From positions 1-39,490 of the IMG/VR virus record IMGVR_UViG_3300034105_003759: 39,490 nucleotides of DNA, one strand, 5' to 3'. A program made the translations under genes and the position numbers. Positions 1 through 39,490 of the stretch are shown here, piece by piece. The notes below the pieces were generated by a model. That model did no database searches. It saw nothing but the letters and a program-made list of their open reading frames with translations, and was not told the origin of the DNA. Source of the DNA: a virus. Each line of letters begins with the position of its first letter. The first letter of the stretch is position 1.

Positions 1-127
1 TACCATTTTGTAGATTATGGAATCGTCCATTTAAATCAATGATAAAGTGTTGTTGATTGTCATTATGAGGATAAATCATGCGTTCTGCCAATTTATCCCA
101 TACTCTAAATTTAAAGCGGTTATTCAT
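1..127 (-). CDS. YopX-family protein, partial (N-terminus only)
   Basis: The gene runs off the left edge; only about the first 42 residues are present, starting at the ATG at 125-127. The product begins MNNRFKFRVWDK, the N-terminal signature shared with the next three genes, so it belongs to the same YopX-like family (small phage and prophage proteins of unknown function). It lies 1 nt beyond the stop of the next gene, in what looks like one minus-strand operon. The family assignment rests on the N-terminal motif alone because the YEGDI region is outside the window. Confidence 0.75.
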   Translation of the reverse strand, partial: MNNRFKFRVWDKLAERMIYPHNDNQQHFIIDLNGRFHNLQNG

Positions 128-128
128 A

Positions 129-518
129 TTATTTTAATAGTTCACTATGTTCAAAGATATTGCCAATTACTTCGCAATCAGATTGAATTGCATTACCTCT
201 AAACTTTGTATTTTGATTTTTAGCGGGTATTGTTTTATATCCAGCATATAAAATATCATCAGAATACTCTTTATATACAACTATTCCAATATACTCATAT
301 CCAATTTCATCACCCCAATCTTCAAAATGATGTTCTTTAACAATATCTCCCTCGTAAATTTCTTTTCCCTTTGAATCATTTAATCCAGTGTATTGTTGGA
401 CAGTCGCTTCTTTTGGACTTAATATTGTTCTGGTCAATCCAATTGATTCATCTAAATACATATAATAAAATCTTTTTGTATTTATATCCCACATTCTAAA
501 TTTAAATCGGTTATTCAT
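129..518 (-). CDS. YopX-family protein
   Basis: A 129-aa protein with the YopX hallmarks: an N-terminal KFRMWD motif, then QQYTGLNDSKGKEIYEGDIV in the middle and a C-terminal IGNIFEH. YopX proteins are small phage or prophage products of unknown biochemical role. It is the second of four tandem paralogues and its start overlaps the stop of the upstream copy by 8 nt, so translation is probably coupled. Family identity is clear; function is not known. Confidence 0.85.
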   Translation of the reverse strand: MNNRFKFRMWDINTKRFYYMYLDESIGLTRTILSPKEATVQQYTGLNDSKGKEIYEGDIVKEHHFEDWGDEIGYEYIGIVVYKEYSDDILYAGYKTIPAKNQNTKFRGNAIQSDCEVIGNIFEHSELLK

Positions 519-915
519 TTTTATCTAAATGAGGAGTTTCAAATACATTACCTACCACTTCTAAATCGTAAACCTTGAAAGAATACCAAGAATCTTCGCA
601 TTCATCATTGATGTATCTTGGATAATATGCGCCGTCTTTGAATTGAACTTGAGTTTGATTTTCTTCTATAATTCCATCGTGTCTGCCTTCCCAAGTTTTG
701 TAATTTACAATATCTCCCTCGTAAATAAGATAGTTCGTTTTATCTCTAATTTCAGTACATTGTTGAACAACATATCTTTTTTTATCTCTTAAACATTCGC
801 ACAATGGTATAGGACATTGCCAGCCACAAACAGGTTCGTAAAAATGAAATTCGTCATCTTGATTTAAATAAAATTTCTTTTCAATATCCCAGACTCTAAA
901 TTTAAATTCTCTCAT
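511..915 (-). CDS. YopX-family protein
   Basis: A 134-aa paralogue of its neighbours, beginning MREFKFRVWDIEKK, with the conserved core QQCTEIRDKTNYLIYEGDIV and an ending VVGNVFETPHL. It overlaps the upstream paralogue by 4 nt (ATGA). The middle insert after YEGDIV is long and divergent relative to its neighbours, which fits diversification after duplication. Function unknown. Confidence 0.85.
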   Translation of the reverse strand: MREFKFRVWDIEKKFYLNQDDEFHFYEPVCGWQCPIPLCECLRDKKRYVVQQCTEIRDKTNYLIYEGDIVNYKTWEGRHDGIIEENQTQVQFKDGAYYPRYINDECEDSWYSFKVYDLEVVGNVFETPHLDKNE

Positions 916-1280
916 ACTTCTTTATGTTCGAATACATTACTGACAACTTTCATAATATTATAATCAGCCGCTGGACTTTCAAAGTTTGGTATAAAGAACC
1001 AATTGGGTTTTATAGTTTTTAATTTGTAGCAACGGTCCCAATATATTTCATACAATCCACAATGATTATCTTTGACATCTTTGGCTTTATCATTTGCTGC
1101 TGTATGTAGTTCAATTATGTCGCCTTCGTAAATTTCTTTGCCGGACTTATCTTTTAAGCCAGTGAACCATTGAATGATTCTACCTTGTTTCTTAATCTCT
1201 TCATTCGGATATATAAGCAGAGATGATTTATCCCAACAATTGTATTTTTCATCCCAGACTCTAAATTTTGATTCTCTCAT
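912..1280 (-). CDS. YopX-family protein
   Basis: A 122-aa YopX-like protein: N-terminal ESKFRVWDEKYN, core QWFTGLKDKSGKEIYEGDII and C-terminal VVSNVFEHKEV. It is the most promoter-proximal YopX copy, starting 2 nt after the stop of the gene at 1283-1873. Function unknown. Confidence 0.85.
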   Translation of the reverse strand: MRESKFRVWDEKYNCWDKSSLLIYPNEEIKKQGRIIQWFTGLKDKSGKEIYEGDIIELHTAANDKAKDVKDNHCGLYEIYWDRCYKLKTIKPNWFFIPNFESPAADYNIMKVVSNVFEHKEV

Positions 1281-1282
1281 AT

Positions 1283-1873
1283 TTAAAAATCAAATGCATC
1301 TAATTTGCTTTCGTATTTAATAATAAAATCTTCTTTAAAATTTACAAAGTCTTTCCATAATTTTTTTGAAGCGCAGTAGTTCGTTTCTGAAATACCTCTT
1401 TTTTTATCAAAAATTGATTTTTTTTGCCACTTATGTTTGTTTTCTGGAGATGTATCTAAATAGATAATAGCTTTAGTTTTTTGACTTATGCAAAATGTAT
1501 AAGCTGGTTTATTTTTTTTCTTTTCATACCCATGAATAGTGTCTATAAATATATCAGGAAATGGAAACGACAAAACATCTAAAAAATTTAAATCTCTGCT
1601 TTTACACTCACATAATATTTTATTTTTGCCAATAATTATATCCTCTTCATTTTCGCTGTATTCTCTCCGAGTACTTTCAATATCTTTTCTGGACTTCATC
1701 CATTCTGAATATTGACTTTCATCGGCATTCAAATCAAAATCATAACAGAATTTAGCATGATTAACTACTATGCCACATTCAGAAATTTTTTGTTCTACAA
1801 TTTTTTGATATTTTACACCTTTTAATAATTCAGAATAAAATAATTCATGATTGTCAAGCCATTTTTTTTTCAT
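1283..1873 (-). CDS. hypothetical protein, possible PD-(D/E)XK nuclease fold
   Basis: A 196-aa protein and the first gene of the leftmost minus-strand operon. The only functional hint is the segment KILCECKSRDLNF, an ExK signature at the end of a predicted strand as in PD-(D/E)XK nucleases, followed by PFPDIFIDT, which could supply a further acidic residue. Two charged helices precede it. I do not recognise a named family. The ATG lies about 100 nt downstream of a sigma70-like promoter candidate, so the transcript would have a leader. It could be a homing-type nuclease or a phage accessory protein. Confidence 0.6.
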   Translation of the reverse strand: MKKKWLDNHELFYSELLKGVKYQKIVEQKISECGIVVNHAKFCYDFDLNADESQYSEWMKSRKDIESTRREYSENEEDIIIGKNKILCECKSRDLNFLDVLSFPFPDIFIDTIHGYEKKKNKPAYTFCISQKTKAIIYLDTSPENKHKWQKKSIFDKKRGISETNYCASKKLWKDFVNFKEDFIIKYESKLDAFDF

Positions 1874-1977
1874 TAATGTTTAGATTTGATAAATAAATTC
1901 GCGGCTTATATTGTTATATGTCTATAGAGTTGTTGATAAATTCAAATCCCAAAACCAGACTTTGCTCTCTCGCTTAC

Positions 1978-2037
1978 ATCATGGCGGCTAGAATCGCATT
2001 CGTCAAGCGAAGATTGCAGAAAAATTCGCCTTGTCAA
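1978..2037 (-). promoter_or_regulatory. candidate sigma70-like promoter(s) for the YopX operon
   Basis: On the minus strand TTGACG (2006-2001) is followed after 17 nt by CATGAT (1983-1978). A second TTGACA lies at 2037-2032 but has only a weak partner ATCTTC. Both -35-like boxes sit in the repeated context CGCTTGAC / CCGCTTGAC, in an island of higher GC. Transcription would start near 1971 and run into the minus-strand operon. Inferred from consensus only. Confidence 0.4.
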
Positions 2038-2050
2038 GCGGCGTTTCCCG

Positions 2051-2066
2051 GTGTAAGCAAATATAG
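2051..2066 (+). promoter_or_regulatory. GTGTA box upstream of the protease gene
   Basis: GTGTA starts exactly 16 nt before the ATG at 2067 and is followed by the AT-rich AGCAAATATAG. The same pentamer occurs 12-18 nt upstream of nine other starts in this window. Its place matches a -10 region with the start codon at or near +1. No Shine-Dalgarno sequence lies between box and ATG. Confidence 0.4.
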
Positions 2067-2960
2067 ATGACAACCTTAGAACAACTCCTCGCAGATCAGG
2101 CAATTTTAATCCAAAAAATAATAGCAGAAGCTAAAAATGAAGCATTAAATGTTGCGGCCAAACCAAAATCTACAATTGAAAATAAACAATTAGATCTCTT
2201 TTCTCACATCTCTTCTACCTTTGATAATTTAATTAAAGAAAAGAAAGAAAAAAATATACTAACGCCATACTCTAATCCTTACAATTGGCCCCGCAACAAT
2301 AACTGCTGGGCGAAAAGTATTGATCTAACTGGATATGCCGCTTGCATTGTTCCTCTCGGAGGAGTTGGCGGCGGAACACTTATAACCAAGAAACATATAT
2401 TATTATCTAATCATGTGCCTTATTCGAATTCGCCATTTATGATTTTCTTTGTAAACAATAATAATGTATCACTTGTTTATAACGTCATGAAAACAAAGCG
2501 TGTCGCCAACACTGATATATTAATTGGCGAATTAGATAAAGAAGTAGATTCTTCACTAAAAGTTTGCAGCGTATTGCCAGCTAATTATCTTAAATACTTT
2601 GATAAGCAAACTAACTTTCCTTTATTATATTCTGATCAAGAAAGAAAAGCTTTGATTGGCGAAAATGGTTTAATTAATATTACTTACGGATCAACAAATA
2701 CATTAATAAATATGTCAAAAGACACTAATAGAGCGCAATATTTTGAACCAGTTATTGGCGGCGACAGTGGCAATATTGTTTCTACTATTATTAATAATGA
2801 GGTGGTATTAATTGGTGCTTGGTATATGACATTTGGAGCTATGGCCGGTTTAGGCACAAATATTCCTAGTTATATAAACGAAGTAAATAATACAATATCT
2901 TCATTAAGCAGCGGATATGAACTTAATGAAGTTGACTTGAGTGGATTTAAAATGTATTAA
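2067..2960 (+). CDS. trypsin-like serine protease (phage)
   Basis: A 297-aa protein with an N-terminal helical region (about residues 1-65) followed by a chymotrypsin-fold domain. The putative triad is visible: His116 in LLSNHVPY, Asp150 in NTDILIGELD and Ser234 in the classic GGDSGN. GGVGGGTLITKKHILLSNH matches the strand before the catalytic His in trypsins. There is no signal peptide, so it probably acts inside the infected cell or in the virion. It stands alone on the plus strand between divergent YopX genes and the convergent tRNA array. Family fairly certain; substrate unknown. Confidence 0.85.
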   Translation: MTTLEQLLADQAILIQKIIAEAKNEALNVAAKPKSTIENKQLDLFSHISSTFDNLIKEKKEKNILTPYSNPYNWPRNNNCWAKSIDLTGYAACIVPLGGVGGGTLITKKHILLSNHVPYSNSPFMIFFVNNNNVSLVYNVMKTKRVANTDILIGELDKEVDSSLKVCSVLPANYLKYFDKQTNFPLLYSDQERKALIGENGLINITYGSTNTLINMSKDTNRAQYFEPVIGGDSGNIVSTIINNEVVLIGAWYMTFGAMAGLGTNIPSYINEVNNTISSLSSGYELNEVDLSGFKMY

Positions 2961-2968
2961 AAAAATAC

Positions 2969-3024
2969 CACTAGAAGTAAGTCTTTTTACAGAACGGGGC
3001 ATGAAGCCCCTTGTCCTTCTAATG
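2969..3024 (-). ncRNA. candidate small structured RNA, element B
   Basis: Read on the minus strand, CATTAGAAG (3024-3016) pairs with CTTCTAGTG (2977-2969) as a closing stem, enclosing a GC hairpin GGGGC-loop-GCCCC (3010-2996). The third pair is G-U on this strand but C-A on the other, which favours minus-strand transcription. It is preceded 10 nt upstream by GTTCTTTAAA, the element also found before tRNAs here, and followed by a run of seven T. It shares ACTTACTTCTA(A/G)TG with element A at 4726-4792. It may be a small RNA or the terminator of the array. Confidence 0.4.
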
Positions 3025-3034
3025 AGATAAATTA

Positions 3035-3044
3035 TTTAAAGAAC
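3035..3044 (-). repeat. GTTCTTTAAA spacer element, copy 1
   Basis: An exact copy of the decamer GTTCTTTAAA (minus strand), 10 nt upstream of element B. Other exact copies are at 3618-3627, 4798-4807 and 5563-5572; near copies are at about 3511-3521, 4371-4381 and 4591-4602. Confidence 0.5.
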
Positions 3045-3320
3045 TGGATGACCATGACTTGCGAATATACGAGGATTTCACTATTGTTCCATATATTATG
3101 GAAAATCAATACATTTACTTTCGAACATATATGTACTTTTTTTCCAAATGTCTTCTCGTTCAATTTCAGTCTCCCCTACTGTCTTGTAGCGTGCTATAAT
3201 TCTATACACCAATGGTCAAAATTAATACCCATTTTTTTCTCAGTGTAAAGTGACTAGAAACATTATCACTTGGGCGCACTGTATGTTTTTTCGCAGATCA
3301 GGTCGCTCAGTTGTCTAATA

Positions 3321-3463
3321 TACCGGATTATTTCCAGTACCCCAAACTACGTCTTAGTGACGACTGCCCTCATTGCTGCAAAATTGTATTGCGGCTTGGG
3401 TAATTACTCCCAAACCGCAACTTTTCCTCAGAGACCATCCGTAACAGATTTCCAAGTCCGTTA
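3321..3463 (-). ncRNA. hairpin-rich region, candidate structured RNA
   Basis: Most of the 2961-3526 interval lacks a convincing gene. Within it lies a series of stem-loops, read on the minus strand: TAACGGACT/AATCTGTTA (3463-3442, imperfect), a 12-bp stem TTGCGGTTTGGG/CCCAAGCCGCAA (3420-3389), CGTC/GACG (3362-3350) and TACTGGA/TCCGGTA (3339-3321). In the second and fourth, the imperfect pair is G-U on the minus strand but C-A on the plus strand, implying that the minus-strand RNA is functional. A near copy of the spacer element (GTTCTTTTATA) lies just upstream at 3521-3511. I cannot assign it to a known RNA family. 3025-3320 shows nothing else I can support. Confidence 0.4.
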
Positions 3464-3526
3464 TCATGGGTTCGCTTCTTGGTAGCCGGGTGAATCGTGT
3501 TGGAAAAATTTATAAAAGAACAAAAG

Positions 3527-3613
3527 TGGTGGCACCAGAGGGACTCCAACCCTCACGGTCTTTCGACCAGCAGATTTTAAGTCTGCTATGGCTAGCAATT
3601 ACATCATGGTGCC
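3527..3613 (-). tRNA. tRNA-Leu(UAA)
   Basis: A class II cloverleaf: acceptor GGCACCA/TGGTGCC, anticodon stem GCAGA/TCTGC around the loop CTTAAAA (anticodon UAA), long variable arm GGTC-GAAA-GACC, T stem GAGGG/CCCTC, discriminator A and an encoded CCA (3529-3527). The loop contains no intron. The D stem is short (ATG/CAT). The spacer element GTTCTTTAAA ends 4 nt before the 5' end. Confidence 0.93.
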
Positions 3614-3617
3614 AAAA

Positions 3618-3627
3618 TTTAAAGAAC
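3618..3627 (-). repeat. GTTCTTTAAA spacer element, copy 2
   Basis: An exact copy of the decamer, ending 4 nt upstream of the mature 5' end of tRNA-Leu. It may be a processing signal, a promoter part or a recombination seam. Confidence 0.5.
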
Positions 3628-3696
3628 ACTTCAATATGGCTCGAACTTAAAGTTTGTCAAGGGAAAAAATTGGAATTTGAATTTTCGAGTTTACTA

Positions 3697-3712
3697 GTGT
3701 ATACTATATTAT
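3697..3712 (+). promoter_or_regulatory. GTGTA box upstream of the EDxHD endonuclease gene
   Basis: GTGTA at 3697-3701 begins 16 nt before the ATG at 3713. It is followed by TACTATATTAT, so the combined GTGTATACT contains a good -10-like TATACT. The spacing is identical to that of the protease gene and the intron endonuclease gene. Confidence 0.45.
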
Positions 3713-4375
3713 ATGCTTTTAATTTCAATAGAACAAATGTTATCTTTTAAAGCTACTCAGATGATACCTGTTAAGTGCGACTTTTGTCAACAAAATTTTG
3801 AAAGAATGCAGAAGTATATAAAATCTGATTTTAAATTATATCCACGTTACAGTCATTACTGCTCTAAAGCTTGCGGTTCTAAATCAAAAGATGCAAGTGA
3901 AGAAGTGAATTGTAAGCGGTGTAATAAAGTGTTTTCAAAAAAACGCAATCAATTAAAAAAACATCCTAATTCCTTTTGTTCGTCTTCTTGCTCTGCTACT
4001 TACAATAATACTCATAAAACTCATGGATGCAGGAGATCGAAATTGGAAGTCTATTTTGAACGAGTATTGCCAATTAAATATCCAAATTTAGAATTTCATT
4101 TTAATCGTAAAGACACAATCAATTCTGAACTAGATATATATATTCCAAATCTCAAACTTGCTTTTGAGCTTAATGGCATTTTTCATTACGAACCAATTTA
4201 TGGTTTAAATAAACTAGATCAAATCAAGAGCAATGACCATCGTAAGTTTCAAGCTTGCTTAGAAAAGAATATTGAATTATGCATTATTGATACGTCTAGT
4301 TTAAATTACTTCAAACCAGATAAAGCTCAAAAATACTTAGATATTATAGTAAATATAATAAATTCGAAATTGTAA
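3713..4375 (+). CDS. EDxHD-type (Vsr-like) homing endonuclease with zinc ribbons
   Basis: A 220-aa protein. The N-terminal half has three Cys-rich zinc-ribbon-like segments (CDFC...CSKAC, CKRC, CSSSC; about residues 22-95). The C-terminal half carries a Vsr-type nuclease core: Glu112 in SKLEVYFE, Asp141 in ELDIYIP, Glu152 and His158 in FELNGIFHYE and Asp175 in SNDHRKF, the EDxHD pattern of phage homing endonucleases. It is a free-standing gene inserted, in opposite orientation, between tRNA-Leu and tRNA-Ile. The start is chosen at 3713 because of the GTGTA box 16 nt upstream; 3737 and 3761 are alternatives. Confidence 0.8.
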   Translation: MLLISIEQMLSFKATQMIPVKCDFCQQNFERMQKYIKSDFKLYPRYSHYCSKACGSKSKDASEEVNCKRCNKVFSKKRNQLKKHPNSFCSSSCSATYNNTHKTHGCRRSKLEVYFERVLPIKYPNLEFHFNRKDTINSELDIYIPNLKLAFELNGIFHYEPIYGLNKLDQIKSNDHRKFQACLEKNIELCIIDTSSLNYFKPDKAQKYLDIIVNIINSKL

Positions 4376-4392
4376 AAGAACAGATAAATTCA

Positions 4393-4466
4393 TAGCCCAA
4401 GTGGAATTCGAATCCACAACTTCACGCTTATAAAGCATGTACTCTTACCAATTGAGTTATTGGACT
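4393..4466 (-). tRNA. tRNA-Ile(UAU)
   Basis: Cloverleaf with acceptor AGTCCAA/TTGGGCT (one G-T), D stem ACTC/GAGT, anticodon stem CATGC/GCGTG around TTTATAA (anticodon UAU), T arm GTGGA-TTCGAAT-TCCAC and discriminator A. CCA is not encoded. UAU reads AUA directly; most bacteria instead use a CAU tRNA modified to lysidine, so this gene could help translate AUA codons in an AT-rich phage. Confidence 0.9.
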
Positions 4467-4490
4467 ATAATAAATACGCAATAGTCTCTG

Positions 4491-4567
4491 TGGGCCGTGT
4501 CGAGATCGAATCGACAATCAACATTTTATGAGAATGCTGCTTTAAGTCCAGTTTAAGCTAACGGCCC
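4491..4567 (-). tRNA. tRNA-Met/Ile2 (CAU)
   Basis: Cloverleaf with a perfect acceptor GGGCCGT/ACGGCCC, D stem GCTT/AAGC, anticodon stem GCATT/AATGT around CTCATAA (anticodon CAU) and T arm GTCGA-TTCGATC-TCGAC. Discriminator A; CCA not encoded. From sequence alone elongator Met and lysidine-type Ile cannot be fully separated; the presence of a UAU tRNA-Ile next door slightly favours Met. A degenerate spacer element lies about 24 nt upstream (4602-4591). Confidence 0.9.
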
Positions 4568-4725
4568 ATAGAAACTACTGCATATTAAATTTTAAAAAGA
4601 ACTTCTTGTTTTATGTAGTTACAAGAATAGGATTAACACTAACCAGAATCAATAGATCAAAGATCCCGCTACAATACCTTATAATATCATTGCAAAAACA
4701 GTTTGCAACTAATTATAAAAAGAAT

Positions 4726-4792
4726 GAGCGGGGAGGAGTTATTTCCTCAAAATACTTCTAACACACATTAGAAGTAAGTGACTTCACCGCTC
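4726..4792 (-). ncRNA. candidate cloverleaf-like structured RNA, element A
   Basis: On the minus strand a closing stem GAGCGG/CCGCTC (4792-4787 with 4731-4726) encloses three arms: a weak AAGT/ACTT, a strong CTTCTAA/TTAGAAG and GAGGA/TCCTC. The outline resembles a tRNA, but there is no TTCGA loop and no plausible anticodon arm. GTTCTTTAAA lies 5 nt upstream, as for the tRNAs, and ATTCTTTTT follows the 3' end, so it may also end the transcript. It shares ACTTACTTCTAATG with element B. To its low-coordinate side (4568-4725) there is only an AT-rich spacer with a perfect 7-bp hairpin TTGCAAA/TTTGCAA at 4690-4708. Confidence 0.4.
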
Positions 4793-4797
4793 AAAAT

Positions 4798-4807
4798 TTT
4801 AAAGAAC
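4798..4807 (-). repeat. GTTCTTTAAA spacer element, copy 3
   Basis: An exact copy of the decamer in the short spacer between tRNA-Lys (ends 4815) and element A (begins 4792). Confidence 0.5.
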
Positions 4808-4865
4808 AAAAAAATGGTGCATCCGGTGGAAATCGAATCCACAACCAACAGATTAACTTACCACT

Positions 4866-5357
4866 TCAGCTTTCGCTGACCGTTTCCGTTGTGGTCTGGA
4901 CTTTATCATCATCATTACAGATGTCAAGCGTAAAGTCTCTGAGGATCCTATCTAGGTCTAAAAATTCATTTATATGATGAACTTTTGACTTTTGAAGATT
5001 CTTGCTTTCTTTATACCTGATAATAAAAACATTTTTATTTTCGCAAGCTAATTTAGCTGGAATAAAAAGCACTTTGTCTTGATCAGGAAGATAAACGCTA
5101 AACATATCAATGTCGCTAACTTTATAAGTATATCTATATCCATTAGGACCAGATTTTCTTAAAGCAAGTGTAGCAATTCCATTTTTTTCTTTAGCGTATT
5201 TAACTTGAATTTTTATTAACTTACTATTGCATTCGACTATCATGTCTATTTTAGAGTAGTCGCCAATTTCAGAAAAAACATTATATCCAAGCTTATGTAT
5301 CTCTTTTAAAGTAGCGGAGAATCCAAGATTACCTTTCTGTTTGCTATGTGTTATCAT
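4866..5357 (-). CDS. PD-(D/E)XK homing endonuclease encoded by the group I intron
   Basis: A 163-aa protein wholly inside the tRNA-Lys intron. Near the N-terminus lies a PD-(D/E)XK core, Asp38 in YSKIDMIVE and Gln51-x-Lys53 in IKIQVKYAK, the D...QxK variant also seen in intron-borne PD-(D/E)XK nucleases. These resemble I-Ssp6803I from a cyanobacterial tRNA-fMet intron. The protein would cut intronless tRNA-Lys genes to promote homing. The last ~25 codons are constrained by the RNA because they overlap P3', P7 and P8. A GTGTA box with TATAAT begins 16 nt before the ATG, so it can be expressed apart from the tRNA. Confidence 0.85.
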   Translation of the reverse strand: MITHSKQKGNLGFSATLKEIHKLGYNVFSEIGDYSKIDMIVECNSKLIKIQVKYAKEKNGIATLALRKSGPNGYRYTYKVSDIDMFSVYLPDQDKVLFIPAKLACENKNVFIIRYKESKNLQKSKVHHINEFLDLDRILRDFTLDICNDDDKVQTTTETVSES

Positions 5358-5373
5358 ATACTATATTATACAC
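5358..5373 (-). promoter_or_regulatory. GTGTA box / -10 upstream of the intron endonuclease
   Basis: On the minus strand GTGTATAATATAGTAT precedes the ATG at 5357; GTGTA starts 16 nt before it and includes a perfect TATAAT. This would give a nearly leaderless endonuclease mRNA from inside the intron. Confidence 0.5.
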
Positions 5374-5562
5374 ATAAACTGTCAGATTACTAATCTTTTA
5401 GTTTCCTGCGGATTGTCCAATCTTAAACATTTTTACTTTTTCAAGTAGCTTAAGCTCTAAGGAGTTTCCCGCATATGGCTCGATTCATTTCATATATTTC
5501 TATATGAACGCTCTTATTACCTAAGTCTGCTGCTCTACCGTTGAGCTACGGATGCATTAAAT

Positions 5563-5572
5563 TTTAAAGAAC
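5563..5572 (-). repeat. GTTCTTTAAA spacer element, copy 4
   Basis: An exact copy of the decamer, 7 nt upstream of the tRNA-Lys 5' end. Confidence 0.5.
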
Positions 5573-5613
5573 AAGTGCAACTTTTTTTAACCCGCTGCAC
5601 TCTCAACACCTCT

Positions 5614-5641
5614 ACTATGACCGACGTTTTCCGAAAGTCAA
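5614..5641 (-). promoter_or_regulatory. candidate sigma70-like promoter for the tRNA-Lys part of the array
   Basis: On the minus strand TTGACT (5641-5636) is followed after 16 nt by CATAGT (5619-5614), about 50 nt upstream of the tRNA-Lys 5' end. The local sequence is GC-richer than its surroundings and shares the GCTTGAC context with 2001-2037. Consensus-based inference. Confidence 0.4.
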
Positions 5642-5693
5642 GCCCAGCGCGAAAATTTTTCGAGATTCTCATCTTTTTTGATATCATAAATAA

Positions 5694-6104
5694 ATGTTAG
5701 AAAAAGAAGAAAAAATCAAGCAACTGGCTTCTGAGGGCAAAAGCGGCAGAGAAATAGCAAAAGAACTTAAATGTTGCAGAAGTTTAGTCTCTTATCATTT
5801 AAATCCAGAGGGAAAAATCAAAAATTCCGAAAGAAAAAACAAAAATCGTTTGCGTTTTAAAAGTGAGTGCAGAAACAACTCAGGTGCAAAATGTCAATTT
5901 TGTGGATATAATAAATGTCAAGCGGCTTTACATTTTCACCATGTAGATCCAACAACAAAAAAATTTGGAATCTCAGATGCAATTTCTAATGGATACCCCA
6001 AAGAAGAAATAGAAGCTGAAATAAAAAAATGCGTGTTAATCTGTGCAAATTGCCATGTAGAAATACACACTAATTCTTTATCATTCTGCCCCCAACAATG
6101 TTAG
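5694..6104 (+). CDS. HNH endonuclease with N-terminal helix-turn-helix
   Basis: A 136-aa protein. Residues 1-40 look like a helix-turn-helix (LASEGKSGREIAKELKC then SLVSYHL), suited to DNA binding. The C-terminal half is an HNH nuclease: CQFCGYNKC, then LHFHHVDP and CVLICANCHVEIH, giving the two zinc Cys pairs and the catalytic His of the beta-beta-alpha-metal fold. It is a free-standing homing-type endonuclease, inserted opposite to the tRNA array. Its 3' end overlaps the convergent gene at 6070-6492 by 35 nt. The context before the ATG is TCATAAATAA, with no GTGTA box. Confidence 0.85.
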   Translation: MLEKEEKIKQLASEGKSGREIAKELKCCRSLVSYHLNPEGKIKNSERKNKNRLRFKSECRNNSGAKCQFCGYNKCQAALHFHHVDPTTKKFGISDAISNGYPKEEIEAEIKKCVLICANCHVEIHTNSLSFCPQQC

Positions 6105-6492
6105 TCTTTTTAAAAGACTTAAAGCTATTATCGTCATTAAGGTCATGGCCTTTGACATAATACTTGTCTTCTTCAAGGATATCTATCTTGCGCCAATCTG
6201 TTTTGCCGTCATCTTTCTTATACACAAATTCTACAACATTTGGAGTTCTTACTTCAATTATAATAAGATCTTGTGAATAGTCTCGGTCTTCTGAGTTTTT
6301 GATAGCAACTGTTTTAATTGCAGAGTGAGCAAATATAATAAAATCAAGCATAACCTCGGCAGGATCGCGGTGTTTGGGCTTAAAAGTTTCTAGGAATTTT
6401 TTTAGAGCAGTTTTGCTTGGGACATAAACCTCCAAGATTGGAGAGTTGTAATAGTTTTCTGATTCAGTAATGAATTGAATGGATAGTTTCAT
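6070..6492 (-). CDS. hypothetical protein
   Basis: A 140-aa protein of mixed composition, not recognised. It begins MKLSIQFITESENYY and has a Lys/Asp-rich C-terminus (DLNDDNSFKSFKK). There are no membrane segments, signal peptide or Cys motifs. It starts 1 nt after the stop of the small membrane protein gene 6494-6631, so the two are probably cotranscribed, possibly together with tRNA-Gly and tRNA-Gln. Confidence 0.65.
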   Translation of the reverse strand: MKLSIQFITESENYYNSPILEVYVPSKTALKKFLETFKPKHRDPAEVMLDFIIFAHSAIKTVAIKNSEDRDYSQDLIIIEVRTPNVVEFVYKKDDGKTDWRKIDILEEDKYYVKGHDLNDDNSFKSFKKTNIVGGRMIKN

Positions 6493-6493
6493 G

Positions 6494-6631
6494 TTATTCT
6501 TCTGGTAAAAATTTTTCTATAATTAGAAACAAAGCCAAATTAACAACTACCCCAACCAGCATACCGTAAAATACGGATACAACTAGGCCAGCCGCAACAG
6601 TCGATAAAATTGCAATATTATAAATCTTCAT
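6494..6631 (-). CDS. small membrane protein, 45 aa
   Basis: A short gene encoding MKIYNIAILSTVAAGLVVSV followed by a second hydrophobic stretch (MLVGVVVNLALFLII) and the acidic tail EKFLPEE. Two closely spaced hydrophobic segments suggest a small inner-membrane hairpin protein. Its ATG lies 4 nt beyond the encoded CCA of tRNA-Gln, so 3' processing of the tRNA would release an mRNA with an almost absent leader. Tight coupling to the next gene (1-nt gap) supports its reality. Confidence 0.65.
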   Translation of the reverse strand: MKIYNIAILSTVAAGLVVSVFYGMLVGVVVNLALFLIIEKFLPEE

Positions 6632-6635
6632 AAAA

Positions 6636-6709
6636 TGGTTGGGGATAATGGAATCGAACCACTACAAAGAGCTTCAAAGGCTCCCGCACTGCCATTATGC
6701 AAATCCCCA
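6636..6709 (-). tRNA. tRNA-Gln(UUG)
   Basis: Acceptor TGGGGAT/ATCCCCA, D arm GCA/TGC, anticodon stem GGAGC/GCTCT around CTTTGAA (anticodon UUG), T arm AGTGG-TTCGATT-CCATT, discriminator A and an encoded CCA. The initial U and the TGGGG start are usual for tRNA-Gln. Only 2 nt separate it from tRNA-Gly upstream. Confidence 0.92.
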
Positions 6710-6711
6710 GT

Positions 6712-6785
6712 TGGAGCGAGTAGGTTGAATTGAACATCCATGTCGAATTTGGAAAAATCGCGCTTTACCATTAAGCTATACTCGC
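6712..6785 (-). tRNA. tRNA-Gly(UCC), with imperfect stems
   Basis: Perfect acceptor GCGAGTA/TACTCGC, D arm GCTT-loop-AAGC, anticodon loop TTTCCAA (UCC), discriminator T and an encoded CCA. The anticodon stem CGATT/ATTCG has a T-T mismatch, and the T stem GGATG/CAACC has an A-A mismatch. The gene may be drifting, or the RNA may tolerate these. It lies directly upstream of tRNA-Gln. Confidence 0.85.
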
Positions 6786-6791
6786 AATAAC

Positions 6792-7118
6792 TTACTTTTT
6801 GTTCTCTTTCCTTCTCTTATCTTCTCCTCTTATTTTATGATCTGCAATCATTTTGTCTAATTTTTCATAAGCACTTTTTTTAGTAACGCAAGTAAATCCA
6901 TCTGCTCCCCAACCATTCGAGCTTGGGTAATATTCGCTCGCTGGATATGCTTGCCCGCCAATAGAATAGCCGTTATGGGACAATATTTTTACCACCTCAT
7001 AGTGCTTCTTTTCGGGAGTATTATCATGGAACCTCTCATAAATAGCAAATTCTTCTTCTCTGTGTATTTGCTTAAATGAAAAGTTTTTAGAAGTGAATTC
7101 TTTTTCTATTTTTTTCAT
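6792..7118 (-). CDS. hypothetical protein
   Basis: A 108-aa basic protein, not recognised; notable segments are YPSSNGWGADGFTCVTKKSA and a very charged tail (KIRGEDKRRKENKK). I chose the ATG at 7118 because it forms an ATGA overlap with the stop of the glycosyltransferase gene, the pattern seen throughout this operon. A longer form starting at 7160 would overlap that gene by 46 nt. Confidence 0.65.
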   Translation of the reverse strand: MKKIEKEFTSKNFSFKQIHREEEFAIYERFHDNTPEKKHYEVVKILSHNGYSIGGQAYPASEYYPSSNGWGADGFTCVTKKSAYEKLDKMIADHKIRGEDKRRKENKK

Positions 7119-7834
7119 GACTGTTTTTGAGTGTAACGATTGATTGCTTCTTGACACCACTTTAATGGATTACCTGAAAAATTATTCCAACCAATATGAC
7201 CTAATTTTATAGTTGGGTCAATTAAAACTTTTCCTCCGAGTTCCCGCCAGATCGAGCAAAATCCCCAATCTTCGCTCTCGTAAATTCCGTTATGGACCCC
7301 TGACCTAAAGAAGTTATAAAAAGTATCTAATTGACCATAGCCATCAATGTCATTTTTGTATTTTAACTCTGGCTTATTAGATGCTATTTTAGTAAAGACT
7401 TCTCTTTTTATCATCAAGAAGCCAGTAGGCAAATAAGTGGTCTCAATTAAACCATCTTGATTAAAATGAACTTCTCCCCCGAATGGATAGTCAACAGCTT
7501 CTTCTCCAGCCAAGGCTCTGTCCCACATATAATACTTCTTTGGATAAACTCCTGCAACGACTTGTTTATTATGCCTAAGAAGTTTCAGCACCGACTCTGG
7601 CTCAAACTCAATATCAGCATCAATAAATAACAAATGACTACAATCAGAATCAAGGAAATGAGCAGCGGCAGCGTTTCTCGCTCTCGGGATTAAGCTCTCA
7701 AATACGATAGGATATAAACAATAACTAATGTCATTATCTCTCAAGTGATGAGTTAACCTAATAAGGCTAATCATAAATTCTGTATTTGCCATATGGTTAT
7801 AGCAAATTATAGGGATAAAAATTCTTTCTTTCAT
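7115..7834 (-). CDS. GT-A fold glycosyltransferase
   Basis: A 239-aa protein resembling family 2-like glycosyltransferases. It has a metal-binding DxD motif (Asp72-Ala-Asp74 in FIDADIEF), an acceptor-side TGFLMIKREVF and an ExDW motif at Glu188-Asp189 (YESEDWGFCSIWRELGG), followed by His213 in LGHIG, a typical late metal ligand. It has no signal or membrane segment and would act in the cytoplasm, possibly on phage DNA, virion proteins or host sugars. It lies between the UV endonuclease gene (11-nt gap) and a small gene it overlaps. Confidence 0.85.
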   Translation of the reverse strand: MKERIFIPIICYNHMANTEFMISLIRLTHHLRDNDISYCLYPIVFESLIPRARNAAAAHFLDSDCSHLLFIDADIEFEPESVLKLLRHNKQVVAGVYPKKYYMWDRALAGEEAVDYPFGGEVHFNQDGLIETTYLPTGFLMIKREVFTKIASNKPELKYKNDIDGYGQLDTFYNFFRSGVHNGIYESEDWGFCSIWRELGGKVLIDPTIKLGHIGWNNFSGNPLKWCQEAINRYTQKQS

Positions 7835-7845
7835 TCGCGGTAATA

Positions 7846-8754
7846 TTATTTATTTAACATTTTAAAGATAGCAAGATCTTTTGCTTTTAATTCTACATCC
7901 CAGAATACTTCTTTGTCATAATCAGGAGGACTATGTAAAGCGTAGTCAGCGTGTTTTCTTGTGCCATCAATACCTTCGCTGTAGTGGAATACAGGAGTTG
8001 TATTCCAAGTAGAGTGAGCCATGTCCATAGCTTCGCGCTCAGAAACATCATGATGGCAAAAGGAATGATGCAAGTTATCAAAAGTAACAGGAATGTTAGC
8101 TCTCTGATAATAAAACTTATGGAGATTCTTGACGCTCCAAGATCCTTCTCGGTTATCATTGACTTCTAAGACTAACCTATTCTTGACGTTATCTGGCAAT
8201 TTGTCAAAGTTTTTTAAGAAAGAAGATGACACAGTTTCTGGGTCGCCATCTTGACGGCAGTGAATGTTCAAGGGCGCGTCGTAAGACTGAGGAAGACCAA
8301 TGAGGTCAAACAACTCAGCATGAGAAGATAGGTCTCTGATGCTATTAGAAATGACTTCTTCTTTGGGGCTAGTTAAGCTAATGTATTCAGAAGGATGCGC
8401 TGAGATTTTTAATCCCGTCTCCTTGACGGCTTTAGCGATAGAAGACAAGGACTCAAAAATAAGCGAAGCATTAGGTAAATCTTGGAGCTTAAGATTGACA
8501 TCTGGATGGTCAACGACTGGAGCCAAGGTCGAAGACAGCCTGTAGCTGCTGAAGCCGCTGGCCTTACAGTACCGTATGATTTTCTCGGTCACAAGAAAAT
8601 TGTTGACAATCCGAGCGGAAAGAGTCTCTAAGGCTTGCTTCCGTGGCAAGGCAGAAAACCTAGAAAAAGTCATCGTTTGGAATTTATGCCCCTCTTCTTG
8701 GAGGCGCAAGGAAATGCAGCAAAGTCCCAGTCGCATAGGTTGAGTATGACTCAA
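7846..8754 (-). CDS. uvsE: UV-damage endonuclease (UvdE/UvsE family)
   Basis: A 302-aa TIM-barrel DNA repair nuclease that nicks 5' of UV photoproducts. Family motifs in order: RLGLCCISL, SSYRLSSTLAP, KISAHPSEYISL, NIHCRQDGD, NRLVLEVNDN, VTFDNLHHSFCHHD, VFHYSEG...KHADY and VELKAKDLAIF. These supply the His, Glu and Asp metal ligands. The ATG at 8754 overlaps the upstream stop (ATGA). However, homologues usually begin at MRLG, which is the ATG at 8736, and a TTGACT-16-CATACT promoter-like pair (8770-8743) would start transcription about there, so a shorter leaderless product is possible. Confidence 0.93.
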   Translation of the reverse strand: MSHTQPMRLGLCCISLRLQEEGHKFQTMTFSRFSALPRKQALETLSARIVNNFLVTEKIIRYCKASGFSSYRLSSTLAPVVDHPDVNLKLQDLPNASLIFESLSSIAKAVKETGLKISAHPSEYISLTSPKEEVISNSIRDLSSHAELFDLIGLPQSYDAPLNIHCRQDGDPETVSSSFLKNFDKLPDNVKNRLVLEVNDNREGSWSVKNLHKFYYQRANIPVTFDNLHHSFCHHDVSEREAMDMAHSTWNTTPVFHYSEGIDGTRKHADYALHSPPDYDKEVFWDVELKAKDLAIFKMLNK

Positions 8755-8770
8755 TCCGAGTCAAAGTCAA
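8743..8770 (-). promoter_or_regulatory. candidate internal promoter before uvsE
   Basis: On the minus strand TTGACT (8770-8765) and CATACT (8748-8743) are 16 nt apart, across the end of the upstream gene. The predicted start point is about 8736, which is the A of the second in-frame ATG of uvsE. Consensus inference only. Confidence 0.35.
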
Positions 8771-9299
8771 GCGGTGCGTCGATATTGTGGGAAATTTTTT
8801 TCACGACGAAAATTTTTTCTTTTTCAGACTTATTTAATTCTTGACATTTATTTTTGGCCTCGCGCTGATCGTCGTAAAGACCAAGGTTGATGCAAACTAT
8901 CGGGACTTTCGAGGTTCTTCCGTCAATTTGCAACGATGCCATTCTCGCGATGCAAAAAGATTTCCTGAGAGAAGCTTTTCTCAACTTAATCATTAATTTA
9001 CCTAAAGGCTTATTTTCTCCTATATCCACGCCAAAATCTTGCTTTACTAACTCTCTCTGAACCTCGGCTAAGTTATAGTACCCAGCATTAGACAAAACCT
9101 TATAAGACAAAGAAACAAAAACATGACCGGGCAATTCTTTATCTTCTAAACGAATTAAAAGACCAACTTCCTTGTGACTATTTAAAGCCCACTCTACGGC
9201 CCGAGTCGAAGCTTCAAAAATAGTGTCTTCAATAGAATTTAATTCTTCTATTTCTATTTTCTTCTTCCAATCTGCGCTGTAGGCTACATACTTTTTCAC
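8751..9299 (-). CDS. hypothetical protein
   Basis: A 182-aa soluble protein, not recognised. It starts with GTG at 9299 (MKKYVAYSADWKKK), 14 nt after a GTGTA box. The region LGKLMIKLRKASLRKSFC is basic and the C-terminus is acidic (DAPLDFDSD). ATGA overlap with uvsE suggests coupled translation, but no functional link can be argued. Confidence 0.65.
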   Translation of the reverse strand: MKKYVAYSADWKKKIEIEELNSIEDTIFEASTRAVEWALNSHKEVGLLIRLEDKELPGHVFVSLSYKVLSNAGYYNLAEVQRELVKQDFGVDIGENKPLGKLMIKLRKASLRKSFCIARMASLQIDGRTSKVPIVCINLGLYDDQREAKNKCQELNKSEKEKIFVVKKISHNIDAPLDFDSD

Positions 9300-9313
9300 A
9301 AGTATAATTACAC
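9300..9313 (-). promoter_or_regulatory. GTGTA box upstream of 8751-9299
   Basis: GTGTA at 9313-9309 begins 14 nt before the GTG start at 9299 and is followed by ATTATACTT, including a -10-like TATACT. It overlaps the stop of the 43-aa gene upstream, so it would allow independent expression within the operon. Confidence 0.4.
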
Positions 9314-9444
9314 TATCTAAAATCTTCTAGCTTAGACTCTTTGCCTCGGTGTGGTTTGTTGGCTTTTTTCTTGCGTTTTAAATCTAGATTTTCGTAATCT
9401 CTTTTCTTTGAGGAGTTCTTTTTTGAAAATTTGTCTTGCTTCAT
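9313..9444 (-). CDS. small basic protein, 43 aa
   Basis: A short gene between two tightly packed neighbours (1-nt gap to the upstream stop). The product starts MKQDKFSKKNSSKK and is very rich in Lys and Arg, with no hydrophobic segment; it is likely to bind nucleic acid if expressed. Support comes from operon spacing and from filling an otherwise empty 146-nt gap. Confidence 0.55.
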   Translation of the reverse strand: MKQDKFSKKNSSKKRDYENLDLKRKKKANKPHRGKESKLEDFR

Positions 9445-9445
9445 G

Positions 9446-9688
9446 TTAATTTCCTTGATTAGCAGCCTTGTAATCTGTTACAGCCTCAAAGAAACTGCAA
9501 AATGCTAAGTAATCATGAAAATCCGCTTCATTGAGATTCATGGATTTCAAATCTACATTATCAAGATATTCAGAAATAATACTTGCGTAATAAGACGGAA
9601 TAACTATATTCTTGCCATCAAAAATTAAATCGTCATTTTTGACAACAATATTCTGAGACTTTTCTTTGATGTACAAATCTTTCTGCAT
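9446..9688 (-). CDS. hypothetical protein
   Basis: An 80-aa acidic protein, unrecognised (MQKDLYIKEKSQNIVV...). A TTG seven codons upstream (9709) could extend it, but a strong TTGAAA-16-TATAAT promoter ends 7 nt before the ATG at 9688, placing the transcription start on this ATG. That suggests leaderless expression from 9688. Confidence 0.6.
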   Translation of the reverse strand: MQKDLYIKEKSQNIVVKNDDLIFDGKNIVIPSYYASIISEYLDNVDLKSMNLNEADFHDYLAFCSFFEAVTDYKAANQGN

Positions 9689-9694
9689 ACTATT

Positions 9695-9722
9695 ATTATA
9701 GCGTTGCAATAAGTGATTTCAA
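9695..9722 (-). promoter_or_regulatory. sigma70-like promoter with ATG at the predicted +1
   Basis: On the minus strand TTGAAA (9722-9717), a 16-nt spacer and a perfect TATAAT (9700-9695). The ATG at 9688 lies 7 nt downstream of the hexamer. Confidence 0.5.
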
Positions 9723-9732
9723 AAAAAATAAA

Positions 9733-9918
9733 CTAATCTCCTCGCTTAAAGCTCTCTAAAAGCTCTGTTACCGAAACAAGCATTTTATCAAGAGTAGCTA
9801 CTCTATTAGAGTAAAGTAATTCTGTTTTTTGCTGTTCAGATATTATTAGTTTTTCTAATTGCTTGATTTTTTTGTATGTTTCTGTGGGTTTGTTTCTTTC
9901 GAATTCGGAAATATTCAT
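9733..9918 (-). CDS. small coiled-coil protein
   Basis: A 61-aa protein, almost entirely helical and charged, with heptad-like Leu/Ile spacing (YKKIKQLEKLIISEQQKTEL and LDKMLVSVTELLESF). It overlaps the upstream gene by 4 nt (ATGA). Function unknown; it could be a small dimerising accessory protein. Confidence 0.6.
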   Translation of the reverse strand: MNISEFERNKPTETYKKIKQLEKLIISEQQKTELLYSNRVATLDKMLVSVTELLESFKRGD

Positions 9919-10499
9919 TTGATTGAGAAAAATTTTTCAACAACATAAATGTTTGATTGCAGAAACCTAAGAACATTACCGATCTTACGGAATATAAATC
10001 TTATAAAACGAGAATAAGGGCCTAAAATGTATCTATATTTACGAGTCTTTGTAAAATCATGCCATTCTTTAAGTTTTTTCTTAAATTCTTCATCTTTTAT
10101 TTTTCTTGCAGAATTATCTTTTGCTTCGAATTCAGTAAGCTTAATTTCATCTACAATGCCATCTATGAAAATAACTTTATATTGCACAAAGTAATCGTAT
10201 CCGCTTTCGCTTGAATCTTTGTAGTCATACATTTCCATAGTTAAAGTGTCATAAACAGGCTCTAACCATGTCCTAGTGACTTCGAAACGGCCAATCTTCT
10301 CGAATAATCCTTTAGCTTCTTTGTCTGGTTCGATATAGTTGCCTTCTCTCTTGTGAATAGATAGCTGACCATTAGCCGCTATCTCATAAATATCCAAACC
10401 GCAATCTAAATGCTTGGTTTGGAAGTCTTCGCTGCCAGCGTAGCCTTTCGGGTCGCTTGGCATTGGCAGTGGATATTTGCAAATAACAGTGTCGTACAT
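9915..10499 (-). CDS. conserved phage hypothetical protein
   Basis: A 194-aa protein starting MYDTVICKYPLPMP, followed by FQTKHLDCGLDIYEI, a pattern I associate with a phage/prophage family of unknown function. The C-terminal ~50 residues are basic and aromatic (RFIRFIFRKIGNVLRFL) and may form an amphipathic helix that touches membranes. It is flanked by small genes in the same orientation. Confidence 0.7.
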   Translation of the reverse strand: MYDTVICKYPLPMPSDPKGYAGSEDFQTKHLDCGLDIYEIAANGQLSIHKREGNYIEPDKEAKGLFEKIGRFEVTRTWLEPVYDTLTMEMYDYKDSSESGYDYFVQYKVIFIDGIVDEIKLTEFEAKDNSARKIKDEEFKKKLKEWHDFTKTRKYRYILGPYSRFIRFIFRKIGNVLRFLQSNIYVVEKFFSIK

Positions 10500-10541
10500 T
10501 CCGATAGATTTACCCTTGCCCTTTCTTAATTTTAATTATAT

Positions 10542-10664
10542 TCATAAATTTTTCTTTGCAACTTTTGCATTTTTTTGTTTTTTTTGCCAATTGATTTCTT
10601 GGAAGTTTTTATCATAAACTTTTTTATCTACTGGCCTAGGCTTGTCTCCTTTTCCCGCGCTCAT
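10542..10664 (-). CDS. small phage protein (GKGDKPRPV type), 40 aa
   Basis: A short gene overlapping the upstream stop by 4 nt (ATGA). It encodes MSAGKGDKPRPVDKKVYDKN and then a Lys-rich tail. The GKGDKPRPV...Y...N opening recurs in small phage proteins of unknown function, so this gene is probably real in spite of its size. An 11-codon reading frame overlapping its stop (ATGA at 10545-10542) is too short to call. Confidence 0.7.
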   Translation of the reverse strand: MSAGKGDKPRPVDKKVYDKNFQEINWQKKQKNAKVAKKNL

Positions 10665-10858
10665 AGTTTTTGTAATTCTTTTATTGCAAATTCAATATCT
10701 AGGGTTATTTGTCTTGGCTTTAGATCGGCTTCTTCCATTGTTCTGTCGTCCTCTCCAGTTCGCCATTTATTGAAAGCCAAAAGCCTTTCGGCAACAGCTT
10801 TGCTTGTCATTGGCAGAGCGGAAAATTGTTTTAATTTAGAGTTTTTGTTTGTCGACAT
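10661..10858 (-). CDS. small phage hypothetical protein
   Basis: A 65-aa helical protein, MSTNKNSKLKQFSALPMTSK..., with AVAERLLAFNKWRTGEDD, resembling small phage proteins often encoded near the GKGDKPRPV type. It is the first gene of this small run, 30 nt from the CXXCH protein gene. Function unknown. Confidence 0.65.
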   Translation of the reverse strand: MSTNKNSKLKQFSALPMTSKAVAERLLAFNKWRTGEDDRTMEEADLKPRQITLDIEFAIKELQKL

Positions 10859-10888
10859 GGAGTGATCTATGGTGTCTTATATGACGCT

Positions 10889-12223
10889 TTATCTCGCTGA
10901 AGGTTCTCTATCTGAAACTTTATGAATCTTTCGCTTCGACGCGAGCTTCTCGTAAGAAGACCTATAAATGCCGCCTTCAGCTTGTTTCCAAGCTTGGAAG
11001 TCTGCAAAGAATTGCAAGGTCTGAGACATTTGTAAAGAAAAATCTGTAGAACGATAAATTACGCCATCAGAAGGCTTGTCGAAAGGCTGGTCGCACTTCA
11101 AGTTCTCAAACCAACGCATCCAACCATCGCTGCCGGGAGGATACTTTTTACTTAATTCAGAATCAAAAAGAGGACTCAAAGGAGATCCTTGAGGATACTC
11201 AGCGGTAGCATGGCAACTATAGCATGAACTCATTGCGTTGTCAAGGGGTCCATTTAGTCTGCCGTTCCAGCCTAGGTGAGTGGGAGGAAGCTCTTTAGTG
11301 TCTGGATTTATGATTGTTTCTTTAAGGTTGGTGTTAATTATAGTAACTGTAGGATGAGGATTTGATTGATTAATATTGTTGGTTGGATCTTGTCCCCACA
11401 TTACGCCAACTGGAATTAAATTATTCCATTTGTCAGAGTTATTAAGTTGACCATTGTATTGGAAATTACCAAGCACCCAACCAGAGGCGGAATTAGTATC
11501 TCTTACCATAACATCCATTTGAGTCAAAACTACTTGAATCTTTGATCTGGTCAAAGGAGCGTTATTAAAAACATAATTACCATAAGCATCCCACCAAATG
11601 CCGTTTGTTAAGAAAGGAACTTGAGATTCGGCAATATCTTTAGGGAAAGAAGTAAACAAAAGCTTAAACAATACTGCTCCATGCTTGAATCCTCCTGCCA
11701 TCTTGGTGACATCAGGGTTTTCATGGTCTTCCCAAACTTGACCAATTGTGTAGCCAGCTACATCATTATAAAATCCAACTGCCCAAGCACCAGCAGTGGC
11801 ATAGCTTTGATTTGGCGCAAATTGATTTGGGCCTACTGGAGCTTCTCTTGTCAAACCATGATAGCCTTCTCTGCCGTTAGCAGAGTAATGTTGAAATGGC
11901 ATATGATACCAATTACGAGATTTATTATTTTCAACTCTGAAATTAACTCCTGTATTACCTTCGTAGCAATAAGACCGGATAGAAAGAAGATACTTTCGCC
12001 AATCTTTCTTATAATCAATGCTATAAAACTCTGGCAATTTATTCTTCGGAAGAGTCTTCGGGTAATTTTGACTTAGCTTGAACACTTCGTTAATGTTTGT
12101 AATCTCATTAGCGGGAGCCATGTAGCCAAAGTCTGGAAACGGCTTTTGCTTCTTTGACGCAACAGAAAACGCTAAAGAAAACGAGGCGATAAAACAACTT
12201 AAAATTAAAAGATATTTTTTCAT
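10889..12223 (-). CDS. exported protein with a single CXXCH heme-binding motif
   Basis: A 444-aa protein with an N-terminal signal peptide (MKKYLLILSCFIASFSLAFS). It has one cytochrome c-type heme site, Cys334-Tyr-Ser-Cys337-His338, preceded by LGWNGRLNGPLDNAMSSC. Upstream segments such as WYHMPFQHYSANGREGYHGL, AWAVGFYNDVAGYTIGQVW and PVGVMWGQDP look like a bacterial family of large monoheme proteins of unknown function. In a Gram-negative host it would mature in the periplasm. Odd points: it is unusual cargo for a phage, and its ATG directly abuts a terminator with no Shine-Dalgarno sequence. Confidence 0.75.
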   Translation of the reverse strand: MKKYLLILSCFIASFSLAFSVASKKQKPFPDFGYMAPANEITNINEVFKLSQNYPKTLPKNKLPEFYSIDYKKDWRKYLLSIRSYCYEGNTGVNFRVENNKSRNWYHMPFQHYSANGREGYHGLTREAPVGPNQFAPNQSYATAGAWAVGFYNDVAGYTIGQVWEDHENPDVTKMAGGFKHGAVLFKLLFTSFPKDIAESQVPFLTNGIWWDAYGNYVFNNAPLTRSKIQVVLTQMDVMVRDTNSASGWVLGNFQYNGQLNNSDKWNNLIPVGVMWGQDPTNNINQSNPHPTVTIINTNLKETIINPDTKELPPTHLGWNGRLNGPLDNAMSSCYSCHATAEYPQGSPLSPLFDSELSKKYPPGSDGWMRWFENLKCDQPFDKPSDGVIYRSTDFSLQMSQTLQFFADFQAWKQAEGGIYRSSYEKLASKRKIHKVSDREPSAR

Positions 12224-12256
12224 AAAAAAAGAGCAGCACGAATTGCACTGCTCTTT
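12224..12256 (-). terminator. rho-independent terminator
   Basis: On the minus strand a 9-bp stem AAAGAGCAG/CTGCTCTTT (12256-12248 with 12236-12228), an 11-nt loop and then a T run that reaches the ATG of the CXXCH gene at 12223. It should end the ThyX operon transcript. Confidence 0.8.
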
Positions 12257-12288
12257 ATTCTAGCCTCTCCTAATCTTAAAATCAAAAA

Positions 12289-12666
12289 TTAATTTCTATT
12301 ATAGGAATTTATGTAAGATTCAATATTTAATTTTCCAATTGGATTCATGCTGTGAACAATGTATGGGGGGTGTTTAATTCCACGTTCCATGCAGTAATTT
12401 ACTAGCCATTTAGCGCAATCGTAGCCAGTTTTCTCTTGATATTTATTATAATCTATCTGATCATTATTTAATCCATCACCGTAATGGCAGTCTGCTAGAT
12501 CGTGATCGTAGCAGACGAACTTGGGAAGTCCTCTGAGAGTGATTAAATCTACAAATTCCTTGTAGTTTCGTACAACAGAATAATGTTGATCAACTGGCAC
12601 ATCAACCCAAGTGACATCGGTTGGGACGCGAATATCATCAAGGAACAAATTATATTTACTTATCAT
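12289..12666 (-). CDS. cyclic-phosphate processing receiver-like (cREC) protein
   Basis: A 125-aa single-domain protein with the features of the receiver-derived cREC family: N-terminal LFLDDIRVP (acidic pair), central PKFVCYDHDLAD, then KTGYDCAKWLVNYC and the late IVHSMNPIGKLNI with a conserved His. The family has been proposed, from gene context, to handle cyclic phosphate ends of nucleic acids; activity here is inferred. It overlaps thyX by 4 nt (ATGA) and is the last gene before a terminator. In an RNA-repair setting it could relate to the tRNA array. Confidence 0.7.
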   Translation of the reverse strand: MISKYNLFLDDIRVPTDVTWVDVPVDQHYSVVRNYKEFVDLITLRGLPKFVCYDHDLADCHYGDGLNNDQIDYNKYQEKTGYDCAKWLVNYCMERGIKHPPYIVHSMNPIGKLNIESYINSYNRN

Positions 12667-13346
12667 AGCTCAAATGCGGCGATTGTATGTTGGAAGGGGT
12701 TGCCTTCAATATTCTTTACCAGATTTAACATCTCAGCAGCAATCTCTCGGATTTCTTTCTGAGCATCAGGCTTGTTGCGAAGCTCAAGGAAATGATAAAA
12801 ACTACGCCAATTAAACATAACGTCAGCTTGAATTTGAGAATTATAAGCCTTGAAATAACGAGCCGATTCCTTAGCTCGCTTGCGACCTAAAGTTGGCTCA
12901 AGGTCTTTAACGCATTGATGATAAAGAATATTGCCAAGTTCAGTATAATGTTCAAGAATATTAGTCCATTTATCGTTTTGTACTCCTAAATTATTATCAC
13001 TATTAAAATTAGATGTAATACCTTCCCAGTCATCTGGGATAAGATACTTGTCTTCTTTTATTTCCTTGTACCTCGCAGACTCTCCATTAATAGACACGCC
13101 CACACGATGCTTAAGGAGATGAATGTGACTAGCAATATCAGTATCGACTAAGAAGTGAATGCTAGACTTTTCAAAAGGAGTGTGATGTCCCGCATCAGCA
13201 AGCATCTTAAGAAGTTTAGGAATTCGCCCAATCTTGTCTTCATTTAAATCTCTATTTGTAGAAGTCCAAGCTGAACAAGCGTGAATTTGGTCACTGCCAT
13301 AGTAACCAATCAGTTGAACCTTATTATTATTCTTATCGTTAATCAT
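12663..13346 (-). CDS. thyX: flavin-dependent thymidylate synthase ThyX
   Basis: A 227-aa enzyme making dTMP from dUMP with FAD, NADPH and methylene-tetrahydrofolate. The ThyX motif RHRxxSxNxxSxR is present as KHRVGVSINGESARY (residues 79-93), with Lys replacing the first Arg. The C-terminal MFNWRSFYHFLELRNKPDAQ matches the dUMP/FAD-binding helix region. ThyX is common in phages to supply nucleotides. It is translationally coupled to the cREC gene. Confidence 0.96.
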   Translation of the reverse strand: MINDKNNNKVQLIGYYGSDQIHACSAWTSTNRDLNEDKIGRIPKLLKMLADAGHHTPFEKSSIHFLVDTDIASHIHLLKHRVGVSINGESARYKEIKEDKYLIPDDWEGITSNFNSDNNLGVQNDKWTNILEHYTELGNILYHQCVKDLEPTLGRKRAKESARYFKAYNSQIQADVMFNWRSFYHFLELRNKPDAQKEIREIAAEMLNLVKNIEGNPFQHTIAAFEL

Positions 13347-13407
13347 ATTCTAAAACTCTAAATGTTGCGTCAATTGTGACATTCATTCTTGAAATAGTAA
13401 AGAATTT

Positions 13408-14019
13408 TCACCATTGAAAATTTATTTTTTCTAGAATGCCTTTTACTTTGCTTTTATCTTCGATATGAACATCTCCGTCAGAATACTCTCTCGACAAAAA
13501 TCCTTCTGAGTCCTTATACGCGTCGTAAATATTTATATATAGTAAATTTTTTTCTTTGCATTTCTCTTTAAGCCTAGAATTTAATTTATAAGTATATCTT
13601 GATCTGTCTTTGTCTGAGCCAATAAATGGGAAATTGACATTTTTTTTCTCTGGATCACGCCTACTTGGAGGCACAACGCTCATTATCCCTATCTCAGAGT
13701 AAACAGATAAACAATTATCAATATAATTATCAACAAGAGTATTTATTACTTCATCTTCTTGCCTTTTCTTTTCGTGAATTTGATTATAGATTAAACAACG
13801 AACATCTATTTCGCCAAAACAAAATATCCATAATCCATTCTTAGGTATCAAAGATTCAGAATTAACTCCTAATTGATAAAAAATTTTATGATTGCTAACC
13901 TGATGCATTGACATCGGTGAGTGTTTATAGTAATAATTTGGGCAATGAAAAAAACAGACATCTATAGCCCTGAAATGAGAGTCGCCTATTACATGTATTT
14001 CATTATATTTTAATTGCAT
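13408..14019 (-). CDS. SGNH/GDSL-like hydrolase
   Basis: A 203-aa protein with an N-terminal block I, HVIGDSHFRA (the nucleophile Ser in GDSH), a central FCFGEIDVR (block III-like, GxxD in place of GxND) and a C-terminal DGDVHIED containing the DxxH catalytic pair. Such enzymes deacylate sugars or act as sugar O-acyl esterases. No signal peptide is present. The start overlaps the 57-aa gene upstream by 10 nt. Substrate unknown; the many sugar genes in this genome suggest a glycan. Confidence 0.7.
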   Translation of the reverse strand: MQLKYNEIHVIGDSHFRAIDVCFFHCPNYYYKHSPMSMHQVSNHKIFYQLGVNSESLIPKNGLWIFCFGEIDVRCLIYNQIHEKKRQEDEVINTLVDNYIDNCLSVYSEIGIMSVVPPSRRDPEKKNVNFPFIGSDKDRSRYTYKLNSRLKEKCKEKNLLYINIYDAYKDSEGFLSREYSDGDVHIEDKSKVKGILEKINFQW

Positions 14020-14183
14020 TTCTTTTTTATTTGTTCGTGAATGCTTTTGTTAACTTTGCAATTACAACTATCCATTTTCAAATTACCGGGGCCAATTAAT
14101 ACCCATTCCCAATTGCGGCAATAATGCCAGCCTATACTTACCTCTTCAGGAGTTAACCAATCTTCACAAATTCTCTCTTCCAT
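14010..14183 (-). CDS. small Cys/Trp-rich phage protein, 57 aa (overlapping gene)
   Basis: This gene overlaps the end of 14153-14545 by 31 nt and the start of 13408-14019 by 10 nt. The product begins MEERICEDWLTPEEV and continues SIGWHYCRNWEWVLIGPG, then CNC and a Lys-rich end. The CEDWLTPEEV...GWH(Y/F)C...LIGPG pattern recalls small phage proteins, and the four Cys could bind zinc. It fills an otherwise unexplained 133-nt gap. Confidence 0.65.
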   Translation of the reverse strand: MEERICEDWLTPEEVSIGWHYCRNWEWVLIGPGNLKMDSCNCKVNKSIHEQIKKKCN

Positions 14184-14545
14184 GGGTCATCCTTTGGTTT
14201 ATGGATTACGATAGTGTTAACGGTTTCGTTTTCTTTTGGGTCTAACCAGCGTATTTTAAAATCACCATTCTCATCTCCTGCCATTTCTAGCATTCGATCA
14301 TTAACATGAAAAACGATACCTCCAACGTGGAGTTTATTCCTAGGTGTGCTAGTTCCTAATCCAATGTTGCTTGATCCTCCAATGCCAAGATTGCCATCTG
14401 AATCAATTTTTAAAATTTCTTTATTAACTGATAGATATTGTGGCGGTTGAGGAGTCTCTTCTGCTTTGATTAGAGATGGCGCGGCAGAAGCAGCGACAAA
14501 GCCTCCGAATAGAGTCTTAAAAAAACCTTTGCGGTCCATGCTCAT
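14153..14545 (-). CDS. exported protein with a tail-fibre-like LGxGTSTPxxKLHV motif
   Basis: A 130-aa protein with an N-terminal Tat-like signal (DRKGFFKTLFGG, a hydrophobic AASAAPSLI, then a possible cleavage near AEE). The body contains GNLGIGGSSNIGLGTSTPRNKLHV, typical of phage fibre and bacterial adhesin beta-structure repeats. A signal-bearing protein with a fibre motif is unusual. TATAAT (14552-14547) directly precedes the first ATG; the second ATG (MDRKG, 14539) lies 7 nt downstream of that hexamer. Confidence 0.65.
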   Translation of the reverse strand: MSMDRKGFFKTLFGGFVAASAAPSLIKAEETPQPPQYLSVNKEILKIDSDGNLGIGGSSNIGLGTSTPRNKLHVGGIVFHVNDRMLEMAGDENGDFKIRWLDPKENETVNTIVIHKPKDDPWKREFVKIG

Positions 14546-14551
14546 ATTATA

Positions 14552-15130
14552 TCAATCTTCTTGCTCTTCAGCAAATTTTTGTTCAGGATGATACACGAAT
14601 TCTGGGCCATTGTATCCGTATCCCGTGTCACCAAAATCATTATAATCATCAGGGAATTCGCCATCATAGATTAAATCTTCAAGATATTTATTTCCTTTTT
14701 GATCAACACCGTATTGAATTTTTAATTTATTTGGGTCAAACTCAGTGAAATTGTTCCAGAAATAGACATAATTAAATTTCATGTCGTGCGACCACCAGAT
14801 ATTTACTTCGCCTAATTTGTCTGGAGCCTCCGGTACATAATTAGATCCGCCGCCTTTCTCAAATTCAAAATCTTCCCAATTAGAAGTTACAAAAACAGGC
14901 TTCTCATCATTAGAGATGTTGTCATCGCCTCCTAAGTAAACATCAATAGAATCTCTCTTGTCATTGTCAAAATAAGGACAAGTCTCATAAACATCTCCGC
15001 CCCAATAACAATCATCGCTTTCTTTGAAAGCTTCTTCGAATTGTTCTTGTGTTTGATCGATAGTAGGGCCGGGAATGGTGTCTTGACTATATTCCATAGT
15101 TCCACGCATCCAAATTTGAATCTTTAACAT
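14552..15130 (-). CDS. acidic hypothetical protein
   Basis: A 192-aa highly acidic protein rich in Asp, Glu, Trp and Tyr (for example DDCYWGGDVYETCPYFDNDK and the end KFAEEQED). It has no signal or membrane segment and no family I recognise. Its strong negative charge could mimic DNA, but nothing specific supports that. It starts 3 nt after the upstream stop. Confidence 0.6.
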   Translation of the reverse strand: MLKIQIWMRGTMEYSQDTIPGPTIDQTQEQFEEAFKESDDCYWGGDVYETCPYFDNDKRDSIDVYLGGDDNISNDEKPVFVTSNWEDFEFEKGGGSNYVPEAPDKLGEVNIWWSHDMKFNYVYFWNNFTEFDPNKLKIQYGVDQKGNKYLEDLIYDGEFPDDYNDFGDTGYGYNGPEFVYHPEQKFAEEQED

Positions 15131-15133
15131 AAA

Positions 15134-15358
15134 TTAAGCGGTTTTCCAGTTAGAGTTAGTGCTATCAGAGCAATTAATAGTATAAGTTACATAAGGGCTA
15201 GGATTGCCCCAAGAATAAGGTATAGTATATAATTGATTATTGTAGCCCAAAACGCCTTTAAGTTGAGAATAGAGGTCTCTCGCTTCTTCCATTGATAAGA
15301 GAATTTCTTGATCTTTAATTTTGAGATTTATTGAAATTGCGATAGATTGAGAGTCCAT
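15134..15358 (-). CDS. hypothetical protein
   Basis: A 74-aa protein, MDSQSIAISINLKIKDQEIL..., with a helical EEARDLYSQLKGVLG and a Tyr/Ser/Asn-rich C-terminus. Not recognised. TATAAT-containing sequence (TTTTATAATTC) lies just upstream of the start. Confidence 0.6.
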   Translation of the reverse strand: MDSQSIAISINLKIKDQEILLSMEEARDLYSQLKGVLGYNNQLYTIPYSWGNPSPYVTYTINCSDSTNSNWKTA

Positions 15359-15395
15359 ATAAGAATTATAAAATGAATCTTTAATTTTTACAAAC

Positions 15396-15617
15396 TTAAT
15401 CGTGCAAATTTATATGCCTCATATCGAGTTCATCATACAAAATCGTATGAATCGCGTCAAGAGCTTCGTTTACATTTTCAAAATCGTTACCGTGCTTGCG
15501 GTAGCTTCTTAATCTTTCAGCAAGATGACAAATCACTGCGTACATATCAGCAGATTGATTTGCTATTTCAAATTGTTTTTGATCTTCAGGCAGATTGAAT
15601 TCTAATGTTGCTTTCAT
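15396..15617 (-). CDS. small conserved phage protein
   Basis: A 73-aa protein, MKATLEFNLPEDQKQFEIANQ..., with LAERLRSYRKHGND and an ending typical of a small phage family that starts KxxLEFxLPEDxxxF. No function is known to me. Its start overlaps the stop of the HNH gene (ATGA). Confidence 0.7.
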   Translation of the reverse strand: MKATLEFNLPEDQKQFEIANQSADMYAVICHLAERLRSYRKHGNDFENVNEALDAIHTILYDELDMRHINLHD

Positions 15618-16168
15618 ATAGTTCTGTAAAATTCTCCAACTAATTGTTTAAATTTAATGTCTCTGCTTGCAATAGCTTCTTCTACTGTATTAAATAATCC
15701 AATATAAATATCTTTGCCATCCACTTGCATGGCGCAGCGATACTTATTAAGTTTTTTAACAAAAGAAATATTTTTATGTCCGCTTAAGTTGTTTTTTTGT
15801 TTTTTCCGATTGAATTGGTTCTGAGATGCCGTAACAAGTCTTAAGTTTCGCGGGGAATTATTTAATACATTTCCATCTATATGATCTATTTGCTTGCCTT
15901 GGAAATCAATACTATTGTTGTAAATAGCGAATACAATTCTGTGGTTTGGATATCTGATCTTGTCAAGCCTTGAGTAATAGTATCCGTTTCCTAATATGCA
16001 TCCTGATGGATCATTTGAATTGTTTGTTTTCCATCTTTTGTGCATGGTTTCGTTTTTGAAATGGCTAAGAGGTCTATTAGAGGACCACCGGAGACCGCAA
16101 GGAAGCGAGGGATCTAAAACAAAACATTCTTTTAAATAATTAAGATCTGGAAGAGGGGTTATTTTCAT
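15614..16168 (-). CDS. HNH endonuclease with AP2-like DNA-binding domain
   Basis: A 184-aa homing-type endonuclease. The HNH core lies at about residues 75-120: NHRIVFAIYN, then IDHIDGNVLNNSPRNLRLVT with His and Asn ligands, followed by QNQFNRKK. The C-terminal KNISFVKKLNKYRCAMQVDGK and YIGLFNTVEEAIASRD form an AP2/ERF-like DNA-binding domain as in phage HNH-AP2 proteins. It is translationally coupled to the next small gene. Free-standing; target unknown. Confidence 0.9.
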   Translation of the reverse strand: MKITPLPDLNYLKECFVLDPSLPCGLRWSSNRPLSHFKNETMHKRWKTNNSNDPSGCILGNGYYYSRLDKIRYPNHRIVFAIYNNSIDFQGKQIDHIDGNVLNNSPRNLRLVTASQNQFNRKKQKNNLSGHKNISFVKKLNKYRCAMQVDGKDIYIGLFNTVEEAIASRDIKFKQLVGEFYRTI

Positions 16169-16233
16169 TTTTTTGTTAAGCTAATGTAAAACTTGCAACC
16201 AATTACCTAAAATGAATGTCTTATTGAATAACT

Positions 16234-16494
16234 ATGAAATATCTATTCTATACGATACTCTTAGGGTTCTCGCTGACATCCTCAGCTCAAGATGCACCCA
16301 AAACACCAAAAAGTCAAGAAAAAAAAGGCCCTCCCAAGGAATTTCTTGAAAAATACGACACGAACAAAGACGGAAAGATAGATAAAGAGGAGAGATCTAA
16401 GGTTTCCCAAGAAGACAAGAGAAAATTCGCACCGCCTCGCAAAGGGCCAAAGGGGCCTCCTCCCCCTCACCGTCGCCCTCACAAAAAAGACTAA
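16234..16494 (+). CDS. secreted EF-hand protein
   Basis: An 86-aa protein with a signal peptide (MKYLFYTILLGFSLTSSA, cleavage near AQ/DA) and one canonical EF-hand loop, DTNKDGKIDKEE, with Asp, Asn, Asp, Gly, Asp and Glu at the expected places. The C-terminus is Pro/Lys/His-rich (APPRKGPKGPPPPHRRPHKK). It would bind calcium outside the cytoplasm. It is a monocistronic plus-strand unit ended by a strong terminator. Such a gene is rare in phages and looks host-derived. Confidence 0.75.
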   Translation: MKYLFYTILLGFSLTSSAQDAPKTPKSQEKKGPPKEFLEKYDTNKDGKIDKEERSKVSQEDKRKFAPPRKGPKGPPPPHRRPHKKD

Positions 16495-16499
16495 TAAAA

Positions 16500-16525
16500 A
16501 ACCCACAGATTTAACTCTGTGGGTT
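16500..16525. terminator. bidirectional rho-independent terminator
   Basis: A perfect 10-bp stem AACCCACAGA/TCTGTGGGTT with the 6-nt loop TTTAAC. On the plus strand it is followed by GCTTGTTTAT; on the minus strand by a better T run, so it can end both the EF-hand transcript and the convergent gene 16544-16846. Confidence 0.85.
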
Positions 16526-16543
16526 GCTTGTTTATAGATACAA

Positions 16544-16846
16544 TTACTTAGCGACTGTCTCGGGATCGGTGTCCGAAGCGGCTAGAAGACGATCTGCTTG
16601 AGCGTTTACCAAGTCAGCGGCGGCTTGGATAGCCTCCTCAGTAGGATGTGGGGTATTTAGCACCTTTACGGCTTCATCAGTGATTGAAGATAGACGGGTG
16701 ATGGCTTCTTGTAGATTAGTTAGTGACGACATAATATGATGTATTTGTTTTTGCAATGACGATTGTCTTTCTAGGATTTCTTTCATCTGTTCATTTTCAC
16801 TCAAAAATATAGACTTAAGAGTTCTCAAAAAAATTTTCATCATCAT
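16544..16846 (-). CDS. coiled-coil hypothetical protein
   Basis: A ~100-aa helical protein with a short basic N-terminus (MKIFLRTLKSIFL) and a long coiled coil (MKEILERQSSLQKQIHHIMS, LQEAITRLSSI). The C-terminal half is Ala/Glu-rich. ATG codons occur at 16861, 16846, 16843 and 16840. A GTGTATAAT box at 16858-16850 makes one of the last three the likely start. Function unknown. Confidence 0.6.
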   Translation of the reverse strand: MMMKIFLRTLKSIFLSENEQMKEILERQSSLQKQIHHIMSSLTNLQEAITRLSSITDEAVKVLNTPHPTEEAIQAAADLVNAQADRLLAASDTDPETVAK

Positions 16847-16858
16847 TATATTATACAC
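16844..16858 (-). promoter_or_regulatory. GTGTA box / TATAAT upstream of 16544-16846
   Basis: On the minus strand GTGTATAATATA runs into three consecutive ATG codons, lying 12, 15 and 18 nt from the first G. It contains a perfect TATAAT. Confidence 0.45.
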
Positions 16859-16947
16859 CATAAAGCCGATTATTAAGTTACAAAAAAGTTAAAATGCGCA
16901 AACCTATAGAAATTTAACCAAAAGAAACATAAGGAATTTTTATTTAA

Positions 16948-16962
16948 GTGTAATGGATTTTA
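16948..16962 (+). promoter_or_regulatory. GTGTA box upstream of the lipoprotein gene
   Basis: GTGTA at 16948-16952 begins 15 nt before the ATG at 16963. An out-of-frame ATG lies between them. The divergent gene has its own box 90 nt away. Confidence 0.4.
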
Positions 16963-17916
16963 ATGAAAAGGCTTTTAATTTTGTTTATGGGTTTATTGCT
17001 ATCTGGTTGTTTTTCAACAATCAAGCCTGCAAAACAAATAGATGATAATCAAAAAGCCATAGCTAAAGAAGAGAAGAAAGTAGACGCTACTGTAGTAGAG
17101 ATAGAAAAGAATGACAAGGGAAAAAAAATACAAACCTCTGCTCTTGCTCAAGGCATTCAATACTCTCTTAATCAAGTAACTAATCCGCCAATTCAAGTAG
17201 ATACGGCAAAATCTTTAAATGAAAGAGTCGTTTCTATTGTTGGTTCTCCCCACATTGATGAAATAAACAGAATAAAAGCTACCGTAGATTTGCTTAATTC
17301 CGCAGTAGAAGAAGAGCGCAAGAAAGGGCAAGAGCTACTCCTTAAAAGGGACGAGCTAATTAATAAATTACAAAAAGAAAAAGTAGAGTTAAACGAGCAA
17401 TACGACGATCAACTTTGGCAATTAACTGACAAAGCCAAAGAAATCGCCAAAGAAGCAGATCAAAATAAAGCAGTATTAGATTCAATGAGCGGAATGTTCG
17501 GACTCAATGCTGTGTTTTGGGGATTAAAGAAGTTTGTTTTTAGTGCTTTGACTGCAATACTTATATTTACGGTAGTATTTGTTATTCTTAGGCTTCTTGC
17601 AACTGTACATCCTGCTGCTGGCGCGGCATTTTCAATATTTAATATGTTAGGGTCTTCGGTTATTTCTGTTATCAAAATGCTAACTCCTAAAGCTTTTGAA
17701 ATGTCTAATTTCGCAACAAAAGACAAAGTAGAAGAATTCAAATCTCCTCTTGTCAAAATTGTAGATGTTATTCAAGAACTCAAAGAAAAACAAAAAGAAT
17801 CCCCAGACAGAGTTTATCCATTAAGCGAAATATTAAAACGTTTCGATAAAGAGATGGATAGCCATGAAAAAGATTTGATAGAAGAAATTTTAAAAGAACA
17901 AAAGTGGATAAAATAA
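16963..17916 (+). CDS. lipoprotein with coiled coil and membrane segment
   Basis: A 317-aa protein with a lipoprotein signal (MKRLLILFMGLLLSGC, lipobox LSGC, lipidated Cys16), a long charged coiled-coil middle (EEERKKGQELLLKRDELINK and on to about residue 165) and a strong membrane segment (FSALTAILIFTVVFVILRLL) followed by a second hydrophobic patch and a charged C-terminus. Lipid anchor plus coiled coil plus membrane segment could bridge envelope layers, as spanins do, though the length and order are unlike known spanins. It begins a five-gene plus-strand operon of envelope proteins. Confidence 0.75.
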   Translation: MKRLLILFMGLLLSGCFSTIKPAKQIDDNQKAIAKEEKKVDATVVEIEKNDKGKKIQTSALAQGIQYSLNQVTNPPIQVDTAKSLNERVVSIVGSPHIDEINRIKATVDLLNSAVEEERKKGQELLLKRDELINKLQKEKVELNEQYDDQLWQLTDKAKEIAKEADQNKAVLDSMSGMFGLNAVFWGLKKFVFSALTAILIFTVVFVILRLLATVHPAAGAAFSIFNMLGSSVISVIKMLTPKAFEMSNFATKDKVEEFKSPLVKIVDVIQELKEKQKESPDRVYPLSEILKRFDKEMDSHEKDLIEEILKEQKWIK

Positions 17917-17917
17917 T

Positions 17918-18841
17918 ATGACAAATACTCAAGAAACATCAATTGGAACTTCAGCTCAAGCTTCTACAGAAGTAGGCGGAGTTAATTTAAACGCAGAATC
18001 TAATGTTAACGCTGGAGCTTCAGCGCAAACAGAGGTCACAGATACAAATGTGTCTGCAAATGCAGAGGCTGGAGTTAGTGCAGGGGCATCTGTTGGCGCA
18101 GATACAGAAATTGGTGGTGCGAATTTATCCGCAGAAGCTCACGCTACAGCAGAAGCTAAAGCTAGTGCTGAAGCTAGTGCTGGTTTTGATGGCGAAGACG
18201 CAAGAGTTGGAGGAAGTGCTGATGTAGAAGTAAAAGCAGAGGTAGGGGCAAGCGCAAGCGTAGAAACTGGTGGAGTTACAACTACAGTACAAGGCGGGGC
18301 TTATGCAGAAGCTCACGCTGGAGTAGAGGCCAACGCTCAAATAGGAGAGCACGGTGCTGCCGCAAATGCTGGAGCAGAGGTTGGGGTTGGGGTTGGAGTC
18401 CAAGGAGGAGCAACTGTAGGAAACGAAAACGCTTCAGCTACCGCTGGCGCAGGAGTTAGCGTTGGGTTGCAAGCTGGCGCTGAAGTTGGAGGCGGGGCAA
18501 CTTACGAAGACCATAAAGTCACTATCGGAGCAGAAGGTGAAGTAAAACTATTAGCAGGAGTAGAACTCAATGCTAGCGTTACAGTAGACACAAAACCCGC
18601 AGAAGAGGCCGCTAAGAAAGCAGCCGAAGAATCAGAAAAACAAGCAAGAGAAGCCGCAGCAGCCGCTCAAAGGTTAGCAGATGAACAGGCCAGACAAGCA
18701 AAGCAAGCAGCGGAAGCTGCTCAAAGAGCGGTAGAAGAGCAAGCGAGGCAAGCTCAAAACGCCGCTAACAAAGCCGCTGATGACGCTAGAAATGCAGCAA
18801 ATCATGCAGGAAATTCAATTAAAAAATTCTTTAGATTTTAA
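17918..18841 (+). CDS. Ala/Gly-rich repeat protein with C-terminal coiled coil
   Basis: A 307-aa low-complexity protein. Residues ~1-220 are repeats of short Ala/Gly/Ser/Thr/Val/Glu units (such as NAEAGVSAGASVGADTEIGG) that alternate as for a beta-solenoid or fibrous fold. Residues ~228-300 form a long Ala/Glu/Lys/Arg/Gln helix (KKAAEESEKQAREAAAAAQR), ending in the basic, aromatic IKKFFRF. No signal peptide. It starts 1 nt after the lipoprotein stop. Possible roles are a structural fibre, a membrane-active protein or a colicin-like molecule; none can be shown here. Confidence 0.7.
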   Translation: MTNTQETSIGTSAQASTEVGGVNLNAESNVNAGASAQTEVTDTNVSANAEAGVSAGASVGADTEIGGANLSAEAHATAEAKASAEASAGFDGEDARVGGSADVEVKAEVGASASVETGGVTTTVQGGAYAEAHAGVEANAQIGEHGAAANAGAEVGVGVGVQGGATVGNENASATAGAGVSVGLQAGAEVGGGATYEDHKVTIGAEGEVKLLAGVELNASVTVDTKPAEEAAKKAAEESEKQAREAAAAAQRLADEQARQAKQAAEAAQRAVEEQARQAQNAANKAADDARNAANHAGNSIKKFFRF

Positions 18842-18850
18842 GATTGATGC

Positions 18851-19486
18851 ATGAATAACTTGGTTTTAAATATAAAGAAATATTTATTCTTCGCTCTTTT
18901 ACCAACTGGCATTATAGTTATCCTTGCTATATCTAGTCTTAAAGACATAGAGCAGGGCTATGCTAGATTCAGATTCGGTAGAGATATTACTTTATATTTG
19001 AGGAAGTCAACTGATCAATTAACTTATCTAGGCGCAGCTTATACTACAACATCTGATAAAAAATTCTTAGATCAATTCAATAGCCACTTAAAAGAAAGAG
19101 AAAAATACTTCAATGAAGAAATAGTCATTAATAAAATGCTAACTCAAGAAGAGCTAAAGGAGTTCCGCAAGGGTCTTGATATAAGTAATGATTTAGCAAA
19201 AGATGTAGAGAATGCTGCGTTTGAAAAGATGGATAACAAAGCCTTTTTCGGAGACAAATACTTAGACTATAAGAAAAAGATATACGACAACATTAATTCT
19301 TTCAGGGGTTTGATTAACGATAGCTCTGAAAAGATTATTAAAGATGAGACTAAATTATTAAATATATATCTCTATTGCTTGGCAGGAATAGTTTTAGCTC
19401 TAGTTTACTTAATTAAACAAGAAAATCCCACTTCTACAAAAAGCAAACCCATAAAAAAGAAGCCCATAAAAAAGAAAAAACAATAA
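18851..19486 (+). CDS. membrane protein resembling an MCP-type helical sensor domain
   Basis: A 211-aa protein with TM1 (YLFFALLPTGIIVILAISSL), a ~130-aa helical extracytoplasmic region and TM2 (IYLYCLAGIVLALVYLI), then a Lys/Pro-rich tail of KPIKKK repeats. The segment LYLRKSTDQLTYLGAAYTTT and following DKKFLDQFNSHLKERE resembles the four-helix-bundle ligand domain of chemotaxis receptors, but no HAMP or signalling domain follows. It might interfere with host receptors or act in lysis timing; this is inference. Confidence 0.65.
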   Translation: MNNLVLNIKKYLFFALLPTGIIVILAISSLKDIEQGYARFRFGRDITLYLRKSTDQLTYLGAAYTTTSDKKFLDQFNSHLKEREKYFNEEIVINKMLTQEELKEFRKGLDISNDLAKDVENAAFEKMDNKAFFGDKYLDYKKKIYDNINSFRGLINDSSEKIIKDETKLLNIYLYCLAGIVLALVYLIKQENPTSTKSKPIKKKPIKKKKQ

Positions 19487-19488
19487 AT

Positions 19489-19824
19489 ATGGAGCAACTT
19501 CAAAAAATGGGCATCCAGATAGGGTTTTTGATAAGCGGAATGTTCGGTGCCATATTAATGGCAACTAAAAACGATAAAACAGATACAAAATCTGTAGTTC
19601 TTTCTCTCGTCGGAGGAATGTCTGCGGCGAATTTCTTAACTCCTGTTCTTGTGGATACCTTAAATATTGTTAATATAAAGCATCAAAATGGTGTGGCTTT
19701 TATCGCTGGTTTCTTAGGGTTAAAACTAGTTGAATTAGTAAGCGAAAAGCTCTTGGAAAAAGTTGGAAAACCAAATCAAATTCAAAAGAAAAAAACAATT
19801 AAAAAACGCATCCCGAAGCGATAA
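19489..19824 (+). CDS. holin-like small membrane protein
   Basis: A 111-aa protein with two or three hydrophobic segments (IQIGFLISGMFGAILMA, VVLSLVGGMSAANFLTPVLV, GVAFIAGFLGLKLVELV) and a Lys-rich cytoplasmic tail ending KKKTIKKRIPKR. Size, topology and tail are holin-like. It begins 2 nt after the preceding stop. No endolysin gene is visible in the window, so a lysis role is inferred. Confidence 0.65.
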   Translation: MEQLQKMGIQIGFLISGMFGAILMATKNDKTDTKSVVLSLVGGMSAANFLTPVLVDTLNIVNIKHQNGVAFIAGFLGLKLVELVSEKLLEKVGKPNQIQKKKTIKKRIPKR

Positions 19825-19829
19825 AAAAA

Positions 19830-19847
19830 GTGTAAATACATGTACTT
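19830..19847 (+). promoter_or_regulatory. GTGTA box upstream of 19848-20069
   Basis: GTGTA at 19830-19834 begins 18 nt before the ATG at 19848, in the gap after the holin-like gene, and is followed by AATACATG. Confidence 0.35.
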
Positions 19848-20069
19848 ATGCCAGAAGAGTATCGCCAAAATAGTTACGACGCAGTGTTCTCTAGAATAGA
19901 GGCTAAATTAGATAAAATCTCCTCTGACGTAACAGAATTAAAGGACAGCAATAAAGAAGTGCAGAAAAGAGTTGCTGCTTTAGAGTTTTTTAGATATTAT
20001 TTGGCAGGAATTGTGGCGGCAGGAGGAGCGGTGGCGGGCTACGTTTCCTCTAAGATTATCAAAAGTTAA
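19848..20069 (+). CDS. XhlA/holin-like protein with one membrane segment
   Basis: A 73-aa protein: an N-terminal coiled coil (FSRIEAKLDKISSDVTELKD, SNKEVQKRVAALE) and one C-terminal membrane helix (YYLAGIVAAGGAVAGYVSS), the layout of haemolysin XhlA-type phage proteins that associate with holins. It overlaps the convergent DUF1289 gene by 4 nt. Confidence 0.7.
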   Translation: MPEEYRQNSYDAVFSRIEAKLDKISSDVTELKDSNKEVQKRVAALEFFRYYLAGIVAAGGAVAGYVSSKIIKS

Positions 20070-20251
20070 TCAAATTTACTTTTTATTTTAGGGTTGGGGT
20101 TGAGAGATTTCATAATTTCTAATCTTGTCTTTTCAGAATAAGAAGTCCAATCTCTGATTTGCTCCCAACCCCTCTCGCAGCCCTCGCAAACTCCGTCTTT
20201 CAATTTGCAATATCTAATACAAGGAGTAGATATCTTTTTGGATTCCGCCAC
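20066..20251 (-). CDS. DUF1289 family protein
   Basis: A 61-aa protein with the DUF1289 pattern TPCIRYCKLKDGVCEGCERG followed by WEQIRDWTSYSEKTRLEI. Four Cys (C-x3-C-x6-C-x2-C) suggest a small metal-binding domain. DUF1289 is mostly known to me from proteobacteria, a weak hint to the host. Function unknown. Confidence 0.85.
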   Translation of the reverse strand: MAESKKISTPCIRYCKLKDGVCEGCERGWEQIRDWTSYSEKTRLEIMKSLNPNPKIKSKFD

Positions 20252-20254
20252 AGG

Positions 20255-20518
20255 TCAATCTGGTCTCGAAGGATATATTCCTTCGGTGCAAATTATATAT
20301 TTCATATACACAAAAGAATTATTATTTTTGCTCATAATCTGATTACTTAGATTTGGCAAATTAAAAGTAGCATGACCATCTCCCCCATATTGAGTTCCCA
20401 ATAAAGAGAATAGAGCTTGATTTTGGTTTATCTGAATAGTTTGTCCTTCACAATATTGATATCCTTTAGGACAAAATGTTCCAGCAAATAGTTTAATGTC
20501 TCCAATGTATTCTTCCAT
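20255..20518 (-). CDS. phage tail collar domain protein
   Basis: An 87-aa protein with the tail-collar / microcystin-dependent-protein signature: GDIKLFAGTFCPKGYQYCEG, QNQALFSLLGTQYGGDG and FNLPNL, ending in YIICTEGIYPSR. Full homologues are often about twice as long, so this is a single minimal domain. It probably sits in the tail or fibre. Its start has its own GTGTA box. Confidence 0.88.
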   Translation of the reverse strand: MEEYIGDIKLFAGTFCPKGYQYCEGQTIQINQNQALFSLLGTQYGGDGHATFNLPNLSNQIMSKNNNSFVYMKYIICTEGIYPSRPD

Positions 20519-20532
20519 AATTTTTATTACAC
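20519..20532 (-). promoter_or_regulatory. GTGTA box upstream of the tail collar gene
   Basis: GTGTA at 20532-20528 (minus strand) begins 14 nt before the ATG at 20518 and is followed by ATAAAAATT. Confidence 0.4.
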
Positions 20533-20535
20533 TTA

Positions 20536-21723
20536 TTAATCGCCTTTTTCTATTCTGTAACTATCTTCTGGATAATCAGTGGTAGATACCTCTGTTATAA
20601 TTGAATTTTTTAAAGCTTGTATTTGATGCTCTACTCTTGGATTTAATAAAATTGTTTCCCCTTGTTTAAGAATAAAATAATCAGATGATCCATTTTTTTG
20701 GATAAAACATTCGAATTCACCCCAAGAAATAAGCCACAATTCTGATTTTATGTCATGAGAATGAAGACTAAATTTTTTTCCTTTAAAAAATATAAGGTGT
20801 TTTAAACAATATTTATTATTATTGCAGTAGTGTATTTCTAATCCCCAGCCTTTTTTAACAATTTTGCATCCAGAATTCAATCCAGTAAAGACTTGCTCCC
20901 AGAATGATCTTTCGTGATGCGTTAATGTGTGGCATCTTTTGCATAATGTTACTAAATTTGAATCGCCACAATCCTGTTTATCATAATTAATATGATGCAC
21001 TTCTAAATTATCATTAGAGTCGCACATTATACATTTGTGACCGTCTCTATTTTTTATAATAGGTTTTATTTTTCTAAATTCTCTAGGATAAGTTGGCTTA
21101 TTTGATTTAATTATATTTTCTCTATTGTCTCCATTTTTAGAGCAATTTAAACTGCAATAAATTCTTTTTTGATCTTTATGTAAATTGGTTCTTGTGTAAG
21201 AGAAAATTTTATTGCATCTTGGACAATTCCCTTTTTCCTTTTCTTGATCGCTTAAAAAGGCTGGATTATTTTCTCCTATTCTTAGTCTGCTGGAGGCAGA
21301 AGCGGAACACGTAATAGAGCAATATTTTCTTTCTGAATAGTGATTGAATTCTTCTTTACATTCTAAGCAAATACTAGTTTTGATTAAAAGTTTTTCTTTT
21401 TCAATGCTTTTCAATTGACATAATCTGTCGCAATACATTCTATGCCTTTCGCCATAGGGAACTGAAAAATTTTTACCACAGCACTGACAATCTATAGTAA
21501 GCGCAGGGTATTTCAGTTTTCTTGCTCCAAGCATTTTCTTTTTGTGAGCTTCTGAAAGAGTCCTTTTTTGAGCTATCCTTTTTTTTGCTCCCTCTTTTCT
21601 GGCGCAAGATTGGCAAAGGCGCGTTCCAAAATTTTCAAAAGATTTTTTTTGAATATCTTTTCTTTGTTCAAATGTAAATCCGCATGAAACGCAAGTAAAT
21701 TTTATTTTTCTTTTAATAGCCAT
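20536..21723 (-). CDS. fusion of zinc ribbons, HNH endonuclease and cupin domain
   Basis: A 395-aa protein with three parts. Residues ~8-200 hold a series of Cys pairs (CVSCG, CQSCA, CQCCGKNF, CLECKEEF, CPRCNKIF and CSxxC partners), i.e. about four zinc ribbons. Residues ~215-270 are an HNH nuclease (CIMCDSNDNLEVHHINY then LVTLCKRCHTLTHH). Residues ~285-395 are a single cupin barrel of the sugar-isomerase/mannose-1-phosphate type: KIVKKGWGLEIHY, KFSLHSHDIKSELW with metal-binding His and Glu, and LNPRVEHQIQA. No internal Met sits at the cupin boundary, so one polypeptide is likely. Combining a homing nuclease with a sugar cupin is unusual. Confidence 0.85.
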   Translation of the reverse strand: MAIKRKIKFTCVSCGFTFEQRKDIQKKSFENFGTRLCQSCARKEGAKKRIAQKRTLSEAHKKKMLGARKLKYPALTIDCQCCGKNFSVPYGERHRMYCDRLCQLKSIEKEKLLIKTSICLECKEEFNHYSERKYCSITCSASASSRLRIGENNPAFLSDQEKEKGNCPRCNKIFSYTRTNLHKDQKRIYCSLNCSKNGDNRENIIKSNKPTYPREFRKIKPIIKNRDGHKCIMCDSNDNLEVHHINYDKQDCGDSNLVTLCKRCHTLTHHERSFWEQVFTGLNSGCKIVKKGWGLEIHYCNNNKYCLKHLIFFKGKKFSLHSHDIKSELWLISWGEFECFIQKNGSSDYFILKQGETILLNPRVEHQIQALKNSIITEVSTTDYPEDSYRIEKGD

Positions 21724-21740
21724 TCTATATATAAATACAC
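21724..21740 (-). promoter_or_regulatory. GTGTA box upstream of the HNH-cupin gene
   Basis: GTGTA at 21740-21736 (minus strand) begins 17 nt before the ATG at 21723, followed by TTTATATATAGA. Confidence 0.4.
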
Positions 21741-21762
21741 TTTTTAATATAAAATGGAAGTA

Positions 21763-21963
21763 TTACTTTACCTTTCTCAATACTTTGTTGTATTTAGTTA
21801 CTTTGGTCTTTAAAAGTTGATTGTTTTCGTTAAGCTTAACGTATTCATCATCAACCAAATGAATTAAATCACCAACCAGAAAATCTTGGCCTTCTTTTAG
21901 CAATTTGTAATTATTTTCTTCTTTAGAAGAAATCTTAGTCATATTTATTGGTTTATGTTGCAT
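21763..21963 (-). CDS. hypothetical protein
   Basis: A 66-aa charged protein with LLKEGQDFLVGDLIHLVDDE and a basic tail. Not recognised. It overlaps the upstream gene by 11 nt if it starts at 21963; an in-frame ATG at 21942 would leave a 10-nt gap instead. Confidence 0.55.
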   Translation of the reverse strand: MQHKPINMTKISSKEENNYKLLKEGQDFLVGDLIHLVDDEYVKLNENNQLLKTKVTKYNKVLRKVK

Positions 21964-22171
21964 GCTGAGATTTTTTCGAAGATTTGCTTTCTATGCTCTT
22001 AATTGTTCCGTACTGATTGAAAACATAATCAAAGATCCAATCCTCGGATCGCTCACTCAGATTAAGTTTACTAAGCAGATTGGTGTATAGTTCATTCTGC
22101 TCGATTTGCATTTTGCTTATTTTAGCGCGAGTCTCTTTGATTAGTTCGCGTTGTTCAGGTGTGAATTTCAT
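21953..22171 (-). CDS. hypothetical helical protein
   Basis: A 72-aa protein starting MKFTPEQRELIKETRAKISK, mostly helical, not recognised. The ATG at 22171 was chosen because it makes an ATGA overlap with the upstream stop; a start at 22207 would overlap by 40 nt and add a Cys-rich peptide. Confidence 0.55.
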   Translation of the reverse strand: MKFTPEQRELIKETRAKISKMQIEQNELYTNLLSKLNLSERSEDWIFDYVFNQYGTIKSIESKSSKKSQHAT

Positions 22172-22509
22172 ATCCAAAGGGCTTGAATTGCAACTACAAT
22201 CGTGCAAAAAAACAACAATGTCAAGGTTTTCATGCTGATTTTTTCATTAAAATGAAAAGAAGTTAAAATTGTAAACAATATAATGCCTACGGTAAAAGTC
22301 AACAATCTATTAGGCCAAATTAAACCATTAAAATGTTCGTTAATTAATTTAATGGCACGAATAGATATCAATGTAGTTGGAACGCTTATCCATATCAGGT
22401 AGTATTGGTATTTATTAAACCATTCTGATATAAATTGTCCATGCAATTGATACCATCCAATTACATAAACTAGGCTAAGTAATAAAATTCCTAGAAACAA
22501 TTTCATCAT
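22168..22509 (-). CDS. polytopic membrane protein
   Basis: A ~113-aa protein with four probable membrane helices (LFLGILLLSLVYVIGWY, YYLIWISVPTTLISI, LLTFTVGIILFTILTSF, LTLLFFCTIVVAIQALWI). Not assigned to a family. The ATG at 22509 overlaps the upstream stop by 4 nt; 22515 is also possible. Confidence 0.65.
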   Translation of the reverse strand: MMKLFLGILLLSLVYVIGWYQLHGQFISEWFNKYQYYLIWISVPTTLISIRAIKLINEHFNGLIWPNRLLTFTVGIILFTILTSFHFNEKISMKTLTLLFFCTIVVAIQALWI

Positions 22510-23162
22510 ATCCAAAGAGTATCATAATACTTAGCGAAAAGAATCAACCCGTTGTTTTTTCTATCGTTAAGCTCGTTGGCTTTTTCCATGTATTGTTTCC
22601 AGCTTTCTTTCTCTTCTATGGTTTTTTCTGAATTAAAATCAAAATCTTTTCCCTTAAAAGAAAGGCTCTCTGGCAATTCACAAAACTTATCTCCATCAAT
22701 AATATACTCAAAAGCAAAGATCATTTCGTCAAGAGCGGACTCCATTTGTTTCACGCCCTTTTCTTCAGCGGCTGTTTGCTCCTCACCTTCTAACAGATGA
22801 AAGTCGTCTGGCAAAAAACAACAAGGAATTCCAGTTTTGCCCTTCTTCTTAAAATACTTAAGCCGAGGCAAGGCGAACAGAGCAATATTATATCCTAAAG
22901 AATACACATCATCGTCAGAAACCCCATAGCGAATCTTCTGGTATTTGCATTTTGCCCACCATCTAATTGCTCTAGGCCAATTCTTGGCCCTCCAGCCCCA
23001 TCTAAAAGGAATAAGGTCGAGCAAGAAATCTACATATTTATTGTAGACATAGTCATCATTAGAGAACATATCGTTTAAAACTTTTTCGTTTTCTTCAGCT
23101 ATCTTTCTTTGTCTAGCGACCTCCTCTGGAGATCTAAAATCAAATTGTAATTGTTTGCTCAT
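22506..23162 (-). CDS. conserved phage hypothetical protein
   Basis: A 218-aa protein. The middle region, RYGVSDDDVYSLGYNIALFA then LPRLKYFKKK, and the helix ALDEMIFAFEYI resemble a family I have seen in tailed phages of unknown function. It begins MSKQLQFDFRSPEEV and has no signal or membrane segment. It lies 2 nt after the SNase gene. Confidence 0.7.
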   Translation of the reverse strand: MSKQLQFDFRSPEEVARQRKIAEENEKVLNDMFSNDDYVYNKYVDFLLDLIPFRWGWRAKNWPRAIRWWAKCKYQKIRYGVSDDDVYSLGYNIALFALPRLKYFKKKGKTGIPCCFLPDDFHLLEGEEQTAAEEKGVKQMESALDEMIFAFEYIIDGDKFCELPESLSFKGKDFDFNSEKTIEEKESWKQYMEKANELNDRKNNGLILFAKYYDTLWI

Positions 23163-23164
23163 AT

Positions 23165-23620
23165 TTATTTTACTCCTGCTTCAGCATAAGACATTTTTAC
23201 TTCTTTTTTGTCAATAAGAATTTTTCGATTACTTAAGTGAGCTTCTTGAACTTTGTTTTTGTTTTCTCCATTATAAGCAACAGCATAATTATTCCAAATT
23301 AACCACTCATTAAGAGAAGAATTACCCTTTGGGTTGATAACCTTGCCAAGTAAACGGCCAAACTTTTCTTCACTGTCACCTAGTGAAATCTGTAGAATAA
23401 TTTGACCTTCACACTTGTCAATGAATTCTTTTACTTTTTCTTTGCTCAAATTTCCAAAAACTTTTTCTACCTTATCAGATGTTCGGCTTTCTGGGGTGTC
23501 GATGCCAAGAAGGCGTACGCTTTGATTGGCCAATATTGTATTAAATCCTAGATCAATATCAACATTAATAGTGTCTCCATCTATAACTTTATTTACTTTT
23601 GCGTGATATTCGAACGGCAT
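23165..23620 (-). CDS. thermonuclease (SNase-like)
   Basis: A 151-aa staphylococcal-nuclease-fold protein: VNKVIDGDTINVDIDLGF, then VRLLGIDTPESRT (catalytic Arg, Asp and Glu) and EKFGRLLGKV (second Arg). The length equals one SNase domain, with no signal peptide, so it would act inside the cell, perhaps in degrading host nucleic acids. It lies in the minus-strand operon after the metallophosphatase (3-nt gap). Confidence 0.92.
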   Translation of the reverse strand: MPFEYHAKVNKVIDGDTINVDIDLGFNTILANQSVRLLGIDTPESRTSDKVEKVFGNLSKEKVKEFIDKCEGQIILQISLGDSEEKFGRLLGKVINPKGNSSLNEWLIWNNYAVAYNGENKNKVQEAHLSNRKILIDKKEVKMSYAEAGVK

Positions 23621-23623
23621 ATC

Positions 23624-24373
23624 TTATAGATCTTTATAGTTTTTTATTTCAAATTTTCCATTTGTTATTGTAATCCATTCGCTTAAGTTGGTGTCAATGC
23701 AGTAGTTGCCTGTATTTCTCCATTCAGTAATTTTACCATTTTTACGGTAAGTGTGTCCAACTATTTGTTTCAAGCCTTCGATAGGGGCAAATTCTCGATC
23801 AAAATCAAGCCAAACTAAACCCCCTTTCTTTTCTGGGCCTCCTCTGGCCCGCCCAGCGCCATAAAACCAGTGGGGTTGATTTGTTCTTATGTTCATGTTG
23901 GCAAAATGCGCTTGATTCGTAAGGTATTTGTATATATCTTCGTTGTTTTTTGTGGTAGGCGGCAAGAAATGACTGTTTAAACCCGCATGAGAGCAAAGAT
24001 ATTCGTCTACAAACAAAAACCAATGAAATTTATTTATGACATCCATCTTTTCGCTTCCCAAAGCTTCATTTATGAGATCGTGATTTTTACGCGTATACCC
24101 GCTGCATATTGTATGTCTATTATCAAAAAAATAATGAACATCATGATTGCCAAAAAGTGTTATATTATTAGGCTTCGTTAAGAAATCTTCTCTGAGTTCT
24201 ATGGCTGTAGATTTGTAATCAGTATCAGAATCAAAAAAACGACTATCAAACCAATCTCCAAGGCATATATTAATATCTGCTTTTTCGTGGGCGATTATTT
24301 TGGTGAGTGCCTCTATGTTTTGATGAACATCTGAAAAAATTAAAATCTTATTTCCTTTGCTGGATATTTTCAT
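23624..24373 (-). CDS. calcineurin-like metallophosphatase
   Basis: A 249-aa metallophosphoesterase with all metal motifs in order: FSDVHQN, CLGDWFDS, FGNHDVH, CSHAGLN and VGHT. The fold hydrolyses phosphomonoesters or diesters; members include protein phosphatases and nucleotide or RNA-end phosphatases. Substrate not evident. ATGA overlap with the upstream methyltransferase-like gene and the sugar gene context would allow a sugar-phosphate role. Confidence 0.88.
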   Translation of the reverse strand: MKISSKGNKILIFSDVHQNIEALTKIIAHEKADINICLGDWFDSRFFDSDTDYKSTAIELREDFLTKPNNITLFGNHDVHYFFDNRHTICSGYTRKNHDLINEALGSEKMDVINKFHWFLFVDEYLCSHAGLNSHFLPPTTKNNEDIYKYLTNQAHFANMNIRTNQPHWFYGAGRARGGPEKKGGLVWLDFDREFAPIEGLKQIVGHTYRKNGKITEWRNTGNYCIDTNLSEWITITNGKFEIKNYKDL

Positions 24374-25155
24374 ATTTTGTCCAAGAAACTCAGGTCAGAG
24401 TCTTCTCTTGTTATATTGTTCCTCCTGTCTAAAAAATCGCAAGGATATTTTTTATTGTCCCTTTGGACTGAATTAGCAATTTCTTTATTTACGAAAGACA
24501 ATTCTATATCCGAAGGTATTGAAAATTTTTCTATATAATTTTTATTCAAATCTTCACAAAATCTTTCTTCAAAATAATCAAAGTTGTCTGCGTTATTATT
24601 GCCGTGAACATGACAAAGATAAAAGTATTTGTTGATCTTTCTTAGGCATTCAAAGAAATAAATTCTAACTCTTGGGTCATTCAAGGCGTGGAACTCAAAG
24701 AGCATCCCGGTCGCTGCTTTGGACATTTTTTCCATGTCGGTATTCAACAAAAATTCATACTCGCAACCCTCTACATCAGCCTTAAATAAAACTCTTCCAG
24801 AAAAAAACGGCGGCTTGTCTTCGGTTCTGCCTTGAAAATATTTATTATAATGACTTAGAAAACTATCGGTTTGTTGTTGTTTCGATCCAGACAGGCCTTC
24901 CTTAGTAAAAATCATATTGTTAGCCACGCTGGGAGCGGGGCTTACGCTATCTATAGTGTGATCAAATAGGTAAGCTTTTTTGTTTGTTGATTCTATATAG
25001 TCCGTTTCAAAAGAGATGTCTGAGCCTATTCCATAGCTGAATAAGGCTTCGCTGCGGCAAAGAGCTTGTAAGGCTGTAACGTACCCTCCATCGCAAGGGT
25101 ATCCAAGTCTAACTTTTGGCAACTTCGGATTAAAAAGAGTAAATTCTTTAATCAT
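24370..25155 (-). CDS. FkbM-like methyltransferase
   Basis: A 261-aa protein similar to FkbM-type SAM-dependent methyltransferases: RLGYPCDGGYV, LFSYGIGSDISFETDY (the glycine motif region) and VLFKADVEGCEYEFLLN (motif DxEGxE). The C-terminal half is divergent. FkbM enzymes O-methylate sugars or natural products. It lies next to rmlB, so methylation of a deoxysugar is a reasonable inference. Confidence 0.75.
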   Translation of the reverse strand: MIKEFTLFNPKLPKVRLGYPCDGGYVTALQALCRSEALFSYGIGSDISFETDYIESTNKKAYLFDHTIDSVSPAPSVANNMIFTKEGLSGSKQQQTDSFLSHYNKYFQGRTEDKPPFFSGRVLFKADVEGCEYEFLLNTDMEKMSKAATGMLFEFHALNDPRVRIYFFECLRKINKYFYLCHVHGNNNADNFDYFEERFCEDLNKNYIEKFSIPSDIELSFVNKEIANSVQRDNKKYPCDFLDRRNNITREDSDLSFLDKI

Positions 25156-25175
25156 GTTTTTTGTATATTTTAAAT

Positions 25176-26132
25176 TTAAATGTAACTTAGAATAGTTTTT
25201 CTAATAGAATCTTCAAAAGAAGAGGTCTTCCACTCTGGAAATTCAGCGCAAAAATCAAAATTATTTATAGAATATCTGAAATCGTGACCAAGACGGTCAG
25301 ACACATAGTCGAACCGCTCCCAATCAACTTTTTGATTTGTTGCATTTTCATATGTAGAAACAATCAAATTCAATAGCTCCATGTTAGACATCTCATTATT
25401 GCCGCCAATCAAATACTGTTTTCCTTCGGTGCCGTTTAATAATACACAAATTAGAGCGTTGACATGATCTTTAACATATATCCAATCTCTAATGTTATCG
25501 CCTTTACCATAAACAGGTATGCATTCTTTGTTTTTTAATTTGTTTATAGCTAGTGGGATCAACTTTTCTGGGAATTGTCTTGGGCCAAAATTGTTGCTAC
25601 AATTGGTTATAATGGTCGGAGTGCCGTAAGTTTTGTTATAGCTTCTGACCAATAGATCACTAGATGCTTTGGAGGCAGAATATGGGCTGTTTGGTCTATA
25701 TGGGCTGTCTATATCAAATGATGATTGTTTAAATCCCAAACTACCGTACACTTCGTCAGTTGATACATGTATAAATTTGCTAAGATTGCAAGACTTAAAT
25801 ATTTCCAGCAAATTGAATGTACCGATAATATTGGTTTCTATGAATCGTTTCGGACCAGATATAGACTTGTCTACGTGAGATTCAGCCGCAAAGTGAACCA
25901 CATGAGATGGGGTTAATGAGTGAAGATAGTTTTTTTGGTCTGGGAAATGTGGCGCTGCAATATCTAAGCTTAGTTTATGATACTTTGGATTTTTATCAAA
26001 AGAAAGATTTTTGTTTGCAGCATAAGTGCCGCAATCAATATTATATACCCTCTTGACATCATCGCGCTCAATGATTTCTTCGATAAAGTGGCTTCCAATA
26101 AATCCACTGCCGCCAGTTACTATTATATTCAT
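25176..26132 (-). CDS. rmlB: dTDP-glucose 4,6-dehydratase RmlB
   Basis: A 318-aa extended SDR enzyme that converts dTDP-glucose to the 4-keto-6-deoxy sugar. Visible motifs: TGGSGFIGSHF (NAD binding), HFAAESHVDKSI, HVSTDEVYG (Thr-Asp-Glu of the dehydratases) and YSASKASSD (Tyr-x3-Lys), then NNFGPRQFPEKLIP. The start at 26132 gives MNIIVTGG and an ATGA overlap with the upstream gene; three extra codons to 26141 are possible. Confidence 0.95.
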   Translation of the reverse strand: MNIIVTGGSGFIGSHFIEEIIERDDVKRVYNIDCGTYAANKNLSFDKNPKYHKLSLDIAAPHFPDQKNYLHSLTPSHVVHFAAESHVDKSISGPKRFIETNIIGTFNLLEIFKSCNLSKFIHVSTDEVYGSLGFKQSSFDIDSPYRPNSPYSASKASSDLLVRSYNKTYGTPTIITNCSNNFGPRQFPEKLIPLAINKLKNKECIPVYGKGDNIRDWIYVKDHVNALICVLLNGTEGKQYLIGGNNEMSNMELLNLIVSTYENATNQKVDWERFDYVSDRLGHDFRYSINNFDFCAEFPEWKTSSFEDSIRKTILSYI

Positions 26133-26986
26133 ATGGCCCAATTATTTAAACAATAGTCTAAAGATTCATCTACAGATTTCATTTTGATGCCTGTTTTTAG
26201 CAATTTACTATTATCCATAACGCAATTAGATCTTGGAGCTGTTGCGTAATTAGCGTATAATTCTTTATCGCTTATTAGATGGAAGTTTTTATCTTTTGCT
26301 ATAGTATTTTTAAGCTTATCAACTAATTGATCAGTAGTTATTGAGCCTGTATTTACTATATTATAAATTCCAAATGGAACGCTTTTTTCAATGCAGTCAA
26401 TACACGCGCTTACAAACTCTTGTTTATTAGAAATAGAATTTTCAGCTTGCAAAAGCTTAGGGTACTTGAGCATTTTGCTAATGTAGTTTCTCGGGTTATC
26501 CTTTGCCTCGAAAGGAATTCTTAATCTCCAAATATAATTCTTTTCGTATGAAGATATGCTCGTCTCAGCTAAGGCTTTCGTGCCGCTATAAAAGCTGCAA
26601 TTATTTTGTTTAAAAGAAAAATTCGGTTCGTCTTCTTCAGAAAATCCTGAGCCGTCTGGTTTTTTTCCGGTATAAATACATCCGCTCGATACATGACCCA
26701 AGACTATGTCATTCAATCGACAAAAATGAACAAGAATTTGAGGCCATAAAACATTGCCGTGGAATGTTTCTTGTTTATTTAATTCACAAGCATCCACATT
26801 AGGTTTGCCAGTATATCCAGCGGCATTAATAATGTAGTTGATTTTATTAAATTTAAAAAGAGTTTGGAGTTGGTCAAAAGATGTTTTTCTTGCTCCTTCC
26901 CAAGCTATGAATGCAATGTTTCTTTTAGAAAGCTGCTTCTCAAATTCGCTGCCTATATATCCATTAGACCCAAATAATAAAATCAT
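26129..26986 (-). CDS. RmlD/UER1-like NDP-4-keto-6-deoxyhexose epimerase/reductase
   Basis: A 285-aa SDR. It starts ILLFGSNGYIGSEF (NAD(P) site) and contains IINAAGYTGKPNVDACELNK, VSSGCIYTG, GSGFSEEDEPNFS and FYSGTKALAE (Tyr-x3-Lys). These blocks resemble the plant and giant-virus UER1 type, in which one protein does both 3,5-epimerisation and 4-reduction in rhamnose synthesis, more than ordinary RmlD. With RmlA and RmlB nearby and no RmlC seen, a bifunctional role would complete the pathway. It overlaps its neighbours by 4 nt on both sides. Confidence 0.82.
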   Translation of the reverse strand: MILLFGSNGYIGSEFEKQLSKRNIAFIAWEGARKTSFDQLQTLFKFNKINYIINAAGYTGKPNVDACELNKQETFHGNVLWPQILVHFCRLNDIVLGHVSSGCIYTGKKPDGSGFSEEDEPNFSFKQNNCSFYSGTKALAETSISSYEKNYIWRLRIPFEAKDNPRNYISKMLKYPKLLQAENSISNKQEFVSACIDCIEKSVPFGIYNIVNTGSITTDQLVDKLKNTIAKDKNFHLISDKELYANYATAPRSNCVMDNSKLLKTGIKMKSVDESLDYCLNNWAI

Positions 26987-27597
26987 ATGTTTTTTGCGGA
27001 AAATTCTTCTATAGAAATTAAATTGAGAAGCTCTTTCTTATTGACGCAAAAATAATTCCAATTTAAAGCCGCGCTCAATGGAACTTTATCGTATAATTTT
27101 TGGTTGCCTCTTTTAAGTACAGCGCATCCGCAATCAGTGTCTACAGTGAATATTTCTAGATCAGGATTAGAACATCTAAGTTTAACTACGCTTTTCCAAA
27201 CATCGCCATTCCATATCGCTTGTGTTCTAGGAACTAATTGAGATTCATAAGAATAAGGATCAGTATCGTGCAGCATTATAAGACCATTCGGGCTTAAATG
27301 CTTTAAAGAATTGGCGATGTCTTTATCTACTTGCTCAGTATGATGTAATCCATCTATAAAAATAAAATCGTATAAAATGTTTGAATTCTCAATCTTTTGG
27401 AAAAATTCATCAGATGTCGTCTTGTGATTCACAAGACCGCACTGGTGACTGTAACAGGGGTCTACGCCGGGATCTACGCCGTCTTTGTGCTTTGCAGAAA
27501 CTCTTTCTATACAAAACCCATCTCCTATCCCTATTTCTAGATATTTTTCGAATTTATGCTTAGAAATATATCTATTGATTATGTCAGTTCTGCACAT
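26983..27597 (-). CDS. class I SAM methyltransferase (Methyltransf_24-like)
   Basis: A 204-aa Rossmann methyltransferase: YLEIGIGDGFC (motif I), YDFIFIDGLHHTEQVDKDI (motif with conserved Asp and His) and LSPNGLIMLHDTDP. Such enzymes often modify cell-surface sugars. It lies inside the rhamnose operon between rmlA (14-nt overlap) and the UER1-like gene. Confidence 0.85.
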   Translation of the reverse strand: MCRTDIINRYISKHKFEKYLEIGIGDGFCIERVSAKHKDGVDPGVDPCYSHQCGLVNHKTTSDEFFQKIENSNILYDFIFIDGLHHTEQVDKDIANSLKHLSPNGLIMLHDTDPYSYESQLVPRTQAIWNGDVWKSVVKLRCSNPDLEIFTVDTDCGCAVLKRGNQKLYDKVPLSAALNWNYFCVNKKELLNLISIEEFSAKNI

Positions 27598-28435
27598 AAT
27601 AATTCCTTATGTATTCTTTGTATTCGCTTTCAGGCATTTTATCAATAAGATTTCTTAACTGATCTTTATTTATAAATTTTCTTTTGTAAGCCTCTTCTTC
27701 TACACACGCTACCATTAAACCTTGGCGGCTTTGTATAGCTTGAATATAGGCAGAACTTTGAAAAAGAGACTCTGGAGTTCCAGCGTCTAACCAGACTGAG
27801 CCTTTTTTGAGTTTGTAAACTGTAATTTCGCTCTTTCTCAAATATAGATTGTTTAAATCTGTTATCTCTAATTCTCCTCTTGCGGAAGGGGTTAGCGTCT
27901 TAGCGTACTCTGTTACGTTTTCGTCGTAGAAATACAGTCCGGGAACTGCAAATTTGCTACTTGGAAAAGAAGGCTTTTCTTGAATAGAAGTGGGCCTGCC
28001 ATGAGAATCAAAATCAACTACTCCATAAGCAGAAGGATTGCGTACTTCGTATCCAAATATTGTGGCACCATTTGCTGCAATTTGTATATCAGAAATACCA
28101 TGGAATATATTATCGCCAAGAATTAAACAAACTTTACTATTTTTAATAAATTCTTCTGATATTATGAGAGACTCTGCTATGCCTTTCGGCTTTTCCTGAA
28201 TCTTATAAGATATAGACATCCCAAGCTGAGAACCGTCGCCAAAAAGATTTCTGTACTTATCTACAAAATCAGAAGACGATATAATGCAAACATCTTTAAT
28301 CCCAAAAGAAATTAAATTAGCCAATGGGTAATAAATCATTGGCTTGTCGTAAACAGGAACCAACTGTTTATTAACAGAAACAGTCATGGGATATAATCTG
28401 GAACCTGTCCCGCCAGCTAAAATTACGCCTTTCAC
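27584..28435 (-). CDS. rmlA: glucose-1-phosphate thymidylyltransferase RmlA
   Basis: A 283-aa nucleotidyltransferase that makes dTDP-glucose. Clear motifs: MKGVILAGGTGSRLYPMT (nucleotide binding), VNKQLVPVYDKPMIYYPL, LGDNIFHG, EVRNPSAYGVV, QEKPSFPSS and WLDAGTPESL. Length is close to the usual ~290 aa. It overlaps the deaminase gene by 4 nt, and it begins the deoxysugar pathway continued by rmlB and the UER1-like gene. Confidence 0.96.
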   Translation of the reverse strand: MKGVILAGGTGSRLYPMTVSVNKQLVPVYDKPMIYYPLANLISFGIKDVCIISSSDFVDKYRNLFGDGSQLGMSISYKIQEKPKGIAESLIISEEFIKNSKVCLILGDNIFHGISDIQIAANGATIFGYEVRNPSAYGVVDFDSHGRPTSIQEKPSFPSSKFAVPGLYFYDENVTEYAKTLTPSARGELEITDLNNLYLRKSEITVYKLKKGSVWLDAGTPESLFQSSAYIQAIQSRQGLMVACVEEEAYKRKFINKDQLRNLIDKMPESEYKEYIRNYYVQN

Positions 28436-28830
28436 ATTTGAATTATATTGCCGTCTTTGTCGCTGTACCAGATTTCTTTTAAATTAAATTGAGAAAGCAC
28501 GCTTTGGCAACCGTGGCATGGTTTACTGATATTAAGTTTGCCGTTTCTGTCTATTCTTAGCACAAGCATTTTATAACTACGAAGGTCTTCTTTGCTTGTC
28601 TTTAACAAGCAGTCAAGCTCGGCGTGTATCCCGACGTAGCCTTCGTGGTAGGGGTGCCTCGATATCTCGGGATGAGTTCTTCTTTTATTTATCCCTATTT
28701 TTTCTATTATTTTAGATTTAATTAAAAAAGCAAAATGGCTGGTAGGAAGATCCCTGCTGGTCGGGCAAAAAGAATGCGCTATTTTTATAGCTTTTCCCAA
28801 AATCTTTCGGTCCACAGCTTTAAGATGCAT
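28432..28830 (-). CDS. cytidine/deoxycytidylate deaminase-like protein
   Basis: A 132-aa zinc deaminase fold: catalytic His69-Ala-Glu71 in YVGIHAELDCLL and zinc Cys105/Cys108 in KPCHGCQSVL. It could convert dCMP or cytidine to the uridine form, feeding dUMP to ThyX, but a nucleotide-sugar or tRNA role cannot be excluded. It is the first gene of the minus sugar operon, with an ATGA overlap to rmlA. Confidence 0.82.
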   Translation of the reverse strand: MHLKAVDRKILGKAIKIAHSFCPTSRDLPTSHFAFLIKSKIIEKIGINKRRTHPEISRHPYHEGYVGIHAELDCLLKTSKEDLRSYKMLVLRIDRNGKLNISKPCHGCQSVLSQFNLKEIWYSDKDGNIIQM

Positions 28831-28922
28831 GTGTTTCGCGAAAAGTCAAGTTTTTTTAATAGCGAAAGGGTTTTTTTTGAATTTTATAAATATAATTTAT
28901 AATAGGATTAAGAACATATAGT
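28831..28922. promoter_or_regulatory. divergent intergenic region between the two sugar operons
   Basis: A 92-nt region from which both sugar operons diverge. It holds a perfect palindrome TTTCGCGAAA (28834-28843), possibly an operator, a minus-strand TTGACT just beside it, and a plus-strand AT-rich run with two TATAAT-like hexamers before AGGATTAAGAACATATAGT and the ATG at 28923. Promoter positions are inferred. Confidence 0.45.
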
Positions 28923-31900
28923 ATGAATATTTTTGCTCACGCAACTTACGTTGGTAACAGTGGATTCAACTCTCATTGCAAGAATTTTTTTAGAAATTTA
29001 AGTAAATATCATAATTTAAACGTAAGAAACTTTACTGTTGGTCCTGGTTGGAAAGGGTTTAATGGCAAAAATGATGATTGCCATGGCGGAGACGTAACAG
29101 AGCTTGATAAAAAGCTTATTGGCCTACAAAGTTCATGGAATGATAACAAACAATTAGAAGATCATGAAATACATGGCTATAAAAAGGGGAATTTTAAGCA
29201 TGATATAAATTTAATACTAGCAGAAGCTAATCACCATTATTTTTATCATAAGTACGAGGGGCCAAAGATAGGTTACTTTGTGTGGGAAAGCACTAGGTGC
29301 TATGAGCCGTTTTTTCAAAAGCTAAAAGAATGCGATCAGATTTGGGTTCCGAGCCAATGGCAAGCTGATTGCACAATCGCTCAAGGTGCTGACGCAGAGA
29401 AAGTCAAGGTAGTGCCTGAAGGCGTTGATTCAAGCGTGTTCTTCCCAGAGAACATCCAGTGTCCTAGCGATAAATTTAGATTTCTTATTTTTGGAAGATG
29501 GGACAACAGAAAAAGCACTATTGAATTAATAAGAGCATTTAAGAATACGTTTGGACACAATCCAAATGTTGAGCTTCTTATTTCAGTAGAAGATCATTTT
29601 AATGCTGATGGGCTAGGGTCCACCGAGAACAGACTTAAAAAATACGATTTAATTAGTAAAAATATTAAAATTTTAAATTTTCCATCTCAAAAAGAATATG
29701 TAAATATTTTAAAATCTGGTCATGTTTTCTTGTCTTGTTCTCGCTCCGAGGGGTGGAATTTGCCTTTAATAGAGGCTATGGCTTGCGGAACTCCAAGTAT
29801 TTATTCTGATTGCAGTGGTCAATTGGAGTTCGCTGCTGGAAAAGGAGTACCAGTGAAGATCATCGGCGAAATTGAAACTAAACATTTTTACGCCACGGGA
29901 GCAACGTGTCAAGGAAATTGGTACGAGCCGGATTTCAAAGACTTAGAGTCTAAGATGGTCGAGGTGTATAATAACTACGAATTCTATAAAAAGAAAGCCG
30001 TAGAAGAATCAAAAGACATTATTGAAAAATTCTCTTGGGATAATGCTGCTAAAATAGCTTCAGGTTTAATGAAAAATCTTTTGAAATATGAAGATACAGA
30101 GGAAGAAAAGTCGCGAAAAGAATCTGAGCTTGACTATTCAAATCAATTGGCTCGCCTAAAACAATATGACGAGAGTGTTTTCAATGAAATATTCGAAAAC
30201 AAAACTTACGAAAAATTTTGCGAAGTAGAGTGTGGAGACGTTGTGTTAGATTTAGGCTGTTCTAGGGGCTATTTTTACTTCAAGAATAAAAACAAAAACA
30301 TAAAATACTATGGAGTAGATTCTAGCCAAGAGTGCATAAGCGATTTCTATACAAATCTGAACGAAATAGACGATCCTATAGTAATCAATGCTGAATTAAA
30401 TAATAAAAAATTAGTTAGGTTGGTAAAACCGTTTTTTCATGATACGGCTGAAAAGCTGGTATCGTCAATGACATTCAAAGACTTAGCGAGGCTAACTCCA
30501 GATAAAATCAACTTTCTTAAATTCGATATAGAAGGGGCGGAAAAAGAATTTTTAGAAAACGAAAACGGTTATAAGCTTTTTAAAAATAAAGTCGAAAAGT
30601 TTTCTGGGGAGTTGCATTTTAGAAGCGAAATCATTTCAAGAGAAAGCGTTTACGCTTTAATTAAAAAAATACAAAACGATCCAGAAATTTACTGCAAATT
30701 ATATAGCTGCGACGGAGTAGATATTGATTTTTACTTTTGGTCTAATCCAGAAAAATATACTGAAATAATAATCTCTGGAATAGTAAAGCAAAACAGCAAG
30801 CATGACTATATACATTTTAGGCAAGATGCCTCAAGTGATTCGTCCGCTTATCAGGTTGTAAATGAGTCTCCTTGCTTAGGAGATGTGGTTGCTTGGATGC
30901 CTATGGTTGACAAGTTTCAAAGAGAAAAAGCTTGCAGAGTTAATTTTTACTCGCCTTACGGAGAGCTATTTCAGTCTGTTTATCCAAATATAAATTTTGA
31001 TTATTACAATGCTCAACCTAAGTCTGGGGAAAGAATAATTAAAATCTCTGCTTCTGATGTCGATGGCGGAAAGTGGAGCGAGTACAACCTCCAAGAGTTG
31101 GCCTGCAAGTTTTTAGGGGTTAAATACGAATCAAATAAAGGAAAAATAGCAACGCCTAATAAGCCGAAGAATAATTTTAACAAAAAATATGTATGCATAG
31201 GCACTCAATCTACAGCGCAATTTAAGTATTGGAATAATCCTACCGGATGGCAAGAGACTGTAGACTACTTGAAGTCTTTGGATTACGAAGTGGTTTGCAT
31301 AGATAAGCATCCTCTGTTCGGGCACGGAGACCACATGAATGCTATACCAAAAAACTGTATTGATAAAACAGGAGACATAAGCCTAATGGACAGAATAAAT
31401 GACTTAATGTATTGTGAATTTTTTATTGGATTGACTTCAGGGCTATCTTGGCTGGCTTGGGCCTTGGGTAAACCAGTGGTATTTATATCTGGAATTTCTT
31501 TGCCGCGAACAGATTTCCCAAATCCTTACAGAGTCACGAATACAGATCCTAAGATATGCCATGGATGCGCTGCTGGTAAGGATTTTATATTTGACCAACA
31601 AACTTGGTTGTTCTGTCCTAAGAACAAAAATTTTGAATGCACTAGAGAGATTTCCTTTTCTATGGTTAAGGAAAAGATAGATGCATTGATTGGCAAAACC
31701 CCAATGCTTTCGCCAAATAGCATTGAAAAAGGATCTAGCAAGCCAGAAATAGAAACTGATTTTTCAAATGGAGTAGTAATAAAAATAAAAGACACTAAAT
31801 ATGAAAAATATGTAGTTAAACTTTTCCACCAATGGAAAGGGCAATGGTTGCCGTTTTTTGAAGAATCTGGCGCAACATCTGGATTTGAATATGAAAATTG

Positions 31901-31988
31901 CATAAAGTCTTTTAGCTGGCGCTGCGAGATTTACGGCTATAAGAATAAAAATTTAGAATTGATTTACGACTACACTCATCAACTATAA
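28923..31988 (+). CDS. three-domain glycan enzyme: GT4 glycosyltransferase, FkbM-like methyltransferase and O-heptosyltransferase-like domain
   Basis: A 1021-aa protein. Residues 1-~390: a GT4 glycosyltransferase (KVKVVPEGVDSSVFFP, LIFGRWDNRK and SRSEGWNLPLIEAMACGTP with the E-x7-E motif). Residues ~430-620: an FkbM-type methyltransferase (VVLDLGCSRGYFYF, NFLKFDIEGAEKEFLE). Residues ~640-935: a GT9-fold domain like autotransporter O-heptosyltransferases (TibC/Aah): STAQFKYWNNPTGWQ, FFIGLTSGLSWLAWALG, KPVVFISGISLP, and four Cys (879, 882, 898, 906) placed like that family's iron ligands. The last ~80 residues are a separate beta-rich module. Acceptor and sugar are unknown; protein glycosylation is the best guess. 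Confidence 0.85.
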   Translation: MNIFAHATYVGNSGFNSHCKNFFRNLSKYHNLNVRNFTVGPGWKGFNGKNDDCHGGDVTELDKKLIGLQSSWNDNKQLEDHEIHGYKKGNFKHDINLILAEANHHYFYHKYEGPKIGYFVWESTRCYEPFFQKLKECDQIWVPSQWQADCTIAQGADAEKVKVVPEGVDSSVFFPENIQCPSDKFRFLIFGRWDNRKSTIELIRAFKNTFGHNPNVELLISVEDHFNADGLGSTENRLKKYDLISKNIKILNFPSQKEYVNILKSGHVFLSCSRSEGWNLPLIEAMACGTPSIYSDCSGQLEFAAGKGVPVKIIGEIETKHFYATGATCQGNWYEPDFKDLESKMVEVYNNYEFYKKKAVEESKDIIEKFSWDNAAKIASGLMKNLLKYEDTEEEKSRKESELDYSNQLARLKQYDESVFNEIFENKTYEKFCEVECGDVVLDLGCSRGYFYFKNKNKNIKYYGVDSSQECISDFYTNLNEIDDPIVINAELNNKKLVRLVKPFFHDTAEKLVSSMTFKDLARLTPDKINFLKFDIEGAEKEFLENENGYKLFKNKVEKFSGELHFRSEIISRESVYALIKKIQNDPEIYCKLYSCDGVDIDFYFWSNPEKYTEIIISGIVKQNSKHDYIHFRQDASSDSSAYQVVNESPCLGDVVAWMPMVDKFQREKACRVNFYSPYGELFQSVYPNINFDYYNAQPKSGERIIKISASDVDGGKWSEYNLQELACKFLGVKYESNKGKIATPNKPKNNFNKKYVCIGTQSTAQFKYWNNPTGWQETVDYLKSLDYEVVCIDKHPLFGHGDHMNAIPKNCIDKTGDISLMDRINDLMYCEFFIGLTSGLSWLAWALGKPVVFISGISLPRTDFPNPYRVTNTDPKICHGCAAGKDFIFDQQTWLFCPKNKNFECTREISFSMVKEKIDALIGKTPMLSPNSIEKGSSKPEIETDFSNGVVIKIKDTKYEKYVVKLFHQWKGQWLPFFEESGATSGFEYENCIKSFSWRCEIYGYKNKNLELIYDYTHQL

Positions 31989-31993
31989 ATTGA

Positions 31994-32944
31994 ATGAACG
32001 AAAAAGTGGCTTTAATAAGCTCATTCTGCGATTCTAAAGAAAAGCTGGACGTATTAAAATCTAATATAAAAGAACTAAAACAACTAGCCTTTGATGTAAT
32101 TGTAATAAGCCCTTTAACTTTGCCAAAAGAGATTGTGTCTATTTGTGACTATTTCTTTTATACAAAAGATAATCTGATTTTAGAATGGCCTATTAATGTG
32201 CAGATGTATTTGTTCAAAAAAGAGGCGTCTAAAGAACAGTCGTTTACTTTTGTTGCTACGAATAAGGACTATGGATGGGCTGGATTAAGTCATGTCAAAA
32301 AATTAACAGATATAGCTTTATTGTTTGATTATAAACATTTCTATTACATGATATATGATATAGACATAGATCAAAATGTATTGAGCGTTTTGAACAGCCC
32401 CAAAGATAATTGGATTGGGTCTTTTGAAAGGAATGGCGTAAAGGTTAACTCTTCTTTGCATTTAATGGTTTTTAACAGAGAGACCGCTAAGCGAATGAAC
32501 GATTTAGTTAGTTTAGAGAACTATATAGAGTTTCTCTACGATGGAAACCAAAACGGAAGCACTGAAGCATTTGTGAACACAGTAAAGGAAAAACTGCAAT
32601 CAGAGTCGCCGAATTTCTTTATTAAAGATAAAATATTTATTTGCAGAGATTTTTTCAATCACTCTCCGGACGATAGAATTAAATTCTTCGTAAAAAAAGA
32701 CTCTAATAATATAATGTCCGGATTGAAGATATTCTTTTACGCAAATGAAAGTTTGGCTAAAATTAAACTAATAATAAACGATAAAGAATCAGAAGTAGAT
32801 GTAAGTTGTGATTCTATTGTTGATTTAGGAGTGAATTTTTTAGAATTAAAGTCGGCTCGGCTTTCGATAAATGAAGAAGAAGTAGACATTTTAAAGTCTA
32901 TAGAGTCAATTAAATACGCTTCTATCGTAGAAGGGAATGTTTAA
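31994..32944 (+). CDS. glycosyltransferase-like protein, paralogue 1
   Basis: A 316-aa protein with a GT-A-like start (KVALISSFCDSKEKLDVLKS, VIVISPLTLPKEIVSICDYF) and a central IYDIDIDQNV that could be a DxD motif. The C-terminal ~70 residues form a beta-rich module (LKIFFYANESLAKIKLIIN). It is closely similar along its length to the next gene, so the pair arose by tandem duplication. The start lies 5 nt after the large fusion gene. Confidence 0.7.
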   Translation: MNEKVALISSFCDSKEKLDVLKSNIKELKQLAFDVIVISPLTLPKEIVSICDYFFYTKDNLILEWPINVQMYLFKKEASKEQSFTFVATNKDYGWAGLSHVKKLTDIALLFDYKHFYYMIYDIDIDQNVLSVLNSPKDNWIGSFERNGVKVNSSLHLMVFNRETAKRMNDLVSLENYIEFLYDGNQNGSTEAFVNTVKEKLQSESPNFFIKDKIFICRDFFNHSPDDRIKFFVKKDSNNIMSGLKIFFYANESLAKIKLIINDKESEVDVSCDSIVDLGVNFLELKSARLSINEEEVDILKSIESIKYASIVEGNV

Positions 32945-32945
32945 T

Positions 32946-33920
32946 ATGAATAAAAAAGTAGCTCTTATAAGCACTTTCTGCGACACTCTAGAGAAAATAG
33001 AAATCCTAAATCAAAATATTAAAACTTTAAAATCTAATAATTTAGATGTTATAGTTATAAGCCCTTTGCACTTGCCTGAAGAAACGGTAATGCTTTGCGA
33101 TTATTTCTTTTATATTAAAGACAATTACATATTAAAATGGCCATTGAATGTGCAAATTCATCATGCTTGGTTTGAATTGCAAAATGAAAAGTTTTTAGTT
33201 TTAACTGCGTCTGGGAATGATTATGGGTGGGCTGGTCTAAATCACATCAAAAAACTTACTGAGATAGCGTTAAGTTTTGATTATGAGTATTTTTATAATT
33301 TAATTTATGATTTAGAGATAGACGAAAATGTAATAAATATATTGCAAAATCCAAAAGACTGTTGCTGTTGCTCTTTCCAAAGATACGGGGAATTATTAAA
33401 GTGGGCGTCTTTGCATTTGATAGTTATGAATAGGAGTAATGCTAAAGCTTTTAGCGATTTGATAAACTTGGAATCCTATATAGAGTTTTTAAATTCTTGC
33501 GACTTTAAGACTGGCAAAGATGCGGAAGCTTTTATGCATTCTATAACTTTACACTCTGGAATGAAATTTGAAACTTCAGAGTTTCCAGTGACAGATAAAA
33601 TATATATAAACAAAGAATTTTTCAACCACTCAACAATAAATGGGCTAAAATTTTTTGTGGGCAAAAATGCTTTAGATTTGCAATCTGAAATTCAAATTTG
33701 TGTTTTTGAAAATAAAAAGAACACCAAAATTAAAGTAATAGCAAACGGAGAAGAAAAAATAATAGACAAAAATCTCAAAATCTTTTCAATTGGAGTTAAT
33801 TTTTTAGATTTGCAATCCATTCTCGTCGAATATGAGAATGAAACTATGGATTTATTTCCAATTATAAAATCAGTCAAGCATTCATTGATTAGATTAGTAA
33901 GTTCTATTTCTGAAATATGA
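32946..33920 (+). CDS. glycosyltransferase-like protein, paralogue 2
   Basis: A 324-aa protein sharing with paralogue 1 the blocks NKKVALISTFCDTLEKIEIL, VIVISPLHLPEETVMLCDYF, NDYGWAGL and FFNHS, and the same C-terminal module. The candidate metal motif is IYDLEIDENV. I chose the ATG at 32946 because it gives an N-terminus aligned with paralogue 1 and sits 1 nt after its stop; 32937 is also possible. It overlaps the SDR gene by 4 nt. Confidence 0.7.
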   Translation: MNKKVALISTFCDTLEKIEILNQNIKTLKSNNLDVIVISPLHLPEETVMLCDYFFYIKDNYILKWPLNVQIHHAWFELQNEKFLVLTASGNDYGWAGLNHIKKLTEIALSFDYEYFYNLIYDLEIDENVINILQNPKDCCCCSFQRYGELLKWASLHLIVMNRSNAKAFSDLINLESYIEFLNSCDFKTGKDAEAFMHSITLHSGMKFETSEFPVTDKIYINKEFFNHSTINGLKFFVGKNALDLQSEIQICVFENKKNTKIKVIANGEEKIIDKNLKIFSIGVNFLDLQSILVEYENETMDLFPIIKSVKHSLIRLVSSISEI

Positions 33921-34501
33921 AAAAAGTATTTATCGTAGGGGGAACATCTGGGTTTGGCCTTTCTTTGGCTAAAAAATTTAATTTAGACCATGAAGTCACC
34001 GTCTGCGGAAGAAAGAAGTATCCTATATTTAATGGGGTAGCTTGCGACATGCTTAATATTTCAGAAAACATTTTCCAAGAACACAATCCAGATATCGTTA
34101 TAAATAACGCTTTCGATAAGAAAGACTACATAAAATCTTACCAAGGATCATTGAATGTTCTTAAATCAGCATTGTCTTTCTTTAAGTTAAAGGGGAGCGG
34201 AACAATAATAAATGTGAATTCTATTTGCGGCGTTTCTCCGGACCCTAAAGATCCTGACTACGCAGCGGCTAAATATGCTCTCAGAGGGTATTCGGATTCT
34301 ATCGCGGCAGAAGCTTTCCAAAAAAATATTAAAATAATTAATCTCTATCCTAGAGCCATGGCTACCGGAATGAATATCGGGCGACCAGATTTTAATGAAT
34401 TAATGGACCCAGACGAGGTTGCTGAATTTGTAGTAATGATGACGAAGAGTAAATCTTTTTATATTAGTTCTATTCAATTTGATAGAATAAAGAAATCATA
34501 A
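33917..34501 (+). CDS. short-chain dehydrogenase/reductase
   Basis: A 194-aa classical SDR, slightly short for the family (~250 aa). It has VGGTSGFGLSLAKKF (NAD(P) site), IVINNAF (NNAG-like), NVNSICG (catalytic Ser) and YAAAKYALRG (Tyr-x3-Lys). It probably reduces or oxidises a nucleotide sugar or sugar alcohol, judging by its position among sugar enzymes. Substrate unknown. Confidence 0.85.
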   Translation: MKKVFIVGGTSGFGLSLAKKFNLDHEVTVCGRKKYPIFNGVACDMLNISENIFQEHNPDIVINNAFDKKDYIKSYQGSLNVLKSALSFFKLKGSGTIINVNSICGVSPDPKDPDYAAAKYALRGYSDSIAAEAFQKNIKIINLYPRAMATGMNIGRPDFNELMDPDEVAEFVVMMTKSKSFYISSIQFDRIKKS

Positions 34502-34502
34502 A

Positions 34503-35597
34503 ATGTACGAATATTTAATTGTCGGCACTGGGTTTTATGGGTCTATATGCGCTCATCAATTAGCCAAAGCTGGCAAAAAGATTTTAGTTATAGATAGCAG
34601 AAAACATATAGGCGGTAATTGCTACACGGAAAATAAAGACGCCATAAATGTGCATGAGTACGGGCCGCATATATTCCATACTTCAAATGAAGAAGTGTGG
34701 AAATGGATTAACCAATTTGTTGAATTTAATAACTTTACTTTAAATCCAGTAGCAAATTACAAGGGCGAAATATACTCTCTCCCATTCAACATGTGGACGT
34801 TCAATAAGTTGTGGGGTGTAGTAACGCCTGAAGAAGCTAAGAAAAAAATACAAGAGCAAAGCTCTGGGATTAAAGGCGAGCCCGCTAATTTAGAAGAGCA
34901 GGCGATCAAGCTGGTCGGGGTCGAAGTTTATGAAAAATTAATTAAACACTATACAGCCAAACAATGGAAAAAAGACCCTAAGTTTTTGCCTAAAGAAATA
35001 ATTAAAAGACTTCCAGTAAGATTTACTTACGATAATAATTATTTCAATGATAAATATCAAGGAATACCAATAGGAGGATATACTCAAATTTTTGAAAAGC
35101 TATTAAGTGGAATTGAAGTAAAACTTGGGGTTGATTATTTTGCGGGGAATTTACCAAAACACGATAAGATTATTTATACTGGGCCGATTGATAGATTCTT
35201 TAACTACGAGTTCGGACAGTTAGAATATAAAACCACAAGATTCGAACATAAAAAATTAAATACTGAAAATTATCAAGGAACAGCGGTAATGAATTATACA
35301 GATAAAGACACTCTGCATACTAGAACTATAGAGCATAAGCATTTTGAAAAAAACAATAAAACTGATTCAACATGGGTCACTTGGGAATATCCTGTAGAGT
35401 ATAGCGCGGGCAAAACAGAGCCTTACTATCCAGTAAACGATAGCGAAAATAATCAAAAATATCAAAAGTATAAATTAGCTGCTAATAATTTAAAAAATGT
35501 TCATTTCGGCGGAAGATTGGCAGAATATAAATACTACGATATGCACCAAGTAATTGAGTCTGCATTAAATTTTGTAAAAAAAGAAGTCAATGCATAA
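34503..35597 (+). CDS. glf: UDP-galactopyranose mutase
   Basis: A 364-aa FAD enzyme that interconverts UDP-galactopyranose and UDP-galactofuranose. Features: LIVGTGFYGSICAHQLAKAG (FAD site), HIGGNCYT, HEYGPHIFHTSNEEVW, YTAKQWKKDP and RFTYDNNYF, then FGGRLAEYKYYDM at the C-terminus. Length is as usual for the family. Galactofuranose is found in bacterial surface glycans. It starts 1 nt after the SDR stop. Confidence 0.95.
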   Translation: MYEYLIVGTGFYGSICAHQLAKAGKKILVIDSRKHIGGNCYTENKDAINVHEYGPHIFHTSNEEVWKWINQFVEFNNFTLNPVANYKGEIYSLPFNMWTFNKLWGVVTPEEAKKKIQEQSSGIKGEPANLEEQAIKLVGVEVYEKLIKHYTAKQWKKDPKFLPKEIIKRLPVRFTYDNNYFNDKYQGIPIGGYTQIFEKLLSGIEVKLGVDYFAGNLPKHDKIIYTGPIDRFFNYEFGQLEYKTTRFEHKKLNTENYQGTAVMNYTDKDTLHTRTIEHKHFEKNNKTDSTWVTWEYPVEYSAGKTEPYYPVNDSENNQKYQKYKLAANNLKNVHFGGRLAEYKYYDMHQVIESALNFVKKEVNA

Positions 35598-35606
35598 AAT
35601 AAAATA

Positions 35607-36626
35607 GTGAAAGCTGCGATTTTAATAGAAAAAAATAAACCCCTTTACGTAGATAGTATTAGTTTGCCGAAAAAGCTATCTTTTGGGCAAGTTAGAGTAA
35701 GGCTTTTGACTAGTGGATTGTGCGGGGCGCAATTACAAGAAATAGCGGGATTAAAAGGCAACGAAAAATTTATGCCGCATTTGTTAGGTCATGAAGGGTG
35801 CGGGATAGTCGAAGATCTTGGCGAAGATGTTTCCAAAGTAAAAAAAGGAGACAAAGTGGTGATGCATTGGAGAAAAGGATCAGGAATTGAGGCTAATTTT
35901 GCTAAATACTCTTGGAACGAGAGAGAAATCTCTGGGGGAAAGGTCACAACTCTTGCCGAAGAAGTGGTGATTTCCGAAAATCGTGTTACCCCAGTAGATA
36001 AGGATATCGACAGTGAATTCTGCTCTCTTCTCGGTTGTGGATTATCGACTGGTTTTAGCGTAATTAATAAAGACGCAAATATTAAATTTGGAGAAACGGT
36101 ATTGGTTATCGGCTGCGGAGGAGTTGGCCTTAGCTGCGTGCAAGCGGCCAATCTTTCTTTAGCGTCTTATGTGGCAGGAATAGATATCAGCGAAAATAAA
36201 AGAATGATGGTAGAAAATTTGGGAGCGGATTATTTTAGTGCTGTTAACGCGGAAAAGATAATGGAGTCTAAAGTGAAATTTGATTGCATTGTTGATACTA
36301 CTGGATTGTTAAGCTTCGTTTCAAGATTTATTCCAATGTTGTCAGAACAGGGAAGATGTATTCTGGTTTCTCAACCGAAACCGGGCTCTCAAATTACTAT
36401 TTCTGATCCAATTAAATTTTTCTCAAGCAACGGCCAAACGATTAGATCTACTCAAGCTGGCAACTTTGATCCTGATATAGATATTCCAAGATACGTAAAA
36501 CTTTATAAAAACGGCAAAATAAATATAAAATCTTTAGTGACTGATCGTTATGACATCTTCAATATAAATGAAGCTATCGAAAAGTTAAAGACTGGAGAAT
36601 CAGGAAGAATAATCATAAATTTTTAA
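35607..36626 (+). CDS. zinc-type medium-chain alcohol dehydrogenase
   Basis: A 339-aa MDR protein starting at GTG. It has the catalytic zinc elements SGLCGAQ and LLGHEGCGIVED, VKKGDKVVMHW, LGCGLSTGF and the NAD site VIGCGGVGLSCVQAA. The usual four-Cys structural zinc loop is absent, being replaced by a short loop around NFAKYSWNERE. It probably oxidises a sugar or polyol in the glycan pathway. Confidence 0.88.
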   Translation: MKAAILIEKNKPLYVDSISLPKKLSFGQVRVRLLTSGLCGAQLQEIAGLKGNEKFMPHLLGHEGCGIVEDLGEDVSKVKKGDKVVMHWRKGSGIEANFAKYSWNEREISGGKVTTLAEEVVISENRVTPVDKDIDSEFCSLLGCGLSTGFSVINKDANIKFGETVLVIGCGGVGLSCVQAANLSLASYVAGIDISENKRMMVENLGADYFSAVNAEKIMESKVKFDCIVDTTGLLSFVSRFIPMLSEQGRCILVSQPKPGSQITISDPIKFFSSNGQTIRSTQAGNFDPDIDIPRYVKLYKNGKINIKSLVTDRYDIFNINEAIEKLKTGESGRIIINF

Positions 36627-36627
36627 C

Positions 36628-37818
36628 ATGAACTACGCCAAAAAGCAGGATTTGATTGATTTCGAAAACTCAATCATTGATCTATATAAAGATTGCAAGT
36701 TGCCATTCTTATTTCATCTATCTGGAGGAAATGAGGATGAGCTAGTAGAAATATTTAAAGATATCAAAGATGGAGACTATATCATCTCTAATCACAGAAA
36801 TCACTACCACGCTCTTTTAGCTGGAATTCCGGCGGAAGAGTTGCGTCAAAAGATCGTAGACGGCAGGAGCATGTTTATTTACGATAGAAAGCGTAATTTT
36901 TTTACGTCAGCTATTATCGGCGGTACGCCAGCTATCGCAGCGGGAATCGCTCTTGCTCTAAAGCGCAAAGGGTCTTCTCAAAAGGTTTGGTGCTTTGTGG
37001 GCGACGGCACAGAAGACTCTGGGCATCTTTTCGAGGCGGCAAGGTATGTTTATGGATTTGACTTGCCATGCACTTTTATTGTCGAAGATAACAACAGATC
37101 TGTATGCACTCCGAAAGACGAACGGTGGGGAATGGCGAGCTATCCAGATATGCCTCCATCTGTAATGAGATATCAATATGATATTACTTATCCACATGCT
37201 AGAATTGATGCTGCTATTGACTTAAAGAAAACAAAGCAAAAAACTGATGCTGAATATTTCCCTTATTTAACTCCAGAGGTTTTTCCAGAATTTAAAGTTG
37301 ATCAAGATGTTTCTTTTAAGTCAGCGGCCACTCAAGCTATGACAGAAATTGGAAATGCTAATTCTGTATTTATTGGTTATAATGTTAAGTATGGAAATGC
37401 TATGGGCAATCTTGTTAATGTAGAAAATAGCAAAAAAATTGAAACTCCAGTAGCAGAAAATCTTATGGCGGGGCTTGCTATCGGAATGTCATTTGAAGGA
37501 TTCAGGCCAGTAGTTTATTACGAACGGCATGATTTTATGTTGGTAGCCGCAGATGCGATTATAAATCACGCTAATCATATCGAAAGAATATCTCATGGCG
37601 AATATGAGTGTCCAGTAATATTCAGAACAGTAGTTGCAGACAGCGGCCCTTTCTATTCTGGGCCTACTCATTCTCAAAACTTTACAGAAGGTTTTAGGAA
37701 TCTGGTGTCTTTTCCAATTTATGTTCCTGAAACTGGGCCAGAATTACTAATGGCTTATAAAAAAGCTCTCTACTCTAAGAGGCCTTCGATGATTGTAGAA
37801 AGAAAAAGTAAATTCTAA
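36628..37818 (+). CDS. compact thiamine-diphosphate enzyme (fused E1 alpha/beta-like)
   Basis: A 396-aa protein combining, in one chain, an E1-alpha-like PP domain (the ThDP motif starts at VGDGTEDSGHLFEAARYV and ends at DNN about 28 residues later) and an E1-beta-like Pyr domain (TPVAENLMAGLAIGMSFEG with the catalytic Glu). The third, transketolase C-like domain of normal E1-beta is missing, so it is far shorter than an alpha plus beta pair. It may transfer a two-carbon unit in a sugar pathway rather than serve pyruvate dehydrogenase. It overlaps the kinase gene by 1 nt. Confidence 0.82.
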   Translation: MNYAKKQDLIDFENSIIDLYKDCKLPFLFHLSGGNEDELVEIFKDIKDGDYIISNHRNHYHALLAGIPAEELRQKIVDGRSMFIYDRKRNFFTSAIIGGTPAIAAGIALALKRKGSSQKVWCFVGDGTEDSGHLFEAARYVYGFDLPCTFIVEDNNRSVCTPKDERWGMASYPDMPPSVMRYQYDITYPHARIDAAIDLKKTKQKTDAEYFPYLTPEVFPEFKVDQDVSFKSAATQAMTEIGNANSVFIGYNVKYGNAMGNLVNVENSKKIETPVAENLMAGLAIGMSFEGFRPVVYYERHDFMLVAADAIINHANHIERISHGEYECPVIFRTVVADSGPFYSGPTHSQNFTEGFRNLVSFPIYVPETGPELLMAYKKALYSKRPSMIVERKSKF

Positions 37819-38549
37819 TGAAAAAGAAAATTTTAGTAATAGGAGATAGTTGTAGAGATGTTCATGTCTATTGTTCTTGCGATAGAATGAGCCCAGATAA
37901 ACCTGTGCCTGTATTAAAGATCCTTGACCAAAACGACAATCCGGGCATGGCTAAGAACGTTTATCGTAACATAAAGTCTTTAGAAGATTCTTGCGATATT
38001 GTTACTAATTCAAACTGGGCTAATATTACTAAAACAAGATACATCCACAAGAGCACTAATCATATGTTTTTCAGATTAGACTCTGCCGAAAATATAAAGA
38101 GATTTAATATAGCAAAAATGGATTACAATTATGATCACGTTGTTATTTCTGATTATAATAAAGGATTTTTAACAGAAGAGGACATTTTAACTATTTCTTC
38201 TAATCATAATTCAGTATTTCTTGACAGCAAAAGAATATTAGGAGACTGGGCTACAAAGGTAAGATTCGTAAAGATTAATAATTTTGAATACGATAGATCT
38301 AAACATTGCGTTCCAGCTATTCTTAAAGATAAAATAATTAAAACAGCCGCAGAAGATGGATGTTATTATTTAGGAAAAAATTATCCAGTAGCGCAACAAG
38401 AAGTGATAGATGTGTCTGGGGCTGGTGACTCTTTCTTGGCTGGATTAGTGGTAGAATTTAGCAAAAGCGACGACATGGAGAAGGCTATTATTTTTGCAAA
38501 TGAATGCGCTAGTAGAGTTGTGGGGCAAAAAGGAGTAGGAATTATATAA
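37818..38549 (+). CDS. PfkB-family sugar kinase, RfaE/HldE domain 1-like
   Basis: A 243-aa ribokinase-fold protein starting ILVIGDSCRDVHVYCSCDRM followed by SPDKPVPVLK and NPGMAKNV, the pattern of the heptose-7-phosphate kinase domain of HldE/RfaE. The catalytic VIDVSGAGDSFLAGL is intact. It is shorter than the usual ~310 aa. A nucleotidyltransferase partner domain is not seen in the window. It could phosphorylate a heptose-like sugar that feeds the heptosyltransferase-like domain in the same operon; that is inference. Confidence 0.82.
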   Translation: MKKKILVIGDSCRDVHVYCSCDRMSPDKPVPVLKILDQNDNPGMAKNVYRNIKSLEDSCDIVTNSNWANITKTRYIHKSTNHMFFRLDSAENIKRFNIAKMDYNYDHVVISDYNKGFLTEEDILTISSNHNSVFLDSKRILGDWATKVRFVKINNFEYDRSKHCVPAILKDKIIKTAAEDGCYYLGKNYPVAQQEVIDVSGAGDSFLAGLVVEFSKSDDMEKAIIFANECASRVVGQKGVGII

Positions 38550-38566
38550 CTATAGAGCAGATTATG

Positions 38567-38580
38567 GTGTAATCTATGGC
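38567..38580 (+). promoter_or_regulatory. GTGTA box upstream of the structural genes
   Basis: GTGTA at 38567-38571 begins 14 nt before the ATG at 38581, in the 31-nt gap between the sugar operon and the structural genes. TTATGGTGTA also precedes the starts of 16544-16846. Confidence 0.4.
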
Positions 38581-38916
38581 ATGGCTGTCTACAACATATC
38601 CATAAACCAAGGCGAAAGTTACAATTTAGATGCGTCATTAGTAAACTCATCGGGGACAAGCGTCAATTTAAGTGGTTACTATTTAAGAGGCCAAGCCCGC
38701 TATTCTTATGGATCAACTGGCGTATTATTAAATTTAAGTCCTACTATAACAAGCGCTATTAGTGGCGCTATAAATATTAGCTTAACGCCAACTCAAACAG
38801 CGGGTCTTCCAACGACAATAGCCGTTTATGATATAGAGAGTTACGTTTCTGGAGAAAGCACCGTAAATAGAGTATTAAATGGCTCATTTTCGATATCGCC
38901 AGAAGTAACAAGGTAA
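38581..38916 (+). CDS. phage tail/baseplate-like protein
   Basis: A 111-aa beta-rich protein: ISINQGESYNLDASLVNSSG, VNLSGYYLRGQARYS, LSLTPTQ-like ISLTPTQTAGLP and the ending RVLNGSFSISPEVTR. This pattern matches small phage tail or baseplate proteins (BppU N-terminal-like) encoded just upstream of fibre genes. The start at 38581 fits the family; an out-of-frame ATG at 38576 is rejected. Confidence 0.82.
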   Translation: MAVYNISINQGESYNLDASLVNSSGTSVNLSGYYLRGQARYSYGSTGVLLNLSPTITSAISGAINISLTPTQTAGLPTTIAVYDIESYVSGESTVNRVLNGSFSISPEVTR

Positions 38917-38920
38917 TTTT

Positions 38921-39490
38921 ATGGCATCAGACAATATCATAATTAAAGATAATGGTAGCGTTACTATTATTGTTACTGAAGATTCGAATGAAGTTAATCA
39001 AACAGTAGTAATTCCTCAAGCGGGGAATTCTATAAATGTTACTCCAAGTAACAATCAATTAGATGATACAATAACTGTTGCTAGAGGATTGCAAGGCCCG
39101 GCTGGATCGTCGGGAACTTCGGGAACTTCGGGAGTATCTGGATCATCGGGGACTTCTGGGGCATCTGGATCTAGTGGCACCTCTGGATCGAATGGCACCT
39201 CAGGAACTTCAGGCTCAAATGGCACATCAGGAACTTCGGGGTCAAACGGTACTTCGGGATCTAGCGGATCTGGAGGAACATCAGGAACAGCAGGTTCATC
39301 TGGGTCGTCTGGATCGTCGGGGACTTCGGGAACATCTGGATCAAGCGGGACATCTGGCGTTAATGGATCTAGTGGCACCTCTGGATCGAATGGCACCTCA
39401 GGAACTTCAGGCTCAAATGGCACATCAGGAACTTCGGGGTCAAACGGTACTTCGGGATCTAGCGGATCTGGAGGAACATCAGGAACAGCA
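38921..39490 (+). CDS. collagen-like tail fibre protein, partial (3' end outside the window)
   Basis: The first 190 residues are present. A ~60-aa N-terminal beta domain (MASDNIIIKDNGSVTIIV..., TVVIPQAGNSINVTPS) ends in ARGLQGPAGSS, a collagen-type start, and is followed by Gly-x-Ser/Thr triplets (GTSGTSGSSGSNG...). Such repeats form triple-helical or extended shafts in phage fibres. The Ser/Thr density offers many possible O-glycosylation sites. It starts 4 nt after the preceding gene. Two long perfect repeats are present. Confidence 0.9.
   Translation, partial: MASDNIIIKDNGSVTIIVTEDSNEVNQTVVIPQAGNSINVTPSNNQLDDTITVARGLQGPAGSSGTSGTSGVSGSSGTSGASGSSGTSGSNGTSGTSGSNGTSGTSGSNGTSGSSGSGGTSGTAGSSGSSGSSGTSGTSGSSGTSGVNGSSGTSGSNGTSGTSGSNGTSGTSGSNGTSGSSGSGGTSGTA
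39167..39292 (+). repeat. 126-bp perfect direct repeat, copy 1 (within the fibre gene)
   Basis: A 42-codon block of GTSG-type triplets, identical at nucleotide level to 39365-39490 by eye. The copies are 198 bp apart, in frame. Confidence 0.8.
39365..39490 (+). repeat. 126-bp perfect direct repeat, copy 2 (reaches the window end)
   Basis: Second copy of the block; it continues to the last base, so the true repeat may be longer. It could also mark a place where an assembly collapses or ends. Confidence 0.8.

Follow-up and report, generated by a model that had tools for sequence, protein, structure and literature searches.

The split tRNA-Lys gene

The DNA analysed here, referred to as the window, is a stretch of 39,490 nt from one metagenomic virus record, whose gene matches include ThyX-like, tail-collar and tail-fibre-assembly proteins. 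On its minus strand a tRNA-Lys(UUU) gene is present in two parts. The 5' exon (nt 1-34 of the tRNA, 5555-5523, GCAUCCGUAGCUCAACGGUAGAGCAGCAGACUU) ends in GACUU, while the 3' exon (4856-4815, UUAAUCUGUUGGUUGUGGAUUCGAUUUCCACCGGAUGCACCA) runs from UUAAUCUG to CACCA and thus encodes the terminal CCA. When 5555-5523 is joined to 4856-4815, a perfect 75-nt cloverleaf with the anticodon UUU is obtained, which ARAGORN recognizes as tRNA-Lys(ttt). When introns are allowed, the program returns c[4815,5555] with an intron of 666 nt as the sole intron-containing tRNA in the 39.5 kb of the window. In 60 shuffles of the entire window that preserved dinucleotides it made one call, which was unrelated. The uniqueness of the call and the near-empty shuffles thus indicate that the split gene is real and not a chance pairing. 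The exons proposed in a preliminary description of this DNA agree with the ARAGORN boundaries to the base, and the U that it had noted ahead of the 666-nt insert and the terminal G of the insert are confirmed as U34 and G4857. In the window, the split gene is missed by both default ARAGORN and the Rfam tRNA model.

Intact phage tRNAs, such as the tRNA-Lys of Achromobacter phage Mano, match the joined exons through the junction, a similarity that would be expected if the intron is mobile. The preliminary description had considered an intact tRNA-Lys in close relatives lacking the exact insertion site as a refutation. Intact genes were found in other phages, and they do not refute the split gene because a mobile intron should have alleles that lack it.

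Five intact tRNA genes lie near the split one. Directly upstream of it is a boxA-like motif, UUGUUCUUUAAAAUUU (5574-5559, minus strand), which resembles the boxA of rRNA antitermination. An exact second copy at 4809-4794 (minus) precedes a 68-nt structured RNA, and a near-match with two mismatches at 3629-3614 (minus) lies ahead of a tRNA-Leu. The 68-nt element (4792-4725, minus) has a tRNA-like fold, with a 6-bp closing stem, a 10-bp arm and a 5-bp arm (z -5.25); it was called by no tRNA finder and had no match among phage records. The window also contains four endonuclease-like genes, two of which stand among the tRNA genes: two HNH genes (5694-6104, plus; 15614-16168, minus), a weak HNH match (20536-21723, minus), and a Cys-rich protein gene (3713-4375, plus) that looks EDxHD/Vsr-like by eye and is without a significant family match.

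Fold of the intron

The insert (5522-4857, minus strand) begins with AGGUAA and ends with GUAAG. It sits between U34 and U35, and its limits are set by the ARAGORN boundaries, by a covariance-model match ending at 4857 and by homology to an ORF-less relative in a 230 kb phage contig (L006). An internal guide, UAAGAG (5516-5511), can be read from the sequence: its GAG pairs with CUU of the 5' exon, forming P1, and its UAA with UUA of the 3' exon, forming P10. At the 5' splice site, U34 precedes the intron and forms a U.G wobble with G5513 of the guide, and the intron closes with G4857; the same arrangement is found at the junctions of kin introns. P1 of the Lys intron amounts to only 3 bp, which we count against the best explanation given below.

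All helices from P2 to P9b, in addition to P1, can be drawn in the Lys intron itself. The preliminary description had recognized P3, P4 and P7; these are present, as are P1, P2, P5, P6, P8, P9 and P9b. Pairing was scored across 25 introns on a trimmed global alignment, since the MAFFT default misplaced P4-P6 of the Lys intron. P2 is an 8-bp hairpin with a GAAA loop (5508-5489), paired in 88% of cells with 61 compensatory cells. The 5' strand of P3, UCGAGC (5483-5478), faces GCUUGA at 4929-4924; P3 is paired in 62% of cells, with the alignment partly out of register, and shows 44 compensatory cells versus 18.5 in shuffles. P4 (5473-5468 with 5412-5407) and P5 occupy 5473-5407, a region touched by a partial RF00028 match (5473-5384). 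P4 is paired in 53% of cells, so its support in the cross-family alignment is weak, and the low values of P4 and P6a stem in part from out-of-register alignment. P6 (5406-5405 with 4944-4943) is paired in all cells and P6a (5401-5399 with 4950-4948) in 40%; together they span 5406-4943, with an ORF in the loop. P7, G(a)GACUU/AAGUCC, is formed by G4939, a bulged A4938 and 4937-4933 with 4903-4898, and is paired in 25 of 25 introns. It encloses the 3' strand of P3 and P8 (4923-4920 with 4913-4910; 95%), the whole covering 4939-4898, and both P7 and P8 show compensatory changes. P9 (4895-4891 with 4864-4860; 97%) and P9b (4879-4875 with 4870-4866; 95%) complete the structure, from 4895 to the terminal G4857. 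Thus P2, P6, P7, P8, P9 and P9b are paired in 88-100% of cells, and for the whole structure the figures are 81% of cells and 196 compensatory cells, compared with 32-51% paired when the pairing is slid. The P3-P8 and P4-P6 domains of a group I core, with the guanosine site in P7, are found, with P3 and P4 paired in the Lys intron and weakly across the alignment.

Of the tool checks that the preliminary description had proposed, ARAGORN in intron mode supported the U34/U35 junction, whereas Rfam did not follow: in the window, RF00028 gave two partial pieces, at 5473-5384 and 5034-4876, whose scores of 23.7 bits (E 1e-3) and 16.1 bits (E 0.19) are both below the cut-off of 50. A family covariance model of 100 positions, built from the 3' halves of 16 phage tRNA introns with the window excluded, gave one match for the 3' half, at 4946-4857 (84 bits, E 6.7e-19), which ends exactly at the terminal G. 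The same model detects the tRNA introns of L006, L093, L130, L099, L266, L269, L270, L272, L259 and L260. With this match and the compensatory changes, the proposal of a group I intron in the anticodon of a phage tRNA-Lys holds: as far as sequence can tell, the 666-nt insert is a group I intron lying within the anticodon of tRNA-Lys(UUU) in a phage. It may belong to subgroup IC3, whose layout it fits with its insertion in the anticodon loop, its P2 and P9 of the tRNA-intron type and its kin in tRNAs.

The protein encoded in the P6 loop

The loop of P6 contains an ORF of 163 aa (5357-4866, minus strand), which was absent from the preliminary description. It matches PF11645 (E 6.9e-18) and PHROG 5018, and its nearest solved relative is I-Ssp6803I (PDB 2OST; phmmer E 4.5e-5), known as the homing endonuclease encoded in the tRNA-fMet intron of Synechocystis. 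The AlphaFold2 model (pLDDT 76.5) finds 2OST by Foldseek with an E-value of 4.6e-10, the best other protein reaching 3.3e-4. By both its PF11645 domain and its modelled 2OST fold, the predicted product is a PD-(D/E)XK family member of the I-Ssp6803I type. D38 and Q51-V52-K53 are kept at the catalytic positions, and D38, Q51 and K53 are invariant in the nuclease alignment. The GxxGE motif of the siblings in L099 and L130 is replaced by GNLGF, so that Phe13 occupies the position of the helix-1 Glu, and nuclease activity is uncertain because of this change with respect to the closest siblings; the homolog in L136 also has Phe at this position.

The Pfam domain stops near 4962, and P7-P9b are crossed by the final ~27 codons of the ORF. 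As the ORF overlaps the 3' half of the ribozyme, its translation could disturb folding, and the same overlap is common to the siblings in L099 (tRNA-Thr UGU) and L130 (tRNA-Lys). In the close relative in L006, the corresponding P6 loop lacks an ORF, and the ORF can thus be regarded as a separable module. A hairpin at the ORF start, as in T4-like translational control, was no better than shuffles (z -0.64). Scans of the viral contigs with peptide patterns gave no kin for the nuclease of the Lys intron and only its own contig for that of L130. An in-frame stop was met for L071 in the peptide alignment. In Synechococcus phage Sf-FR1, a PD-(D/E)XK gene of the same family lies between tRNA-Arg and tRNA-Val (L256, PV340855.1, 1989-2423).

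Kin introns and their host tRNAs

DNA patterns of the 3' core were effective in finding kin in viral contigs. The ORF-less homolog of L006 occupies the same tRNA-Lys site and matches at 85% over 95 nt and 79% over 133 nt. Overall, tRNA-Lys introns are present in some eight further phage contigs (L002, L006, L009, L093, L269, L270, L272 and L130); the junction lies after U35 in L130, unlike the U34 of the rest. L002 (LR756508.1, 484 kb) carries a tRNA-Lys(UUU) intron, and the loci of L004 and L009 are near-identical, with a putative HNH-like ORF. Near the split tRNAs of L002 lies a HEARO RNA (2165-2389; RF02033, 144 bits).

The scans of viral contigs gave at least 136 core sites, the window included, of which at least 101 lie inside ARAGORN intron-tRNAs, some miscalled. 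Since ARAGORN mislabels some kin (L093 as Ser, L121 as Lys, L130 as Gln), splice sites of the kin were reassigned with the U.G and terminal-G rule, and at least 77 viral introns were kept by the U34/terminal-G rule and anticodon-stem pairing. Among the matches listed, the anticodons are UAA (52), UCU (12) and UUU (5), with one to three cases each of UAG, UGA, UCA, UGU and UUG, and the anticodon loop opens with CUU before the junction in nearly all. As the scan is biased by its patterns, these counts are not prevalences. L268, L271, L273, L274 and L275 have Lys-like 3' exons with no tRNA assembled and were not counted; L008, L010 and L012 were rejected, having no ARAGORN intron-tRNA call and looking like introns in other genes, and L013 looks like a chance match. 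Two tRNA-Leu(UAA) genes were also met, one unannotated in the cultured Agrobacterium phage Atu_ph07 with a 278-nt group I intron (L259, NC_042013.1, 1994-2355), the other in a 735-kb phage record with a 205-nt intron of the Lys-intron family (L260, LR756501.1, 1494-1784).

Among confidently spliced cellular matches, 55 of 57 are tRNA-Arg(UCU). The terminal-G pattern had no match in 399 genomes of one phylum and four in 297 genomes of another, three in Arg and one in Lys. In one bacterial chromosome (L266, G651:C5), a group I intron of 327 nt interrupts a tRNA-Lys(UUU) gene after U34, and ordinary chromosomal genes, one resembling aspS, lie beside it. When 53 introns were placed in a tree, the Lys intron of the window grouped with L006, then with L059 (Leu), L093, L130 and L099 (Thr), while L270 and L272 joined Leu introns and L002 joined Arg introns. 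Five changes are needed to account for Lys in this tree, at least two of which are forced by well-supported branches. The simplest reading of these relationships is that introns have moved between U34 tRNAs.

Interpretation

Given the exon anatomy, boundaries, homology, covariation and protein family described above, the best explanation as a whole, which we regard as very probable, is that group I splicing restores the tRNA-Lys and that the nuclease, if active, spreads the intron. The phage would transcribe a single precursor across the split gene, and the intron RNA would fold into a group I ribozyme of the tRNA-intron type, close to IC3. The 5' splice site would be held by the short P1 (CUU with GAG, including the U34.G wobble) and by the anticodon stem that both exons form. 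Guanosine would then attack after U34, and the exons would be ligated at the terminal G, generating the anticodon UUU in a working tRNA-Lys that could be charged. The protein of the I-Ssp6803I family from the P6 loop may, if active, cut the anticodon region of U34 tRNA genes that lack the intron, leading to the intron being copied in by homing. The shared position of kin in tRNA genes for Lys, Arg, Leu and Thr is proposed to reflect cutting of U34 anticodon regions by such a nuclease, if active.

Three other explanations deserve consideration. The element might be dying, with an intron that no longer splices or a nuclease that is dead, leaving either a tRNA-Lys pseudogene or a splicing-only relic late in the homing cycle. 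The Phe at the sibling Glu position fits this possibility, as does the lack of a clear Shine-Dalgarno sequence ahead of the ORF start. However, the cloverleaf is intact with its CCA, all ribozyme helices pair in the Lys intron, the ORF is intact with D38, Q51 and K53 kept, and the Phe is shared by L136, and we consider a dying element unlikely. An interrupted anticodon loop is also what archaeal tRNA introns produce, as is generally known, and the insert might be spliced by proteins at a bulge-helix-bulge or be otherwise unrelated to group I. An insert of 666 nt with group I P2-P9, a terminal G and a U.G at the 5' site, together with the family-model match and the compensatory changes, makes this extremely improbable. 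Equally negligible is the chance that two unrelated tRNA halves were paired or that the assembly is at fault; although the window is a single metagenomic virus record, the shuffles argue against chance, and the same junction recurs in independent phage contigs and in a bacterial chromosome.

Restoration of tRNA-Lys by group I splicing, with spread by a possibly active nuclease, is thus preferred. The element is an ordinary tRNA intron of group I in a host gene that is apparently unreported: its kind is known, and both the host gene and the phage tRNA setting appear new within the literature searched. The preliminary description had called the site unfamiliar; this stands insofar as no earlier report was found, but the case is not isolated, given the other phage contigs and the chromosome. 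These data would add tRNA genes to the protein genes already known to contain phage group I introns, and point to split tRNAs of phages as a common class, overlooked by standard tRNA and Rfam searches. As such searches overlook split genes, published phage tRNA counts can be low, as exemplified by the tRNA-Leu(UAA) of Atu_ph07. We tentatively suggest, at somewhat less than even confidence, that phages serve as a main reservoir for group I introns of a family targeting the U33-U34 anticodon step, which would have moved repeatedly among U34 tRNAs (Leu, Arg, Lys, Thr, Ser, Gln) as well as between phages and bacterial chromosomes, and that many "missing" phage tRNA genes are split. Movement of introns between tRNAs thereby becomes testable.

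Comparison with known systems

Phage group I introns known by 2014 were all in protein genes, despite the many phage tRNAs (Hausner et al. 2014, PMC3984707). "Enigmatic" introns, none reported earlier, were described in tRNAs of Lak megaphages, with tRNA-Tyr and tRNA-Thr named and no intron class given in the accessible part of the paper (Devoto et al. 2019, PMC6784885). The main text of the huge-phage and Atu_ph07 papers does not mention introns, and both data sets contain split tRNAs. tRNAscan-SE is stated as not designed for the detection of group I introns (PMC8450103). No earlier report of a group I intron in a phage tRNA-Lys(UUU) was found in a search that covered literature outside subscription papers.

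The T4 td, nrdB and sunY introns, those of Twort and that of the KIL portal gene likewise belong to phages and to group I, and may or may not carry homing endonucleases; they lie in protein genes, whereas the present one lies in a tRNA gene. The Lak introns, likened here from their description only, share the setting of a phage tRNA gene and differ in the tRNAs named and in the class not being given in the part of the source available, here a tRNA-Lys and group I. The Synechocystis tRNA-fMet intron carries in I-Ssp6803I a gene of the same PD-(D/E)XK family within an anticodon-region group I intron; the present case differs in its phage tRNA-Lys, in an identity of 16-20% over the folds and in having GxxGF versus the GxxGE of the closest siblings. 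The cyanobacterial tRNA-Leu intron is inserted after U34 (CUU|AA) and has a short P1 and a terminal G, and the exons of such tRNA introns are reportedly held by the anticodon stem, a result that goes back to Zaug in 1993, as cited in PMC3984707. From this established knowledge, the two are alike in the after-U34 site, the short P1, the holding of the exons and the terminal G, and they differ in the tRNA-Lys(UUU), the phage genome and the ORF found here. Finally, bacterial tRNA-Arg(UCU) group I introns have the same junction, CUU|CUAA, and the same core, although they are in Arg and not Lys and are mostly chromosomal and too short for an ORF.
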